64,000 nucleotides of DNA, from assembly GCA_004565275.1 (NCBI GenBank), contig SDOX01000008.1, positions 403,327 to 467,326 of the forward strand, read 5' to 3'. The notes below the pieces were generated by a model, which was not told where the DNA came from, ran no database searches, and saw nothing but the letters and a program-made list of their open reading frames with translations. A program made the position numbers and the translations under genes. Source of the stretch: Nannochloropsis salina CCMP1776 (Eukaryota > Sar > Eustigmatophyceae > Eustigmatales > Monodopsidaceae). Within the stretch, counting starts at the first letter, position 1. Each line of letters opens with the position of its first letter. Below are positions 1 through 64,000 of the stretch, piece after piece.

Positions 1-732
1 GAATCGGCTTCGAGGCGGTCCGAGGCCTCCATGAGCTCCTGCAAGCGGGCCGCCGCGGCGTTCGTCCGTCGTACCTGGTCCTTACCCCGCTCCAAGGCGG
101 CCAGGGGGTCGGCCGAGACACCCCCGTTGGGGGCGTTGGCAGAGGAAGGAGTAGCGGCAGCTCCTGCCAAGTCGCTCGCTCCCGTGGGTTCGGCTGACAA
201 GACAGGCAAACCGATGGCTTCCGGGTCGTATTCTTGCTCGCGGCGTCGAATGCCCTCCACGAACTCGTAGTCGCAATTTTTGGGGTCCGTCCTGATCACC
301 AAGCGGTTTTTGCATGAGGCACATTTCATGTGAAACTCCCATATTTTTGTGGAGAAGTAATTCCCCGCCTGTGTGTGGATTGAACCGGGGGGCGAGCCCA
401 GCAGCTTACAATAAGTGCATGCGACTGGATACATAAGGACTTGTCGCACCTTACCTGAATTTTCTTGGCGTTAAAGCGCACACCTTTACCAATGTGACGA
501 TCACATTTTAAGCACCAGCTGTTGTACGGTAGCTCGAAGCGGATAATTCCACTTTGCGTGTATTGATTGTGCCCTGCATGCGGGAGGAGTTAGCGGTAAT
601 CGAGTGCCCCAGGAAGCCTTCTTCCATGTCACACGCACCTTTAGATCCCGTAATTTTTTTCAAAGAGGATTTTCCATCCCAGTCAGGTGGACGGTAGTAA
701 CCATCGGCTTGCGCGGCTGCCAAAGAGGACAT
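1..732 (-). CDS. YJU2B: Cwc16/Yju2-family splicing factor (CCDC130-like), 3' end outside window
   Basis: Spliceosome-associated protein of the Cwc16 family, expected in the nucleus with the Prp19-related complex. Three exons join in phase: 732-639, 573-455 and 368 to the window edge, with introns of 65 and 86 bp. The first intron has a clear CTAAC branch-point motif before its acceptor. The product opens MSSLAAAQADGYYRPPDWDG, like fungal and animal CCDC130 N-termini. It continues with RFELPYNSWCLKC, GKGVRFNAKK, FSTKIWEFHMKCASC and RTDPKNCDYEFVEG, which are the conserved core of the family. The two CxxC pairs (SWCLKC and MKCASC) are the expected zinc ligands. About 193 residues are visible, ending in an Ala-rich helical stretch. 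It shares a 425-bp upstream region with the aldolase gene. The family assignment is firm. The choice of the CCDC130 branch over YJU2 rests on the N-terminal sequence. Confidence 0.9.
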
Positions 733-1157
733 TCTCTCTGGCGCCTCAGTATGTTATCAGCCGACAGACGACAACGGGCTCAGGACCCTGAGACCAACCG
801 GGGCCAGGATGGTCGACCGTCGAACGATACTCCAATTTCAGATATCTTACAGCAGTCCTGTCTTGCGAGTCGTGTGTGATGCTGAAGATGAAGGCGTGGT
901 TCTAGGGTTTTTCTTGTCACCTAACGGATTTCTTATCCCATGCTGCTCGCTCATCTGATGAGATGAGGGATCAAAACACGCTAGCAACATGTGTCTTCAA
1001 AAAAGAAGCGAGAATCACCAAAATTTTTACGGCTACTAAGCCTTTTAAGACTCGCTTACTTAATTCAGCATGTCTCTCACGGTGCATTAACTTTCATGAA
1101 AGATCGACGCTAACAACCTACTCCACCTCCCCTCCTTGCAGCACCCGGGGCCCGACC
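733..1157. promoter_or_regulatory. Divergent upstream region of the Cwc16-like and aldolase genes
   Basis: This gap separates two gene starts that point away from each other, so it should hold both promoters. The aldolase reading frame is open upstream to an ATG at 963. However, a pyrimidine-rich stretch ending in AG at about 1140 looks like the acceptor of a 5'-UTR intron. No TATA box or other named element was recognised. Confidence 0.4.
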
Positions 1158-2772
1158 ATGTCGACATCATCTCCCTCAAGTGCCCACCAAGCACCCGCGT
1201 CTTCACACGGACTCGAAGCGTATCACCTCAATTTGATGGAGGCCGCGAAGCTGGCTGCTCAATTGACGCAGCATCAAAAAAATGCGCTCGAGACAATTGC
1301 GAATCAGATGGCACGGCCGGGGCGCGGACTCCTAGCAGCCGACGAGAGCGTGCCCACGCTGGGAAAACGCCTGGTAGCCGCTGGATTGGTGAATGATGAA
1401 GAAATGCGAAGGGCGTACCGGGAAGTCCTGTTTTCTCATCCGGATCTGGGTGAATATCTGAGCGGCGCAATCCTTTTCTCGGAGACCCTCGGACAGAGGG
1501 CGGTAAAGGATGCGGAGGGCCGCCTGTTTCCCGCCTTGCTGCAAAGCAAAGGGGTTCTTCCCGGGGTCAAAGTAGATTTAGGCCTGGAACCGTTGGACTA
1601 CAGTGCTCGAGAGACGCATACCAAAGGCATGAATGATTTAATGGAGCGATGTCAGGAGTTTTACGCCCAAGGGGCACGCTTTGCCAAGTGGCGTGCTGTC
1701 ATCCGGATCGACGAAGCAGCTAATCTGCCGACCCGTGCATGCATGCAAATCAACAGTGCAGAGCTAGCTCGCTACGCGGCTATATGCCAGGCATGTGGTT
1801 TGGTGCCGATTGTGGAGCCCGAAATATTGATAGAGGGGGCACATTCAGCTGAGACTTTTGCGAGGGTGACAGAGGCGGCCTTGAGCGAGGTATACTACAC
1901 GCTGGCGCAGGCCAAGGTTTTTTTGGAAGGGTACGTAAACCAGCTTGTGAGGACACGCGAATATCCGCGTTGGCCAGGATCCTGGTCCCCCTGTGGTCAC
2001 TCGCCGTCGTTGGGGCGCCTCTTGAATCGCATTCAGTTCCGCGTGCAACACAGTAGATGAATGTCTTCTTACCCCCCCCAACGCCCAGAACCCTCCTGAA
2101 ACCGCAGATGATCATGCCTGGCGTGGACAGTCCCTCCGAGGGTCGGCCCCGCCCGGAGGAGGCAGCGAGGCGCACGTTAGAGGCCCTACGGAGACGGGTG
2201 CCGCCTGCCGTGCCCGGGGTCGTCTTTTTATCAGGTACACGACAAGGATTCATTTCCTTTCGAGTGTCTCTTTGCGCGTATATTCGGGAGCGTGGAGGCT
2301 TCTCACACACTCTTACCGCCCTTCCTGTCCGGACTCTGCCCCCTCTTCTGGGCCCTTCTATATTGGCAACCGCTCAGGCGGACAAACAGAAGAACAAGCC
2401 ACGCAAAATCTCAACCTCATCAACCAGCTCGCAAAGCAACCAGCTTCTTCCTTGCGGCCTTCCTCTACGACGTGCCCCTGGATCCTGTCCTTCTCCTTCG
2501 GTCGCTCCTTACAGGCCAGTGTGTTGGCGACGTGGGACGGCAAGGACGAAAACTACGAGAAAGCGATGGAAGTTGCCGGAGCGCTGGCAAAAGCGAATGC
2601 ACAGGCCCAGCTAGGCGAGTATCAAGGGCCTCACCCCTCAGTGCTCAAGGGTCAGAGTTTGCACGAGACGAACCGCGGATGGGGCGCTAGTGCAAGGGTG
2701 GGTGGTGGGAAAGGTGAGTCAGCAGCGGGGGCCACGGCGACAGTTTCACCATCGGGAGAAACTGCGGCGTGA
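1158..2772 (+). CDS. FBA: Class I fructose-bisphosphate aldolase
   Basis: Cleaves fructose 1,6-bisphosphate to DHAP and glyceraldehyde 3-phosphate, and makes sedoheptulose bisphosphate in the Calvin cycle, through a lysine Schiff base. Exons 1158-1930, 2089-2234 and 2378-2772 join in phase to 437 residues. Class I marks are GLLAADES near the N-terminus, [22 protein letters not shown], the Schiff-base segment [12 protein letters not shown] (first intron just before it), [11 protein letters not shown] across the second intron, and [18 protein letters not shown]. The start at 1158 has a good ACCATG context. An in-frame ATG at 963 would add 65 residues that look like neither a mitochondrial nor a bipartite plastid presequence, so a cytosolic enzyme is inferred. 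Two oddities: about 12 extra residues before the FSFGR motif, and a C-terminus ending SGETAA rather than the Tyr of animal aldolases. Confidence 0.93.
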
Positions 2773-3377
2773 CGTTCCACGGCAGGAGGAAATGAGGGGG
2801 GAGCAGTCCAGTAGACGGTGATAATCGGGAAGTAAATGATTGTCGTGTGTGGACTTCAGGCGTACAGGACGAGCTGGAGGAATTAAGTCGCGTGGATCTG
2901 GAGGACGCGTGCGGCCTGGGATAAAGTAGACCACCGACATGCAATCTTGGGTGCATGAACTGAGTGATAATGCGTTCACAAAATTAAATGACAATGAAGA
3001 GAAGGAAGATTGCATAGATAGCATTTTCGACGTCAGGCTCGTGCGTACAGGGAGGGATTTTCTTCGGCACACAGTCCTCTGCAATGCCCAGCCTTCCTGC
3101 TAGGGACGTGATATCATCCAAATATCTCCCGCCATGTACCTGTCGCACAGGACGACCCAGTGTCACACCTTTCCAGTCCGAACATTTCTTCTTTGAGTGC
3201 TACTCAGACTTGTGTAATCTATGAAATGCTTTTGCAGTCGTTTCTTCACTCTCAATCCGACGCACACTCGCTTTATGCATCCTCAAGAACATGTCACAGC
3301 ATTTCTCCGACATAAAAATTACTTCTTTCTAGAATACTCTCGTACGTCATTGTTTCAATGCACCTATCGCGATACTT
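2773..3377. other. Convergent intergenic gap, aldolase / NCAPD3
   Basis: Holds the 3' ends of two converging genes. Only short, non-conserved open frames are present. No RNA gene or repeat was recognised. Confidence 0.5.
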
Positions 3378-6300
3378 TCATATATCTTGCATCTCGAGGT
3401 CTACATTGTCTTTCATATTCTCTTTGCTGTCCAAGGGCGACCGACCCACAGTCACATTCCATTCCTTTATCGCCGTTGGTAGCTGTACATTTACATGCAT
3501 ACCCTCTTCCATCTCCTCACCTGCTCTCCCACCACTGTCCGAACCGACACCCCTCCTCTTCCCCGCACTGGCTAGTACCGGTGTCAACGACTGAGAGGCA
3601 GTTCCAGACCCTGGTTGTAGGGCGGCTTTGATGGCTTCCGACGGCGTGCGACTCATATTCATCCCCACGCTGGATCGGCGGAGAGGCGGTGCGGAGCAGC
3701 CAGAGAGCCGAGAACCCGCCCTCTCGCTGTTGCTTCCCGAGGAAAATTCGTTACTTGTCCGCGCTTGCAGGGGCGTCCGTCCCATGACCGAGCCGAGGCT
3801 CGACTGCCGGCATTGACTGTCGCCCAAATTCCTGCTGAGGTTACTGCCTGTGCTTTGACGACCCATGCTCTCGCCGGGGCTCTTGGGCGGATAGGTGGGA
3901 GGAGGCATGGCTGCTTGCGCCTCGGCCTGCGCTTTCAACTCCTTCTCAAATTGCTGCAAGTCGAATTCAATCTCATGGAAGAGTGTAATATTGGTGCTCA
4001 GCGCGTCCTTGACCTCCTCCTTGCTGTGCCGCATCAGTTCCAGAAAGTACTCCATCACATTACGTATCAAAGGGGAATGGGCCCGTTCCAGGCACGCCTT
4101 TAAAGACACCAATTCAGGCACCACGTGCTCCAACAAATGTTTCCGAGAGACTTTCGATAACAGACGACTCTTTGCTGCGGCTGCCGCATCCACTCCATTG
4201 CCGGATCCATCTTCAGCCATCAACGCCTCGGCGTCCTCGTCCTGTCCGCTCGCTCCTGCTCCTCCCTCCCCTCCCCCACCGAAGCCCCGCCCCCCCGCCA
4301 CCTTGATATCAGGGCATTGGAGCACAGTCAACGCATCTCTTATAAGGTTTTCGTCCCGTTTGAGTTTTCGTAGCGCTGCTTCACGCCGGAGCCCTTGAGT
4401 GAAACGACTCGCTCGGTGGTAGCTCTGAATTTTAATGCCTCCTGCTTCCCCGTCTTCGTCCGTAGCGGCACCCAAGATATCTTGGGTCAATTTCGCTGTC
4501 ACCTGAATTCGTTGCTCGTCGCTCATGTGTTGCAGCATGGCTTGATAAATTCGCATCCTCTTAGTGGCCGCGGGCCCACTTCCTTCCAAATCCACCCCCT
4601 CCATTGTGACAGCCGTCCCGCTTTCGGCGCCCTGAGCGAGAGCAGCCTTGTAAGCGTCATGGTCCGAGCATCCGTTTAGCACGACGAGGGCCTCGACGAA
4701 GTGATTCACGAACAAAGAGGGATTCTTGCGGAGGAGAGGGGCGAAAATCATGTAGTCGGCCACTTCGGCGACGCGCGTGTCCTCGTCCACCAGGATGGCC
4801 AGATAGCGATGAAGAAGCAAGCCCCGCCACTTCAGATAGTCTTGGAGGAGAAGTTGGGAGATGAGTGCGAGTGCATGTCGCCTGATCAAAGAGCTTTCGT
4901 CTTGTAGGCAGCGAGCCATGGCCGGGACGTGCCGTTCAACCATAGAGGTGTATCTCACGCAAAGGTCTCCCAGGATGAGCAGGGCGTTTGATTTAATGGC
5001 TGCTGAGCTACTGACAGATAGCTCACGCACAAAGACATTCACGTTCTCCTTAGCAAGGGCCTTGTCGCGTAGGCAAATTTTACCCAAAGCCAAGAAGGCG
5101 TGCGCTCGCACGGAATTTGGGATCTGAACCGGGACTCTGTCCGCCGAAACTGTGGCCTCGACGCTTGTTTCTTCGCCCCCTTTCTTAGTGTCATTCAAAG
5201 GTAGAATCTCTGGTAGCAGGAGGAGGCGAATCAGAGCTGTGGTCGCCGCAGGGATGGGAATGCGAATTAGAGGGCCGCCCCCAGGACTTCCCGGTGCGGG
5301 GGTGTCGGACTTCTTCTTCTTCTTGCCCTTTTCCGCCTGAGAAACCGCTGCGGTGTTCTTGACCTCTTCCTCGTTGGGGCTAAAACCCAGTATCGCCACA
5401 GCGCCCACCAAGAATGTTGCCCGCTCCAGTCGGGACGTGACTTCCGACATACTGTCCTGACTTCCACCCTCCTGACTGCGTGATCCCTCATCGGGTACCA
5501 CAACGAAGCACCGTAAGGCCTTCTCGCAGGCTTCTAACACGTCCAAAGCCGCATTGCGAATAACGGCCGCGCCTTCCGCAGACGTATGGGCCTTGGCCAA
5601 ATGTAATGCGGTGATGGTCTCTAGCGCCGCCCCGCAGTTTTCGGGGGAAAGGCGGGGGTGCAATGAGGAGAGATAGCCTAACAGTTCTTCTGCCAGACCC
5701 GTTCCCAAGTCCACCGGCACATCGGAGGCGATGCGTGCGAAAACTCTTAGGATCTTCCGGGCATCCTCTTCCAATGCGTCGGACTCCGATTTCTCTCCTC
5801 CCAAGCCTTCGAAAGCTCGTCGCCAGCAGGTCACTACGAAGGAAGGCTCCGATGGCAGGACCTTTTTAGGGCCGCTTGGCCTATGGTCGTTGCCCACACT
5901 TGGCTGGAAAGACCCTCCATGATCACTGGCAAGTATAGCTTCAAGTAGAGCCCAGGCCCCACGTCGAAGAGCGGTAGGATTTTCGCTATTTCCCGCGGAA
6001 TTGCTTTCGGGAGCCGCGGAGTCGATAGAAGCGAGGGCGGCACTTTGCAGGGCATCCATCAGTTCCTTGAGCCGACGTGGGGCGACAGCCTGAGCATTTT
6101 GTGCCTGTACTACCAGTCTGATGGCGTTCTGCAAGCATTTGTTCAGGTCCCGCGACGCAACAATGGAGAGTAACTCCCAGACGGTACAGGTGCGTGCATG
6201 AATGGCCGCCTGCTCCCAGATCGCCGCGTTTTCTTTCGTTTTCTCTCCTCCTCCGTCTCCTCCCCATCATCGTCCCCCGTCCCCGCTTGTCCTCGACGGG

Positions 6301-9300
6301 GTCGGGCCTCGCGGCCGGATCTGGACCGTGGGACACCGCTCGCGATCTCCTGACGTTGTCGGTGCCATTCTATGATACGATCCAGGATTACTTCGTGGAT
6401 TAGGTCCACCAGCCGGTTTAGGATACTCTGCTCCGGATCCGCAACCAACGGCAGCACCGCCTTTACCCAGGTCTTTTGTAGGGTCCCGTTGCCGGGGTCG
6501 GCCAAGAGCAGGGAAGAAAGCGAAGCCATGGCTTGCTTGCGCGTCAAGACGGAGACGTCGTTGCAGCGGGTGGCAAAGAGGGCCACGTCCGAGCACGGCA
6601 CCTCTCCCCTTCCGCGTTTCCTCCCGGTGGTCAAGAGGATTTCCAGAGCTTGCAACGCCGCTTTTCGAACCACCGCCTTGTCGTCCTGACAACGACTCCG
6701 GACCAGGCAGACAAGATCTTGGGTCGAAGGGTCGGCCGCTGCCTTCTCGGTGTGCTGCGCCGTGGTCGCTGTGGAGGACTCTCTTTGGCCTTGGCGCGGT
6801 TCTGGAAAGGCTAAGGCAAGGATCGCTTTTCGGAGACCCGGAGGTGCCACGTCTTCTTGCACGGAGAGCAGCATCTCGGAGAGGCAGACCATGGCCCTCG
6901 CGCGCACGGTCGGTGCTTTGTCCACCACGCGCGAGGCGAAGGACTGGACGAGTTCCACGAGAGAGGCCCACGTTGCCTTGACAGCTTCGGCATCAGTGGC
7001 CGCTTCCTTGCCCCCTCCGACTTTAATCTGTTCACTACCGATCTCCGCCGCCGCGTTTCCTCCCGAGGCAGTGACGGTCGCCGACGGCCACGCCCACGTG
7101 GCGTTCACGAAGGAGGCGGCTATCTCCACCCCAAAGGCCCGGTTAGCCACCTTGGTCGATCGCAAGAGTCTCGCCAGGAAGACGATAAAGCGCGGGCCTA
7201 GCTCCGGCGCGACCCGCTGGAGCGCTTCCAGTAAGCTCAAGACGGAGTCCACGAGCCGGGCCCGGACGTCGGCCCGATCTGGGGCATCCGCACACATGTG
7301 CTCGAGGACGGCCAACACGGTCGTGTGCAAATCTGCGGGTACCGTCCGCCTCTTTCCTTTACTCTTCCCTCGGCCGGCGTCAACTGCTGCATCCGAGGAT
7401 TCCGCTATTTCTTGCGTAGCTTGAGTACCCTCGGCTGAGTTTGCGTCCTCCCCGTCCCCCTTGGCGAGGTCTCCTCGTCCTCCCTTTTTGCTCCTCCTCT
7501 TTCCCTTCTCCTTTCCCGGGCCTAGTTTCCCCTCTCCGTCGCCTGCGACCTCCGTCTCTGTTCTGGTTCTGGTTGCAACTTCTTCGTCTACGAGTGCACC
7601 CGTCACCTCCACGTCCATGCCCCCCCCCCCCTCCCCGGATCCTTCGCATCCCCGTCTTGCTGACTATCCTCGGTCACCCCGCACTTTCGGACGTGCGCCC
7701 GCTTCTGCTCCTCTCCCTTCTCAATCAGCGTCCTCAGGACGGCAACCGCCTTCTGGTGGGCACTAGTTCGAGCCCGCGCATCCGAGGGCAGTCCGTTCCT
7801 CCCGGCTTTCATGGTCAAGAGCGGCAGCAGAGCACGCAAGACGATCGGGTTCCCTCCCGGGCCCCCTGCCACCATGATCAAAGCCATGAGCACGCGGCGA
7901 GCGGCCTGGGCCAAGGCTGTCGATGCCGGCGCCAGCGAGTAGACCCCCAGGACGAGCTCCGTCAGCTCGCCTTGGAGGTCATCGTGGGTGCGGAGGCTCT
8001 CAGCGAGGCTGCCCGAGGCGAGCGAGCGATCGAGAGCAACCAGGAGGGACTCCAGGCCCTGATTCGCGTGCAGAGCGGCCAGGTTTTGGCCGGTGCTGTG
8101 GTATGGCAGATGCGGAGGAAGAATAGGTACGAGAGGAGATACGAGCGTCACTTTCTGAGATCGTTCCACCCCTGAGGACGCAGCGGACTTCGACGTGGGC
8201 GGGGGACCTCCACGATGGCTAGAGCAACGACTGGTCTTCGCCATTGAGTCCAAGTTGATAACGTACCGTGTGTTCGAGCGGCCCTTGCGCTGTCCACCGC
8301 GCTCCTTCCTTCTGCCTCTATCGTCATCATCACTGTCCTCCTCCTCCTCCTCCTCATATTGCATCTCCTCCTCCCCACCCTCCTCTGCTGCCTGCGAGGC
8401 ATTCCGACTGCTTGAGGCCCTCGCAGAGCGCCTCGTCCTTCCGGTGTCCGGCGCAACCACTCTTGATGGTTGTCTCTCCTGTCGAATCGGCCCAGGCGTC
8501 ACCACCAGCCCTCCTCCCGCAGCCGCCTCGATCCACGACTTGACGAGCGTGAGGAGGGTGCGAAACATGACTCCGTTGAAGACGCCGTGTGCCGAAGCAC
8601 CGGGCAGATCCATGAGTCTAACGTATGTCTTAGCTGCCAGCCATGGTTCTGGACCTTTATCTGCAAGTGGTGTTGGAAGATAAGAAGAAGCTGGCGTGAG
8701 TGAGGTCCAACGGACATGCCAGGAAGGGTGCTCGAGGAAGCTGCCATTCTCCATCGAATGCCTGGATGCTTTACCGCCAACAGGACGCTCACCTTTGCTA
8801 CTGTACGCCAAGTGTAGCAGAGCAAGGAGGGCTCGATGCCCTGTGTGAGTGTCTCCGCCCCAGGCATGTGACACCAGAGACCAAAACTCTCCTCCATCTT
8901 GGGTCTCTCTCCATTCCTCGATCGCTGCATCAAACGCCTCCCAGGCCTGCGCAGAATTGGAAGCCCACCACGCGAGGGTACGAAAAGGATTGCAGAAACA
9001 GACTTTAGCTATCCGGTACCGGCAGGACGAATGATCTCGTCATTCTGCAGACCTGGCGTCTGATGTAGGCGAGGCATATCCTGCACCTCGATGCCCATGA
9101 TCGAAGACATCGACCTCTTGCTTCTCGTGTCATCAAACATGGCTTGCGAACATGCTCAGGGACAGTGCTAGCCCTATCACGCACCTTGACCGGAGGCAGC
9201 TCCATCGTGTCGAGCAGGTCCATGAGATCGCCGCCGATCACTGCGTTTGCTGTTTCCACACTATCCAATTGGCCAAGGCTGAATGCCTCAAGGGCCTCCA

Positions 9301-9325
9301 CAGTTGATCTTCCAAGCTCCGTCAT
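3378..9325 (-). CDS. NCAPD3: Condensin-2 complex subunit D3 (HEAT-repeat)
   Basis: Non-SMC HEAT subunit of condensin II, a nuclear complex that compacts and resolves chromosomes. The diagnostic stretches follow vertebrate NCAPD3 in order. Near the N-terminus are EFWSLVSHAWGG and the segment around LMDLPGASAHGVF. In the middle are VDKAPTVRARA and NDVSVLTRKQAMASL. Towards the C-terminus are FLALGKICLRDKALAKENV, LCVRYTSMVERHVPAMARC, DYLKWRGLLLHRYLAILVD, RMRIYQAMLQHMSDEQRI and FFLELMRHSKEEVKDAL-like text. At least five exons are needed. The start is ATG at 9325. One well-supported 102-bp intron lies at 8792-8691. The other junctions, near 9170-9000, 7690-7560 and 6390-6225, are approximate because low-complexity Gly/Arg/Lys/Glu text blurs them. 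The C-terminal 200 residues are Ser-rich and probably disordered. Confidence 0.88.
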
Positions 9326-11063
9326 GGCGTTCTACGGTTACGCACAATTTACGGCACAACGGAAAGAAATTTTAGAGGTCAAACACATTTACTTTTGATA
9401 GGAATGAAAGGCTAGTTAAGGAAGGAGAAGAACGGAAATGCCTGGAAAAGATGCCATACGTTTACAAAAGATGCCGCAGCCCCCAAACTATTTGCACGAA
9501 TGTGGGCGATGTCCCTCATTTCAATGCCTTGCGTCGGCAAGCGTTTGTCAGGCAGGAAACGGGAGGAAATGTATGTCGAGGGGGGGTGTCGAATTTCGAG
9601 CGAGCGTGAGAGCGAGCGCAAGCTTGAAGAGAAGAAGAGCGAACGAGAAAAAAAGCGCGAAGACCCTACCTTGGCATGGCGCCTTTACAGGTGATGAGCA
9701 TAGGTTTTGTTCGACCCACAAGCTAGTGTCTTTTTCATGTGAAATTACTTGTCATCGTATTCTGCAAATCGTGACGGTACCTGAGCAGCTCCTATCCCAT
9801 TGATGGTCACAATTAGAGACCGGTGCCGGGGGAAATCGCACTATTAATTAGAGACCGGTGCCGGGGGAAATCGCACGGTGAGGCCCATCTGGCACTGTTG
9901 TCCCTTTGCAATTTTGGCGTCGATGATTTTGTAAACCAGTACATTAATATCATTCAAGTTGAAACGTGAAGCGTTAAAAAAGCTGGTTTGGCCACTTTAA
10001 GGCGATCAACTCTCCACGCACCGACGCACGGAAACATCGGTCTTCTCAATAAAAGATATCTTGTTTCTTGCCGATCACAATGCATAAAATCATGAATTCT
10101 TGCTAAACGCACCCACTAGAGAAGTTTTATATTTAGATTATTTTCTAATATAATATCATTCCGAATGAGAGCTAAAATTTATGCTAAATAAGGTATGGAA
10201 TTAAAAAATCTCACGAAGACAGCGAGATGTTTTCTCGCGTTGGTCGCTTCGAAAATCGAGACTGAATAGCCATTTTTTTCCTTTTTGACGGAGATAGAAT
10301 GTAAATCATTAGCAGAGTGAAAAGTCCTCACACAAGCACACTTTTCAACACTACGGGGTCAAAAGTAGAAGCCCAGGTCCACAACTCTCAGATTGCAACG
10401 CAGCATAGTTCAGCATAGGCTCTCGGAGGGCAAATATTTGGTAAGAACTCTCGCAAGAGGATATTTATTCGTCTTTCAACCTCATTACTACCCTGTATAT
10501 GTAAAATGAATGAAGCAATCGGTGTTGCTTTGCCGAGGATTGGCACAGAGATTCTTCTCCTTGAATACGTTGCATGTCACAAAGGAAAAACTTCGCAGTA
10601 AGTCATCGATCACGAATGATCTTAACTTTTTAATGAATGTGTTGAATACACGAGTGGTGTCTGTCATGTTATTCCTGTAGGAGGTGCTCAAAATGAGAGA
10701 CGTCCAAATCCTGAAGCCCGGGCTCGTTGGGCTGGGGAGGTTTTTGAAAAAGCAGGGGATAAAGAAATGCCCGGGGACATCAGAAGAATCAATCAGAATG
10801 TTTGCAAGCGAATGAAGACTTGGATACTGGACAGACATCATATCCGTAGTCTACAACAATGGTATGCATGCGCCTTGCACGCAGTTTGTCACGCCTTTGT
10901 ACCTTTCTAGCCATTGTTGTTTTTTTCCTTGATCTTAACAATTTGCAGGTCTGTCGCTTCCGTTCCTCTTCTCAGATTCGACTTATCACTATAACTGGAG
11001 AAGAAGTGATTTTTCACTGGGACAACCACTCGCGTCGACCACCGAAATAAAGTTGGTTTGCCG
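9326..11063. promoter_or_regulatory. Long AT-rich divergent region, NCAPD3 / SulP
   Basis: At about 1.7 kb this is the longest gene-free stretch in the window. It lies between two divergent starts, so it should hold both promoters. Base composition is visibly richer in A and T between about 9900 and 10900 than in the flanking genes. It contains the 31-bp direct repeat described separately. A 117-codon open frame on the minus strand (10488-10841) shows no family resemblance and is not called. Confidence 0.45.
9811..9876. repeat. 31-bp perfect direct repeat, two copies
   Basis: The 31 bases starting at 9811 (AATTAGAGACCGGTGCCGGG, then GGAAATCGCAC) recur exactly at 9846-9876, separated by 4 bases (TATT), so the period is 35. 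The unit has a GC-rich core with a small ACCGGTGCCGG palindromic element inside AT-rich DNA. It lies about 490 bp upstream of the NCAPD3 start and 1.2 kb upstream of the SulP start. It may be a duplicated regulatory site or a simple tandem duplication. Confidence 0.9.
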
Positions 11064-13949
11064 ATGACCCAGCAATCGGTGGCGAGCAGCAGTGGTGCCT
11101 CAGGCCCGCCGTCGTCACTGCAGACCAGGAGGTCTGCGGTAAGCTTCATTTCCGAAGCTGGTGAAGAGAAAGCGTCTCTCTTGCCCACCAAGGCCACCTT
11201 TCCTCGGAGCAGGACTTTACCACTTCACGCTCTATGGCAGCATCGGAGCGGCAGCGAGACGGATGAGACAAACGATGACGAGTACGACCCGTGCCTCCTT
11301 GACACGGAGGAGGAGGGAGGTGATGCAGGCTTTTTGATGTGCCCGGAGGCGGAAGACTACGGTATTGCTGCACTCCGACAGCAGCCATCCGTCTTTCCAC
11401 TACCCTCAGAAGAATTGCCAACGACAATCACCCCGGCGCAGCGCAAGCCTTTGCTGCACATCCCGTACTTACCTTGGATGCGGTACAAGGGTTACTTTAA
11501 AAAGAATTTTGGGAAAGACCTGATGGCCGGTATCGTTGTCAGCGTGGTCGCCATTCCGCAAGGTTTGGCCTATGCTGTTCTGGCCTCGTTGCCGGCGCAA
11601 ATGGGGCTCTATACCTCCTGCATCCCCCCACTCGTGTACGGCTTCCTCGGCACCTCGAGGCACCTGAGCGCAGGACCTGTGGCGCTCGTCAGCATGTTCA
11701 TTCCTCAGATTGCCGTCTCCCTCCACATGAGTGAGGACTCGAACCTCCGCGTCATCGTGGCGGCCGCCGCCTGCGTCGTGTCCGGCCTCCTCCTCCTGGT
11801 CGTCGGCGTCTTCCGCATGGGATCCTTGGTCAAATTCATCAGCTCCCCCGTCCTAGCCGGCTTCACCACCGCGGCCGCTGTCGTCATCGGGGTGGACCAG
11901 CTCCAGCATTTGGTGGGCTATCCTTTTAGCAAGGACTCCAAGTACAACTGGGACATGGTGAACGACCTGATCGCCAACGTGGGCGAGACCAACCCCCTCA
12001 CCCTCCTGATCGGTGGGAGCACCGTCCTTTTCCTCGTCGGGGTCCGCCAGGTCTCCCGCAAGCACAAGAAGGTGAAATGGCTCAAGGTCCTCAGCGTCAC
12101 CTCCACCCTGATCGCCGTCGTCTGCGCCACCACGGCCGCCTTCCTCTTCAGCCACCACGGCTACCTACTCCCCCTTGTCGGCCACGTCCCCGCGGGTCTG
12201 CCCCATTTCCTGGTCCCAAGCGCCGCCATCACCGACTTGGCCAGCGTGGGCAGCCTGGTGGTAGCCTGCATGCCCGTGACCTGCCTGGCCTTCATGAGTT
12301 CCTGGAGCTTGGCCCGGAACTACGCGGTCAAGTCCGGGCAGACGGACTTGGACGCCAACCAAGAAGCGGTCAGTCAGGCCCTGCACGCCCCTACGTTTCC
12401 AACGCGGTCATCTTCCTCGATCTCACCCTTGCCCTTACCCCCACCTCCCCGTGGCACCAGGTGGCGATCGGCGCCGCCAATTTCGTGGCTGGCTTCTTCC
12501 TCTGCTTCCCCAGCTCCGGCTCCTTCGGCCGCACCTCCCTCAACGCCCAGAACGGGGCCCGTTCCCCTCTCAGCAACGTCTCCGCCAGCCTAGCCGTCTT
12601 TCTCGTCCTCGTCTGCTTGACCCCGTACCTCTACTACCTGCCCATGTGCTGCCTGGGCGCCATCATCCAGGTCTCTCTCATCTCTCTTTTTGACCTCAAG
12701 CCCTTCAAGCGCGCCTACAAGGTAACGGGTGGGGTGGGGAGGAAAGGGACAGCATGGAGGCGGAAACAAACTGCTCGTTGAGATGAGAGAAGCCTTGAGA
12801 GAAGGCGGAGCGCCAGGAGTAGTGAGACGGGCGCTATAACAACCTCTGTACAACCACCCGACTCAGATCTCCATGCCGGACTTTGTGGTGACCATGACCA
12901 CCTTCCTCTTCACCGCCCTGGTCAACATCGAGGTCGGCCTTGTCACCGGCGTCCTCGTCAGCATCGCCGTCTTGCTCCAGGAGCTGAGCGAGATCCACAC
13001 ATCCACCTTGGTCCCCGTCGCGAGCAGCGGGGGGGGATACATGGTCAGGTAAGACGCCTGTCTCGGCTTTGACCCGAGGGGTTCCGCGAGAGATCTGGCG
13101 GCGGAGCTTCTGTATGGGCCGCGGTGTATGGAGGTAGAGGCCTTCGGGACCAAAAGTCCGCGAGAGGTCTGGCGGCGGAGCTTCTGTATGGGCCGCGGTG
13201 TCTGGAGGTAGAGGCCTTCCGGACGCCCCGAGGCCCACGCCCTACCCCCCTTTCCTTGCCCCCATCCTGTCACACTCAGGTCGCAGAGCGTGGACCCCGT
13301 GCACCTGCTGGAGGAGTCTCAGGACATCAAGGTGGTGCGGCTGACGGCCTCGCTGTTTTTCGGGAACAACGAGGAGATGAAGACCGAGTTCGAAGGGCTC
13401 TTGTCTGCGGGAGGAGACGACGGGCAGGGGGAGGGGCTGGGCCTTGGGGGTGGGCACCCACCGAGGGCGATCGTCATCGATGCCAGCGGCGTCTCTCACC
13501 TTGACCTGAGCGGCGTGGAGGCGGTCGAGCACTTGCAGAAGCTCGCCTTGGAGAAGGGGGTGAAACTGGCCTTCGTGAACGCCAAGGGCGTCTTCAGAGA
13601 CCGGCTTCGCGCCTCCAAGCTGTGGGAGAAGGTGGGGGGGGAGGCCTACGACTCCATGAGCGTGGACGAGGTGGTCACGCACCTGGTGATGGAGATGGGC
13701 ATGCAGCCTTTCCCTCCGGGGGGGGGGCAGCAGGCTCTGGCAAGCTCCGGCTTGCGGCCCCATCAGGGGAAGGGAAACGGGCAGAGCGCAAGCTATCGAC
13801 CTGCCGGTGAGCCGCCACTCATCAGTGGGGCCCCGCACCAAGGGCCAGGAAAGGCTATCGGCACCGGGCATGGGAGGGGCGGGGAGGCGACAGGAGGGGC
13901 CAAGCCGACGGGCGAGGGAGCGAAGGCCGGGAAGTATGGGGCGGTGTGA
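11064..13949 (+). CDS. SulP/SLC26-family anion (sulfate) transporter with STAS domain
   Basis: Membrane transporter of the SulP family, which moves sulfate and related anions by symport or exchange. Four exons join in phase: 11064-12368, 12461-12721, 12867-13048 and 13280-13949, giving 805 residues. About 130 residues of acidic, Ser-rich cytosolic N-terminus precede the membrane domain. That domain opens with the SulP signature region around DLMAGIVVSVVAIPQGLAYA and carries GTSRHLSAGPVALVSMFIPQ. Later come CFPSSGSFGRTSLNAQNGA and the last transmembrane helices. The C-terminal STAS domain is recognised by AIVIDASGVSHLDLSGVEA and by LEKGVKLAFVNAKG. A Gly/Pro-rich tail of about 70 residues follows. 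The start is the ATG at 11064. Substrate cannot be read from sequence; sulfate is the usual choice for algae. Confidence 0.92.
13084..13224. repeat. 67-bp tandem duplication inside an intron of the SulP gene
   Basis: Bases 13084-13150 and 13158-13224 match except at three positions, with a period of 74 bp. Both copies lie in the third intron (13049-13279) and add about a third of its length. The duplicated unit contains no visible splice site that is used. The high identity suggests a recent local duplication. Confidence 0.9.
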
Positions 13950-14315
13950 GGGTGAAAGACGAGGGAAGGACAGAGACACAAGACAGCACGAGAGATGGGG
14001 GTGGGTGCGAAATACGAGTTGATATTGAGGCAAGCTCGCGGGGCATGTCTTGAGGGGCGCCATATGACGGGGAGCGGGTTATGGGGTATTTCATTGGCAG
14101 AAAGCCTGGGCGCGAAAGGTGTTTCAAAGAAATCTTGACGGAAATGACCGTGCTGTGAGTATTTGCTGACTTAAGCTTTGATTTTGCACCTCGTACAACG
14201 CTCTGTGTCCTTGAAGGCGCATGATCCCGCTCTCCTTCCTTCCACCATGAAACCCCCCACACCTATGTTATCTCCTTCCCTCCCTCTCCACGAGTTACCC
14301 ATCCCCGGCATCCGT
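13950..14315. other. Convergent intergenic gap, SulP / POMP
   Basis: Holds two converging 3' ends. No further feature was recognised. Confidence 0.5.
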
Positions 14316-15046
14316 TTAAAGCCCCAGCCGCGCCTCCATTCTCTCGTGCACAGGAATCAAGGGCATGTCGGGCCTCTCTTGCGGATCGTTTAGCACGTCC
14401 TCGAACTCGATAGTCTCATCGGTTCCCAACACCGTTTCCAGCCCCACCATGGACGAGGGAAGACCGGGCGCCCGGCAAACTCGACTGAGAATGTCTCTTT
14501 CTGTTTTCAGGCGCATGGCCGCAGCAATACCGTACAGTTTTGCAATTGTGTCGAGGCGGGCTTGGAATTCTGCTTCTTTTCGCTGTTGGGCGTGCAGGAC
14601 AGAGATGAGTATGCTCACACGTGCTTCGATCCGGGCTTCACGCTTCAAGACGATGACAGTGAGGCGAAATTACACGAAAGTACGGAATACAGAGCTTACT
14701 TCTGCGCACACTTGCTCGAATCCCCCTTCCTAACGCGCACGTGGAGCAAGCGGAGCATAGGAAGCAATTGAAGAAGGACGCACATGGCCGATATCTCAAA
14801 CGAAAAAGAAGCCAAGCCACTACGACCTTTGACACCATGGGATCTATCGAACCATGCTATTTTACATTTTCTGCAACCAGGTAGGATAATTGCAAATTCT
14901 CGAATGGCACGTACCGTGGCTTGGAAAGCCTGCACAGGGTGGGGGGCAACTGCTTCACTTCTGAAGCCGCCTGCTTTCAACCCCTCCCGCATTTGATCAA
15001 CCGGCTCCTTGAGCACGGGCAGCGCCAGGTCCAGCTCGAATGACAT
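14316..15046 (-). CDS. UMP1: Proteasome maturation factor POMP/Ump1
   Basis: Short-lived chaperone that helps two half-proteasomes join and is then degraded by the finished 20S particle. Exons 15046-14915 and 14642-14316 give 152 residues, near the family's usual 140-150. The second exon carries the family core: MRLKTERDILSRV, GLPSSMVGLETVLG and DETIEFEDVLNDPQE, ending MEARLGL as in yeast and animal proteins. The first exon has the weaker MREGLKAGGF and HPVQAFQ segments that match the 'HGF...HPL' region. The start at MSFELDL is chosen because the frame further upstream soon meets a stop and lacks another ATG. The acceptor at 14643 is the best in-phase AG, but it is not strongly pyrimidine-rich. 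Confidence 0.88.
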
Positions 15047-15524
15047 CTTCTCCTGGAGGATGGGGTGCTGTGACACTGTCAGTGTGGATGGCAGGGACAG
15101 TATTTCAAATTTCGCTCCCGGATGCGCCCCCCCTTCTCCGTCTTCCTCCCTCGCGGGGCTTGCCAGCGAGTCTCGCCAGACGGCAGCCGGTCTCAGCGGG
15201 CTCCACCTCAGCCGGCCTTGGCACTGCGACACCTCATGAAATTAGCGTGCGAAGGCTCCAAAGGCGTGGAGCATGTCGGATAGCACGCGTGGACGTGTGG
15301 CCGGATGTTTCTGACGGGTGTTTGCTCCTTTTTCAGAACCCTTGCGCTGTGTCTGTCACCCCACTTTTTCGTGCTGTACACCTCCCTTCCCTTCTCCAAG
15401 GTGATGCAAGCGCACCGCTGACAAACAGAGGTCAAGGTCGGGGTATGTGAGGTGACAATTTTGGCATCAATGGCGCGTGACATACTCCTCTTCATGCTTT
15501 TTCTCGGACAGGCGGGCCTACGGA
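15047..15524. promoter_or_regulatory. Divergent upstream region, POMP / NTF2-like gene
   Basis: This gap separates two divergent starts. An AG preceded by a T-rich run at about 15510 may end a 5'-UTR intron of the rightward gene. No named promoter element was recognised. Confidence 0.35.
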
Positions 15525-17766
15525 ATGATGAGACGGATATTATTCTCTGTAGTAGGGCAGAGCGTGCTTCTGCTCGGCTGCTTCCAGATCCCCTGCGCAG
15601 CCTGGGCGTACGTCAATCCCGGGGGCGGTCTTGATTCCTGGAGTCCGTCATCTTCGTTATCAAGTATGACTGGATCACTTCGAGGTAGGGATTTCGGTTG
15701 AGGGCTGAAAAGAAAGCGGATCGCTTCATTTTCCAGGACAAAGGATATCCCTGTAGGTGCACTGCGTTGCCCTGTAGTGGCGCCAACTTTTCGACTTGGC
15801 CCGTGCATGACAGGCCTCGTTGTGTTCAATCACTTTCTCTCGACACTCACCCTAATCTCCTTTTTAATCCTCCGCAGGTGGCTCGGGCAGAGCCTTCAGC
15901 GCTGGACTTCGCATGGCGATGAGTAACGACGGGGGCCTGCCCCTGGGCGAAGAGCCGGAAGGGACTCGTGTTGAAGAGGCGCTGCGCGTGACGACCCGTC
16001 AAATCAAGGCCTTGCAACGCTTGGTGGATAGCTTCCAAGACGTACCGCCTGCAGATCAGCCACCTGTCTTTCCCCCAGCGGAGGTGCGGTTGCCCGTGGC
16101 GACCCGGGAGAGCGTGGAGGGCGACAAAGCGCAGGTCCTCGAGTTGAACGCCAAGTACTACGACGATCTGAACGGCCGGGATGTGAAGAGCATTTTGAGC
16201 TTGTGGAAGGAGGATGGCGCGGTGCAGATGTACGCGAACGAGGACCGCGTGATCCGGGGGTAAGGAGCTGAGGAGGGAGGATAAGGGGGAAGCGGGCACT
16301 GGGACGAGGGCTGGGTCCGCGCTGTATTGGGGCATGCTCTGGCAAGGCTTGTCATCCCGGTGTGGGTTGTAATGCTCTTGTGCTAGAGGAACCTCCCCGA
16401 CTGTCGGCGCCCGTCGTATCGACGTGGGGGGGGGCAAGATGGTATGCGTGGATTGATTGATTGATTCTCAACTCCTGGCTTCCCTTCTGTCGCAGGCTGG
16501 AGGAGATCGACAAGCACATGGACTCTCGTTTCAAGAACCCGTGGGCGACGAACAAGCATAAAGAGCGCATGGACGTGACGAAGGAAGACGAGCGGGTCTT
16601 CCTCCGGGGCATAAACGCCTTGGTAACCAACAAGGAGATGTGGGTCAACCCCATCAGCAAGGAGAAGCTCATTATGTTCTCGACCAAGATCTGGCAGAAG
16701 AGCAACGGGGAGTGGCGGCTGGTGCACGTGCACTCGGGAGACGGGAGTCAGGTGGAAGTCCACCCGAACGGACAGATGAAACGTGGGTGGAGGGCGGGAA
16801 GGGAGGGAGGGAGGGAAGGAGGGAGCGGATTGGAGAAAGAGGGGAAGAGGGAGGGAAAAGCGATGCTCTGCGTGTATTTAAATCTCACGTCCAATTATGC
16901 GCGGGCTCGGTGCCGCCTGCGTGGACGGGCGTCAATCCCCAGGGAGTCTCATTTCTCCTGGCATGTTCCCCTTCCCTACCCCAGTGTCCGAAGGCAGCCG
17001 GGGCGTGGGCCAGCAGCAACTCTTCCCCTCTTCCAGCTCAGGGGGTGCGGGGGGACGGCAGGAGGCGGGGCAGTCGCAGCTGGGGAGTGTCTTGGGGGGC
17101 CTTCTGGGGGGGGGGAGCGGGGGTCTGGGCGGCATCGTCCCGGGGGAGTCGGGGTTCACGGCCGACGGGCGGGAATACCGGACCATCATGACGCCGGAGG
17201 GCTACCGCATCATCGTGGGATCGGGTCAAGCGCAGGGCGGGCTGTTAGGGGCAGGGAGTGGTCAAGGTCGCTCCGGGCAGGAGACGAAGGAGGCTCTTCT
17301 GAAAGCGCTCATCCAGGACCTGTCTAAGAACGGGAAGCAGGAGGTCATCCCCTTGCAGTTGGGGGCCCGGGGAGGGAGGGGAGGCGGGGGGGGGGAACTC
17401 TTTTCAGGGTCCTTGGACGGCGGGCGAGGCCGACGGGGTGGCGGAGATGGGGCAAATGATGGTCTAGAGGACCTGGGTCGGAAGACAGTGGATGCGGTCC
17501 GACAGCTCTGCCACGAAGGGCGTCTCACGGTAACGCAGAAGCAGAAACTGATCTTCTCGGTGATCCGATCAACCAAGCAAGAGGAGGTGTCGCAGGTAGA
17601 GATGGCGTATGATCTATTAGTGGAGAACGCGCTGGCGGGGGAAGACAGCGCATTGGAAGAGTTTGCGGATCAGTGTGTATTGCTCTGCGCGGCGGGGGGG
17701 GCGGCGAGTAGCTTGGTGTATGACGAGACAGGCCAGGAGGAGGGAGAGGATGGGGTCGACGAGTAA
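15525..17766 (+). CDS. NTF2/SnoaL-like domain protein with N-terminal signal peptide, function unknown
   Basis: Four exons (15525-15684, 15878-16259, 16496-16782, 16985-17766) join in phase to 536 residues. The N-terminus, MMRRILFSVVGQSVLLLGCF, is a typical signal peptide with a likely cut after AWA. A Ser-rich stretch follows that could act as a plastid transit region, but no clear Phe motif is present. Residues about 105-225 look like the alpha+beta NTF2/SnoaL fold, as in CaMKII association-domain proteins: NAKYYDDLNGRDVKSILSLW, the hydrophobic segment MYANEDRVIRG, and EWRLVHVHSGDGSQ. The second half is Gly-rich. It holds a short conserved-looking segment with FTADGREYRTIMTPEGYRII and an acidic helical C-terminus. 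I do not recognise the full architecture, and no catalytic residues can be named. Confidence 0.7.
16451..16466. repeat. (GATT)4 microsatellite in an intron
   Basis: Four GATT units lie in the second intron of the NTF2-like gene. They are of little functional interest but could be a length-variable marker. Confidence 0.85.
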
Positions 17767-18525
17767 ATGTTTGGAAATAAGAGGCTGGGCTGAAGGGGGA
17801 GTTGTATTGCAAAATTGCGTGTCCGGGAAAATTGTGTGGTAGTGTAGACATGCGTTTAATGACTCGGAGCATGCTGTATGTCTGTAGCAGGGTCAAAATG
17901 CGATAAGTAGGAGGAGGCGGTGCCTTTCTAAAGGTCAAGGGAGTGTACAGGATAACCAAGGGCAACAAGATCAAAGACGTTTGAGCACTTGCATGGTTTT
18001 GAAAGCATCCAGTTGATTTTTTTGCCAAAAGTGGGCGAAACAATGGGCCCAAGAAAAAACCTCCTGCTCATTCTGTCGTGAAAGAGATGAAGATTTCTCG
18101 TCGCGCAGGCGATAGCACTTTTAGGTCTGGCTTTAGGTTGTACGTCTTAAAAGGCACCTGCAAGGCACTAGTTTTTTTAACTTCTACTTACGGGCCTTCA
18201 TAGAACTCGAACGCGTGACAACGCCGGACGTGCTCTGCTCTTCTTCTCCGTCGCCTGGTGGATATCATCCGACTCCCTTAGGTTAAGTCGCGCGAATGAG
18301 ACGAGGGGCGGAATTTGCAACCTAGGTTTTCGACATATTTGCCATCGTAGTTGCGAGCAAGGCTGTGGTCAAGATGATGGCGACACGAAATTTATTTTAC
18401 GATGTATAAAATTGAAGAGCGAAGCAACGCTTGATAGGACCTGGACCCTGTTTTCACTGAACACCAGCTTACCTTTTTTTCCACCGTCCTCAAATCGTAC
18501 GCCCCAACCCCATTCCTCAGCGGCC
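17767..18525. other. Intergenic region upstream of the GTF3C1 gene
   Basis: Lies between two genes on the same strand. It should hold the 3' end of the NTF2-like gene and the TFIIIC subunit promoter. Composition drops in G+C around 17780-18420. No conserved open frame, RNA gene or repeat was recognised. Confidence 0.4.
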
Positions 18526-21500
18526 ATGCCAGAGCAGCCCGCCTCGGCGGGGGGCAGGGCTAGCCGGGCTCCACCCCAAGTTGTTGTCAAAGCAGCCCTT
18601 GACCATGTTTCGCGACGAGGTAGGCTGGATGGGGAAGGATTAAAAAAACGCTCTTCTATGCTTCAGTATGCTCCCCCCGTGCCGCAAAACGATGATGGAC
18701 TTGGAAGTGTGAAGACACTTTTGATGGGAACAAAGGGGCCATGTGCACGTGTTTCTGGTGAAACATGAAGATGCCTACACAGTGGACACCTCATCGACAA
18801 TGAGGCTGCTGCCTCGCCCCCTCACATGGACTCTTCCTCCTCCACCGGCTCTTATCTCCGCGCAAAATGTCTCACAGGCAGGGAAGGGTGCACGGCTAAG
18901 GAGATTTGGGATGAATGCGAGGTGGGCTGCGATTCTGCTCTGAAGGCATTCTTGTGGCGCGCTCTCCGCCGGCAACGCAATTATGTATTCTGCAGGAAGA
19001 CGGCAGTGGCGAGGCCGGGGAGCCAAAGAGGAGCGATCAAGGGGGAAAAGAATTGCAAAGCGGAAAATTGGGAGGTAGGACGGGACAAAGGCGGGAAGGA
19101 AATGCGTGCTCATGCCTGTACGACCACAGTAGATTCGACAAGAGGACAGCCAGCCCTCTGGCCACCGGCGATTGACCCTGTCTATTCCCTACCGTATGCA
19201 CTCGCAGCACGCGCCTCTAAACGCAGAGGAGTTGGACTCCCTGTCTCTGGATGCGTGGGACAGCGTCATGGTTATCGGTACGTGCGTGTGGGCGCCTGCA
19301 AGGCTTTCCCCTTATCTCCCCTTCTGCTCCCCCCCTGGCGCCCGATTGATTCCTCCCCCTCGGCACCACGACAGCTTCCGAAGACCACCGTCTTCGCGCC
19401 TTGGGCGCCTTGCACGCCTTGGACCTGCCCGAAGAGACCCACGGGACGGAGATCTTGGAGATCCTGGCCGCGTCAAAGGCGAGGGGGCTGACCGGCGCGG
19501 AGGTGGACGCTGAGGCCAAAGGCCGGGGGCTCAAGGGCGCGACTCCTAGCTTCCTCTTGGACCGCCTGGTCGGACAAGGGCATGTGAAAAAAACCGCTCG
19601 GCTGGTGCCCAACCCGCCGGGGAAGCCCCCTGGAAACAAGCGCGTCCTCTTTTCGCGTCTGTCGCGCGACCACTACCCGGAGCGCGGGCAGCTGATCGAA
19701 CGCGCGCGGACCCACGACCGGGTCGTGGACTATGCCAGGGAAGCCCTCTACGGCGAGCAGGGTAAGACGATAGCGCAAAGGATCTGCCAGCACTTCTCCG
19801 CGTCCTTGCCCTCCGGCGGGGGCTACCCGGGGGGCGAGGAGGACCTGCTGGGTCCCCGCATGGCGCGGACGGCGAGAGAGGTGCGGGTCGGGCTGGAGGA
19901 CGTGGCCCGCCTCCTGCGCCTCGACGGCCCCTCCGCCCAGGCCCTGGTCAGGGCCACGCAGTACCGAGACTTCGACGCACGGTCGGCTCTTCGGGTGGTG
20001 GCGGCTGGGGGAGGAGACGAGGGCGGGACGGGGTGGGAGGTGATCGCCCGCCCTCCCACCAGCACGGGCACGGGCGCGATCAGCAGCGGGGGCGAGGCGG
20101 TGAAGGAGGAAGAGGTGGAGGAGGACGGTAGAGAGGGAGGGCTGGAGGGAGGGCTGGGGGGGGGGGAGGCAGCGAGCCTCGGGCCCTGGCAGCGGCCCCT
20201 GCCCTTGGGCAACGTGAAGGAGTTGGACGAGGTCCGGCAAATGTGCCGCCTGGCCTACGTCCGCGGCGGCAAGGGCGTGTCGGTGCCGGACGTGGAGCGG
20301 CTGCTCGGGCTGGGAAGCAAGCGGGCGAACCGGCTCCTGACCATGCTGGTGAACCGACCCGCCTACGGGCTGCGGGCTTCCAAGGTCACCCACGGGCGGA
20401 CGGCTGCCTATTGCCTGCTCGGGCCCGCGGCGGTGCCGGCGGAGGAGGAAGGGTGGGGTGCGGGCGAGGCGAGGCGGGTAGCCTGGGAAGGGAGAGGGGG
20501 GGGGGACGCGGGAGGGCGGGAGAGGGCGAATGGAGGAGGGGGATTGGGGGTGGATGGGACGGGAGGAGGAGGAAGGGAGGAGGAGAGAGGAGGGAGGAAA
20601 GGGGAGGAAGGACGCCGAGCCTTGTCGGTGATGGAATTGAAGGCGATGGAAGCGCAGGAAAGGGAGGGGTGCGTGGACGAGGAGATGGGGGGAAAGGGGT
20701 CGGTGGAACGGGTCGCGGAGCAGGGCCGGGCGGGCCGCGGCGGGGAGCTCACGGTTGCGGGCGCTGGCGGTGGGACCGCGCCCGGGGAGGCCGAGGCCGA
20801 CAAGGGCGAGGGAGCCCGAGGGCTGGGGGGGAGCGCGCAGCCCTGGCACAAGACCTTCACGGGCCTGCGTCGCCGGCGGATGGAAATGGCGCACCGGGAG
20901 GTGGTGCGCGCGGGGTGTCTGCGGGAGCTGGACGTGGCCCGTCTCTTGCGGGACAGGGAGGGCGGGCAAGGGCGGCAGATCGATCGGAAGTCCGTCCGCC
21001 GGCTCCTGGGCGACCTGGAGGAGCAGCGCGTGATCCGTCTGGTGGCGGTGAGCGTCCCTGGGCGGCACCCGGTCTTGGTGGTGACGCGGCCGGACTTGGA
21101 TCCGGGAGGGCCGGAGGTGCAGGCGCTGGTGACCCTGAGCCGACGCCTGCGTCCTTTCTCCCGGGGGGGGGATGGGATGGGGAAGAAGCGGGGGCGGGGA
21201 CAGCTGCGGGCGTCGGGGGGGAAGGCGGGGCTGGCCAAGAGGGGGAAGGGAAGAAGTCTGGGGGGGCACGCGTGAAGGAGGAGGAGACGAGCGAGGAGGA
21301 GGAGGCTTACGAGGGGGAGGAGGAGGAGGAGGAGGCGGAAGGAGAAGAGGGGGAGGCAGAAGGGGAGGGGGGAGGGGAGGGCGGGTGATGGAGGACAAGG
21401 AGGAGAAGGAAGGGATGTTCGAGCAGGGTGGGGCGGGCAGAATGGACGGAGATGGAGAGGAGGACGAGGACGAGGACGAAGAAGCAGGCGAGGAGGCGGA

Positions 21501-24500
21501 GCCTATCGACGTCAAGACTTGGCGGCGGGCGGAGAAGGATCTGCGCGTCTTGCAGCGAGCCATGCCACGCATCGAGTACTTGCATGACATGCTCTGGCAA
21601 CACGCCATGGCCAGGGAAGCGGCAGCAGGGGAGGGAGGAGGGGTGGAAGGGAGGGAGGGAGATCCATCAAGAGCAGCGGGCTCAGGCCTGGGCGAGGGGA
21701 TGGGGCCAACCGACCCGCCCACTGCCCCCAGGCCCCCTGTGGCCCCCGTGGACCTGTCGGCCTTCTTCGCCGAGATGCCGGTGGGGAAATATGTGAGGGT
21801 GTACGGCTTGGTCAGGGTAGCTTGGACCGGGGAAAAGGTGGAGCTGTTGCGGGAGCACGTGGCGGCGGGCGCCCGCATGCGCGAGCTTCCGCCCGTTTTG
21901 TTGGCGGCTTTCTTCCCGGAGGAGGCGGTCTCGGCGTGGGGTAAAATGCTGCAGGACATGCTGGATCATCTCAGGATTCTGGAAGTAGTGCTGGATGCGC
22001 CCCAAGGGACAGGCGCGGGCAGAGACGCTGCCGGCGTCGAGGGCTACCGAGGCAGTACCGGTCAGAGCAGGCAGTGGGCCGTGGTGGGGAAGGACACGTT
22101 CACGCGGGAGCTGCAGATCGATCTGAAGGCGGGGCCCGAGGAAGGGGGGGCGGGCGTCGGAATGAGGAGGGACGGCAGGGAAGAGGGAGAGGGTCTTGTC
22201 GGAGAGGGAGGGGCTCCGGACTGGTGCTCCTCGCGGCTTCCTTGGGCTCAGACTCTGGGGACGATCCACGTCAAGCTGGAATTGACGCTCGTGGCGAGCG
22301 TGGACACAAGTTGTCTTTCTCAGGCCCCGACGGGCTTGTCCTCTTCGAAGGAGGGGGATAAGGCTGTGTCAGGCGGGGGAGGGGCCCGGGAGGAGAGGGC
22401 AGACCAGGAGGAAGGCGAGGATGGCACGGGCTCTGGTGTGGAGGGGAAGCCCGCGCCAGGACCCAGGCCCCTCGAACCTCCCACGAGGCAACGGCGCAAG
22501 CTGAGCTTCGACTTGAGGCACGCGGAGGCTGGATTGCTCGACTTGAAGAGGTACTGGGAGACCCTGAGGACGCTGGCGTTAGGGGAGCGCCCGTCGCGGC
22601 AGGTCCTCCACGCGATCCAGACCGCCTCCCCTGTAGCCACTGGGTTCGACGCCGAGTCCGGCGGGGGAGGGGCGGGAAAGGAAGGCGGGCAAGACCGGGA
22701 TGGACCAGGCCTGCCTATCCTCGACGGCTCAGGTCGCAGGCCTTTGGCGGAGGAGAGGACCCGGTTCCGCCTCCCCGACGCCCTTCTCAGACTCTTACCG
22801 CACCTTACGCAGACGAAGGTGTGGGCGGAGAAGGCGCGCAATCTGACGAAGAAAAAATGGCCGCGGAGAGCGGGCCCCGCAGGGGCTCGGGCTGCCTTCG
22901 GCGCGTGTCTGGTCGCGGGGGCAGCGAAGGAAGAGGCGGAGGACGCAATGGATGTCAAGCGTGCCCGGCGGGGTACGTCGCGGTCCGAGGCTGGCAAGGC
23001 GGGGGGAGCGTCGGAGAACCGCGAGTGGGAAGCCGCGGCGCTGGCGGACGAGTTGCACGAAGCAGATGGGGAGGGGGAGGCTGACACGGAAGGAGAGGAG
23101 GTTGCTCCCCCGCCCATCCCCGCATTCATGCCTCCAGTGCCCTCGCCTGCTATGGCAACGAGCGCGGCCTCCTCCGTCCTGCCTTTGCCTCCGCGCGTGC
23201 CGGGCACTTTCACTGAGGCAGCACATGCCACGAGGGTGCCGGCGAAACGGAGGAAAACGGGAGACATGGGGGACGAGGAAGAGAGCTTCGGCCGCGCGGC
23301 TCCTCGGCGGGCCCGCGCTGGGTCTCTCGGCGATGGCTCACACTCTCTGAGGTCGGAGGAGCGGGAGGAAGAGACGGCGCCTGCTCGGCCCCCCTTGCTC
23401 GGCGATGAGTTCGACGAGGCGTTGATGGAGGCCTACGTGCGGCAGCGGGCCATGTACGGATCGAGGCTGGGCAGGAAACGGACGCCGGAGGTGCTGCTTG
23501 AGGTGGAGGAGCTGGTAGGAGAGCAGGGAGCGGAAGGGGCTCCTGGGGTCGACAACACGGATCGAGTCGCGGCAGACGGCAGGGGGCGGTTGTCTGCGGA
23601 CGGGGGGCGAGAGGGTGGGGGCAGGTGGGCGAAGGTCGGCCCCCCACGTGGCCGTCGGTTTCGGATGCAGTGGGAAGCGGTTGTCGAGAAGACGGGCCGG
23701 CCCCGTATGGCCTGTTTGCGGCGACTGGAGGCCTTGCTTCGAAGCTCAGAGACCGCCAGCCGGGTTTTGGCGAGGCTGCGTGCCGCCCAGCTGCAAGAGG
23801 CGGGGCAGGGGACGGAGAGGGGGGACCGCGAGGCCTGCTACGCCGCCATCCAGGACACGACTCCTTGCTTCGCGGCGACTCTGGTCAAGGTCAAGCAAGG
23901 ACTGGCGGTGGCGGGGGATCCGTCGCTTGTGCGTGCGCGGCGCAGGGCCTTGGCAGGGTTGCCGGCGGAGGCGATTCGGCGGAGTTTCCGGGAGTTGTGG
24001 GACGATGGCTGGTTGGTGGAGGAGAGTTGTCAGGTCCCAGGAGGGGGGGAAGAGAAGGCGGACTGGGTGCGGGAAGAGGACGGGGGGGAGGAGGACAGGA
24101 GAGCGGTGGAAGGAGAGAGGGCGAAGGGGGAGAGGAGAGCGGTGGAAGGAGAGAGGGCGAAGGGGGAGAGGAGTGGATGGGCGCGGGATCTGGGCCGGGG
24201 GGGGGCACAGCGAAGCGAACATTCCGCCAGCAGGGCACGCTCACGCTGTCGCGACGCTTCGATGACGCGATGATGAAAGGAGCGGCCCTGTATCCTCAAG
24301 GTTTCTTCCGGGCGCTCGGGTCCCCGCTTGTGGAGCGCACGAGTCAGGACGTGGGAACCTGGCCGTCGGGCGCGGTCTGTCGTTTGGTGGAGTCCTTCGG
24401 GCATGCCTTGCTGGGTCCGCATGGGCGGGACGGAGGGTGGAGGAGAGGGAGGACTGTCCCCCGGGCGCAGGACATAGGGGACAGCGGGGACTGGCCAGGC

Positions 24501-25700
24501 CGGCGGTTCTTGGACCTGGATATCGCGCCTCGTCAGCAGGGAGCCAGCCCCTTGCTGGGTCGAGGTTTCGTGACGGAGCCCCTCTCCCGGGTCTCTGTGA
24601 CGCTAGGAGGGCATGAGACCCTGGGGGTGGAGGAAGGAGCGACGGAGGAGCTGGAGGGAGCGGTGAACATTTTGATGTGGGGCCAGGAAACCTGGAGGCC
24701 GGCGGACGGAGAGGAAGGCGAGATGGAGGACCGGAGGGAGGAGCGGTTGCCCGAAGGGTTTGCGGAGCTGATATCTTTGATAGAGAAAGCCTCTGTGGAT
24801 GGGGTGTCTTTCCAGGACCTATGCCGCGACATGGCGTCGATACGGGCTGCGCTTCAGGAAGGGGTTGCGGGCTTGGATCACGAGGGCAAGCCAGACGATG
24901 GGATCGCCGAAAACCTCGTCCGACGTTGCCTGGACGAGGGCATCCGGCGCGGGCGTGTGCTGCGCGTGCCTTCCTTTTTTGGGCCGCGATTTGTCAGCCG
25001 GACACAGGCCACGCCCTGGATGATGGTTGCGGCTCCCGGGTCTGCCACAGAGGGGACTGTGGAGGACGCTGACGCTGTCTCCGCCTCTGGAACGGCTTCT
25101 ATTCCTGACCATTCTTCGAACCGTCGCCAGAAGGAAAGCTTCCCTGCCACCCGACTCGCTCTGCCTTGGTTGACGATTCCCGACGGTCAGCTGCACGTGT
25201 TTCTCCTCCTCCGGGCCCTCCGCTCTCTGATTGCCGCGATCCACACCCACCCCGGCATATCCTGGACCGCGGTCCGCTCCGACTATCTGCCCATGTTCTC
25301 CTTCTCGGAAGTCTTGCTGCTGCTGCGCGTGTGCGTGGCGGCACGGGTGGTGGAGTTGAAACGTGTGCGACAAGGCAGGCGTACGTCGCTGTGGGAAGAG
25401 GGGCGAAGACGGATGGTGGCGTGCCTGGGCCCCGACTGGAAGTATTTTGATGACCTACAGGCGCGACCGGAGCGATGCGACAGGAACGGGATGGGTGGCG
25501 ACAAGGAAGAAAGGGATGAAAGGGGAGAGGAGGACAGGGGGGAGCGAGACGTGCTGGTGGCCCTCCCCGGGGTGCAGAGCATGACGAGACTAGGCAGCTT
25601 GGAAGCGGCTATCCGCGCGGCAGGGCCCAAATCTGCGGTTTCGTCAGGTGACCATGGGCAGGAAGACAAGAACAGAGATGTTGGGTTGGAAGGGATGTAG
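18526..25700 (+). CDS. GTF3C1: TFIIIC large subunit, B-block binding (GTF3C1-like)
   Basis: Recognises the B box of tRNA genes and recruits TFIIIB for RNA polymerase III. Order and text follow human GTF3C1. Exon 1 (18526-18619) reads VVVKAALDHVSRRG. Exon 2 (from 18878) holds ALKAFLWRALRRQ, like EFLWRAL in human. The next coding segment ends at 19277 with LDAWDSVMVI and joins 19375 as ASEDHRLRALG, like IIVASQAMRYRAL. Further on are TFTGLRRRRMEMAHREVV with IDRKSVRRLLGDLEEQRVIR, MPRIEYLHDMLWQHAM, DLKRYWETLRTL, and a C-terminus with THPGISWTAVRSDYLPMFSF. Several winged-helix domains are implied. Between conserved blocks lie long Gly/Glu/Arg linkers encoded by purine runs. The reading frame changes near 21270 and 24190, presumably at introns, and the exact junctions there and at 19060-19190 are unresolved. 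Protein length would be near 2000 residues, like animal GTF3C1. Confidence 0.82.
20430..21440 (+). other. Extended polypurine tracts in the GTF3C1 coding strand
   Basis: Two dense G/A runs, about 20440-20660 and 21262-21440, are almost free of C and T on the plus strand. They encode Gly/Glu/Arg linkers or include a small purine-rich intron. Such mirror-like purine tracts can form triplex or R-loop structures. Here they also hide the splice sites. Confidence 0.7.
24097..24168 (+). repeat. 36-bp tandem repeat, two exact copies, in GTF3C1
   Basis: Two identical 36-bp units, purine-rich, are arranged head to tail. Read in the upstream coding frame they encode RRAVEGERAKGE twice, so the repeat neither shifts the frame nor introduces a stop. 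It lies just before the point where the frame of the gene changes, so it may be coding linker or part of an intron. Confidence 0.9.
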
Positions 25701-25997
25701 GTACATACGCAAGCGGGCGAAATTTGTGCATCAAGTTGTACATATGCGCGCAGGTAGAAAAGACGCCAGTGTTTTTGATAAAAGCATCTCTGTATCGAAG
25801 GTATCGAGACCCATGTAAAAAGACGAAAATCTAACAAAGAGACAGGTCTGAGTGTCCCGTAATCCACGTTATTTCTGTTTGTAGAATCTGTCATGAAATT
25901 ATTGTCTAGATATGCACATTTGCATGCTTGTTGACTCCAAGCACGGCAATACTTTCCCGTGCGAATAGCGCAGCTTCAGAATTCACGTCTCTACTCA

Positions 25998-26684
25998 TCA
26001 CCTGCGCTGGAAGAGACGAGCTACTTGGCTAAAGGCCATGGAGGCCAAGAAGCAGGAGAGAAGCGGGGCGGAGACCACGACATTTCCGCTATTGTAGTAT
26101 ATGTCGCCCGGCAAATGGCCCAAGACGAGGGGTGGACCGCGCAAGACAAAGCGGTAGGTGGCTGCAGTTATTATCAGGATCGATACGTATGCCAAAGGTT
26201 TGCGCATAGGCGGGTGGGTGTAGCGTGTGATGAGATTTTGACCCGCCGAGGGCAAAGACGCCCAAACTTTATCTAGCACCGCGTCCAAACCGTTCATGAA
26301 TCGGCCCGAAACGTGTTGTGGCGACCATGGTGGGGCTGTGGCCGCCGCAGCACGGTGTGCTGAAGCTCGTCGAGTGTCCGTGCGCGCTTGGCCTGCCAAG
26401 GCGGAGTTGAGAAGCCCTCTAATGTCCGCATTTTCTGGAAGTAAGCGACTGCTGATACTCAGAAACCGAGCCGCGCGGTCGTAATCACCCCGTCGCAAGG
26501 CGTCCACTCCCAATGCCTTTGCCCGTAGTGCCTCTTCCTCGTTCACAGCAGCAGTTGCTGCTGGGGGGGATGTTTCTGATGCGGGGGCTGGCCATGTTCC
26601 TTCGTATGTTGTGGGGGCTGATGCTGGAGTTGATGAGGCGTTGTCCGTGGTGACCCCATCCCCGTGCACCTGGCGGCGTCTCAT
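25998..26684 (-). CDS. Small membrane protein with DNAJB12-like N-terminal helices, no J domain
   Basis: A single exon encodes 228 residues, starting at the ATG for MRRRQVHGDG. An Ala/Thr/Pro-rich stretch is followed by an alpha-helical pair around residues 45-90 (ALGVDALRRGDYDRAARFLS, then LLPENADIRGLL). This resembles the N-terminus of ER membrane J-proteins DNAJB12/14, where it precedes the J domain. No HPD motif or J domain follows. Instead there are two hydrophobic segments near the C-terminus: PLAYVSILIITAATYRFVL, and VVVSAPLLSCFLASMAF followed by a basic tail. It is therefore probably a two-span membrane protein, perhaps of the ER. The similarity is short, so function is unassigned. 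The gene converges on GTF3C1 across a 297-bp gap. Confidence 0.6.
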   Translation of the reverse strand: MRRRQVHGDGVTTDNASSTPASAPTTYEGTWPAPASETSPPAATAAVNEEEALRAKALGVDALRRGDYDRAARFLSISSRLLPENADIRGLLNSALAGQARTDTRRASAHRAAAATAPPWSPQHVSGRFMNGLDAVLDKVWASLPSAGQNLITRYTHPPMRKPLAYVSILIITAATYRFVLRGPPLVLGHLPGDIYYNSGNVVVSAPLLSCFLASMAFSQVARLFQRR

Positions 26685-27063
26685 GATGGGACGCAATATT
26701 TCTGCGTCGAAGAAGGTGATGAAGAACAACTGATGGTCAATTAATGAAACTGGCTCGGGAGACTTTAAAAAACAAATGACTCAACACAAACGCACCACCG
26801 GGGCGCTAACCTCCCCGGGACCGCCGTCCACTTTGTGGCAAAAACTTAATATTCATATTATCAATATTCCGTGTTCTCTTTCAAAAGATAACGACTCCAC
26901 CACAATTAAGAGCGCATTGTGACTACCTTCTTGCAGTTTGCTTAAGTGCCTCAATCCTCCTCCTTCGCATGCCTATGCAACAGCCCTCCGAACGATAGTC
27001 AGTCCCCTGAAACGTCCTCCTCACGTCGAATCGTTCTCGCCCACCACACATCCCATTTTTAGG
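26685..27063. other. Intergenic region between two minus-strand genes
   Basis: Contains the 3' end of the plastid protein gene and the promoter of the DNAJB12-like gene. It is AT-rich around 26750-26930. No other feature was seen. Confidence 0.4.
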
Positions 27064-28118
27064 TTACTCGCTTGCCGCTGAAGCGGCAGCACCGCTTTTG
27101 TCTTTCTTTCCACCTTTCTTTTTCTTTCCGCCCCCCGCAGGAGGGGGTGTTGGCGTAGTGGGCGCGGGCTCCTCCAACTTAAGACTGAAAGTCTCTTGCA
27201 CCTTGTTCGATACGCTGTCTTTGAACTGTAAGGGTAACGGACAGAAAGGCGTGAGAGCCACGGTGTTCACGACGCCTGGCTCGTTGGTTTACTCCCAACA
27301 CTGTATTCCTCCTCATCCGCGTCCCTCCAGCACCGCGTACCTTATCAAAGAGGCTCTTGGACATGTCCTTGGTGACCACTGTCGGCTGCTGCGTCTTACC
27401 GAACTGTCGTTAAGGGAAGGGATGATCAATACGTATCAGCCCTTCTCGCTCCTACCAGTCGTATGGTCCTGTCTCTTTCCCAGTGTACTCGCACCACCCA
27501 CGGAGACAATTTCTCTCGCTTTATCCACCTCCATCATTTTTCACACACCTTGTCCTGAAGAGGTTTGTACAATATCTTAAACCCCCAAATGATTTGATCC
27601 CTGGGCGCGTTCTTTAGGGTGGCGTGCATGGCTTGACCCTGTTCCCGAAGCCGCCTCTCGTTGTCAAAGATGGCCTTGGACACAGCCGTCTCTACCTGCG
27701 CCTTGTATACGCCCTTGAACATGTTGGCAGCAATGCCCTCTTGCAACGACGCGTCCACCACGCCTTTGGCTACGTTGTCAGCCTTGAAAGCCGCCACGGG
27801 CATCCACAACCCCTTCATCTTCTGCGTGGCCGCAAACACTTGGAACACGGGCGTTGTCTCAATTTCGGCATTGAACTCAGCCATCGCTCGTTGCCTCTCC
27901 ATTAAGTCTCGTTTCGCTTGTTTTCGTCCAAATTCAGGTCCCGACCCCTTGGCCTGTAAAGGCTTTAAACCCGAATTCTCAGGGGGCCCCCGGGGGGCCC
28001 CAGGGTGTTGCTGCTTCCTCACCTGAATGGACGAAGGGGCGGCTGGTCGTACGAAAGCATGCGTGACGGCCACGAGGAAGAGCAGTAGAGAACAGGCGAC
28101 GCCTCTTCTCATGGCCAT
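27064..28118 (-). CDS. Plastid-targeted protein of unknown function
   Basis: Exons 28118-27549, 27403-27341 and 27225-27064 join in phase to 264 residues. The N-terminus MAMRRGVACSLLLFLVAVTH is a signal peptide, and cutting before AFVRPAAPSS would leave the Phe-led motif that directs stramenopile proteins through the plastid membranes. A basic transit stretch rich in Pro and Gln follows. The mature part is mostly helical (AEFNAEIETTPVFQVFAATQ, FKILYKPLQDKFGKTQ, DMSKSLFDKFKDSVSNKVQE). It ends in a Pro/Thr linker and a Lys-rich tail, GGGKKKKGGKKDKSG. I do not recognise the family. The donor at 27548 reads GTGTGTG and overlaps an in-frame stop, so without splicing the protein would end at KVCEK. 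Confidence 0.72.
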
Positions 28119-28511
28119 ACTCGAAAATAATTGCTCCTGTGCGCCAAAAAAGGGGAGATGGTTGAGGTATCGTGTCAGGTCGTCAGGGGAGTGGAGGCTG
28201 GCGTGGAGCAAAAACGACACGCACCACTGGATGCCTCCTGTCAGTGACAACCACAATCCACCATCGCGGCCATGACCCACGAATTTCACACGCTACGCTC
28301 TTCCTCCTCGCATTCATACCACTGGCTGCACCCACGTTGTGCAGTGAGGTCATGGGGCGCAGGCACTGGAACAGAAGGCCCAGTCCCCCGGCAAGATACC
28401 TCTCTCGCCTCCCCTTGCCACGGGCTCCGCTCGCTCGATTTGGTTTCCTTCAATTGAAGCCGGCCATGTCTGGTCTCTTACACGGCATTCCCATACACAC
28501 CACTGCACAGG
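28119..28511. promoter_or_regulatory. Divergent upstream region of two plastid-protein genes
   Basis: A 393-bp gap separates two divergent genes whose products both carry plastid-type presequences. This could allow joint control. The rightward gene start follows a CACAG that may end a 5'-UTR intron. No named element was recognised. Confidence 0.4.
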
Positions 28512-30671
28512 ATGGTGTCGTCCAAAGCGACGACATCGAACCCGCGTGGATGGGCAAAAAGAAAATCTTCAGACTGCCCCTCCCACCTCTTCCGCGCTGC
28601 AGCAACAGCCGCTGCTACTTGCCTGCTGTGGGCCAATCACGCTTCCGGCTTTGTAATGCCCCCCCACACTCAAGTTCACACGATCTCACCATTGAGGCAA
28701 AAGAGCTCTGCCTCGACGGCAACGGTCGTCGGTGGGGACAGGGGAGGAGCACCGGGCGGTATACAGAGGCAGCGTCTGAGGGACGGGACGGGTGTCCATG
28801 TATATGGCAACGGAGGGGGAAAGCGGGGCGGAAGCAGTAATGGAGGAGGGGACAAGGGTGCGTCGAGGAAAGACGATTTCCTCGCGCCCGATTTCGACCT
28901 AGAGGAGTTGCTGAGGGAGGAGGGGGAAGAAAGCTCGTGGGAGCCGCGGAGGGAGCGGCCGGATCCCCCCTCGCGTCGAAGGCATCCAGGGTCCGGTCCG
29001 GAGGCGAGGGGGAGAGGCGCATACATGGGAGGCAATGCAGGCGGCCATTCGGCGCCGGAGTCGTCGCGCCGGCCATCGCCACGGGTCGAGCGGGAGGAAC
29101 GGGGGGAGCGAGGGCCTCGAGAGATAAGCGGGGAGGAGTACCGGCAGCAGCGACGCTTCGAGGGAGGGCGGCGTCGGCCTGCGCATCGACCGCAGGGAGG
29201 ACCGGGACAGCGGACGCCAATGTGGAACCGGCGGGGGGCAGAAGAGGAACATGGGTGGGAAGGAGAGGAAGGGAGGGAGGGAGGGAGGGAGGGGGGGAGG
29301 GAGGATGTGATGGGGGCCGACGAGGGGGAAAAGGAGGTGGAACCGACGGAGTACTACGAAGAACGCTTTCGGGAGGGGGGCCTGCGGACCGAGGCTGATG
29401 AGGGTGGCTTGGATGAGGAGAGGGCCGCGCGCCTGGCGGACACCTTCTTCTTCAGCCGGAAGACCTTCGAGGAGATCGGCGCCTCGCCCGAGGCCCGGGC
29501 CGCCCTGGGGTCCATGGGCATCGCCCGCCCTTCCAAGGTCCAGACCATTGCCTACCCGCACATTCTACAGGGATCCTCCTGCATTATCGCCGAGCAGACG
29601 GGCTCGGGGAAGACCCTGGCCTACCTCCTCCCCCTCTTGCAGCGACTCCGGGGGCTGGAGGGGGGAGGGGAGGGCGAGGGCGGCTTGGGTCGCGCCCCTC
29701 CCAAGTCGCCCCGCGTGGTCGTCCTTGCCCCCACCGCGGAGCTGGCGGCACAGGTTGCCTCTGTGGCCCGGGCCCTGACCCGGCACATGCCGTTGCGGGT
29801 GTGCTGTGTGACGGGAGGGAAGAATCCGCGGACGCAGGGGGAGATGCTCAAGCAGGGCGTGGACGTCCTGATCGGGACGCCAGGACGGGTCCAGTACCTG
29901 TTGGAAGAGAATAAGGTGCTTTTGGGGGAGATGCAGGCCTTGGTATTGGACGAGGTGGACGTGATGTTCCTGGACGACTCCTTCGACCTGGCCGTGATTG
30001 GGGGGGCCGCCCCCGCGCACACCCAGTTCCTCTTCGTCACAGCCACCCTGCCCGTGCCCGTGGCGGACCAGATCGCTCGAGAATTCCCGGGCGTGAAAAA
30101 GTTGTGGGGTCCAGGCCTGCACAAGATCGCGCCTCAAGTGGAGGAGGTTCTGGTGGATTGCTCCGGCCCCTGGGAGGAGGAGCGGAACGAGGAAACTGGC
30201 TTTGTCCGAAAACGGGACATGCTGGTCCAGAACCTGCTCAAGCACCCGGCGCCTCGCTCTTTGGTCTTTTGCAATTCTATTCCCACATGCCGTAAGGTGG
30301 AAAATGCGTTGCGCCGGGCGGATCGACAGGAAAAGCGATGGCAGGTTCTTGCTTACCATTCTGCTGTCAATCCTCAGGACCGGCAAAAAAACTTGGACAT
30401 CTTTTCGTCACGTGTCGAGAGGCCTCTGATAATGGTGTGCACTGATCGAACGTCCCGTGGTGTAGATTTCGATACGGCTGACGTACAGCACGTCGTGCTC
30501 TTCGACTTCCCTCGAGACCCGTCAGAGTACGTACGGCGGGTAGGGAGGACCGGAAGAGCGGGCAGGGTGGGAAGAGTTACGGCATTGGTATTGGGGAGGC
30601 AAGTGGGTTTGGCCAGATCGATCATGGAAGGAAACAGTAAGGGGGCCCGGGTGCATCCTGTTCCGAATTAG
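28512..30671 (+). CDS. Plastid DEAD-box-family RNA helicase (DEVD variant)
   Basis: ATP-dependent RNA helicase, 719 residues in one exon. A hydrophobic N-terminal stretch followed by HASGFVMPPHTQ gives a bipartite plastid signal. Residues 60-290 are Gly/Arg/Glu-rich and probably disordered. The helicase core has the Q motif (RPSKVQ), motif I AEQTGSGKT, motif Ia APTAELAAQ, GG, Ib TPGRV, motif II VLDEVD in place of DEAD, motif III TAT, motif IV LVFCNS, motif V TDRTSRGVDF and motif VI YVRRVGRTGRAGR. Motifs Ia (PTAELA for PTRELA), II and VI (RRVGR for HRxGR) depart from consensus but keep the catalytic Asp-Glu and the arginine fingers. It is most like plant plastid helicases RH39/RH50, which act in rRNA processing; that role is inferred. 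Confidence 0.88.
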   Translation: MVSSKATTSNPRGWAKRKSSDCPSHLFRAAATAAATCLLWANHASGFVMPPHTQVHTISPLRQKSSASTATVVGGDRGGAPGGIQRQRLRDGTGVHVYGNGGGKRGGSSNGGGDKGASRKDDFLAPDFDLEELLREEGEESSWEPRRERPDPPSRRRHPGSGPEARGRGAYMGGNAGGHSAPESSRRPSPRVEREERGERGPREISGEEYRQQRRFEGGRRRPAHRPQGGPGQRTPMWNRRGAEEEHGWEGEEGREGGREGGREDVMGADEGEKEVEPTEYYEERFREGGLRTEADEGGLDEERAARLADTFFFSRKTFEEIGASPEARAALGSMGIARPSKVQTIAYPHILQGSSCIIAEQTGSGKTLAYLLPLLQRLRGLEGGGEGEGGLGRAPPKSPRVVVLAPTAELAAQVASVARALTRHMPLRVCCVTGGKNPRTQGEMLKQGVDVLIGTPGRVQYLLEENKVLLGEMQALVLDEVDVMFLDDSFDLAVIGGAAPAHTQFLFVTATLPVPVADQIAREFPGVKKLWGPGLHKIAPQVEEVLVDCSGPWEEERNEETGFVRKRDMLVQNLLKHPAPRSLVFCNSIPTCRKVENALRRADRQEKRWQVLAYHSAVNPQDRQKNLDIFSSRVERPLIMVCTDRTSRGVDFDTADVQHVVLFDFPRDPSEYVRRVGRTGRAGRVGRVTALVLGRQVGLARSIMEGNSKGARVHPVPN
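29270..29304 (+). repeat. (GGGA)n run inside the helicase coding region
   Basis: About eight GGGA or GGGG units encode a Gly-Arg-Glu-Gly linker (GREGGREGGRED). The run is prone to length variation. A change that is not a multiple of three would break the reading frame before the helicase core. Confidence 0.8.
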
Positions 30672-30985
30672 ATGTTGAAAAGCCGCAAGAAGAGGGAACA
30701 ACGGAGATGACACTGAGGATGGAGGGTTAAAAAGAGGTTTTGAAAGGGAGGCATATTCACGAAAGGTAAATAGCAACTCTGGTAGAGGTACCGAAAAGAA
30801 CAAAGTCTGACCGATTTGTAGATTGCCACAGTGCACATCTCTACGAAACTTTCGTTTCGTTCTGACACTCAGGAGTACGTTCCCGGGCATGGGCCGTGAC
30901 CTAACCTCCTCTCCTCGAGCGTTGACCCTCTCACCTTACCCTCCCACACACCAACATCACAGCATCTTCACACACTTGTAGGGCA
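30672..30985. other. Intergenic region between two plus-strand genes
   Basis: Holds the helicase 3' end and the promoter of the 1582-codon gene. Nothing else was recognised. Confidence 0.4.
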
Positions 30986-33900
30986 ATGTACTCCTCCCTC
31001 GAACAAGTTTTGATTCCACAGATCCATGATAATGATTGCCACGAGGTGGTCGTAAGTGACGAGGAGACCCAGACGCAATTTTGCTTCGAATGCGCATTGG
31101 ACTGCTTCAAGTCGCCGAACCTCCTCACGATTCAAAAGCGACGCCTTTTGGTAGGCATGAGTGCTGGGTTTACGCAATTGGACCGCATTGACGAGGCTCA
31201 AGGGACTGAAACAGATCGAGACGAACACGGGAATAGCGTCGACGAGCTTTCGACCTCACAGAGGCAGGCTACGATCGAACTCCCGTGCAAGGTAGTGGGA
31301 GATCGCATCATTCGATCCTATTTTGAACACGTTGTTCTTCGGCGTATGAACCCCATAGACGACGTTGACGTAATCCCAATTCTTCTGAAGACAACGATGC
31401 AACTCTTTGCTCACGCGACCTTGGATGAACAAACCGTAATGGCGTTGTACGAACAGTTGCTGCACGCGTGTCGCGCCAACGGAATCCGCGAGAGCCTGCA
31501 CATTATTCAGCTCCTTTCCACCATGCTCGAAAACGCCGTTAATAATGGTCCCATTCTTCATTTCGATCACCTACTTGAAAACATCGAAGGAGAAGATATT
31601 TGGCACCATGATAACGGAACCAACGAACATCCATCGCTCTCCCTCGCTTCCTCTTTGGTGGCTTTTGTCGATCTTGTGGCAGGCGATTGTTTCCAGGATT
31701 TGTGTGGGGCAAGCAAAGATGGGAAAGCAAGATTTGCATGCAATGAGAGTGGTGGGAGGGAGAGACAAGTTGAGCTTCTGCACCTCCTCCTCCTCCTTGT
31801 CCGAGGCCCGCGGACCAAGGCCCTCCTACTTAGGGAGGGCGTCATGTCGCGGCACATGAATCGCATTCAAAGCCTCACAAACCTAGGGCAGGGATCTCTG
31901 GCAGCTGCAACGCTGATAAGGAGCGTGGAGGGTGCGTGGATAAAAGCTATTCTGGCCTTATCTGTTTTCCTCATACCTTCGCCGGATCCCGGGCCATTCA
32001 CCGACATTACCCTTGACACAACAAAATTGAATTCACGGAAACGGCGGTTACCGCAGAGAAATCTAGACCCTCTGGGGCGAGTAGCAAAAAGTAACGAAAC
32101 TACAGCAGGGCTTCTGCCCTGGCATACGACGTTGGCATCAACGCTGGCAAAAGATTTACTCATCAGTGCAGATTTGGAAGTGGCATTCGGAGCCGGGTCC
32201 TACCTCCTCCTCTTGCTCTCCTGCCTCCTTCACGGTCCTGATAAAAGGGGGAACGAGCTGGCTGAGGAGTTGATACGAATTGGTCTCGTCGAATTTTGCT
32301 TGGAGGGTATCCGAAACGTTTTGAGGTTTGCTGTAAGCAACGTGCATCAGACGCAGCAGCAACAAAATCAGGAGCAAGGCGACAAAATTACCCTTCTGCT
32401 GTGTCGCTTGATGTGGACACTGAGCCGTGCTCAGCCTTTAGGATTTTACGGACCGCAGCGCTTTTCTCCCTCCTTGTTCAAGGAATTGGTTGGTTTGTTG
32501 CAAGGCTTAGCGGAGAACGAAAGGTTGGCTCGCGTCAGTCGTGGAAATTCTGGCGATAACAGCATTCACCTATCTTTGGAAATGGAGGATCTGCATGAGC
32601 TGGTGAGCTACGAGGAAACGGGAAATAAGGACTGGCTTGTAATGGATGCGAGCGCGCCGAATCTAGTCTTGAGTATCATTCACGCCAGTTTGACGCAGAC
32701 ACGTGTGATATATGACGAAGATTTGATGGGCAGATTTCTGCAGGTGCTTAGGCACTGCCAAGATAAGGATAATGAGGAGCACCCATTGAATTCGCAGCAA
32801 GATCCTACGAGCAGCTCCTCGTTTACCTTCCCACTCCAGCTTTTACTCTTTTTATCGGAATATCTAGGGGCGATAAGCAACAAGCTTCTCTTCCCTTCTC
32901 ATCCCATTCTGGAAAGTTTTCTTCATTGCTTGAAAACCCAAATCAATGTTTTTCTCTGCTTCCCTATATGCCTCCCATCCTCTTCAAAGGCGGGGCCAAC
33001 GTTCTTGTTGACTTTGGCTCTGGCAAATCTACGTGTACTGGACATCCTTTCTGTCCGCCATCGTCACCATCATCAGCCGCGGCTTCCTCCGTCGCAACCT
33101 AATCTTCTTTCCCTCCTGCTGGACGCAGCGATGCAGCTTCTTGTGCTCTTTTCGGGCACAGAGAGGCGAAGTCCAGGAGATGAATACGCGATTTGTCATT
33201 TGTACTCAAAATTTCTGCTGTTAATGTCAGATGCTGAAGAGAAGTGTTGCACCACTGAATGCATGGGCAATGACATAGACCGAGACAGCCACAGGTTGAG
33301 TCAACTCTTGCTGGATACAGGGGTATTTGAAATGGCTATTCAACACATCAGTAATTTGGAAGAAGGGGAGAACGTTGAAAATAAAGACGTGGATGTATTC
33401 AGTCAAATAGCCGCCAGGCTTTTGACAGACGTCTCAGACAAGTCCGAGGGATTGGATCCACGTCATCTCACTCGCTTCGTACGGCAAAACCTCAGGACCT
33501 TGCATTCTGCCACCCTCTCTGATGAAGTAGCAGAGATTTGGCTGTGGTTGTTGGCGCAAGATCTGCATTGTCTCTGTCGCTGGGAAGCAGAAGACTTAGT
33601 GAATGGTTGCTCGCGTTTCGAGCTGCTGCTACTTATATCCCGACGCGTGTGGCGAAAATGTAGACCTCACGTTATAGTTCCGGGGGAAGAGATAAGCAAA
33701 TTGCTTATACGCTGGGGAAAAGAAACTCAGCAAGCGAGGGAAGAGGCCTATCTAGGGCGAATTCTGACTCCTCTTTCCATTAATTTAATTCTTGATTTGG
33801 CCCTTGGAGGTAGTAGCGTTCCTGGTCTCGCTCCAGAAGTGCGTGCTGGTTTGCAGACCGTTCTACAAGCCTTTTGCGTGAAAGGAAACAAGGGAGTAGA

Positions 33901-35734
33901 TACATTTTGTTCAATCTATTTGTCATGCCACGGTCCATCCCATCTCCACTCCTGCCTCGCTCTGGCCGATGCTACGGGAGTGCAATTCATCGTTCACCGT
34001 TGGATGGACCAACTGGTCGAGGATAAATTAAACGTCGAGATATCAGAGGGAAGCCATGGGCCCTCACTGTTTGCGCGAGTCTTACACACGTATTTCAACA
34101 CGGGCGCGGGGGATGGTCGCAGCGTGCTTTTGACCCTTTTACAGTACATGAAAGCCGCCTCCTCGCATCGTCCGACCCCACGTCTTGCCCAAGCTTTGAC
34201 CTATCTTTACACTGCATCCTGTTGGTCTCAATTGTGGTCATCATGTGCGGACACGTGCAGTGAAACATTGCAAATTTTGCACGACATGATTTTGCCCGTC
34301 CTGATAGACGGGTCAAGCATTTTAGAGGGCCCGACCGCGCTACGCCACACAAATGTAACGAAGGAGGAAAATCAGATCATGCCTGACGTGCAGTCTTTAG
34401 CCGTGCAACTTATTCAAATTGTCAAAGCCGCACTGCAACATGCTGCATGGTCCGCTGATTTTACACCTGTCTTGAAGATAACCAGCCGCATTCTCCTTCT
34501 TGCTACTGCCCCCCCCTTGAAAAACCCGCACGTCGGAGCCGCGCTGCTCGCTTTAATCAACGATATTACTAGGCGAGGACACGAGCAGTTTTTGAACCAG
34601 TGCGCAGGCATTTTGGATCTTGCTTGGTCTTTTGAGATAACGTCTCCGCGTCTCGCAACAACAAATGCGCTTCTATATTGTCTACTGCTGCTTCACCACC
34701 GGTGCACGCGCACGCAAGCTCAACTCCAAGGCTTGCAGGGCGAGCATCAGACCAACGTGCAAGTTAGGGCCGATGCAGACAGTTTCCAACCTTCTTGGCT
34801 GTCTCATGCATTCTTTCGCATTGATTTTCTCGAAGCATGTATCCAGCCGGACAATGATGATGAGCCCACACAGGAAAGAAGAAGGGTTGCACTGGCATTG
34901 CTTTGTTTGATGATGACTCGTGAAAATCATACCTTCCTCACGCTGAGTCCGATTAAAGTGCAGGGAGAAAAATGGGAAGTACGCAAGGATAGCGCTTTCC
35001 GCAAAGGCTCCACAAAGTTTCGAAAAATGCGTCTAAATGTACAGGCCTGCTTACTGGACTCCGATGCACGCGTGCGGGAGTGTGCCATGGCATTGCTTCT
35101 CCAACTCTGGGACGATACTTCTCCTACAGCTTGGGATATATTTCTCTTGCAATCTCCTCCTGTCATCTCTTCTCTTGCTTCTGGCACTTCCTCGTATGCA
35201 CCCCTTTTCGTCGCTGCCTGTCTTCTAAGTAGAGAAACAAGCAGTCACAATGTAACCTGTAATCCCTTAGGAACCGAGACATTTCTTGTAGACCATCTTC
35301 TTGCTCGAGTGCAAGCGGTTATCCACAGCGTACGTGCAGGAGAACGCGACTCTTTGCCCGCGTACTACCCCTCACTGCTCTATTTTTTCCAAGCACTGAC
35401 CCTAACCGGCCACATAAAACGTGAGCAGCAATTGACCTTACAGCGCTTTCTCAAGCCATCATCACAAAAAAATGATGGACGGAGTGGAAACAAGAGCGAC
35501 GCTCAGTGGATGTTGGCTGTAGATGATGCCCGCCTGGTGGACTACGACGAAAATTCATGCCAAGAGCAAGGTTTGGTTGATGTTGTCAAATACATGGATT
35601 ACAGTGATCCTCATGATAGGTTGCGGATAAGAACGACAGAGGGTCTGCGGTGTGGATCTACATGCGCGTATCCGACGCATCCTCGCGAGGTAGACCTTAA
35701 AAAAGTGGTAGGAAAATTGCGAACCATGAAGTGA
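30986..35734 (+). CDS. Very long intronless gene, 1582-residue helical-repeat-like protein, unknown function
   Basis: The product is 1582 residues in one uninterrupted exon. It is mostly leucine-rich alpha-helix with HEAT/ARM-like spacing but no clear repeat consensus. Examples are LHIIQLLSTMLENAV, LFVAACLLSRETS and VQACLLDSDARVRECAMALL, the last reading like a true HEAT unit near the C-terminus. No transmembrane segment, signal peptide or catalytic motif is obvious. An early Cys-containing stretch (FCFECALDC) is too short to call a zinc site. Codon use is less G+C-rich than in neighbours such as GTF3C1. A large alpha-solenoid scaffold is the best description, and the overall plan recalls meiotic or centrosomal HEAT proteins, but no homology is claimed. 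The gene converges on the lumenal-protein gene across 175 bp. Confidence 0.75.
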   Translation: MYSSLEQVLIPQIHDNDCHEVVVSDEETQTQFCFECALDCFKSPNLLTIQKRRLLVGMSAGFTQLDRIDEAQGTETDRDEHGNSVDELSTSQRQATIELPCKVVGDRIIRSYFEHVVLRRMNPIDDVDVIPILLKTTMQLFAHATLDEQTVMALYEQLLHACRANGIRESLHIIQLLSTMLENAVNNGPILHFDHLLENIEGEDIWHHDNGTNEHPSLSLASSLVAFVDLVAGDCFQDLCGASKDGKARFACNESGGRERQVELLHLLLLLVRGPRTKALLLREGVMSRHMNRIQSLTNLGQGSLAAATLIRSVEGAWIKAILALSVFLIPSPDPGPFTDITLDTTKLNSRKRRLPQRNLDPLGRVAKSNETTAGLLPWHTTLASTLAKDLLISADLEVAFGAGSYLLLLLSCLLHGPDKRGNELAEELIRIGLVEFCLEGIRNVLRFAVSNVHQTQQQQNQEQGDKITLLLCRLMWTLSRAQPLGFYGPQRFSPSLFKELVGLLQGLAENERLARVSRGNSGDNSIHLSLEMEDLHELVSYEETGNKDWLVMDASAPNLVLSIIHASLTQTRVIYDEDLMGRFLQVLRHCQDKDNEEHPLNSQQDPTSSSSFTFPLQLLLFLSEYLGAISNKLLFPSHPILESFLHCLKTQINVFLCFPICLPSSSKAGPTFLLTLALANLRVLDILSVRHRHHHQPRLPPSQPNLLSLLLDAAMQLLVLFSGTERRSPGDEYAICHLYSKFLLLMSDAEEKCCTTECMGNDIDRDSHRLSQLLLDTGVFEMAIQHISNLEEGENVENKDVDVFSQIAARLLTDVSDKSEGLDPRHLTRFVRQNLRTLHSATLSDEVAEIWLWLLAQDLHCLCRWEAEDLVNGCSRFELLLLISRRVWRKCRPHVIVPGEEISKLLIRWGKETQQAREEAYLGRILTPLSINLILDLALGGSSVPGLAPEVRAGLQTVLQAFCVKGNKGVDTFCSIYLSCHGPSHLHSCLALADATGVQFIVHRWMDQLVEDKLNVEISEGSHGPSLFARVLHTYFNTGAGDGRSVLLTLLQYMKAASSHRPTPRLAQALTYLYTASCWSQLWSSCADTCSETLQILHDMILPVLIDGSSILEGPTALRHTNVTKEENQIMPDVQSLAVQLIQIVKAALQHAAWSADFTPVLKITSRILLLATAPPLKNPHVGAALLALINDITRRGHEQFLNQCAGILDLAWSFEITSPRLATTNALLYCLLLLHHRCTRTQAQLQGLQGEHQTNVQVRADADSFQPSWLSHAFFRIDFLEACIQPDNDDEPTQERRRVALALLCLMMTRENHTFLTLSPIKVQGEKWEVRKDSAFRKGSTKFRKMRLNVQACLLDSDARVRECAMALLLQLWDDTSPTAWDIFLLQSPPVISSLASGTSSYAPLFVAACLLSRETSSHNVTCNPLGTETFLVDHLLARVQAVIHSVRAGERDSLPAYYPSLLYFFQALTLTGHIKREQQLTLQRFLKPSSQKNDGRSGNKSDAQWMLAVDDARLVDYDENSCQEQGLVDVVKYMDYSDPHDRLRIRTTEGLRCGSTCAYPTHPREVDLKKVVGKLRTMK

Positions 35735-35909
35735 ATGCGCATCCAATTGCCGCCAAAATAAGAAATCCAAAGCGCTTTAAAGAGAAAAATTGCTCGACGC
35801 GTTTCGAAGGGGGGATCTTGTCTTAATACGCAGTTGCCTATTCCTTTGCTAAAATGAAAACATCAATTAAAGCTTGCTTTTTGGCCGGGACACATATCAT
35901 ACCCACGAC

Positions 35910-36668
35910 CTATTCAGGGTTGCAGAGTAAGTACCCATCCGGACACAATGAAAAAAGAGGCTTCCCCAGTCCAGCAGCTCCTGCCGTGTCATCCGCGCCG
36001 TTCGATGTCAGGGCTGAGGTCAATCGTTGCAGATCATTCTCAAGCTTTCCCAATGGCTTACCAACCTTCTTAAAACGTGATAATCCAGTTTTGGCCGGGT
36101 CCATGTCGCGAAGGATATCTTCCACCGTTATAACGTCGGAGAGAACCTGTCGCAATACTTTGTCGATGACTTTTCGTTTCCCTACGATAGAAACCTGGTC
36201 CATGGCTGCCCCGGTCATTTGCGCATCCAAAGTGCCGTCGACTGCCGTCGTGACCGCCTCAACATCGAACGCTTTCTGCACATATTTCAAGTCTGTCGGC
36301 TTGTCACTAGTTATTTCCGCTTTTACCGCTTTAACAGCGCGCAAAAAGTCGTTCAGAACTTCGACACCCTTGCTAGAGGGAACAGAGCTTGAACCAAGGA
36401 TTGTCGACGTTGTCGCGACATGCGCTGAATCGGGCACCGTATCCGCTAGAGAAGGGTATCCTGTTAGTAGTAGGCTACAACCCACCCAAATTTTCACCCC
36501 ATTTCCGAACGATAAGGGTGATTTACTCGCGGCCATTTTAGTGTGGGAGGCAGGCCTGGACGAGGAAGGGGCAAGAGGGAAGACAAACGCAGTGCCAGAT
36601 GCGAACAAAGCGCACACCGCCAGAGTACAGGTAGAAAAATGTCGTCTTCTTACCACTATTGGAGCCAT
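35910..36668 (-). CDS. Probable thylakoid-lumen protein of unknown function
   Basis: A single exon encodes 252 residues from the ATG at 36668, which has a strong CACCATGG context. An in-frame ATG at 36728 would add 20 residues. The presequence has three parts: a signal peptide (FSTCTLAVCALFASG), a Phe motif and transit stretch (TAFVFPLAPSSSRPASH), and a second hydrophobic segment (IWVGCSLLLTGYPSLA) ending in an Ala before DTVPDS. That layout is expected for a protein that crosses the plastid membranes and then the thylakoid membrane. The mature part of about 170 residues is helical and charged (VLNDFLRAVKAVKAEITSDK, VIDKVLRQVLSDVITVEDIL), like small PSII-associated helix-bundle proteins. No family match is claimed. 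Confidence 0.72.
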   Translation of the reverse strand: MAPIVVRRRHFSTCTLAVCALFASGTAFVFPLAPSSSRPASHTKMAASKSPLSFGNGVKIWVGCSLLLTGYPSLADTVPDSAHVATTSTILGSSSVPSSKGVEVLNDFLRAVKAVKAEITSDKPTDLKYVQKAFDVEAVTTAVDGTLDAQMTGAAMDQVSIVGKRKVIDKVLRQVLSDVITVEDILRDMDPAKTGLSRFKKVGKPLGKLENDLQRLTSALTSNGADDTAGAAGLGKPLFSLCPDGYLLCNPE

Positions 36669-37454
36669 GGTGACCTGTGTTAATGGATTAGTTGCCACGA
36701 TACGCGTGTTAAGGACGTTAACTGGCATTTTCGCTCTTTCTTCCTCCTCCAACCTCCTCTGTTCGAATTACGGTTATTGCCATTCGACTTATGTTGGCAA
36801 CTACAGTGCACAAGCACCTTGCTCCCATTGCTTTTTCAGCGCGGCGACAATCAAGGCGATTTAAGTCACGATTTACACTGCGTGCGACCCCAAAGACACT
36901 TGTCTGTGACTTTGTGGGCATTGACAAGTGTGTTTGATGTCAAACAGGAAAGGGTGGATCGGGGTTGGACAGTGTCGGCATCGGCCGGGCATCTGGGGGC
37001 TTGCCCCCCCATGGAGATCTTGGGCCACACGCACGTTGGTTTTGCTTCATTCGTGCGGTGACGAAGGCAGGAGGATTGCTCAAGTATCCTAAGTTTCGAG
37101 TTGTTGATGGTTTGGGTGCGACGACTGCCCATGTGTATCGGCGGTTGCCTGGACTGCTATGAAGCAAGGACGTGGATGCTGGCTTGGGTTCGCCCACGTC
37201 GACCCCCACCCCGATCTAGTCTCACCGACCCCTCTCCGTTTAGACAGACCCGCACATGCCCACCAAAGCGACAAACTCATACAAACGACAGCTATAACTG
37301 ACATACATATTCGTCTTGTTCGTCCTGTCCGGACCTTAAAGATGGCTGTGATTTTTTCCGGCTTCTTCAGCTTTAGTCAACATTCTCTTCCCCCCCTCCC
37401 TCCCCCTTTTCGTTCAAAACAGAACTCCCCTCCAATTAAAGACATTCCCAGACC
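36669..37454. promoter_or_regulatory. Divergent upstream region, lumenal protein / SBPase
   Basis: A 786-bp gap separates two divergent genes for plastid proteins, so light or redox co-regulation is plausible. A pyrimidine-rich run at 37384-37413 lies just before the SBPase start. No named element was recognised. Confidence 0.4.
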
Positions 37455-38739
37455 ATGAAGTGCACATTACTTCTTGCCCTGGTGGCTCCGACCATGGCAT
37501 TCATCCCGATGAAGCCTGTTGTACCTATGGCACAAGCCCAAGCTCGCGTGAAAGGGCAAACGCGTATGCAGGCGGACATGCCCGGCCTTGCCTCCGCTCC
37601 TGGCCAGCCCACCATCGAAAGCTGGTTGCTCGACAACTCCGAGAAGAAACTTTGTAAGTAAAATCGGGAGAGAAAAGTCCATAATTTGCGCAGAGTTGTT
37701 TCGATGCTTTTAAGAATCCTGACTGGCGTCCACTCGCACTCGGCATGATTCGGTGCGGCATGATTCGGTGCTTACTTTCCCTACCCGCGGTTCTCTCCCT
37801 TATGTCGCTCGCTCAACAGCCAAGGCTGTCTTGGCCCTCTTCAGCGCTTGCAAGGAGATCGCATACAAAATCCGCACCGCCTCTTGTGACAAAATGGCCT
37901 GCTTCAACGAGTTTGGGGACGAGCAGCTCGCCATCGACATCCTGGCCAACAACGTTTTGTTCCAGAACTTGAAGGACTCCGGCGTGGTCGCCACGGCCTC
38001 CTCCGAGGAGACCCCGACTGAGGACCCGATGGGCGGCGAGGGGTACTCGGTGGCCTTCGACCCTCTGGACGGCTCCTCCATCATCGACACGAACTTCGCG
38101 GTGGGCACCATCTTCGGGGTGTGGCCCGGCTCCCGCCTGACCGGGATCACAGGCCGAGAGCTGGCTGCCTCCGGGATCGCCGTGTATGGGCCACGTACGA
38201 CCATCACCTTTGCCATTGACGGTGTGGAGGGCGCGCACGAGTTCTTGCTCGTGGACGACTTCACGGCCCGCCACGGCCAGTGGATCAAGACCAACACCTT
38301 CACGAGCATCGGCGAAGGGAAGCTGTATGCTCCGGGCAACCTGCGCGCGACCAACGACAACCCCGGCTACGACGCTCTGCACAAGTACTGGCTACAGAAC
38401 AAATACCAGCTCCGGTACACGGGCGGCATGGTCCCGGATGTGAACCAAATCATGGTCAAGGGCAAAGGTGTCTTCGTCAACCCCGAGTCCCCTTCCGCCA
38501 AGGCCAAGCTCCGCCTTCTCTACGAGGTGGCGCCCATTGGGTACGTGATCGAGAAGGCCGGCGGTGCGTCCTCGTACGGGGCCGGCTCTGTCCTGGACCT
38601 GAAGGTGTACAAGACCGAGGACCGCACCCAAGTCGCGTACGGGAGCAAGGAGGAGGTCAAGCGTTTCGAAGAGATGGTGGGAACCAAGTTTGCCACTGCC
38701 CACCCGGACACTGCCGCCAAGAATACCGCGCATGCCTAG
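37455..38739 (+). CDS. SBP: Sedoheptulose-1,7-bisphosphatase, plastid
   Basis: Removes the C1 phosphate of sedoheptulose 1,7-bisphosphate in the regenerative part of the Calvin cycle. Exons 37455-37653 and 37820-38739 join in phase to 372 residues. The N-terminus MKCTLLLALVAPTMAFIPMK is a signal peptide followed by the MAF-IP plastid motif. The catalytic part carries IRTASCDKMACFNEFGDEQ, the metal site FDPLDGSSIIDTNFAVGTIF, GVWPGSRLTGITG, LRYTGGMVPDVNQIMVK, SAKAKLRLLYEVAPIGYVIE and DRTQVAYGSKEEVKRFEE. Wording at these sites (GSSIIDTNFAVGTIFGVWPG, DRTQVAYGS) follows SBPases rather than FBPases. Two Cys in the TASCDKMAC stretch are candidates for thioredoxin control. Confidence 0.94.
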
Positions 38740-39662
38740 ACAGACAGTGGGAGATGGAGGAAAGGAAGGAAGGGAGGGAGGGAGGGAGGGGGGGCGGGGA
38801 GCGGGCGGTCTAGTTTCCAGCCAGTAGTTTGCGAGTGGAGGAGAGACAGTCAGAGGCCCTCTGGAGGACATGTTCAGATGCATGTAGGACTGACGAATGC
38901 CAGGCGTAACAGGCGGTGGGGGGAACACGGGACGAGAGCACCTTTGGGATTGAGGGGTCTCGGGGGTAGGGACGATCCTCTGGTGAGGAGGACGTGAAAT
39001 CACATGGAGGTGTCTTTATGTGAATGGGGGTGAGAAAGAGTGTAGGGCCCCCTGGATTCTTGCCTGGGACTACGAGCCGTGTGCAGGCCATTCTCCGTTT
39101 TCTCTCCTGCTGCGAAAGAAAGAATTTGATCGACTTCAATTCCTGAGGGGGCATTCCACCCACCCACCCACACACGCCCATCTCTGCCTCCGATTGTCAT
39201 CTTCTTCGCGAATTAAAATATGCGGAAGCTGTGCTCGGGTCATGCTTTAGTTCTGACATTGCTCTCCATTCGATTTCAATAATCCCTCTCGCTTTAAACT
39301 GTCCGGAATACTGTGGACTGCTTTTCTTGAATGGACCGCAAAGCTTTATGCGTACATACAGGAACACCTTAAAGTCACCCATCTCGCTTCGCCAGATTGG
39401 GAGCATCGCGCTGCATTCGTTAAATCCCTGTTTTCTCCTTTTGCACGTCATACCCTACGCGTGACACCTTTGAGCTGCGCACATCCAGCAATCAGCCCAT
39501 CACGACGTGGTCGCTCCAAATCGCTCCATCCGGGCTTTCTTCCTGTGTTCCGAAACCAAAACAGTGAGTCCCCACGTGCGCAGCTGGGCCTCAAAAACCA
39601 CATTGTTCCGTCGTTCGACACGTTTTTACCTTGCTCTCTCCCGGACCTCCTTGCTCTCAGAC
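38740..39662. other. Convergent intergenic gap, SBPase / SARNP
   Basis: At 923 bp this is long for a convergent gap. It begins with a GGGA-rich tract (38762-38800) and includes a CCCA/CA-rich stretch near 39160. Open frames here look non-conserved. No RNA gene was recognised. Confidence 0.4.
38762..38800 (+). repeat. (GGGA)n tract in the SBPase 3' flank
   Basis: A G/A run of GGAA and GGGA units begins about 25 bp after the SBPase stop codon. It resembles the purine tracts elsewhere in the window and is probably simple sequence. Confidence 0.8.
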
Positions 39663-40400
39663 TTACTTGGCTTCTTCTTCCAATTTCGCCGGGTCCGCAA
39701 ATCGCCGCGCGCGCTCTGCTTTCTTTTCTTCCTCCAGCTTCGGATCAGGGATGCCAAAGCGTGCCGCGCGCGCGCGTCGCCGGGCCTCCTCCGTGGCATC
39801 CACCACGGGAACGCCTTGCAAAGGTCCCGCTTTTGAGATACCCTTGCTTTCGATCGCACCTTTCCTAGGATTGGAAGCTGTCGCATTGGCTGCTTTTACC
39901 ACTCCGAAGCGTTCTGCCCGGGCCTTCTTCTTGGCCTCTTCTGTCAGCGGAATGCCGAAGCGCTCTGCCCGTCGTCGCTTCTTTTCTTCCTCTGTCTCTT
40001 CCGTCTTGTCCTGGCTCGCAGGAGCAGTCGATCCCGTCACTGCGGCTGGCGTGGGCATGGAAGCAGTAGCCAGTGTAGGGGCGGTTGACGCGGCCGTCTC
40101 AGATGCGGCACTGTTCTCGTGGAATGGAGCGCGTGGCTGAGGGGACGGTGCAGTCTTTGTGTGGGATGCGGGCACTGGTGCTGGTGCCGGCGCGGGGGGG
40201 GCTGCCGATAAAGGAGGGAGGGCAGCGGGAGGAGGTGCGCCTACATCGTCTTCTTCGTCGATGGCGTCTAACATTTCTGTATCGATTGCATTCTGAAGAC
40301 GCTCTTGCAGCTCGTCCTTTTTGCCCTTTGTGTCGAGCCCACGCTTGCTCAGTTCCTCACGGAGCTGGTCGACCTTCAGCTTCTTCAAGTCCAAGTCCAT
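39663..40400 (-). CDS. SARNP: SAP-domain RNA/DNA-binding protein (SARNP/CIP29/Tho1-like)
   Basis: Partner of the TREX mRNA export complex in other eukaryotes; nuclear. The product has 245 residues in one exon, with the start at MDLDLKKLK. Residues 3-40 are a SAP domain (LKVDQLREELSKRGLDTKGK, then DELQERLQNAID). A Pro/Ala linker follows. The C-terminal half repeats the signature RAERFG: RRAERFGIPLTEEAKKKARA, then ERFGVVKAA, then RARAARFGIPDPKLEEEKK and AERARRFADP. That SAP-plus-RAERFG plan is typical of SARNP/Tho1. It faces the mTERF gene across a divergent 581-bp region. Confidence 0.88.
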   Translation of the reverse strand: MDLDLKKLKVDQLREELSKRGLDTKGKKDELQERLQNAIDTEMLDAIDEEDDVGAPPPAALPPLSAAPPAPAPAPVPASHTKTAPSPQPRAPFHENSAASETAASTAPTLATASMPTPAAVTGSTAPASQDKTEETEEEKKRRRAERFGIPLTEEAKKKARAERFGVVKAANATASNPRKGAIESKGISKAGPLQGVPVVDATEEARRRARAARFGIPDPKLEEEKKAERARRFADPAKLEEEAK

Positions 40401-40981
40401 TTTGATGCGATATGTGTGCGGCACCGGGCTCTGCACTGGAAATGCTGCCGACCCTGTTGTCGTATTTCTTGTGCGATGCCTGGATAAGGAGAAAATAAGA
40501 GAATGTATGTCGTGGCGGAAGAACTTTTATGTCTACAGCTTAGCGTCACTTTACGTGATCAAATGTGCCAGGCAGTTTGACATGCTGTGCATGTTTCATA
40601 ATACCGTTCTTACGGGAGTGCTTCCAAAGCTAGCGTCTTCTCGCCAAGGAAAGGAGGGCAAGAAGCAACAGAGATTAACAGGCAGCAATACTAAAGTTTG
40701 GTCCAATCCTCCCCGACACCGGACCAACCCGCCAGCCATATTGCCTTGGTATCTCAAGCGTGCTTTTTCCATCAATGAACCGCAAACAGGGCACGCTGCA
40801 GCCTTTTCCTGGGCGTCAAGCAGCCCGGAGGCAGGACAACGTCTTGGCCATGGTCGTCATGTGCTGTCTCGATGCTACCGCTTTAAATTGCAACGCCAGG
40901 CGCCCGCAACCGACGCCGCACCCTTACTGAGACACACTGACAAAACACAGACAGAAAAAAGTGGTGTTGACGAATGGAAAA
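40401..40981. promoter_or_regulatory. Divergent upstream region, SARNP / mTERF
   Basis: Lies between two divergent starts. No conserved open frame or named promoter element was seen. Confidence 0.35.
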
Positions 40982-42811
40982 ATGCCCGCGTGCCATTTTA
41001 AATTCTGCGCCTTTTTCGTCGCTACCTTGTTGCGCTTCCCCTCCGGCTTTCATGTGCCCACTCCGCAATCAGCAACCTTCAAGTCGATGCGCGACCAACA
41101 TCGTGGGAGCAACAACCCAATAATTTTCGTAACCAAGGATAATGACTACAGTATCAATAGCCAGAGCGATCCGGAGTTGGGTTTGTCGGAAGTTGATTAC
41201 TTGCAAAGGTGCTTGACTCCAGCGGAAATGGAGGACGCCAAAGATGCCAGCGACGAATGGAGGAGAGTAGAGCTAGCCAAAAGTCCAAAAGAAGCAGTTG
41301 AGAGAAAGTCCGACGATAAGCTTGTCTCCGAGAACAGAGGGAATTCACGCGGACTGAGTGGCAAGGAGACGGCGTGGGATCAGTTTATTGAAATCCTCGA
41401 ACCGACCTCCGCTCCTACTTCGTCCGCCTCCACGCCCTCCGCCAAGACTCCAGCCGCCACCACACGGTACTACATGAAGACGCCCGTGCCGTACTACTTC
41501 CTTCGCGACGAGCTGGGTGTCAGCGAAAGCAATATGCTGCGTATCTCCCTCGACCACGGGCAAGTCCTCGCTTTGAGCGTGGAAAGGAACCTTCGACCCA
41601 AAGTAGCCTGGCTCCGGACTGCGCTGCGTCTTACGCAGTCGGAAGCGGCTGCCTTGGTAGGGAGCAGTCCTGGCCTGCTCTTGCTCAGCATCGAGGACAA
41701 TCTGGCCCCCAAACTGTCATGGCTACAAGAGGACCTGGGCCTCGCCTTCCGAGACCGGCGCAACTTGATCGTGCGATGCCCGCAAATTTTGACCACCAGC
41801 ACGGGGAGCTTGCTCATGAAGCTCGCCTTCTTCCAGGATGACCTGGGCATGTCGCAGGCGGACGTCCAGAAGGCCTTGCGCCTTATGCCCGCCCTCCTCA
41901 TGCTCAGCCTGGACACACTGATGGACAAGGTCGAGTTCCTGCTCGCGGCCTTCTCCATCGAAATCACCGACGTGGGTTCTCTCCTTGTCCGCGCCCCTGC
42001 CCTCTTTTTTCAGTCCATTGAGGATGGACTCAAGCCTAAGGCGCGCTTCCTCCGCCGAGACCTGGGCCTCGACCCCCCGGACATGGCGAGCCTCCTCCGC
42101 CGCATGCCCCGGGCCCTGAACTACAACGTGGTGCGTCGAGGCCGACCTTTTCTGCAGTACCTGACAGGGCAGCCGCTGAATCTTAGTAAGGGAGAGGTGG
42201 CCCGCATGGTCCTGCGGAGCCCCTCCCTCTTGTCCACCGACGTGGGCAGCCCGCGCTTCCTCCACCTGATGGACGCACTCCAAGGTGCCACAGGCCTCCC
42301 CCCCGGCCCCGCCTTCGCTTCGCTCCTTCAGCGCTTTCCCATGGTCCTGTCTTTCACAGCCGCCCGCCTCCAGGCCAGCCTGGACGTGCTGGTCCGAGAC
42401 CTGGGCTGCGACGCCGGAGAGGTCGCCCTCGTCCTCCAGAAGCATCCGCAGCTCGTAGGCTACCGGCCGGAGGCCGTCCGCCTCAAGCTCTCCCTGCTCC
42501 GGGACGTGTACGGTCTCGAAGACCTGGGTGCGGCCAAGCCTGCCGTCCTCAAGGCGCCGGCCTTAGTCTCCTACAGCCTGGACACCCGGCTTCGCCCCCG
42601 CTTGGAAATGGCGGCGGCGGCGGGGGTGCCGCTTGAGCGGGCGGTTACCTGGCTGCCCTTGACCGAGGCGAAGTTCGAGGAGAGGGTGGGCAGGAGCAGC
42701 ACCGAAGCCATCTCTTTGGCCGATACGCCGCTCTTGCGGCAACGGCCCAACGCCCGTCTGCGCAAAATCCTCCGGACACCGAAGGCGGTCAAGGGGGCTC
42801 TCCTTCCCTGA
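40982..42811 (+). CDS. mTERF-domain protein, probably plastid
   Basis: Nucleic-acid-binding factor of the mitochondrial transcription termination factor family; organelle members control transcription, splicing or translation. The product has 609 residues in one exon, with the first ATG at 40982. The N-terminus FCAFFVATLLRFPSGFHVP fits a signal peptide with a Phe motif, so the plastid is favoured. From about residue 170, at least nine mTERF units of 30-36 residues follow. Each has the leucine-rich 'P.LL..S...L..K..WL...LGL' pattern, for example SSPGLLLLSIEDNLAPKLSW, RCPQILTTSTGSLLMKLAFF and RAPALFFQSIEDGLKPKARF. The region before the repeats is polar and rich in Ser, Glu and Lys. Target nucleic acid cannot be predicted. 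Confidence 0.86.
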   Translation: MPACHFKFCAFFVATLLRFPSGFHVPTPQSATFKSMRDQHRGSNNPIIFVTKDNDYSINSQSDPELGLSEVDYLQRCLTPAEMEDAKDASDEWRRVELAKSPKEAVERKSDDKLVSENRGNSRGLSGKETAWDQFIEILEPTSAPTSSASTPSAKTPAATTRYYMKTPVPYYFLRDELGVSESNMLRISLDHGQVLALSVERNLRPKVAWLRTALRLTQSEAAALVGSSPGLLLLSIEDNLAPKLSWLQEDLGLAFRDRRNLIVRCPQILTTSTGSLLMKLAFFQDDLGMSQADVQKALRLMPALLMLSLDTLMDKVEFLLAAFSIEITDVGSLLVRAPALFFQSIEDGLKPKARFLRRDLGLDPPDMASLLRRMPRALNYNVVRRGRPFLQYLTGQPLNLSKGEVARMVLRSPSLLSTDVGSPRFLHLMDALQGATGLPPGPAFASLLQRFPMVLSFTAARLQASLDVLVRDLGCDAGEVALVLQKHPQLVGYRPEAVRLKLSLLRDVYGLEDLGAAKPAVLKAPALVSYSLDTRLRPRLEMAAAAGVPLERAVTWLPLTEAKFEERVGRSSTEAISLADTPLLRQRPNARLRKILRTPKAVKGALLP

Positions 42812-42992
42812 CGCAGTCTGAGCGCGTGGCAGTGGAGGAGACGGCAGCGGGATGGAGAACAAGAGGGAGGAAAGGATGGTGGGATCCGGTCTTTTTTAAA
42901 TATGGCGTACCCTTTAATCTAAATAAATCATGTACAGCACGAAAAGTAAATAGCCATAAAACAATTTGCTCATATTTCTTCAAGGTCTAGTG

Positions 42993-44093
42993 TTATTCTC
43001 CCCGACGCCGAAAGCTCCAAATCCGCACGGCCTGATCATCTCCGGCCGAGGCCAGTAAATCCGGGCGCACCGGGTTCCATCTCACGCAGTTCACGTCCGC
43101 GTCGTGGGCTCCGGGCACGTCGGCCTCGCAGACAAAGCTAGGGGTGTCCAAGGCCCAGCCTTGCGGGTCCTCCACGTCCTCCACGTAAATGCGAATCGCG
43201 TCGTCTGCCCCCCCCGAGGCGATGGCCCCGCTCTCCCTGGACCAGTCTACGCTGTAGACGGTGGCCTTGCCGGGGGCCTCCAACCGAGTCAGCTGTCGCC
43301 ATTTGTCGTAGCGACCCGCCCCGCCGGCGGCTTTCCACACGATGAGCGTGCCGTCGTCGCTGCAGGACACCATACCGTCGTCCCGACTCCCGATGGACAG
43401 GCCCCAGACGGTGGAGGTGTGCCCCTTCAGGGTGCTCACACAGGCCCAGTCGTCCTCCTCCTCCTCCCAGACCTTGAGCGTGTCGTCGTAGCTGGCGCTG
43501 AACAAGACGTCTTCACGGGGGTGGAAGCGGACGAACTTCACGTCTTGATCGTGTCCGTGAAGCACGCTCAGGCATTCGAAGTCGTTGTCCTGTAAGCACT
43601 CCCAGATCCACACGCTCTTGTCTCGGGAGCAAGTCGCCAGCAAGGTCCCTCCCCGATTCCAGGCCACGCACTTGGCTTCGTGCTCGTGCCCTTCCACGGA
43701 GGCCGCCAGCTCCCATTCCATTTCCCTTCCTGCTTGCGCCCTGGACGGCTGCAGCTCCCATATCACGCATGTGGAGTCGAAGCTTACGGCCGCTAGCATG
43801 TTTCCGCAAGGGGACCATTCACAGCACCGGACCGTCCGAGTCTGTCCATCCCCTAATGTAGCCAACAAACGCCAAGTGCCGCCCCCCTCTTCTTGGCCTG
43901 TCTCTTCCTCATTCCTGTCGTCTTTGCCGCCGTCTTGGTCTGTGCGGGGTCCAGAGCTCAGGGTCGGCGCACCCCAGACCCGTATAGCCCTGTCGCCCCC
44001 GCAAGAGGCGAGGTATCTGCCACACGGGCTCCAGGATACATGCCACACTCTGTCTGTGTGTCCTGTCAGCACAGAGAGTCGCTTGAGAGACAT
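42993..44093 (-). CDS. CIAO1: CIAO1/Cia1 WD40 protein, cytosolic Fe-S cluster targeting
   Basis: Adaptor of the CIA targeting complex that delivers Fe-S clusters to cytosolic and nuclear apoproteins. The product has 366 residues in one exon, starting at MSLKRLSVL. It is a seven-bladed WD40 propeller throughout: LTGHTDRVWHVSWSPCGRYL, WSPCGNMLAAVSFDSTCVIW, HEHEAKCVAWNRGGTLLATC with RDKSVWIWE, HGHDQDVKFVRFHPREDVLF, LKGHTSTVWGLSIG, VYSVDWSRESGAIASGG and DVNCVRWNPVRPDLLASAGD. The blade wording (SRDKSVWIWE, VRFHP, WNP near the end) is that of CIAO1 orthologues. The length, near 340-370, is normal. It converges on the mTERF gene with only 181 bp between stops. Confidence 0.92.
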   Translation of the reverse strand: MSLKRLSVLTGHTDRVWHVSWSPCGRYLASCGGDRAIRVWGAPTLSSGPRTDQDGGKDDRNEEETGQEEGGGTWRLLATLGDGQTRTVRCCEWSPCGNMLAAVSFDSTCVIWELQPSRAQAGREMEWELAASVEGHEHEAKCVAWNRGGTLLATCSRDKSVWIWECLQDNDFECLSVLHGHDQDVKFVRFHPREDVLFSASYDDTLKVWEEEEDDWACVSTLKGHTSTVWGLSIGSRDDGMVSCSDDGTLIVWKAAGGAGRYDKWRQLTRLEAPGKATVYSVDWSRESGAIASGGADDAIRIYVEDVEDPQGWALDTPSFVCEADVPGAHDADVNCVRWNPVRPDLLASAGDDQAVRIWSFRRRGE

Positions 44094-44633
44094 CGCGATC
44101 AGTCTTGCTGTTGCCAAGTGCCTGGATCCGAAATAGGACCTATCGTGAAAGGGCAGGGGAGTGCCTTCAGGGCAACGGCTTGAGTAGCACTGTGATAGAA
44201 AGAAAATTGAAGCGTATGTCAGCTTCTATGCCCCATGTCACTCAGACTCTCATTTTGAGCTGATCTGAAGCCATGCCTGCATCTCAAGTCGATTCACTAC
44301 AATCGGCTGGACCCCCATTTGTTCAGTCAACAGTCCAGGTACCACCTGGCAGCGGCTCGAGACGAGTGTTCTATCCAATTTGTCTCATCCTGTGTCGCAG
44401 CCGACCACAATTGCCGTCCTTGCCGGCTCAACTTCTCTTTTCCCATCCTGGATGTTCACTTTACAGGTGTATTTTTTGGCTTACGTGTGCTGTGTATAAG
44501 TACCGGCTGCTATTCGCGTTTTCGTCCTGTCCTTCGTAGAGGGAACCATCAGCTGATTTGACAACGACACGCACCCCCTTGCATCTATAGACTATTCTCA
44601 CCGCTTTTCTGCCTGGAAGAGGCTACATCGGCT
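44094..44633. promoter_or_regulatory. Divergent upstream region, CIAO1 / ADCK2-like
   Basis: A 540-bp region between divergent starts. Several CAG-ended pyrimidine stretches could be 5'-UTR acceptors. No named element was recognised. Confidence 0.35.
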
Positions 44634-46760
44634 ATGCTTAGCGGTGCACTTAAAATGAGACCATTTTTGGGGCGGACGATGGTCACAAGCAGGCAGCAAT
44701 TGCATCGCTTACCGCTTGCGCACACGGTATGTGTGGGAAAGGCAGGCATGGGGCGGATCACTTTAACCACTGACCTATACGCATCCACACTTCGGCACCA
44801 AGGAGTCTGTAATGCATACTCTGTTGCTATTAGATACGATAGATACGGAAAGCACAATTTCAAATGTTGTGATCGGGTGTTGCTCCTTGGATTCTCAAAC
44901 GCGTGTCACGGCTCTGCCTCCCAGACCACAACACAGGCGTCGCCCCTCCTGCACCTGCCTCGTTCTCGAGCAGCTCCGCGTCGACGCCTGACCACCGACA
45001 GCAAAACATCCACTGGCGTTTCATCCTCGCAGAAACCACCAAGTACGGGGGCGGCGGCTCTAAAGCGGGCCGACAAATACTTGGGACTGAAACTGATGGG
45101 AGGGGTACTGGGAGCCTGCGTCGGGGTGGGGGGAATCGTGTACTACTATGCCGTTGCCGAGGACCGCGCGTTAAAAAAAGCCATGGAAGACCCGTCTATC
45201 GCGGTCGAACCACCTCCTCCCGAGTTTGTGCACCCGTACCTGGAGAAACCCTGGTGGTGGCGAGCCCTGTTTGCTATTGGCCGGGCTGTGTATGTGGCCT
45301 CTGTCTTCTTGCCCGTCGCGGGGATGGGTGTGGTCTCTGTCTACATATTCCCCGACTCGAAAAAGTGGCGCGAACGTTTCCTGAACGCCTTGATCCGCGG
45401 CATGGAGCGCGCCGGGTGCTGCTTCATGAAGCTCGGTCAGTGGATCTCCATGCGCCCTGACATGTTCCCGCGCGACGTGGTCAAGACCATGGCCCGGCTC
45501 AGGGACGGCGTGCCCCCGCATGCCTTCAAACACACCCAGGAGTCGATCCGGGTGTCCTTTGGCAAGGAGATCGAGGACATATTCGAGTCCTTCGAGGAAA
45601 CCCCCATCGCTTCCGGCACTGTCGCCCAGGTGCATCGTGCGCGCCTACGGCCGGCGTACGCCATCCACGGCTCGGTTCAGGACGTGGCGGTCAAGGTCCG
45701 CCACCCAAATATACTCAACGAGACCTTCCTGGATTTGGACTTGATCTTTGGCTTCGTGGATACCTTCTTTCCGGAGAAATACTCGATGCCCTGCTCCCAG
45801 GACGAGCTCACCCACATTCTGCGCCAGCAGCTTGATTTGCAGTGGGAGGCCTACAATTTGTATAAGTTTTCCACCAACTTCAGGCACGAGCTCCAGTCTG
45901 GCCTCGTGCATTTCCCACAGGTGAGCAAGGAGCTGTGCTCGGATTCGATCCTGGTCGAAAGCTGGGTGGAGGGAGCGACGATCGCCACCGTCTTCTCGGA
46001 TATCGAGGGAGGCGAAGAACACACGTGGTCGTCCAGCAAGACGCTGACGGACAATTTCTCGGAGGCGGTCATGGCCAAGAAGAAGCAGCTGGCGAAAGTC
46101 CTTTTCGACATGAACGTGAAGATGTTCCTCCGGGATAATTATGTGCACGGGGATATGCACGCCGGGAACTTGATCGTGTCCATGGAGGACGGGCGCGTCA
46201 CCGTAATCGACGCGGGGCTGATCACGTCTCTCAAGCCCGACGTGGCGAACCCTTTTGGAGACTTCTTGCGAGCATTGTGCAATTCTGACGTAGACACGAT
46301 CGTGAGCAAGATACTCCAATTCAACGTCGGGAAAGTCCCGGTTGACAAGGCGGCGTTTCGGGACAGGATCAAAGAAATCACGGAGCATTTCAAAAACCAG
46401 GAGGAAGACGACGACGCTCGAGCTGGAAGCGTCGTGAAACAGGCGTCGGCTCCCAGCAAGGTCGGTCGCGATGGGCGCTACGCCTTGGGGGATGTGGTGG
46501 GGGAGATCTTGCTGAGTTTGCAGCGCTTCAAAATCGTTTTACGCGGGGACGTGGCGGCATCTATCATGACGATCTCGGTATCGGAAGGCTTGATCTTGCA
46601 ATTGGACCCCGATTTCGACATGGTGCGGCAAGCTTTGCCATTCTTTGTTCGCTATAAGGGGTGGAGCACAGCCGAAGCTGTGATGCGGGGACGGGAGTCC
46701 CCCACCCCAACGAACGCTCCCTCGTCCCCAGAAACTGGACAGTCCACGGTGGCAGCATAA
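44634..46760 (+). CDS. ADCK2: UbiB/ABC1 atypical kinase, ADCK2-like, probably mitochondrial
   Basis: Member of the ABC1/UbiB protein-kinase-like family linked to coenzyme Q biosynthesis and lipid homeostasis. The product has 708 residues in one exon, ATG at 44634. A basic, Ser/Arg-rich N-terminus suggests mitochondrial import. A transmembrane stretch (GVLGACVGVGGIVYYYAVA) and a second (AVYVASVFLPVAGMGVVSVY) come before the kinase fold. Family marks are the KxGQ motif in CCFMKLGQWISMRPDMFP, the nucleotide loop ASGTVAQVHRA, the invariant lysine in VAVKVRHPNI, the catalytic HGDMHAGN, and DAG in place of DFG. ADCK2 is chosen over ADCK1/3/5 from the WWWRALFAIGRA segment and the overall layout, which is a moderate inference. 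The stop is followed by AATAAA at about 46774. Confidence 0.87.
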   Translation: MLSGALKMRPFLGRTMVTSRQQLHRLPLAHTVCVGKAGMGRITLTTDLYASTLRHQGVCNAYSVAIRYDRYGKHNFKCCDRVLLLGFSNACHGSASQTTTQASPLLHLPRSRAAPRRRLTTDSKTSTGVSSSQKPPSTGAAALKRADKYLGLKLMGGVLGACVGVGGIVYYYAVAEDRALKKAMEDPSIAVEPPPPEFVHPYLEKPWWWRALFAIGRAVYVASVFLPVAGMGVVSVYIFPDSKKWRERFLNALIRGMERAGCCFMKLGQWISMRPDMFPRDVVKTMARLRDGVPPHAFKHTQESIRVSFGKEIEDIFESFEETPIASGTVAQVHRARLRPAYAIHGSVQDVAVKVRHPNILNETFLDLDLIFGFVDTFFPEKYSMPCSQDELTHILRQQLDLQWEAYNLYKFSTNFRHELQSGLVHFPQVSKELCSDSILVESWVEGATIATVFSDIEGGEEHTWSSSKTLTDNFSEAVMAKKKQLAKVLFDMNVKMFLRDNYVHGDMHAGNLIVSMEDGRVTVIDAGLITSLKPDVANPFGDFLRALCNSDVDTIVSKILQFNVGKVPVDKAAFRDRIKEITEHFKNQEEDDDARAGSVVKQASAPSKVGRDGRYALGDVVGEILLSLQRFKIVLRGDVAASIMTISVSEGLILQLDPDFDMVRQALPFFVRYKGWSTAEAVMRGRESPTPTNAPSSPETGQSTVAA

Positions 46761-47833
46761 CGAGCAAGGAGTAAATAAAGGGTCAAGCCTTTGACAATCA
46801 AATTGTTTGACTTAAGCCATCAGTGAGAAACCGTAAAGCAAGTTCACACACAACACCCCCAAATCAACAAGGGTCATGTAGAGTCCCGAATGAGCCCTTT
46901 CACATCATGAAGGCTCATGTCGTGAGAAGGTTACAATTGGACAAGCTACGCCACTCCTCGGTGGCCTTGCTGTGCATTCAAACGTAATTTTGTCTTCGAA
47001 GACGACAGACGTGAGCTGGCGACGAACGAAGCAAGTGGAAAGCGTGATTACCAAAATGTTTCATTATATTTGTTTCCTTCCATCTTCTTCCTTCTTGAGA
47101 CTGTCCGATACATACAAGGCAGGTTTTTTCTTTTTCAGCCTACCCTTTCATTCCTCTGCCCTCCACATTGGATTCTCGGCTTGCACTCCTCCACTTCCTC
47201 AGACGCAGTCACATTGTCGGGACCATGCGCGTAAGACAGGTTTTACGTTTCCGCACTCGCTTAGTATCCCCTTGTGTCTTCTGCGTGTCAGTCCCATCCC
47301 CGCACATGCCTCACTCTCAGTTGCCCCATTGATCTCCACGTCTCTCTTATTTCTTTTCGCCTCTTGATTACGCGCACGTGCAGTGCATATTGTCTCATCC
47401 TCGACGTGCGCATCCCTTAATGCCTCGCGGATGTCTTTTGTAGTTTTGATGTGATAATTTGCAAGGATCTCAGACTGTGTCAGACGCCAAACCATACGGG
47501 ACCATGGAGGGCCTTCGGAAGACCTTTCGCGTCTACTTGCCCTATCGACCCTTCCTTCCCCTTGCACGTCACGGGAAACCACAAGGGCCTCCTCGACTCC
47601 GCTCAATATTTTCCTTTTTCCTCCTTTTCACCGTGGTCAGTTGAAGCATACCTCATGCAGCCGCGGAAAACATCAAAGAATCCCTCTTTTCCCCACGTTC
47701 TCAATCGCCGCGCCTTCCTATCCAACCATTTCCATCCTATGAATCGTCAACCATCCTCGCTAATGATGGCGCTCTCTTTTATCTTGTCACATGTCTCTTA
47801 ACTGCAATTCTTTTGACACATCTTCCACCTGCC
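46761..47833. other. Convergent intergenic gap, ADCK2-like / GPI protein
   Basis: A 1.07-kb gap starting with an AATAAA-like signal (46773-46779). Open frames of 130 codons on both strands (46972-47367 plus, 47199-47606 minus) lack family resemblance and a conserved start, and are not called. Otherwise nothing was recognised. Confidence 0.45.
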
Positions 47834-48883
47834 TTAGAAGGCAAAGGTCGCTACCGTCGCCAAGGACGCTAGGGCCAGAGTCAGCACTACCGAAGCCCGC
47901 ATGCTCCACGCACCAGAAAGATAGTATGTATCCAGACAAGCGCCCGGTTCAAGGGGGGGAGCGTTAGCACAGGGCGTCTTGAAGTCAATCTCAGGACAAA
48001 ATTGTTGGAGGTCCGTCAGAGAGATGGAGCCGACGCTCGTGGAAAGAGTGTCATTGCTGGTCACGCATTCAGTGACGAAGTTGAAGACCGTGCCGGTACA
48101 GCACCCGATGGGCTTCATCTTAGAGCAGAAAGTGGATGCATCCACCGCATTCAGGACGCCAAAAATGTCGGCGAAGCAGTAATTTTTGTTGGTAGGAGAC
48201 GTGGTGCAGAGGTACTCCAGGGCAATCTTGTATCCGTTGACACCCATGTCATTCACTGTCACCTCCGAGTTCTTAGGAGGGATGCATGCCCCGCTCTCAC
48301 ACGCGTAGGAGCACGGGCAAGGCAAAGAAGGCGAGCAGACTGTGCGGCATTTCGTACCAACACACTTCTCCCCGGAGGCACACTCATTGCACGACTGTTT
48401 CAAGATGGAAGCGGAGCATCCCGCGGAGGACATGGTAGAAAGAGTCTTGTGCAAGACATCGTGACACTGATTGGTGCAAATGCGGTGCATGTTAGCCTGA
48501 GAGAAATCATAGCTAGTCTTGCAGTTCTCCTGTTTCACCAAGTTTAAGACAGTTTGAGCCATGTCAAAGCACTCCCACAAGTGAGGAGCAAGGGAAGCAG
48601 CCAAGAAAGCTCCGCATTCCTCATCCGTCGCACCCAGGCGTCGACCATGCCCCATAAATCCTCCGGGAGAAACTGTTTCTAGCTCAAAATCACTGCTCAC
48701 GAGTCCATGATCTAGTGCGCCCTTGGCACTAGAGAGGCCCGCGCTACTTGTAATGTACTCAGCAATGCCGCGAATTGCATCAAAATCATCCACGTGCATG
48801 TCTACGGTGCGCTCAAAGGCATGGCTCAGGCCGAGTAGTGCTGGTGTGAGAAGCAGAAAAGAGGTCTTCTTGAAGATCTGCAT
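47834..48883 (-). CDS. Secreted cysteine-rich protein, probably GPI-anchored
   Basis: The product has 349 residues in one exon, starting at MQIFKKTSFL. A signal peptide (FLLLTPALLGLSHA) and a C-terminal hydrophobic tail (ASVVLTLALASLATVATFAF) after a small-residue site near SGAW make a GPI-anchored surface protein likely. The middle holds about 24 cysteines, many closely spaced (CNECASGEKCVGTKCRTVCS, then CPCSYACESGAC), in an EGF- or disintegrin-like pattern that I cannot assign to a family. Related low-similarity proteins of unknown role occur widely in stramenopile cell surfaces, which is general knowledge rather than a match. An upstream in-frame extension lacking a signal peptide is less likely to be the start. 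Confidence 0.75.
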   Translation of the reverse strand: MQIFKKTSFLLLTPALLGLSHAFERTVDMHVDDFDAIRGIAEYITSSAGLSSAKGALDHGLVSSDFELETVSPGGFMGHGRRLGATDEECGAFLAASLAPHLWECFDMAQTVLNLVKQENCKTSYDFSQANMHRICTNQCHDVLHKTLSTMSSAGCSASILKQSCNECASGEKCVGTKCRTVCSPSLPCPCSYACESGACIPPKNSEVTVNDMGVNGYKIALEYLCTTSPTNKNYCFADIFGVLNAVDASTFCSKMKPIGCCTGTVFNFVTECVTSNDTLSTSVGSISLTDLQQFCPEIDFKTPCANAPPLEPGACLDTYYLSGAWSMRASVVLTLALASLATVATFAF

Positions 48884-50259
48884 ATTAAACAGACGTCTTG
48901 AGCTAGATGTGATTGCGTAAAGGCCTCTGTACGGTTTACAGAAGGTAGTGTGGTACGAGCGCAACACAAGATGAAGGTAGATGTAGAGTGCAACTTCGGT
49001 AAGGCGTAGGATTACCTTTCCCTGTTCTTTTATGTGAATATATATTTGGCAGGTATGAGCGTAACAACGCGGGCTTCGATGCGCGTGGTGTAGGAGATAA
49101 CAGTGCCAGACATCGTATCGACTCCAGTCCGTTAACCGGTTGGCCTCTATGTTATGCCGTCAAGTCATGCTACTCGACCGGGCCAAAAAAATATCTTGTG
49201 CTACATGTGAGGTGTAGGTGCTCCATGTTACATATCCTGCATGCGACAGAGCAGCGTTCTGGTATCGATTGCCCTGGATGTTTGCGATGCACCCCCTTCA
49301 AGAACAAGTTAGTAGCACACCTATACTTCCTTGACGTGCACAGAGAATACGATTTGTAATACAATGCGGAGCAAATAAGGCATCGATAATGAAAAAGCAG
49401 TACCTGCAAAACCAAAGGGAAGCTCTCTCGAAGGTTACGGTAGTCGTCCCACCGTACGTTGAGCTCTCGAAAAAGAGGAAATTGAAATTTCGACGATGCC
49501 GTATTGCTCTCTAAGCCTACATCCTTCAAGCTGAATCTTCAAATTATCTTGCTGCAGGTAGACATTTGTCTTTAAAAAGCATGTATTTCAAAATAGCATC
49601 TACCTGCTTCTTATGTATGCTCGTGTTATTTGCTGGTAAGGAAAGGATCGCATCCCAACCGTCGCATGGAGTGAAAGAAACGGCTTTTCAAATTTAAATT
49701 TGTATGCCAACCTGGCATGCTTTCGGCTTTGATTTATTCGTGACTTTACAAGTGAGTCTTCCGCAACCCACCACAATATGCCAACGCAAGCATAAAGTTC
49801 TGTGGATTCCATAAATCGCGCGAGAGTTGCGACCATGTTGTACCGCAGGCAGACAAGGATATCTTTCCCAAACCAAATTGATGAATTTACGAGTGTTGTG
49901 TGGCACCACATGAGTTCATTCTGAGATCAAATTGAACGCGCTCATTTCTACCACTAATGCTGACACAATTTGCTGGTTCCGGCTTAAGAACCATGAAGCA
50001 ATGATGCCCAACGCAATAAAAGTCATAACTACGGATCTTGTTCCATAGTTGGCGCAATGTTTATTGTCCCCTTAATGTTTGCTTGACTTTCTTGATGCGT
50101 GATCAAGCATATCAATTGTTCTATCCCACTTATCTTTCTCTTTAAAGAAAGATTAACTCGAAATAGACATCGCACGACATGCGCTCCCAACGGGCAAATT
50201 ACATGGATACAACGTGGGCATGAATCAAATCACAATTGTGTATACCCCACCGATGCGCC
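48884..50259. other. AT-rich intergenic region
   Basis: 1.38 kb between two minus-strand genes, with lower G+C than the flanks. It should contain the promoter of the GPI-type gene. Short open frames (up to 119 codons) look random. No tRNA-like cloverleaf, repeat or transposon was recognised. Confidence 0.45.
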
Positions 50260-53169
50260 TCACCCGCACAAACCACCCGCAACCCCTCCCTCTCTTATCC
50301 CATCATCATCGTCATGCTGCTCCTCGTCTTCTTCGTCAAGAAATTTCGACAACGCAATTATTGACCCAGTGGATTGTAGGTAGTCTACGAGATCAATGCC
50401 GCCACCGGCTCCCACAGCTACTCCTCCTCCTCCCTTAGCATCCGGGCCAAGGCCACCTCTTTCCTCTGCATCGACAAGCATCCTCTCAGCACTAGATTCC
50501 GGGACAGGCTTATTTTTGTTAGTCTTGTGCGAGGATTGTGGCACGAAGCTTGTGCTCAAAGGCGCAGTTACGTCAACTCTCGCGTCCTCTCGTCTCCGCC
50601 CCCTCCGCTTGCTACTTCCTCCGTCGCCACCACCATTCACTAACGCTGACTCATGTCCCACGACTTCAGTCCGAGGGAACTGCAATGAGGTCGATACGAT
50701 GGCTTGAACCCCGTTCGAAGGCAGCGCGTTCCTCGAGTCGGTGTGCGAGACATCTTCTCTGTCCTGTGCCGACGGCCCCTTCCTCGTTGTGTCTTCTCTT
50801 CCAGCCTTCTCGTGCTCTGACCCTGCTCCTTCTTTGAGCATGTCCTTTCTCCCTCGGCCGCGCTTACCTCCATTAATGTCAGAACGCATCAACTCAGCGC
50901 CCGCATGTGCCCCCGCGGCCGTAGCTTTAGATTTCTCCCTCTTTTCTGCCCCTCGTGGTGCTGAAGACGGCAACGAATGCTGCATTGGCGCCGCGACCCT
51001 GGGGAGGGGAGCCAATGCATCATCCTCAGAAGAGGAGGAGGAAGAATCCTCTTTTTCTGCCAATGACCAGGCCGATCCCGGTTTTCCCTCCCTTTCCTCG
51101 CCCACCGACGCCTTGCCCGTCGTAGACCCCATCTTTTCCTCATCATTGATCTCTTTCCCCCCGCCCTCCCCGCTCCCGGCCTTTCCGCCACCACCTCCCC
51201 CTCCCGTCGCTTTGGCCTTTTTCTCTTTCTCTTTCTGCTTCCGCCGGGCCTTCCGGTTCCGCTTCGAAGCTTGCAGAGCCTCCTTGGCCGAAGCCTCTTT
51301 CACGCTCATCTCGTTCCAGAGTTCTTCTTGATACGACAAGTGGAACACCGTGCAGTTACATTTAACGCAGACGTAGCACTTGCACTCCCCACAAAACCGG
51401 ACGTCCGGCGCCTGCTTGGAAAACGTCTGCTGGCAAATCGCGCACGTGACGAAGTGGTCCTTCCAGATCCGCGAGGCTCGTTTTGCGATCCCCGGTTGGC
51501 GATGGTGCTCCAGCTCTTCGATCTTCCCGGCCGGGAGCATAGCCGCGTAGGGGTTCGCCGTCCCCGATCTCAGCCCTTCCTCTTCCCCGACCTGTAACAT
51601 CCTTTCTAAGCCCTCCAGCGCCATCATCACCATGTTCGCCTCCCCCAGCAGGTCCCCTAAGACCTGCACACACCCTTGACGCACCAGGAATTCAATCTGG
51701 GCGTCCGAACCGCACGAGGTCGCATTCAAGACCACCCAACATGCTTCACTCCGGACCTCTGCGTCCGTCTCGGCGGGAGGCTGGAGGGCGAGTTCCACCA
51801 AGAGAGGGATGGCCCCACTGTCCAACACGGTCTGGATCTGATCGCAGGTCCCTGCCGCGATGTTTGACAGCGTCCAACAAGCTTCTTTTTGAATTTCGCG
51901 GTTGCTGTGGCTGATTAGAGCCCGTAGGTAAGGTACGGCTCCTGCCTCCAATATATACTGCGTATAGTCCACCTCGTCCTCAGCACAGACAATGTTCCCG
52001 ATCGTCCTCAACGCGGGCTTGGTCACGCGCCAGGACCGGTGTTGCAAGAGCTCGACGAGCCGCCCGCACAGGTTCGCTTCCACAACAACCTTTATGTGGG
52101 CGGAGGGTCCGTCACAAAGGTGGGATAGCGCCCAGCAGGTGTGACTCAGAACCTCCGAATCAGGGCACTGAATGAGTGTGAGAAGGACGGGCATAAGCAC
52201 GGCTATATCCAGGGTGGGCCGTGGCGTGGGGTCGCAGAGATTGTTCAGCGCCCAGGAACCAATACGAAGAACTTTTTGACTGCACTGATGCTGGAGGATA
52301 CAGTGGACGAGGGGTTCTAACGCTCCGTTGGCCAAGACGGTGTCACGAGAGGCGGCACCCTCCCCCGCGATGTTCCCCAGCACCCAGATGGCCTGTTCCA
52401 GCACGTCCTCGTGGGGACTCTCCAGCAACTTGACCAGGACTGGCACTGGATCGTGTCGCAGCAGCATATTCGTGTGCTCGGTGTTGCCTGCCGCGATGTT
52501 CGTCAAAGCCCAGAGGGCCTCCACTTGGATTGTTGGGTGGTCGAGCTGGAGCCACTCGAGGAGGCGCGGGATCCAATTTCGCTCCAGTACCTCGTGGATC
52601 AGCACTTCCCGGTGCGTGGACAGGAGATTTCGAAGCTTCTTGGCTGCTTGAAGCTGGAGTGCCACGCTTTCGGTTCCATGTTCTCTGCTTGTGGGAGCAC
52701 GAGCGAGAGGGGCGCTTGCGTCCGCTTTGGCAGCAACGTGGTCTCCGGTGTCTGATGGACTGTAGATTTGGCTGCCTTTTGAGGGAGGTGGTTCGACATT
52801 ATACGTAGGCTTGGACGCTCTGCTAAGGCCATTTTCAATCTCATCGAGCTCCCGCCGCAATTGCTCCATCTCTAGTGCACTCGTGGCTTGATGTGTAGGT
52901 GCATGGTGATGCCCTAGGAAATAAGATTTTGGCATGGAAGGATCAATTGGAGTGTTTGGTGGCGTACAAGGCGTATTAGGGGCCAACAATTTGAATCAAG
53001 TCCGAGAGGAGGATTTAATCATCAGAGGGTTCCGACACCCCCTCTCTAGGTCATATATCCTACCTTCCGTCGTGGGCAGTCGACAGTTTCCCGCGGCTTG
53101 TTCCTCCCCTCCACGAGCACCAGAGTCTCCACAATATCCTCCGCTCCCACCGCTGCTCCTGTTGGCCAT
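50260..53169 (-). CDS. Importin-alpha-like armadillo protein with C-terminal cysteine-rich finger
   Basis: Armadillo protein of the karyopherin-alpha type, 919 residues from exons 53169-53064 and 52913-50260. Residues about 90-470 hold the conserved Trp/Asn ladder used to bind nuclear localisation signals: EALWALTNIAAGN, QAIWVLGNIAGEG, GSWALNNLCD, CWALSHLCDGP, PALRTIGNIV, CWTLSNIAAGT and CWVVLNATSCG. The N-terminus lacks the arginine/lysine-rich importin-beta-binding helix that true importins alpha need. After the repeats (about 524-560) come eight cysteines in a tight pattern beginning CAICQQTF and continuing FCGECKCYVCVKCNC, likely a two-zinc finger. A Lys/Glu/Gly-rich tail ends in EDEEQHDDDDG. 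A GTG-preceded frame runs upstream of the first ATG, so an earlier exon cannot be excluded. Confidence 0.85.
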
Positions 53170-54685
53170 TCCGTCCGTTTCAAATGCACTACCACTGCTA
53201 CCGCTGCTGCTTGCTACTGCCTCGTTCACCTGGATCAGAAATTAAGGCTTCTCGTCACAACTTGTGGCAAGCTGCTTTGACAAGCATTTTACTCCTAATT
53301 TTGTATGTGAGCTTCGTTTTCACCGTGTGATATAGGTATTTCCGCACCACAGAGGAGGAAAAAGGATAAATTAGAAAGGACGCTCGTCGTCTCCTTGGGA
53401 CAAGGCAGTATGCTGTCTTCCCGACTATGCGTTTTGGGACCATCAGTCGATAACATCCAAACGAGTGCTCCTCAGTAAGAAAGTGCATAATATATTATTG
53501 AATGGAGCGGTGGAGTTCCCTCGGGAGAGTGCCTCCTGTTCCCAAGGAGTACCCTAAAGGGTGCTCCTTGGGTGTCGGCGACGGAGTGGTGGCCGTCGCC
53601 GCATGCACGCCTTCAGACGCTCATGCCGTCGGCCTTGGGCGTATATCATGTATGAGACCTACAAGAACGCGCCAGCTAGGCTCACTGAGCGACCAAAGGC
53701 AAGGGTCATCCAGTATGTGGTACGCCTACTATACAAGTGTGATTAACGGCCGGCGTGCCGATGGTGTTTCTCGTCCTCCCTGTCGTTTCCGGGACACCGC
53801 GCCGCATGCCCCTTCTACCCCTGATCCGTTTTAGTGAAACCAAGTGCTATGTCTTTTTACTCAATAAGGTGATCCCACACATGAATTTATTGTATACCTT
53901 AAGGACTAGAGCTGTATTAGGATAGATTTAGGAAGGTTTCGTCCAAAACATGGTCTGTGAGTCGGAAGGTGTACGTTCCTGTCTATATAAAAAACGAGGC
54001 CATATAGATTATATTTTTCTCCAAAATTTCAAAACATGCTTCTTTACTCCACAAATTTTCGGCTTACATTTCGTCTTTCCATTATTTATTTTTAAAGAGG
54101 CCAGCCTACTCGAAGGTCACTGCAGCGGAAGAAGAAGCTCAGCGTACATTGTTAGACACTGCGCAAACTCAAGAAGTTATACATCAGCAACATGATTTTT
54201 TATGATCTTTAACACTGCCCAATATATATGCTATTCCTCCATGAATACCAACGACATGGGCTTGTACACAAGTTGAGGTGTTTGTTTCACGTAACTCCAT
54301 ATTGCAAAATTCCTTACTCGAAGGAATTGCGACCGCGATACAAAGCAAAAACAAACGACTCTACCACTTAGTGCAACATTCTTCTCTTAGATCCATATCT
54401 AATTATATTTTAAAAACAGATCAAATTTCTTGGCCGCGCTTCCACTATCTTCCGTCAAACATAAAAGAGCTTATGGCTAAGTCCTCCTTTTAGCGTCAAG
54501 CGTGATATTCCTTGTCAGCAGTCTTTGTGCCCAATAAGTCATTTTTTAGGGAAGGCACTTTCTTAAACCAATCCTACGAGAAATACTCAATGTTGTCACA
54601 ATTGTCTTTCGCTCGTCACTCGAAATGTGTGATAATGTGTTTAAAACGCTCGACCACATCCAACCGGAATTTCGCGCTAAGTCAA
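53170..54685. other. Intergenic region with an AT-rich island
   Basis: 1.5 kb between two minus-strand genes. Bases 53870-54690 are strikingly AT-rich compared with the rest of the window and carry only short open frames (up to 71 codons). No known element was recognised. Confidence 0.45.
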
Positions 54686-54994
54686 TCACGTTACATGTAC
54701 ATTTCGATTTGAATGCTTATCCTTCCATGCAAATAGCTTTTTCATGACGTCCTCAGGAATAGTCTGTCCCAGAATCTCACACAGTTCCTGCTTCGCAACA
54801 CCTTGCTGATTCTCCCTTGCCACCATTTTTGCGGTGAATTGTTCCATGGTTTTCTTGTTCTGTTGGTACATATATTGCTTCTCTAAAGCTTCCTCTTTAT
54901 CCTCAAATGTTGAGCGATGGTCAGAAAGCCAGCGGGATCCAGAACCCAGGCGAAGCTGACGACCGTGCGCCCGGATGACATGCCACAGAGCCAT
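54686..54994 (-). CDS. IF1-like mitochondrial ATP synthase inhibitor
   Basis: Small basic protein of 102 residues, one exon. The start MALWHVIRAHGRQLRLGSGS is a good mitochondrial presequence (Arg/His, no acid). The mature part has the IF1 pattern of a short linker, then an amphipathic helix rich in Glu, Gln and Lys: HRSTFEDKEEALEKQYMYQQ, then NKKTMEQFTAKMVARENQQG. In known IF1 the 'F..rE.a.E..Y' stretch enters the F1 catalytic interface and blocks ATP hydrolysis when the membrane potential falls. The C-terminal 40 residues (ILGQTIPEDVMKKLFAWKDK) are longer than in animals. The match is by pattern only, so confidence is moderate. Confidence 0.62.
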   Translation of the reverse strand: MALWHVIRAHGRQLRLGSGSRWLSDHRSTFEDKEEALEKQYMYQQNKKTMEQFTAKMVARENQQGVAKQELCEILGQTIPEDVMKKLFAWKDKHSNRNVHVT

Positions 54995-55538
54995 ATAACA
55001 GATGGCTGACTTTTGACTATTGATTTGCAACAAAAATTGTTAATATTTTCATAAGACGAGAGATTTGCATTTTGCTCCCAAAGAAAAATATTGAGTCCAA
55101 GGAGGAAGAGAGGGGCGTGAGGAGGTTTTAAGCAAAGTTATAGAGAAAGCTTGCTGCTCCTGTCGTTGGATACTAACTTGAAGAAGGGATAAAACATAAT
55201 AGTCAAAGTTGTCGATTGCTTCACGGACACATTCCCCTTATACTTCACGCAGGAATTGGGTTTCTTGCCAACAGAACACCGTCCGGGGCCAGCTGCTCGC
55301 CGATCGGCCCGTAACGGCTTCCAACGGCTCAAGTTCCCTGCCACGGCATTTTCGCGTTCTTGCAGGTTAAAGCAAGAATTCTCTTCTTTGCGTCCTTAAA
55401 AAATTTACTTACCGCTGCCTCAATGATATTTTACTTCTGACAGAAGGCTGTACTTGACATGCGGTCTCATGTCTTGTACTCGTAAACGTATACGCCACGA
55501 CATGACGTCTTCGTCCAACTGTCCCCGTACCTAACGAC
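54995..55538. promoter_or_regulatory. Divergent upstream region, IF1-like / IQ-motif protein
   Basis: A gap of 544 bp. The right end should be the 5' UTR of the IQ-motif gene, because its start codon sits directly at the end of the first exon. No other element was seen. Confidence 0.4.
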
Positions 55539-56877
55539 ATGGTAAGAAGAAGAGTAAAAATCGTCCGCTTAAGGATCTTGACCAATAATTGCATGGTGAT
55601 CGCTCCTTTTTTGGCACACAGGCTCTTCAGGACAACTTTAAGGATGAAGCCCCCTTTGTCGCGAGTGGCGTGTCTCAAGTTTCTGCATCCTCGCAATCTA
55701 TAGAGGACCTGAGGATACGAAGGGCAAGGCTTCGGAGGGTAATTCAAAGCCCATCCGCATACCCTGCGAAGATGCGGCTTGTGTCAGAGGCACATTTACA
55801 CATGCCTTCTCAAATGGTTTCTCTGAGCAACTGCCATGTCGTGCCGTACAGTACCGAGTTTCATCGTAGCACGGTACGGTCAGCTGAATGCACGCTGTGT
55901 GTGAATTTCTATTTCAATTCTCGACATCGATATATCGCAGTACTGTAAAATTTTCATTTTTTCACTTTCGCAACGCTCTCGGCGCCCGCTTCCTTTATCA
56001 CAGACATTTACTTCATCATTCACAGGCCTCTATCATGACTCGAGTCTCAGTAGTGCAAGTATGCACGATCAGAGGACGCGGCGTCATGCTATCAAACAAG
56101 AAGCTCGAATTGAACGACGGCGGACTAAATGCTTGCAAATGCAATATTTAGCTGCCAAGTACCAAACCAGGTGCGTCCCAGACAATCTATTTCTCTGATA
56201 AAGTATTTTAGTGATCTGAAACAGACAGACACTCCAATACTTTTAGGGCGCGAGATTTACGACAACGGCTTCGAGAAGATCGTCAGAAGCAGTACACAAG
56301 TCTTCTTTCAGCAGTGCGGCGCATTCAAGCTGTTTTTCGTCGACGACAGCTCATAAGAAGGAAAAAAGCGGAGGAAGCTCGAGCCAATCAAAAAGCTGCT
56401 CTTGTCTTGTGTGACTTCGGAAGGCGAGTGGTAACCATCATGGCAGCTAAGAAAGAGTTGAGCAGACGGGTAAGTACATCGGCCGGATAATTCTTCTCTC
56501 TTAGTTAAACTTACATGATTTCCTCCGCCTCTTCTCTAAAAAAATGAATTTGGAAGAGGCATGTTCTACGGTGTGAAGCAGCAGTCAAAGCAATCAGCAC
56601 TTGGTGGAGAAAACTTTTGGCAATCCTCCATGCAAGGCGTTTGCGGAAAAAAATACAAGCAGAAAGACAAAATCGTCAGGCCCAGTGTAGATTGAATATA
56701 GCACTATTTTGTCAATCGTATTTTAGGGGACGGCGGGTACGAAGGTTCGTTGCATTACTCAGACGTCAAGAAATGGAGAGGGAAATAGAAGCGGCAAAAT
56801 TGGCCGCTGCCATGGAAGAGGAAAGGGAGCGCCGACAACGAAAACGAGGAGAGTTACACGGACGGCCATTCCGATAA
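55539..56877 (+). CDS. IQ-motif, Arg-rich helical protein in five short exons
   Basis: The gene was found by joining short exons in phase: 55539-55541 (ATG only), 55622-55738, 56004-56170, 56247-56469 and 56557-56877, giving 276 residues. The donors are GTAAGA, GTAATT, GTGCGT and GTAAGT, and the introns are 80, 265, 76 and 87 bp. The product is rich in Arg, Lys, Gln and Ala. It has two calmodulin-binding IQ motifs, IQAVFRRRQLIRRKKAEE and, less exact, FCQSYFRGRRVRRFV. A Trp pair (AISTWWRKLL) falls between them, and the Glu/Arg tail (EMEREIEAAKLAAAMEEE) is probably coiled coil. Such proteins often bind calmodulin or centrin in flagella or centrosomes. The first exon is the weakest part: its start depends on the ATG lying flush with the donor. 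Confidence 0.72.
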
Positions 56878-57233
56878 GATGAATTGAATAGAGAAATGTT
56901 TTAATTTTCTATATGCGTGTAAAAGTAAAAATTAAGGTAGCGGAACAAGCTCGCCAGTGATACTCACCGATACGCGGGAAAATGCGATCGGACGGCTTTC
57001 AATGTGCCTTGAAGCGAACATAGTTGCACCGTGCCTGGAACGATTCTTGATTGACTTTTTTTTCTTTCGGCGCTGTGCTTTACCGATTGCCATCGTCGAA
57101 TTGGTTTGCGTCTTGATCTCGTCAATTGGTTCATGTATCTTCAACCGAGCAACCTCCCACCATCCTTTTGTTCCCCTCTCCCACACAGGTCTCGTACCTG
57201 CTCCAATTGCTTATCTGCCGCGTAGCCAAAGTC
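56878..57233. other. Intergenic region and 5' UTR of the epimerase gene
   Basis: A 356-bp gap between two plus-strand genes. The CCCACACAG at about 57181-57189 looks like an acceptor for a 5'-UTR intron of the epimerase. Nothing else was recognised. Confidence 0.45.
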
Positions 57234-57941
57234 ATGTGCCATTGCTGTAAATGTCTCATTGGACCCTCTATGTTGGCCAGTGACCTGTCATGCATGGCTG
57301 ACGAGGCAAAAAAGGTGATAGCGGGCGGGGCGGACTACTTGCACTTGGACGTGATGGATGGCCACTTTGTACCGAACATAACCTGGGGCCCCCCTGTCAT
57401 CAAGCACTTGCGAAAACACTGTCCAGACATATTCTTTGACTGCCATATGATGGTGAGCAACCCGGAGCAATGGGTTCAAGAGATCAAGGATGCTGGTGGG
57501 GACCAGTACACATTTCATTTGGAAGCCGCTCGAGATCCTGCCGGCCTAATCGAGCAAATCAAGGCCACGGGAATGAGAGTGGGTATGGCCCTACGACCAG
57601 GCACACCAATCGAGGATGCGCTCCCATGGGTGGATTCTGTGGATGTGGTGTTGGTCATGACCGTAGAACCGGGTTTTGGGGGGCAAAAGTTTATGGCGGA
57701 CATGATGCCGAAAGTGGCATATTTGCGGGCCAAGTGCCCAGAGAAGGACATTGAAGTAGATGGAGGCCTCGGCCCTGCGACTGTGGATGCCGCTGCCCGA
57801 GCGGGGGCAAACATGATAGTGGCGGGTAGTTCAGTGTTCAACAGTGAAGTTCCTGCGAAAGTCATTGCGGCTTTGCGACGAAGCGTAGAAAAACTTGGAA
57901 ACGGAAAGAGCGAGGAGGAGCTGACTGAGCTCCCATCCTAA
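57234..57941 (+). CDS. RPE: Ribulose-phosphate 3-epimerase, cytosolic type
   Basis: Interconverts ribulose 5-phosphate and xylulose 5-phosphate in the pentose phosphate pathway; TIM-barrel metalloenzyme. The product has 235 residues, starting at MCHCCKCLIGPSMLASDLSC. Signature residues are KCLIGPSMLASDL, YLHLDVMDGHFVPNITWGPP (metal-binding His and Asp), FFDCHMMVSNPEQWV, TFHLEAARDP, the phosphate-binding loop MTVEPGFGGQKFM, DIEVDGGLGP and NMIVAGSSVF. The text is closer to animal and fungal cytosolic forms than to plastid ones. No presequence precedes the first ATG, although the frame is open for 15 codons upstream to the 5'-UTR acceptor. So it likely serves the cytosolic pathway rather than the Calvin cycle. 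Confidence 0.93.
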   Translation: MCHCCKCLIGPSMLASDLSCMADEAKKVIAGGADYLHLDVMDGHFVPNITWGPPVIKHLRKHCPDIFFDCHMMVSNPEQWVQEIKDAGGDQYTFHLEAARDPAGLIEQIKATGMRVGMALRPGTPIEDALPWVDSVDVVLVMTVEPGFGGQKFMADMMPKVAYLRAKCPEKDIEVDGGLGPATVDAAARAGANMIVAGSSVFNSEVPAKVIAALRRSVEKLGNGKSEEELTELPS

Positions 57942-58152
57942 CAAAGCATTTCAAATGGAAGAGGGACAGCTATATAAGAAAAATCACAGACATACAGGAC
58001 GTTATTTTCACGTCTCGTCATCATCTGTGAGTCGTTTTTGTACTTTACTCCATCTCCCTTCACCGTTCTTCCCTCTTTTTTTCATATGGCTGCCTCGAGG
58101 CCTCAAAATAGCATGCAAAAGATTCCAAGTCATGATATCTCCAGCTGCAAAT

Positions 58153-59356
58153 TCAATGCTTGTTCCTTTTGCCAGAGGTCTTCTTGGCCTCTTTCATGCT
58201 TGTCGCCTCCTTCTTTTTCTCTTCCTCGAGCGCGATTCCCTTTTCCTTTTTTTTCTTCTTCTTTTCTGCCCGATCTGCAAATGCCATGTTTTTCCCCGCC
58301 GCTTCGGTGGAGGGCCTTTCAGTTGACTCGGCTTTGCTCAGAGGTTTCTTCCTCTCTGCAACCTCGACGCGATCGACGGCCTTTGCGCTTTTGTTATTCC
58401 CTCCTGACCTGCTCTTCCTTCTCTTCTGCTTTCTTTGCTCTTCTTTATCGCTCCCTTCCTCTCCCTTCATGGCAAAAGCCCCCTTCTTCGCCGCTGTCAC
58501 CACGTCATCTTTTTGCCTTCCATGCGCGGCCTCCCCGACCGCTTTTTCTGCTTTTCGGTAGTGCACCACTCCATCCTCCACGTGCAGCAAGTCGTGGGTG
58601 TCCACAGCACGGTGAAATGCATGCTTTAACACCTTCTTACTCTGCGTCCCTGCAACACTTCCCTTGGCGGTTCGGGAGCTGGTCCTTTCCAATGCCAGGG
58701 TGACAACGTGCTTTCTCAGCCGCCTCAAGGGAACTTTATTCTCCTCCGCCGCCTTCAGAGCCCTCTTGATATGTTTGTGCCAGGAAAACTTGATGTCTAC
58801 CGCCATCGTCGCATCGCCTGCCTGAGGATTCTGAAGCGCCTTCCAACTCAAGGCCTCCTCCAGACTCTGCCGTCGCCGCTTCCTGGGAGGTTCTTCTCCC
58901 TCTTGCTTCTCAGACGCTGTTAATAAAATGTCTTTCCGTTTTTTGCTTGCATCTTCCCCTTTTGATCTCTTCCCTTTCTTCCTCTTCTCCTTCTTGATGT
59001 AGCCACGCACAGGCAAGCTGCTTTCTCCTTCGCTTTCTGGCTTCACCTCTGCAATATCATCATCCCCCCACTTCTTGTACCCACCATGACCCGCTCGCAC
59101 AAAATAGGAGTACAGGCCATTTTTAGGCAAACCATCGTCTGTCTTTTTGGGCCCAAAGCCTGAATTGAAACCCAAGCCACCCGTCTTTGTTTTATAATAG
59201 AAATTGCACAACGTGAATTACAAGAGCTGAAGTTGCCACGAATGGTCTGACTGAAGAGAGGGTGTTGCTCCTTAACAACATGCATGTCCTTACCTTGCCC
59301 CGAGGTCGTAGCTTGTCCAATGTGTCGTGAAGGCGCTGCATCCTGTCGTCCTCCAT
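58153..59356 (-). CDS. Lys-rich nucleolar protein with LYAR-like C-terminal domain
   Basis: Exons 59356-59294 and 59184-58153 give 364 residues, starting MEDDRMQRLHDTLDKLRPRG. The middle and tail are very Lys/Glu/Arg-rich with several nuclear or nucleolar signals (KKEKRKKGKRSKGE, PPRKRRRQSLEE, KKKKKKEKG). Residues about 135-165 read FSWHKHIKRALKAAEENKVP then LRRLRKHVVTLAL, followed by QSKKVLKHAFHRAV. This matches the winged-helix C-terminus of the nucleolar factor LYAR (FNWKGTIKAIL...IKKLRKKV). The zinc fingers that define the N-terminus of LYAR are absent. Instead there is a Gly-rich N-terminus (GLGFNSGFGPKK). A role in ribosome biogenesis or nucleolar transcription is inferred. It shares its promoter gap with GAR1, another nucleolar gene. 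Confidence 0.68.
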
Positions 59357-59839
59357 GGCTGCCTAGTAGGAAGATCCTCGCGGCCACCAAGGACCAAAAC
59401 CTAGGCCTTCAATCTGAAAAACGACAGAAATGAAACAGAATCAATCTTTTCATATGTGACGCGCATGTACATGGCGCCTTATCAACGCCAGCCGCGGGGA
59501 AGAAGACGACGCGCATGCGATTAAGGCAAGCCAAGGTGTTCAGTGGAGGGGAGGAGGGCGTAGGCGTCGTTCTTCTGTTTTTGTCATTGTGCTGCTTTTT
59601 GCCGCCGAATCAAGCACAGACACTGACCATTTTCTTTTGTCAATGAGTCACTGGTTCACCGCCGTGTACTTTAAATTTCGTTCGTCCGTGCATGTGGTGG
59701 ACACAATTACGGGGTTGCGCGGGGACGGCTGGCTTGATGCTTGACGTAACCCCTCGCTTCGCATTCTTGTTTGACCTCAGTTGACGACACCTATCGTCAT
59801 TTTCCTAACGTTCAAACCACCCCAAGGGTTTTTAAAGAG
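59357..59839. promoter_or_regulatory. Divergent upstream region, LYAR-like / GAR1
   Basis: A gap of 483 bp between two nucleolar genes, so shared control would be sensible. No named element was recognised. Confidence 0.4.
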
Positions 59840-60558
59840 ATGCGACCGCCTATGCACCGTGGTGGTGGCCGTGGCCCTCCAGGACGAGGCGGCGGCTTCC
59901 GAGGAGGTCGAGGTAAGCAGCCCAGGAGGATATCCTTTTAATGCGGAAGAGTCCGCGATAACTGCCCTGCTGCGTTTTTGAAAACCAACTCGAAATCATC
60001 ATCGATACAGGAGGAGGTGGACGATTTGGTTCTGGCCGTGGATACGACGAAGGCCCTCCCGAGCAGGTTGTGGAGGCAGGGGCGTTCGTCCATGAGGTCG
60101 AGGGAGAGATGCTGATCAAACTGACGAACGAGAACATCCCTTATTTCAATGCGGGCATTTTCCTGGAGAACAAAACCCGCGTAGGAAAAGTAGAAGAGGT
60201 GCTAGGACCCATCAATCAGGTATATTTTACGGTGAAGCCCGATACGGGCGTATCAGCCAAGTCCTTTAAGGCTGAGGACAAGCTTTACATTGGCACGGAC
60301 AAACTCCTCCCTCTGTCGCGCTTTACTGGTGGGGGCGGTGGAGGAGGCGGAAGAGGACGAGGTGGAGGAAGGGGTGGAGGAAGGGGGGGGGGCGGGGGCT
60401 TTGGGGCGCGGGGCGGAGGTGGGGGCAGGGGCCCGGGTCGGGGGTTTGGGGGCGGACGCAGCTTCGGTGGACGGGGTGGGGGATTTTCCCCAAGAGGAAG
60501 GGGGCCGCCGAGAGGGGGAGGAGGTTTCAGAGGGGGAGGGGGGAGGGGTCGGTTTTAG
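59840..60558 (+). CDS. GAR1: H/ACA ribonucleoprotein subunit GAR1
   Basis: Core protein of H/ACA snoRNPs, which pseudouridylate rRNA and snRNA; nucleolus and Cajal bodies. Exons 59840-59912 and 60011-60558 give 206 residues. The N-terminus ([20 protein letters not shown]) and the long C-terminal stretch of Gly/Arg/Phe repeats are the GAR domains. Between them is the conserved core: [57 protein letters not shown] and [13 protein letters not shown]. The beta-barrel core contacts the pseudouridine synthase Cbf5. The second exon's G-rich C-terminal coding strand is a strong purine run. The assignment is secure. Confidence 0.94.
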
Positions 60559-60914
60559 GGCAGAAAGTGAGGTGGTGGTGGCATGCGTGCCTGTCAATGT
60601 GTAGTGGCAAGGCGATGGTCGGCAAGAACGGGAGCAAGAACAGCACTTTGAACCGGGCAAGGCCATATGGGAACATAGTGAGTGGAAATCGTGCGATACA
60701 TGTTTAAAAAGAAGACAAAACGCGAATTTGGAGACCAAGCGGTGCTTGATGGCTCAAAAGGTACCTGCCGAGTAGGATTCTGAGGCTGGTAGCAGTGCAT
60801 GTGCATTTTACCTTTTCGATGTGTTCTTTGCCCTTTCATGGGCATTTGACTTCGCCGAGATGGAAGGTCTGTACAATACTCTGGGACGTCCAAGCCAGGT
60901 TACCCGGGGGCTAA
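60559..60914. other. Convergent intergenic gap, GAR1 / coiled-coil gene
   Basis: Contains two converging 3' ends. Nothing else was recognised. Confidence 0.45.
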
Positions 60915-63900
60915 CTACTGGCCCCCCTTCGTCTCCAAGCCTGCAGAACACTCCGCCGTCCCTTCATCCTTGCGCCCCGTCCCTCTTGTCCGACCACTGC
61001 CATGCGTTTCAAGGCGAGCCAAGGACTCTTTCAGGGTTTGGAGGTAAGTTTTAAGGGCGTTGTCGACGCTTTGGGGCCGTTGCCGAGTGGTCGCATCGAC
61101 TTCAGCTTGCGTGCTCGCGATCAAAGTCACCAGTTCCTCCCGCCTGCCCACGGCATCCTCTGCCGCTTCGCTCCAATCTTCACCGAGAGGACCCGATCGG
61201 AAGTTATTGCCATCAATCAGTCCCGTGGCCCCATGGTCCCTTCCCTTGCCTTTCTCCCAGTTATCACAGTATCTCTGTGTGCCGGCGTGCTTCTCACGCG
61301 GCCCATATTGCCCCTGTGCCTCGAGTACACCTTCCTCTCTCACTTGCATCCGCTGCCTCCTCGCCTTTTCCCCTGAATTCAGGCCCTTCTCCGATTTTCC
61401 ACTCATTAAGGTATCCCGCGCCCTTCTCTCCTTCCCCTCTTCCTTCTTCCGCTTCTTCTTTCCTTTCGATGCTCGTGTCGCGCCTTTCTCTTTGGAACGA
61501 CCCGCCGTGATGGCCGCAGCTAGCTCATGGCTGACATGGTCCCCTTCGTCCAACAACAACTCAATACGTTCTTGGGACCGTTGCACTGCCCTGTGTAGAT
61601 CCTGAGCGGCCTCATGAACCTGTAATTCACGGTCTTGAAAGGCACTTGGGGCAGCGAAGGTAGGACCTCCGTGGGCAGGAGCAGGGGAGGAAAAGGAAAG
61701 CGAGAAGGGGAGAGCGCTTTGTGGTTGGATGGACGGCTGTGATGGTGCGGAGGTGACGGTTTCACGATCTAGAAATGGACTGTTTTTAGCATTGGTGACG
61801 TCTGTTGTGACCCTAAAGGGCGTGGTCGATCCTTCTTGGCCCGTAAGGGCCGCGCCCCCGACTGTCACTTCGTTGCCCATCAGCCGGGAACCTCCGATCA
61901 GTTCTTCCCTTTCCCGCAGCACATCGGCAAGCTGTTGCTCCAACGTCACACGATCTTCCAATGACTCCTCAAGGGCCTCCTTAAGTCGCCTGACCTCTGC
62001 TAAGAGCCCTCTAGGGCCGGCGGGCTTAGCGTCACCATTTGCCGCATCCGTCGATTCGTTTGCCATTTCCTGACTGCCAAATACCCCCTCCTTAGTACGC
62101 TCACAAACATTTCCCGTTTTCTTTTCCTCGTCTTTTCGATGAGGTAACGTCGGACACAATCCTCCGTGGCTGTCGACTCGCTCTTTCTCCAGAAAGCCTG
62201 TTCCCCGGCTGAGCGCTACCAAACACCTCTCTCGCTCATCCGATACGGCCTGGATCCGTTTCATCTCGCCCTCTTGCGCCTTGATCATTTCCTGCAATTG
62301 CCACACAGTCTCGTTCTGCGCCGTCAGATGCTGCTCTAGCGCCTCGACATCCTCCAAGGCCTCCACCACTTCCTTCTCCTTTTCGTCCGCCTCCTCCTGT
62401 GCAAGTGCCAGTTCCCACTCCAGCTGACCGATCCTCGTGTGCGCGCCCTTAGATTGGTGCTTCCAATCGCCATGCACCTGACCTTCTCGGTCTTGCTCGT
62501 CACCTCTCGCCTCAAATCCGCCCTTTGGCAGAGTTGCTCCTGTCTGTTGCGTCAAAAACTCCACCTCCCTGGACAGGACTCGTACATCTTCGCGCTCTTT
62601 TTGAAGCTCCAAGGCTAGGTCCTCCTTCTCCTTTTCTGCACGCCGGGTCCGTGCAAGAAGAAGGGCCACGGCGTTAGGATCTAAGTAAGCCCCTTGAAGC
62701 GTGTTCAGGGTTGGACTCGGTAAGAGCATGTCCGTCGACTGCTCTGGGGGCGGCCGTCCCAATCCGAGGGTCCCGTGCATGCACCTGTTGGCGACCTCCT
62801 CCTCTGCTTCCCTCTGCACTAACGCGATTTCGTCCAAGGTATGCTGCAACTGAAGCACTTCTTCCTCCCGTGCCCTTAGCTGCTCTTCCACAAGGGAGGC
62901 TGCCGTCAGACTTGTCCTCAGGCTCTCGAGCTCATCTTTCGCTGCACGCATCTCCTCGTCCTTCATCAAGGACTGAGCCCGGACGTCGGCCAACTCCAAG
63001 GCCCCCGTCTTCTGCTCTGCCTTCCGGTCATGCTCGGCCTCCTCCAGCGCACGAGAAAATTGAGATGCCCGTTCTTCCAGCTGCTCCGCAACAAGGTGAG
63101 CGGCGGCGAGGCGTTTCCGTAGCACGAATTGCTTGAGGTAATTGTGCAAGTCTCTACGCCTGTGAGCCAGTTCTCGTGCCCGCGCACGCCATGACCGCAT
63201 GATGGCCCGCACCTGCCGCGTTTTGACGTGTCGGTCGAGCAGATGAATGTAGCCGTCCACCTGCCGTTCTCGCGCCAGGCGCTCTTTTTCCCACCCTATC
63301 TCGGCCGCCTGCTGACGATCCTCGCACATAGCCACGCGATCCTGCGCCTCAAGCAAATGCCTTTGGACCCTGCTAAGTTTTTCTTTCTCCAAATGTATCC
63401 GCCACGCGTGCCAGACGGTGAAGGCCTGCCTCCGTCTCACGTCTTGCTGCCATCGCCTCACAATCACTTCCTCTAGACTCAGAGACCTCTCCTCCTCCAT
63501 TTCACACCGCCGGGCTTGGAGTTCCACCTCGTTCTTCGCAGACTCCAAGCAGAGCAAGGCATCGCTTTCCCGATGCCGGCTTGTCTCCACCGCAGCTTCA
63601 GCCGTTTGAATTTTATCCATCAAATGCTGGACATCCTCTCGACGGTGCGAGAGCTCCTCAATCACCTGCTGGAGCTCTGCGGCCTGGGTCGCTAGCGCCT
63701 CATTTAAGCGAGACTCCTCCTCCCGGGCCTGACTCCAGGCAGCGCGAAGGCTCTCTCCTTCTTCCCGCAAGGAAGCAATGCGATCTGACGCTACCTGTAG
63801 CTCACGAGCTTTCTCCTCTATTTGCTGCTTCTGCTCCTCCATAGCTTTCTCCAAGTGCGCCACGTGTTCTTCCCGCTGCCCCCACTGGCTTTGCATGGTC

Positions 63901-64000
63901 CGCATTTCTGTCTCGGCACGAGCCCGGGCCTCGATGGCGCCCTTCGTCTCCGCTGCAAGCGTGCTTGCCTGTCGCTTGTACTCCTGAATTTCCGAAGCCA
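60915..64000 (-). CDS. Large coiled-coil protein, 5' end outside window
   Basis: About 1028 residues are visible, the frame is open through the right edge, and the stop is at 60915. Nearly the whole product is coiled coil rich in Glu, Gln, Arg and Leu (for example REEHVAHLEKAMEEQKQQIE and ELEWELALAQEEADEKEKE-like text). Two short Trp/Arg segments interrupt it: RRQAFTVWHAWRIHLEKEKL and VRAIMRSWRARARELAHRRR. Their spacing is like the centrin-binding repeats of SFI1-type proteins, though only two are seen. The C-terminal 300 residues are low-complexity, Ser/Lys-rich. Basal-body, centrosome or golgin-like roles are all possible. The start lies beyond 64000, since an ATG at 63905 is preceded by at least 31 more codons in the same coiled-coil register. 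Confidence 0.72.
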   Translation of the reverse strand, partial: ASEIQEYKRQASTLAAETKGAIEARARAETEMRTMQSQWGQREEHVAHLEKAMEEQKQQIEEKARELQVASDRIASLREEGESLRAAWSQAREEESRLNEALATQAAELQQVIEELSHRREDVQHLMDKIQTAEAAVETSRHRESDALLCLESAKNEVELQARRCEMEEERSLSLEEVIVRRWQQDVRRRQAFTVWHAWRIHLEKEKLSRVQRHLLEAQDRVAMCEDRQQAAEIGWEKERLARERQVDGYIHLLDRHVKTRQVRAIMRSWRARARELAHRRRDLHNYLKQFVLRKRLAAAHLVAEQLEERASQFSRALEEAEHDRKAEQKTGALELADVRAQSLMKDEEMRAAKDELESLRTSLTAASLVEEQLRAREEEVLQLQHTLDEIALVQREAEEEVANRCMHGTLGLGRPPPEQSTDMLLPSPTLNTLQGAYLDPNAVALLLARTRRAEKEKEDLALELQKEREDVRVLSREVEFLTQQTGATLPKGGFEARGDEQDREGQVHGDWKHQSKGAHTRIGQLEWELALAQEEADEKEKEVVEALEDVEALEQHLTAQNETVWQLQEMIKAQEGEMKRIQAVSDERERCLVALSRGTGFLEKERVDSHGGLCPTLPHRKDEEKKTGNVCERTKEGVFGSQEMANESTDAANGDAKPAGPRGLLAEVRRLKEALEESLEDRVTLEQQLADVLREREELIGGSRLMGNEVTVGGAALTGQEGSTTPFRVTTDVTNAKNSPFLDRETVTSAPSQPSIQPQSALPFSLSFSSPAPAHGGPTFAAPSAFQDRELQVHEAAQDLHRAVQRSQERIELLLDEGDHVSHELAAAITAGRSKEKGATRASKGKKKRKKEEGKERRARDTLMSGKSEKGLNSGEKARRQRMQVREEGVLEAQGQYGPREKHAGTQRYCDNWEKGKGRDHGATGLIDGNNFRSGPLGEDWSEAAEDAVGRREELVTLIASTQAEVDATTRQRPQSVDNALKTYLQTLKESLARLETHGSGRTRGTGRKDEGTAECSAGLETKGGQ

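Follow-up and report, generated by a model that had tools for sequence, protein, structure and literature searches.

Can a protein that keeps the NLS-binding armadillo solenoid of importin alpha, and in which no importin-beta-binding (IBB) domain is found, still belong to the nuclear import cycle? This question is raised by a gene in a 64,000 nucleotide stretch of the Nannochloropsis salina CCMP1776 genome (contig SDOX01000008.1, positions 403,327 to 467,326 of the forward strand; hereafter the window). The gene is encoded on the minus strand, with an ATG at 53169 and a stop codon at 50262–50260 (window positions throughout), as the first-pass annotation of this DNA had placed it. Straight translation of 53169–50260 meets one inner stop, a TGA at 52998–52996. 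Removal of a candidate phase-1 GT...AG intron (150 nt, 53063–52914), predicted from the sequence, would take out this in-frame TGA and yield a protein of 919 amino acids. The unspliced alternative is an open reading frame of 909 amino acids from a TTG at 52989, with a possible product of 891 amino acids from the first ATG at 52935 that would not carry the Gly/Ser-rich start. From the armadillo part onward, spliced and unspliced models have identical residues. Features of the gene are collected in Table 1.

Table 1. Features of the importin-alpha-like gene (window positions; residue numbers of the spliced model)
Feature	Position	Strand	Basis
Proposed exon 1, Gly/Ser-rich N-terminus (MANRSSGGSGG...), without a basic IBB helix	53064..53169	-	Phase-1 join, inferred
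Proposed intron, GT...AG, 150 nt, holds TGA 52996–52998	52914..53063	-	Inferred
Exon 2, residues 36–919 and stop, frame open throughout	50260..52913	-	Open reading frame
Armadillo solenoid, importin alpha type, with NLS-binding Trp/Asn ladder	51457..52671	-	Pfam, phmmer, Foldseek, ladder mapping
Segment of ARM9 and degraded ARM10, lacking some residues and its acidic end	51430..51672	-	Arm_3, 13.8 bits (cut-off 28.8)
Eight-cysteine finger, residues 526–560, CxxC-x13-CxxC-x4-CxxC plus Cys 548, Cys 556 and His 560	51340..51444	-	Cysteine mapping, profile/PDB comparison
Low-complexity tail, Gly/Ser/Glu/Lys-rich, acidic end stretch	50263..51339	-	Composition; coding signal weaker than in the armadillo part
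Basic cluster KRNRKARR, residues 586–593, in predicted long helix after the finger	51241..51264	-	Models
Basic cluster SKRRGRRR, residues 803–810	50590..50613	-	Sequence

The repeats identify the protein as a relative of importin alpha. Pfam Arm repeats match at E 6.5e-50, and the best PDB match by phmmer is rice importin alpha-1a (E 9.9e-96). This search returned 137 distinct sequences at an E limit of 0.001, and the top 60 are all importin or karyopherin alphas, including one NLS fusion construct and one entry named SRP1. Foldseek analysis with the armadillo model gave a similar picture: among 1762 matches (E up to 10), the best 50 all belong to importin alphas, with target TM-scores of 0.74–0.84. 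Both structure predictions used the window gene alone, with no alignment; in the AlphaFold single-sequence model, pLDDT by block is 75–96 for model residues 11–320 (about the first seven repeats) and lower from there to the finger. The rice protein (PDB 2yns/4b8j) and the window gene have the solenoid and its Trp/Asn ladder in common (E about 1e-95), whereas the window gene is without the IBB, has a degraded ARM10/Arm_3 and carries the finger and tail in addition. The first-pass annotation had called an importin alpha armadillo with its NLS ladder, and these comparisons agree on that family among armadillo proteins.

The genome's canonical importin alpha (G000:C2) served as the alignment partner for mapping 30 positions of the NLS groove, named by what we take to be mouse importin alpha numbering. 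The Trp/Asn ladder of the major and minor NLS sites is kept at all 12 mapped positions. Identity to the canonical paralogue is 23/30 in the groove versus 151/362 at the other aligned armadillo positions (Fisher p 0.0002); since the groove positions were picked once the sequence had been seen, and change slowly across the family anyway, this test shows retention of the groove, not its use. The seven changes are D192E, N228I, R238D, K240T, Y277H, T322C and G323A; as seven of 30 positions differ, three of them in ARM4, NLS affinity may differ as well. The data support the view that the peptide-binding groove is largely kept. Minor-site groove residues are also given in a study on Arabidopsis isoforms (PMC12871931).

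The IBB domain, on the other hand, was not found. A search of the whole genome with PF01749 (E up to 10) hits two places, neither of them in the window gene: G000:C2 (79.1 bits) and G000:C70 (53.5 bits), two other importin alphas that carry the IBB. The second of these, at about 635897–637912 of C70 (L010, minus strand), has introns and is more divergent than C2; it was compared by its main exons. Against 4b8j_A the window gene scores 324 bits versus 713 for the canonical paralogue, which is matched over its IBB as well. A first local IBB profile was built from six sequences including both paralogues, which score 68.9 and 57.6 bits by construction; a second profile, from which these two were left out, still gives 34.9 and 29.6 bits for them. 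By the first profile, the window protein reaches 2.7 bits over its full length, and its best stretch, in the tail, 1.2 bits. Upstream, at 52.9–58 kb, no IBB frame was found among 131 minus-strand stop-to-stop segments (maximum 3.6 bits by the first and 5.7 bits by the second profile), in a scan that would miss an IBB divided among very short exons. The best scores of the whole window, 9.7 and 9.2 bits, are located at 26.9–27.1 kb, far from the gene. The absence of an IBB noted at first pass is upheld by these searches, and, as far as the DNA shows, no upstream exon that would supply one was found between 52.9 and 58 kb.

One reading would remove any functional novelty: a transcript or splice variant may restore the IBB or drop finger and tail, or the frame may be a decaying duplicate. 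The splicing is indeed a prediction, by eye the first exon of both IBB-bearing paralogues is short and an intron lies where the IBB starts, and the tail has a weak coding signal with a donor-like GTAAG at 50867. However, no IBB-like frame was found in the upstream region, and the frame of the armadillo and finger part runs without a stop, with a codon-position GC resembling that of neighbouring genes. We regard this reading as quite improbable.

The opposite end of the solenoid differs from importin alpha as well. Arm_3 (PF16186) models the atypical repeat with which importin alpha ends. In the ARM9–10 segment of the window gene it scores 13.8 bits, below the cut-off of 28.8, while the C2 protein (58.9) and the last C70 exon (47.4) both pass; over the whole protein, Arm_3 reaches 21.3 bits, and this match falls on an inner repeat (ORF residues 342–370). 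The segment is shorter and its acidic end is gone. CAS, the recycler, is reported to bind to repeats nine and ten (PMC3218035). Given this role, and with no IBB found, both transport ends of the protein look altered. The genome holds one CSE1/CAS match and ten IBN_N matches, all ten over cut-off, so that an ordinary import cycle appears to be present beside the window gene.

Absence of the IBB has precedents. One paper describes several Drosophila importin alpha duplicates without IBB, and reports that a function of IBB-less importin alphas in nuclear transport was shown in yeast and Drosophila (PMC8645118). Arabidopsis IMPa8 is described as consisting of armadillo repeats only; it was grouped with IMPa6 by NLS-peptide affinity, and NLS-peptide binding is reported for Arabidopsis isoforms including this one (PMC12871931). 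IMPa8 and Drosophila aKap4, 5, 6 and aKap2 duplicates likewise have armadillo repeats without IBB; compared by description, within the passages covered, they are not said to carry a finger at the C-terminus or a long tail. A fusion of importin alpha to a finger, with a degraded ARM10, did not turn up in literature searches limited to open-licence papers. The first-pass annotation had known of no importin alpha with this plan; the statement holds for the finger fusion within that literature, but not for the absence of the IBB, which is in print for Arabidopsis and Drosophila. Hence, what is new here is the fusion to a finger, combined with two altered transport ends.

The same precedents bear on a possible role as an import receptor independent of importin beta, which would enter the nucleus by itself along with its cargo, as has been suggested for importin alphas without an IBB in the fly germline. 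Transport function in yeast and Drosophila (PMC8645118) and peptide binding in Arabidopsis (PMC12871931) are in line with such a receptor, as is the kept NLS ladder. However, the repeat that would serve CAS is degraded, and finger and tail would be left unexplained. We consider such a receptor unlikely.

Relatives were also sought in viral and prokaryotic sequence collections. Viral contigs gave none for the finger, for the armadillo-finger part or for an alignment of the gene with both paralogue pieces; prokaryotic genome contigs gave none for the armadillo-finger part; and a degenerate DNA pattern of the finger had no match in either. With collections of viruses and prokaryotes, these misses are uninformative on eukaryotic orthologues. 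Elsewhere in the own genome, an 872-amino acid open reading frame with many armadillo-like repeats (G000:C57:922191–923018, L012) has weak similarity to the window gene (E 2e-8).

The eight cysteines of the finger are found at residues 526, 529, 543, 546, 548, 551, 554 and 556, followed by His 560, and confirm the compact C-terminal module seen at first pass. When the 22 cysteines of the exon-2 protein were placed randomly, eight fell within 31 residues in 6 of 200000 shuffles. Finger and tail share one open frame with the armadillo repeats, which, at the level of DNA, argues against a separate finger gene. The module is unique in its own genome, where a protein search (E up to 10) matched only the finger itself, and comparison with Pfam and PDB yielded no significant family match. 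The closest resemblance is to the FYVE_2 finger (PF02318) of the Slp4/rabphilin type, in which the spacing of the first six cysteines, CxxC-x13-CxxC-x4-CxxC, is identical. However, E is only 0.055 for Slp4 and 0.08 for Pfam FYVE_2 (13.6 bits versus a cut-off of 27.2, with no match for a longer fragment), the later CxxC pair of that family is missing, and Cys 548, Cys 556 and His 560 are extra. TRIM B-boxes have a similar ligand spacing, with a His after the last CxxC and then a helix. The likeness is weak (TRIM23 and TRIM5, E 1.2 and 3), and here there is no RING or TRIM context and the eighth ligand is ambiguous. In the predicted models the finger blocks have low confidence (pLDDT about 46–71); in a Foldseek search with this part, E stayed at 0.2 or above, the best rows being HOIL-1 RING2, and the result was set aside because the model is poor. 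The finger may be described as a zinc-finger-like module with putative zinc-binding cysteines. As a side observation, a genome search with FYVE_2 finds five places elsewhere, none over cut-off; one of these (G000:C72:409729–409917, minus strand) reaches 26.8 bits, barely below it.

The tail had been described as 360 residues rich in Lys and Glu. Its length is about right (361 residues from 559 on), but its composition is led by Gly and Ser rather than by Lys and Glu (G 54, S 39, E 37, K 30, R 26, D 23). In windows from residue 587, GC2 is 0.54–0.59 and GC3 0.48–0.66, and the pattern of the armadillo part is absent; this may be an effect of composition, or part of the tail may be non-coding. 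With this less clearly coding GC, and the GTAAG mentioned above, the full extent of the tail is less sure than the rest of the protein.

The tail contains two clusters with at least six Lys/Arg in eight residues, a number reached in 3 of 5000 tail shuffles at a threshold set post hoc. These clusters might replace the autoinhibition exerted by the IBB, by folding into the NLS groove in cis until cargo or a partner of the finger releases them. The long helix with KRNRKARR that the models place after the finger would fit this idea, as would the rarity of two such clusters. However, the models covered little of the tail, the tail has no similarity to the IBB, and a basic cluster can also be no more than an NLS, or a nucleolar or RNA-binding segment. 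We give cis-inhibition by the tail little credence. An IBB moved into the tail, as a claim of homology, was rejected on the score of its best stretch (1.2 bits); the analogy would be functional only.

The genomic surroundings were inspected as well. Neighbouring genes in the window, among them those for a WD40 protein, an ABC1 kinase and a ribulose-phosphate epimerase, show no tie to the present finding. A cysteine-rich protein at 47834–48967 (minus strand) by eye begins like a signal peptide and ends in a hydrophobic stretch, and has no Pfam match. By eye, a small open reading frame at 54686–55033 (minus strand) presumably resembles the mitochondrial F1-ATPase inhibitor, and a Lys-rich one at 58153–59211 (minus strand) has what we take to be a PinX1/G-patch-like start; neither has a Pfam match.

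At the level of sequence, the window gene combines a largely kept NLS groove with a degraded CAS-type repeat, an in-frame finger and a tail with basic clusters, and no IBB was found. Based on this dataset, we hypothesize that it is a divergent third importin alpha paralogue, converted from a shuttling import adaptor to an NLS-binding adaptor of another kind; in our judgement this explanation stands an even chance of being correct. Such an adaptor would bind basic NLS peptides without autoinhibition by an IBB and would not itself ride on importin beta. The finger may act as a cross-brace module for protein docking at a partner or site, where NLS proteins would be held, competed for or delivered. 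The protein would be located in the nucleus if the NLS-like clusters of the tail are used, and otherwise in the cytoplasm. Proteins tagged by an NLS may then be anchored or sorted rather than ferried.

A more far-reaching possibility, which we consider doubtful, is a new class of NLS readers: a solenoid freed of its importin beta docking and recycling end, combined with a cross-brace finger and with a basic segment that replaces the IBB as inhibitor in cis, which would sort or retain NLS proteins apart from the import cycle. If real, the converted paralogue would uncouple NLS recognition from transport within one protein, and would provide a natural test of the importin alpha groove without importin beta and CAS. 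It would also predict that a third importin alpha, one that does not shuttle, competes for NLS cargo in this organism, which may be useful for the engineering of nuclear targeting there.
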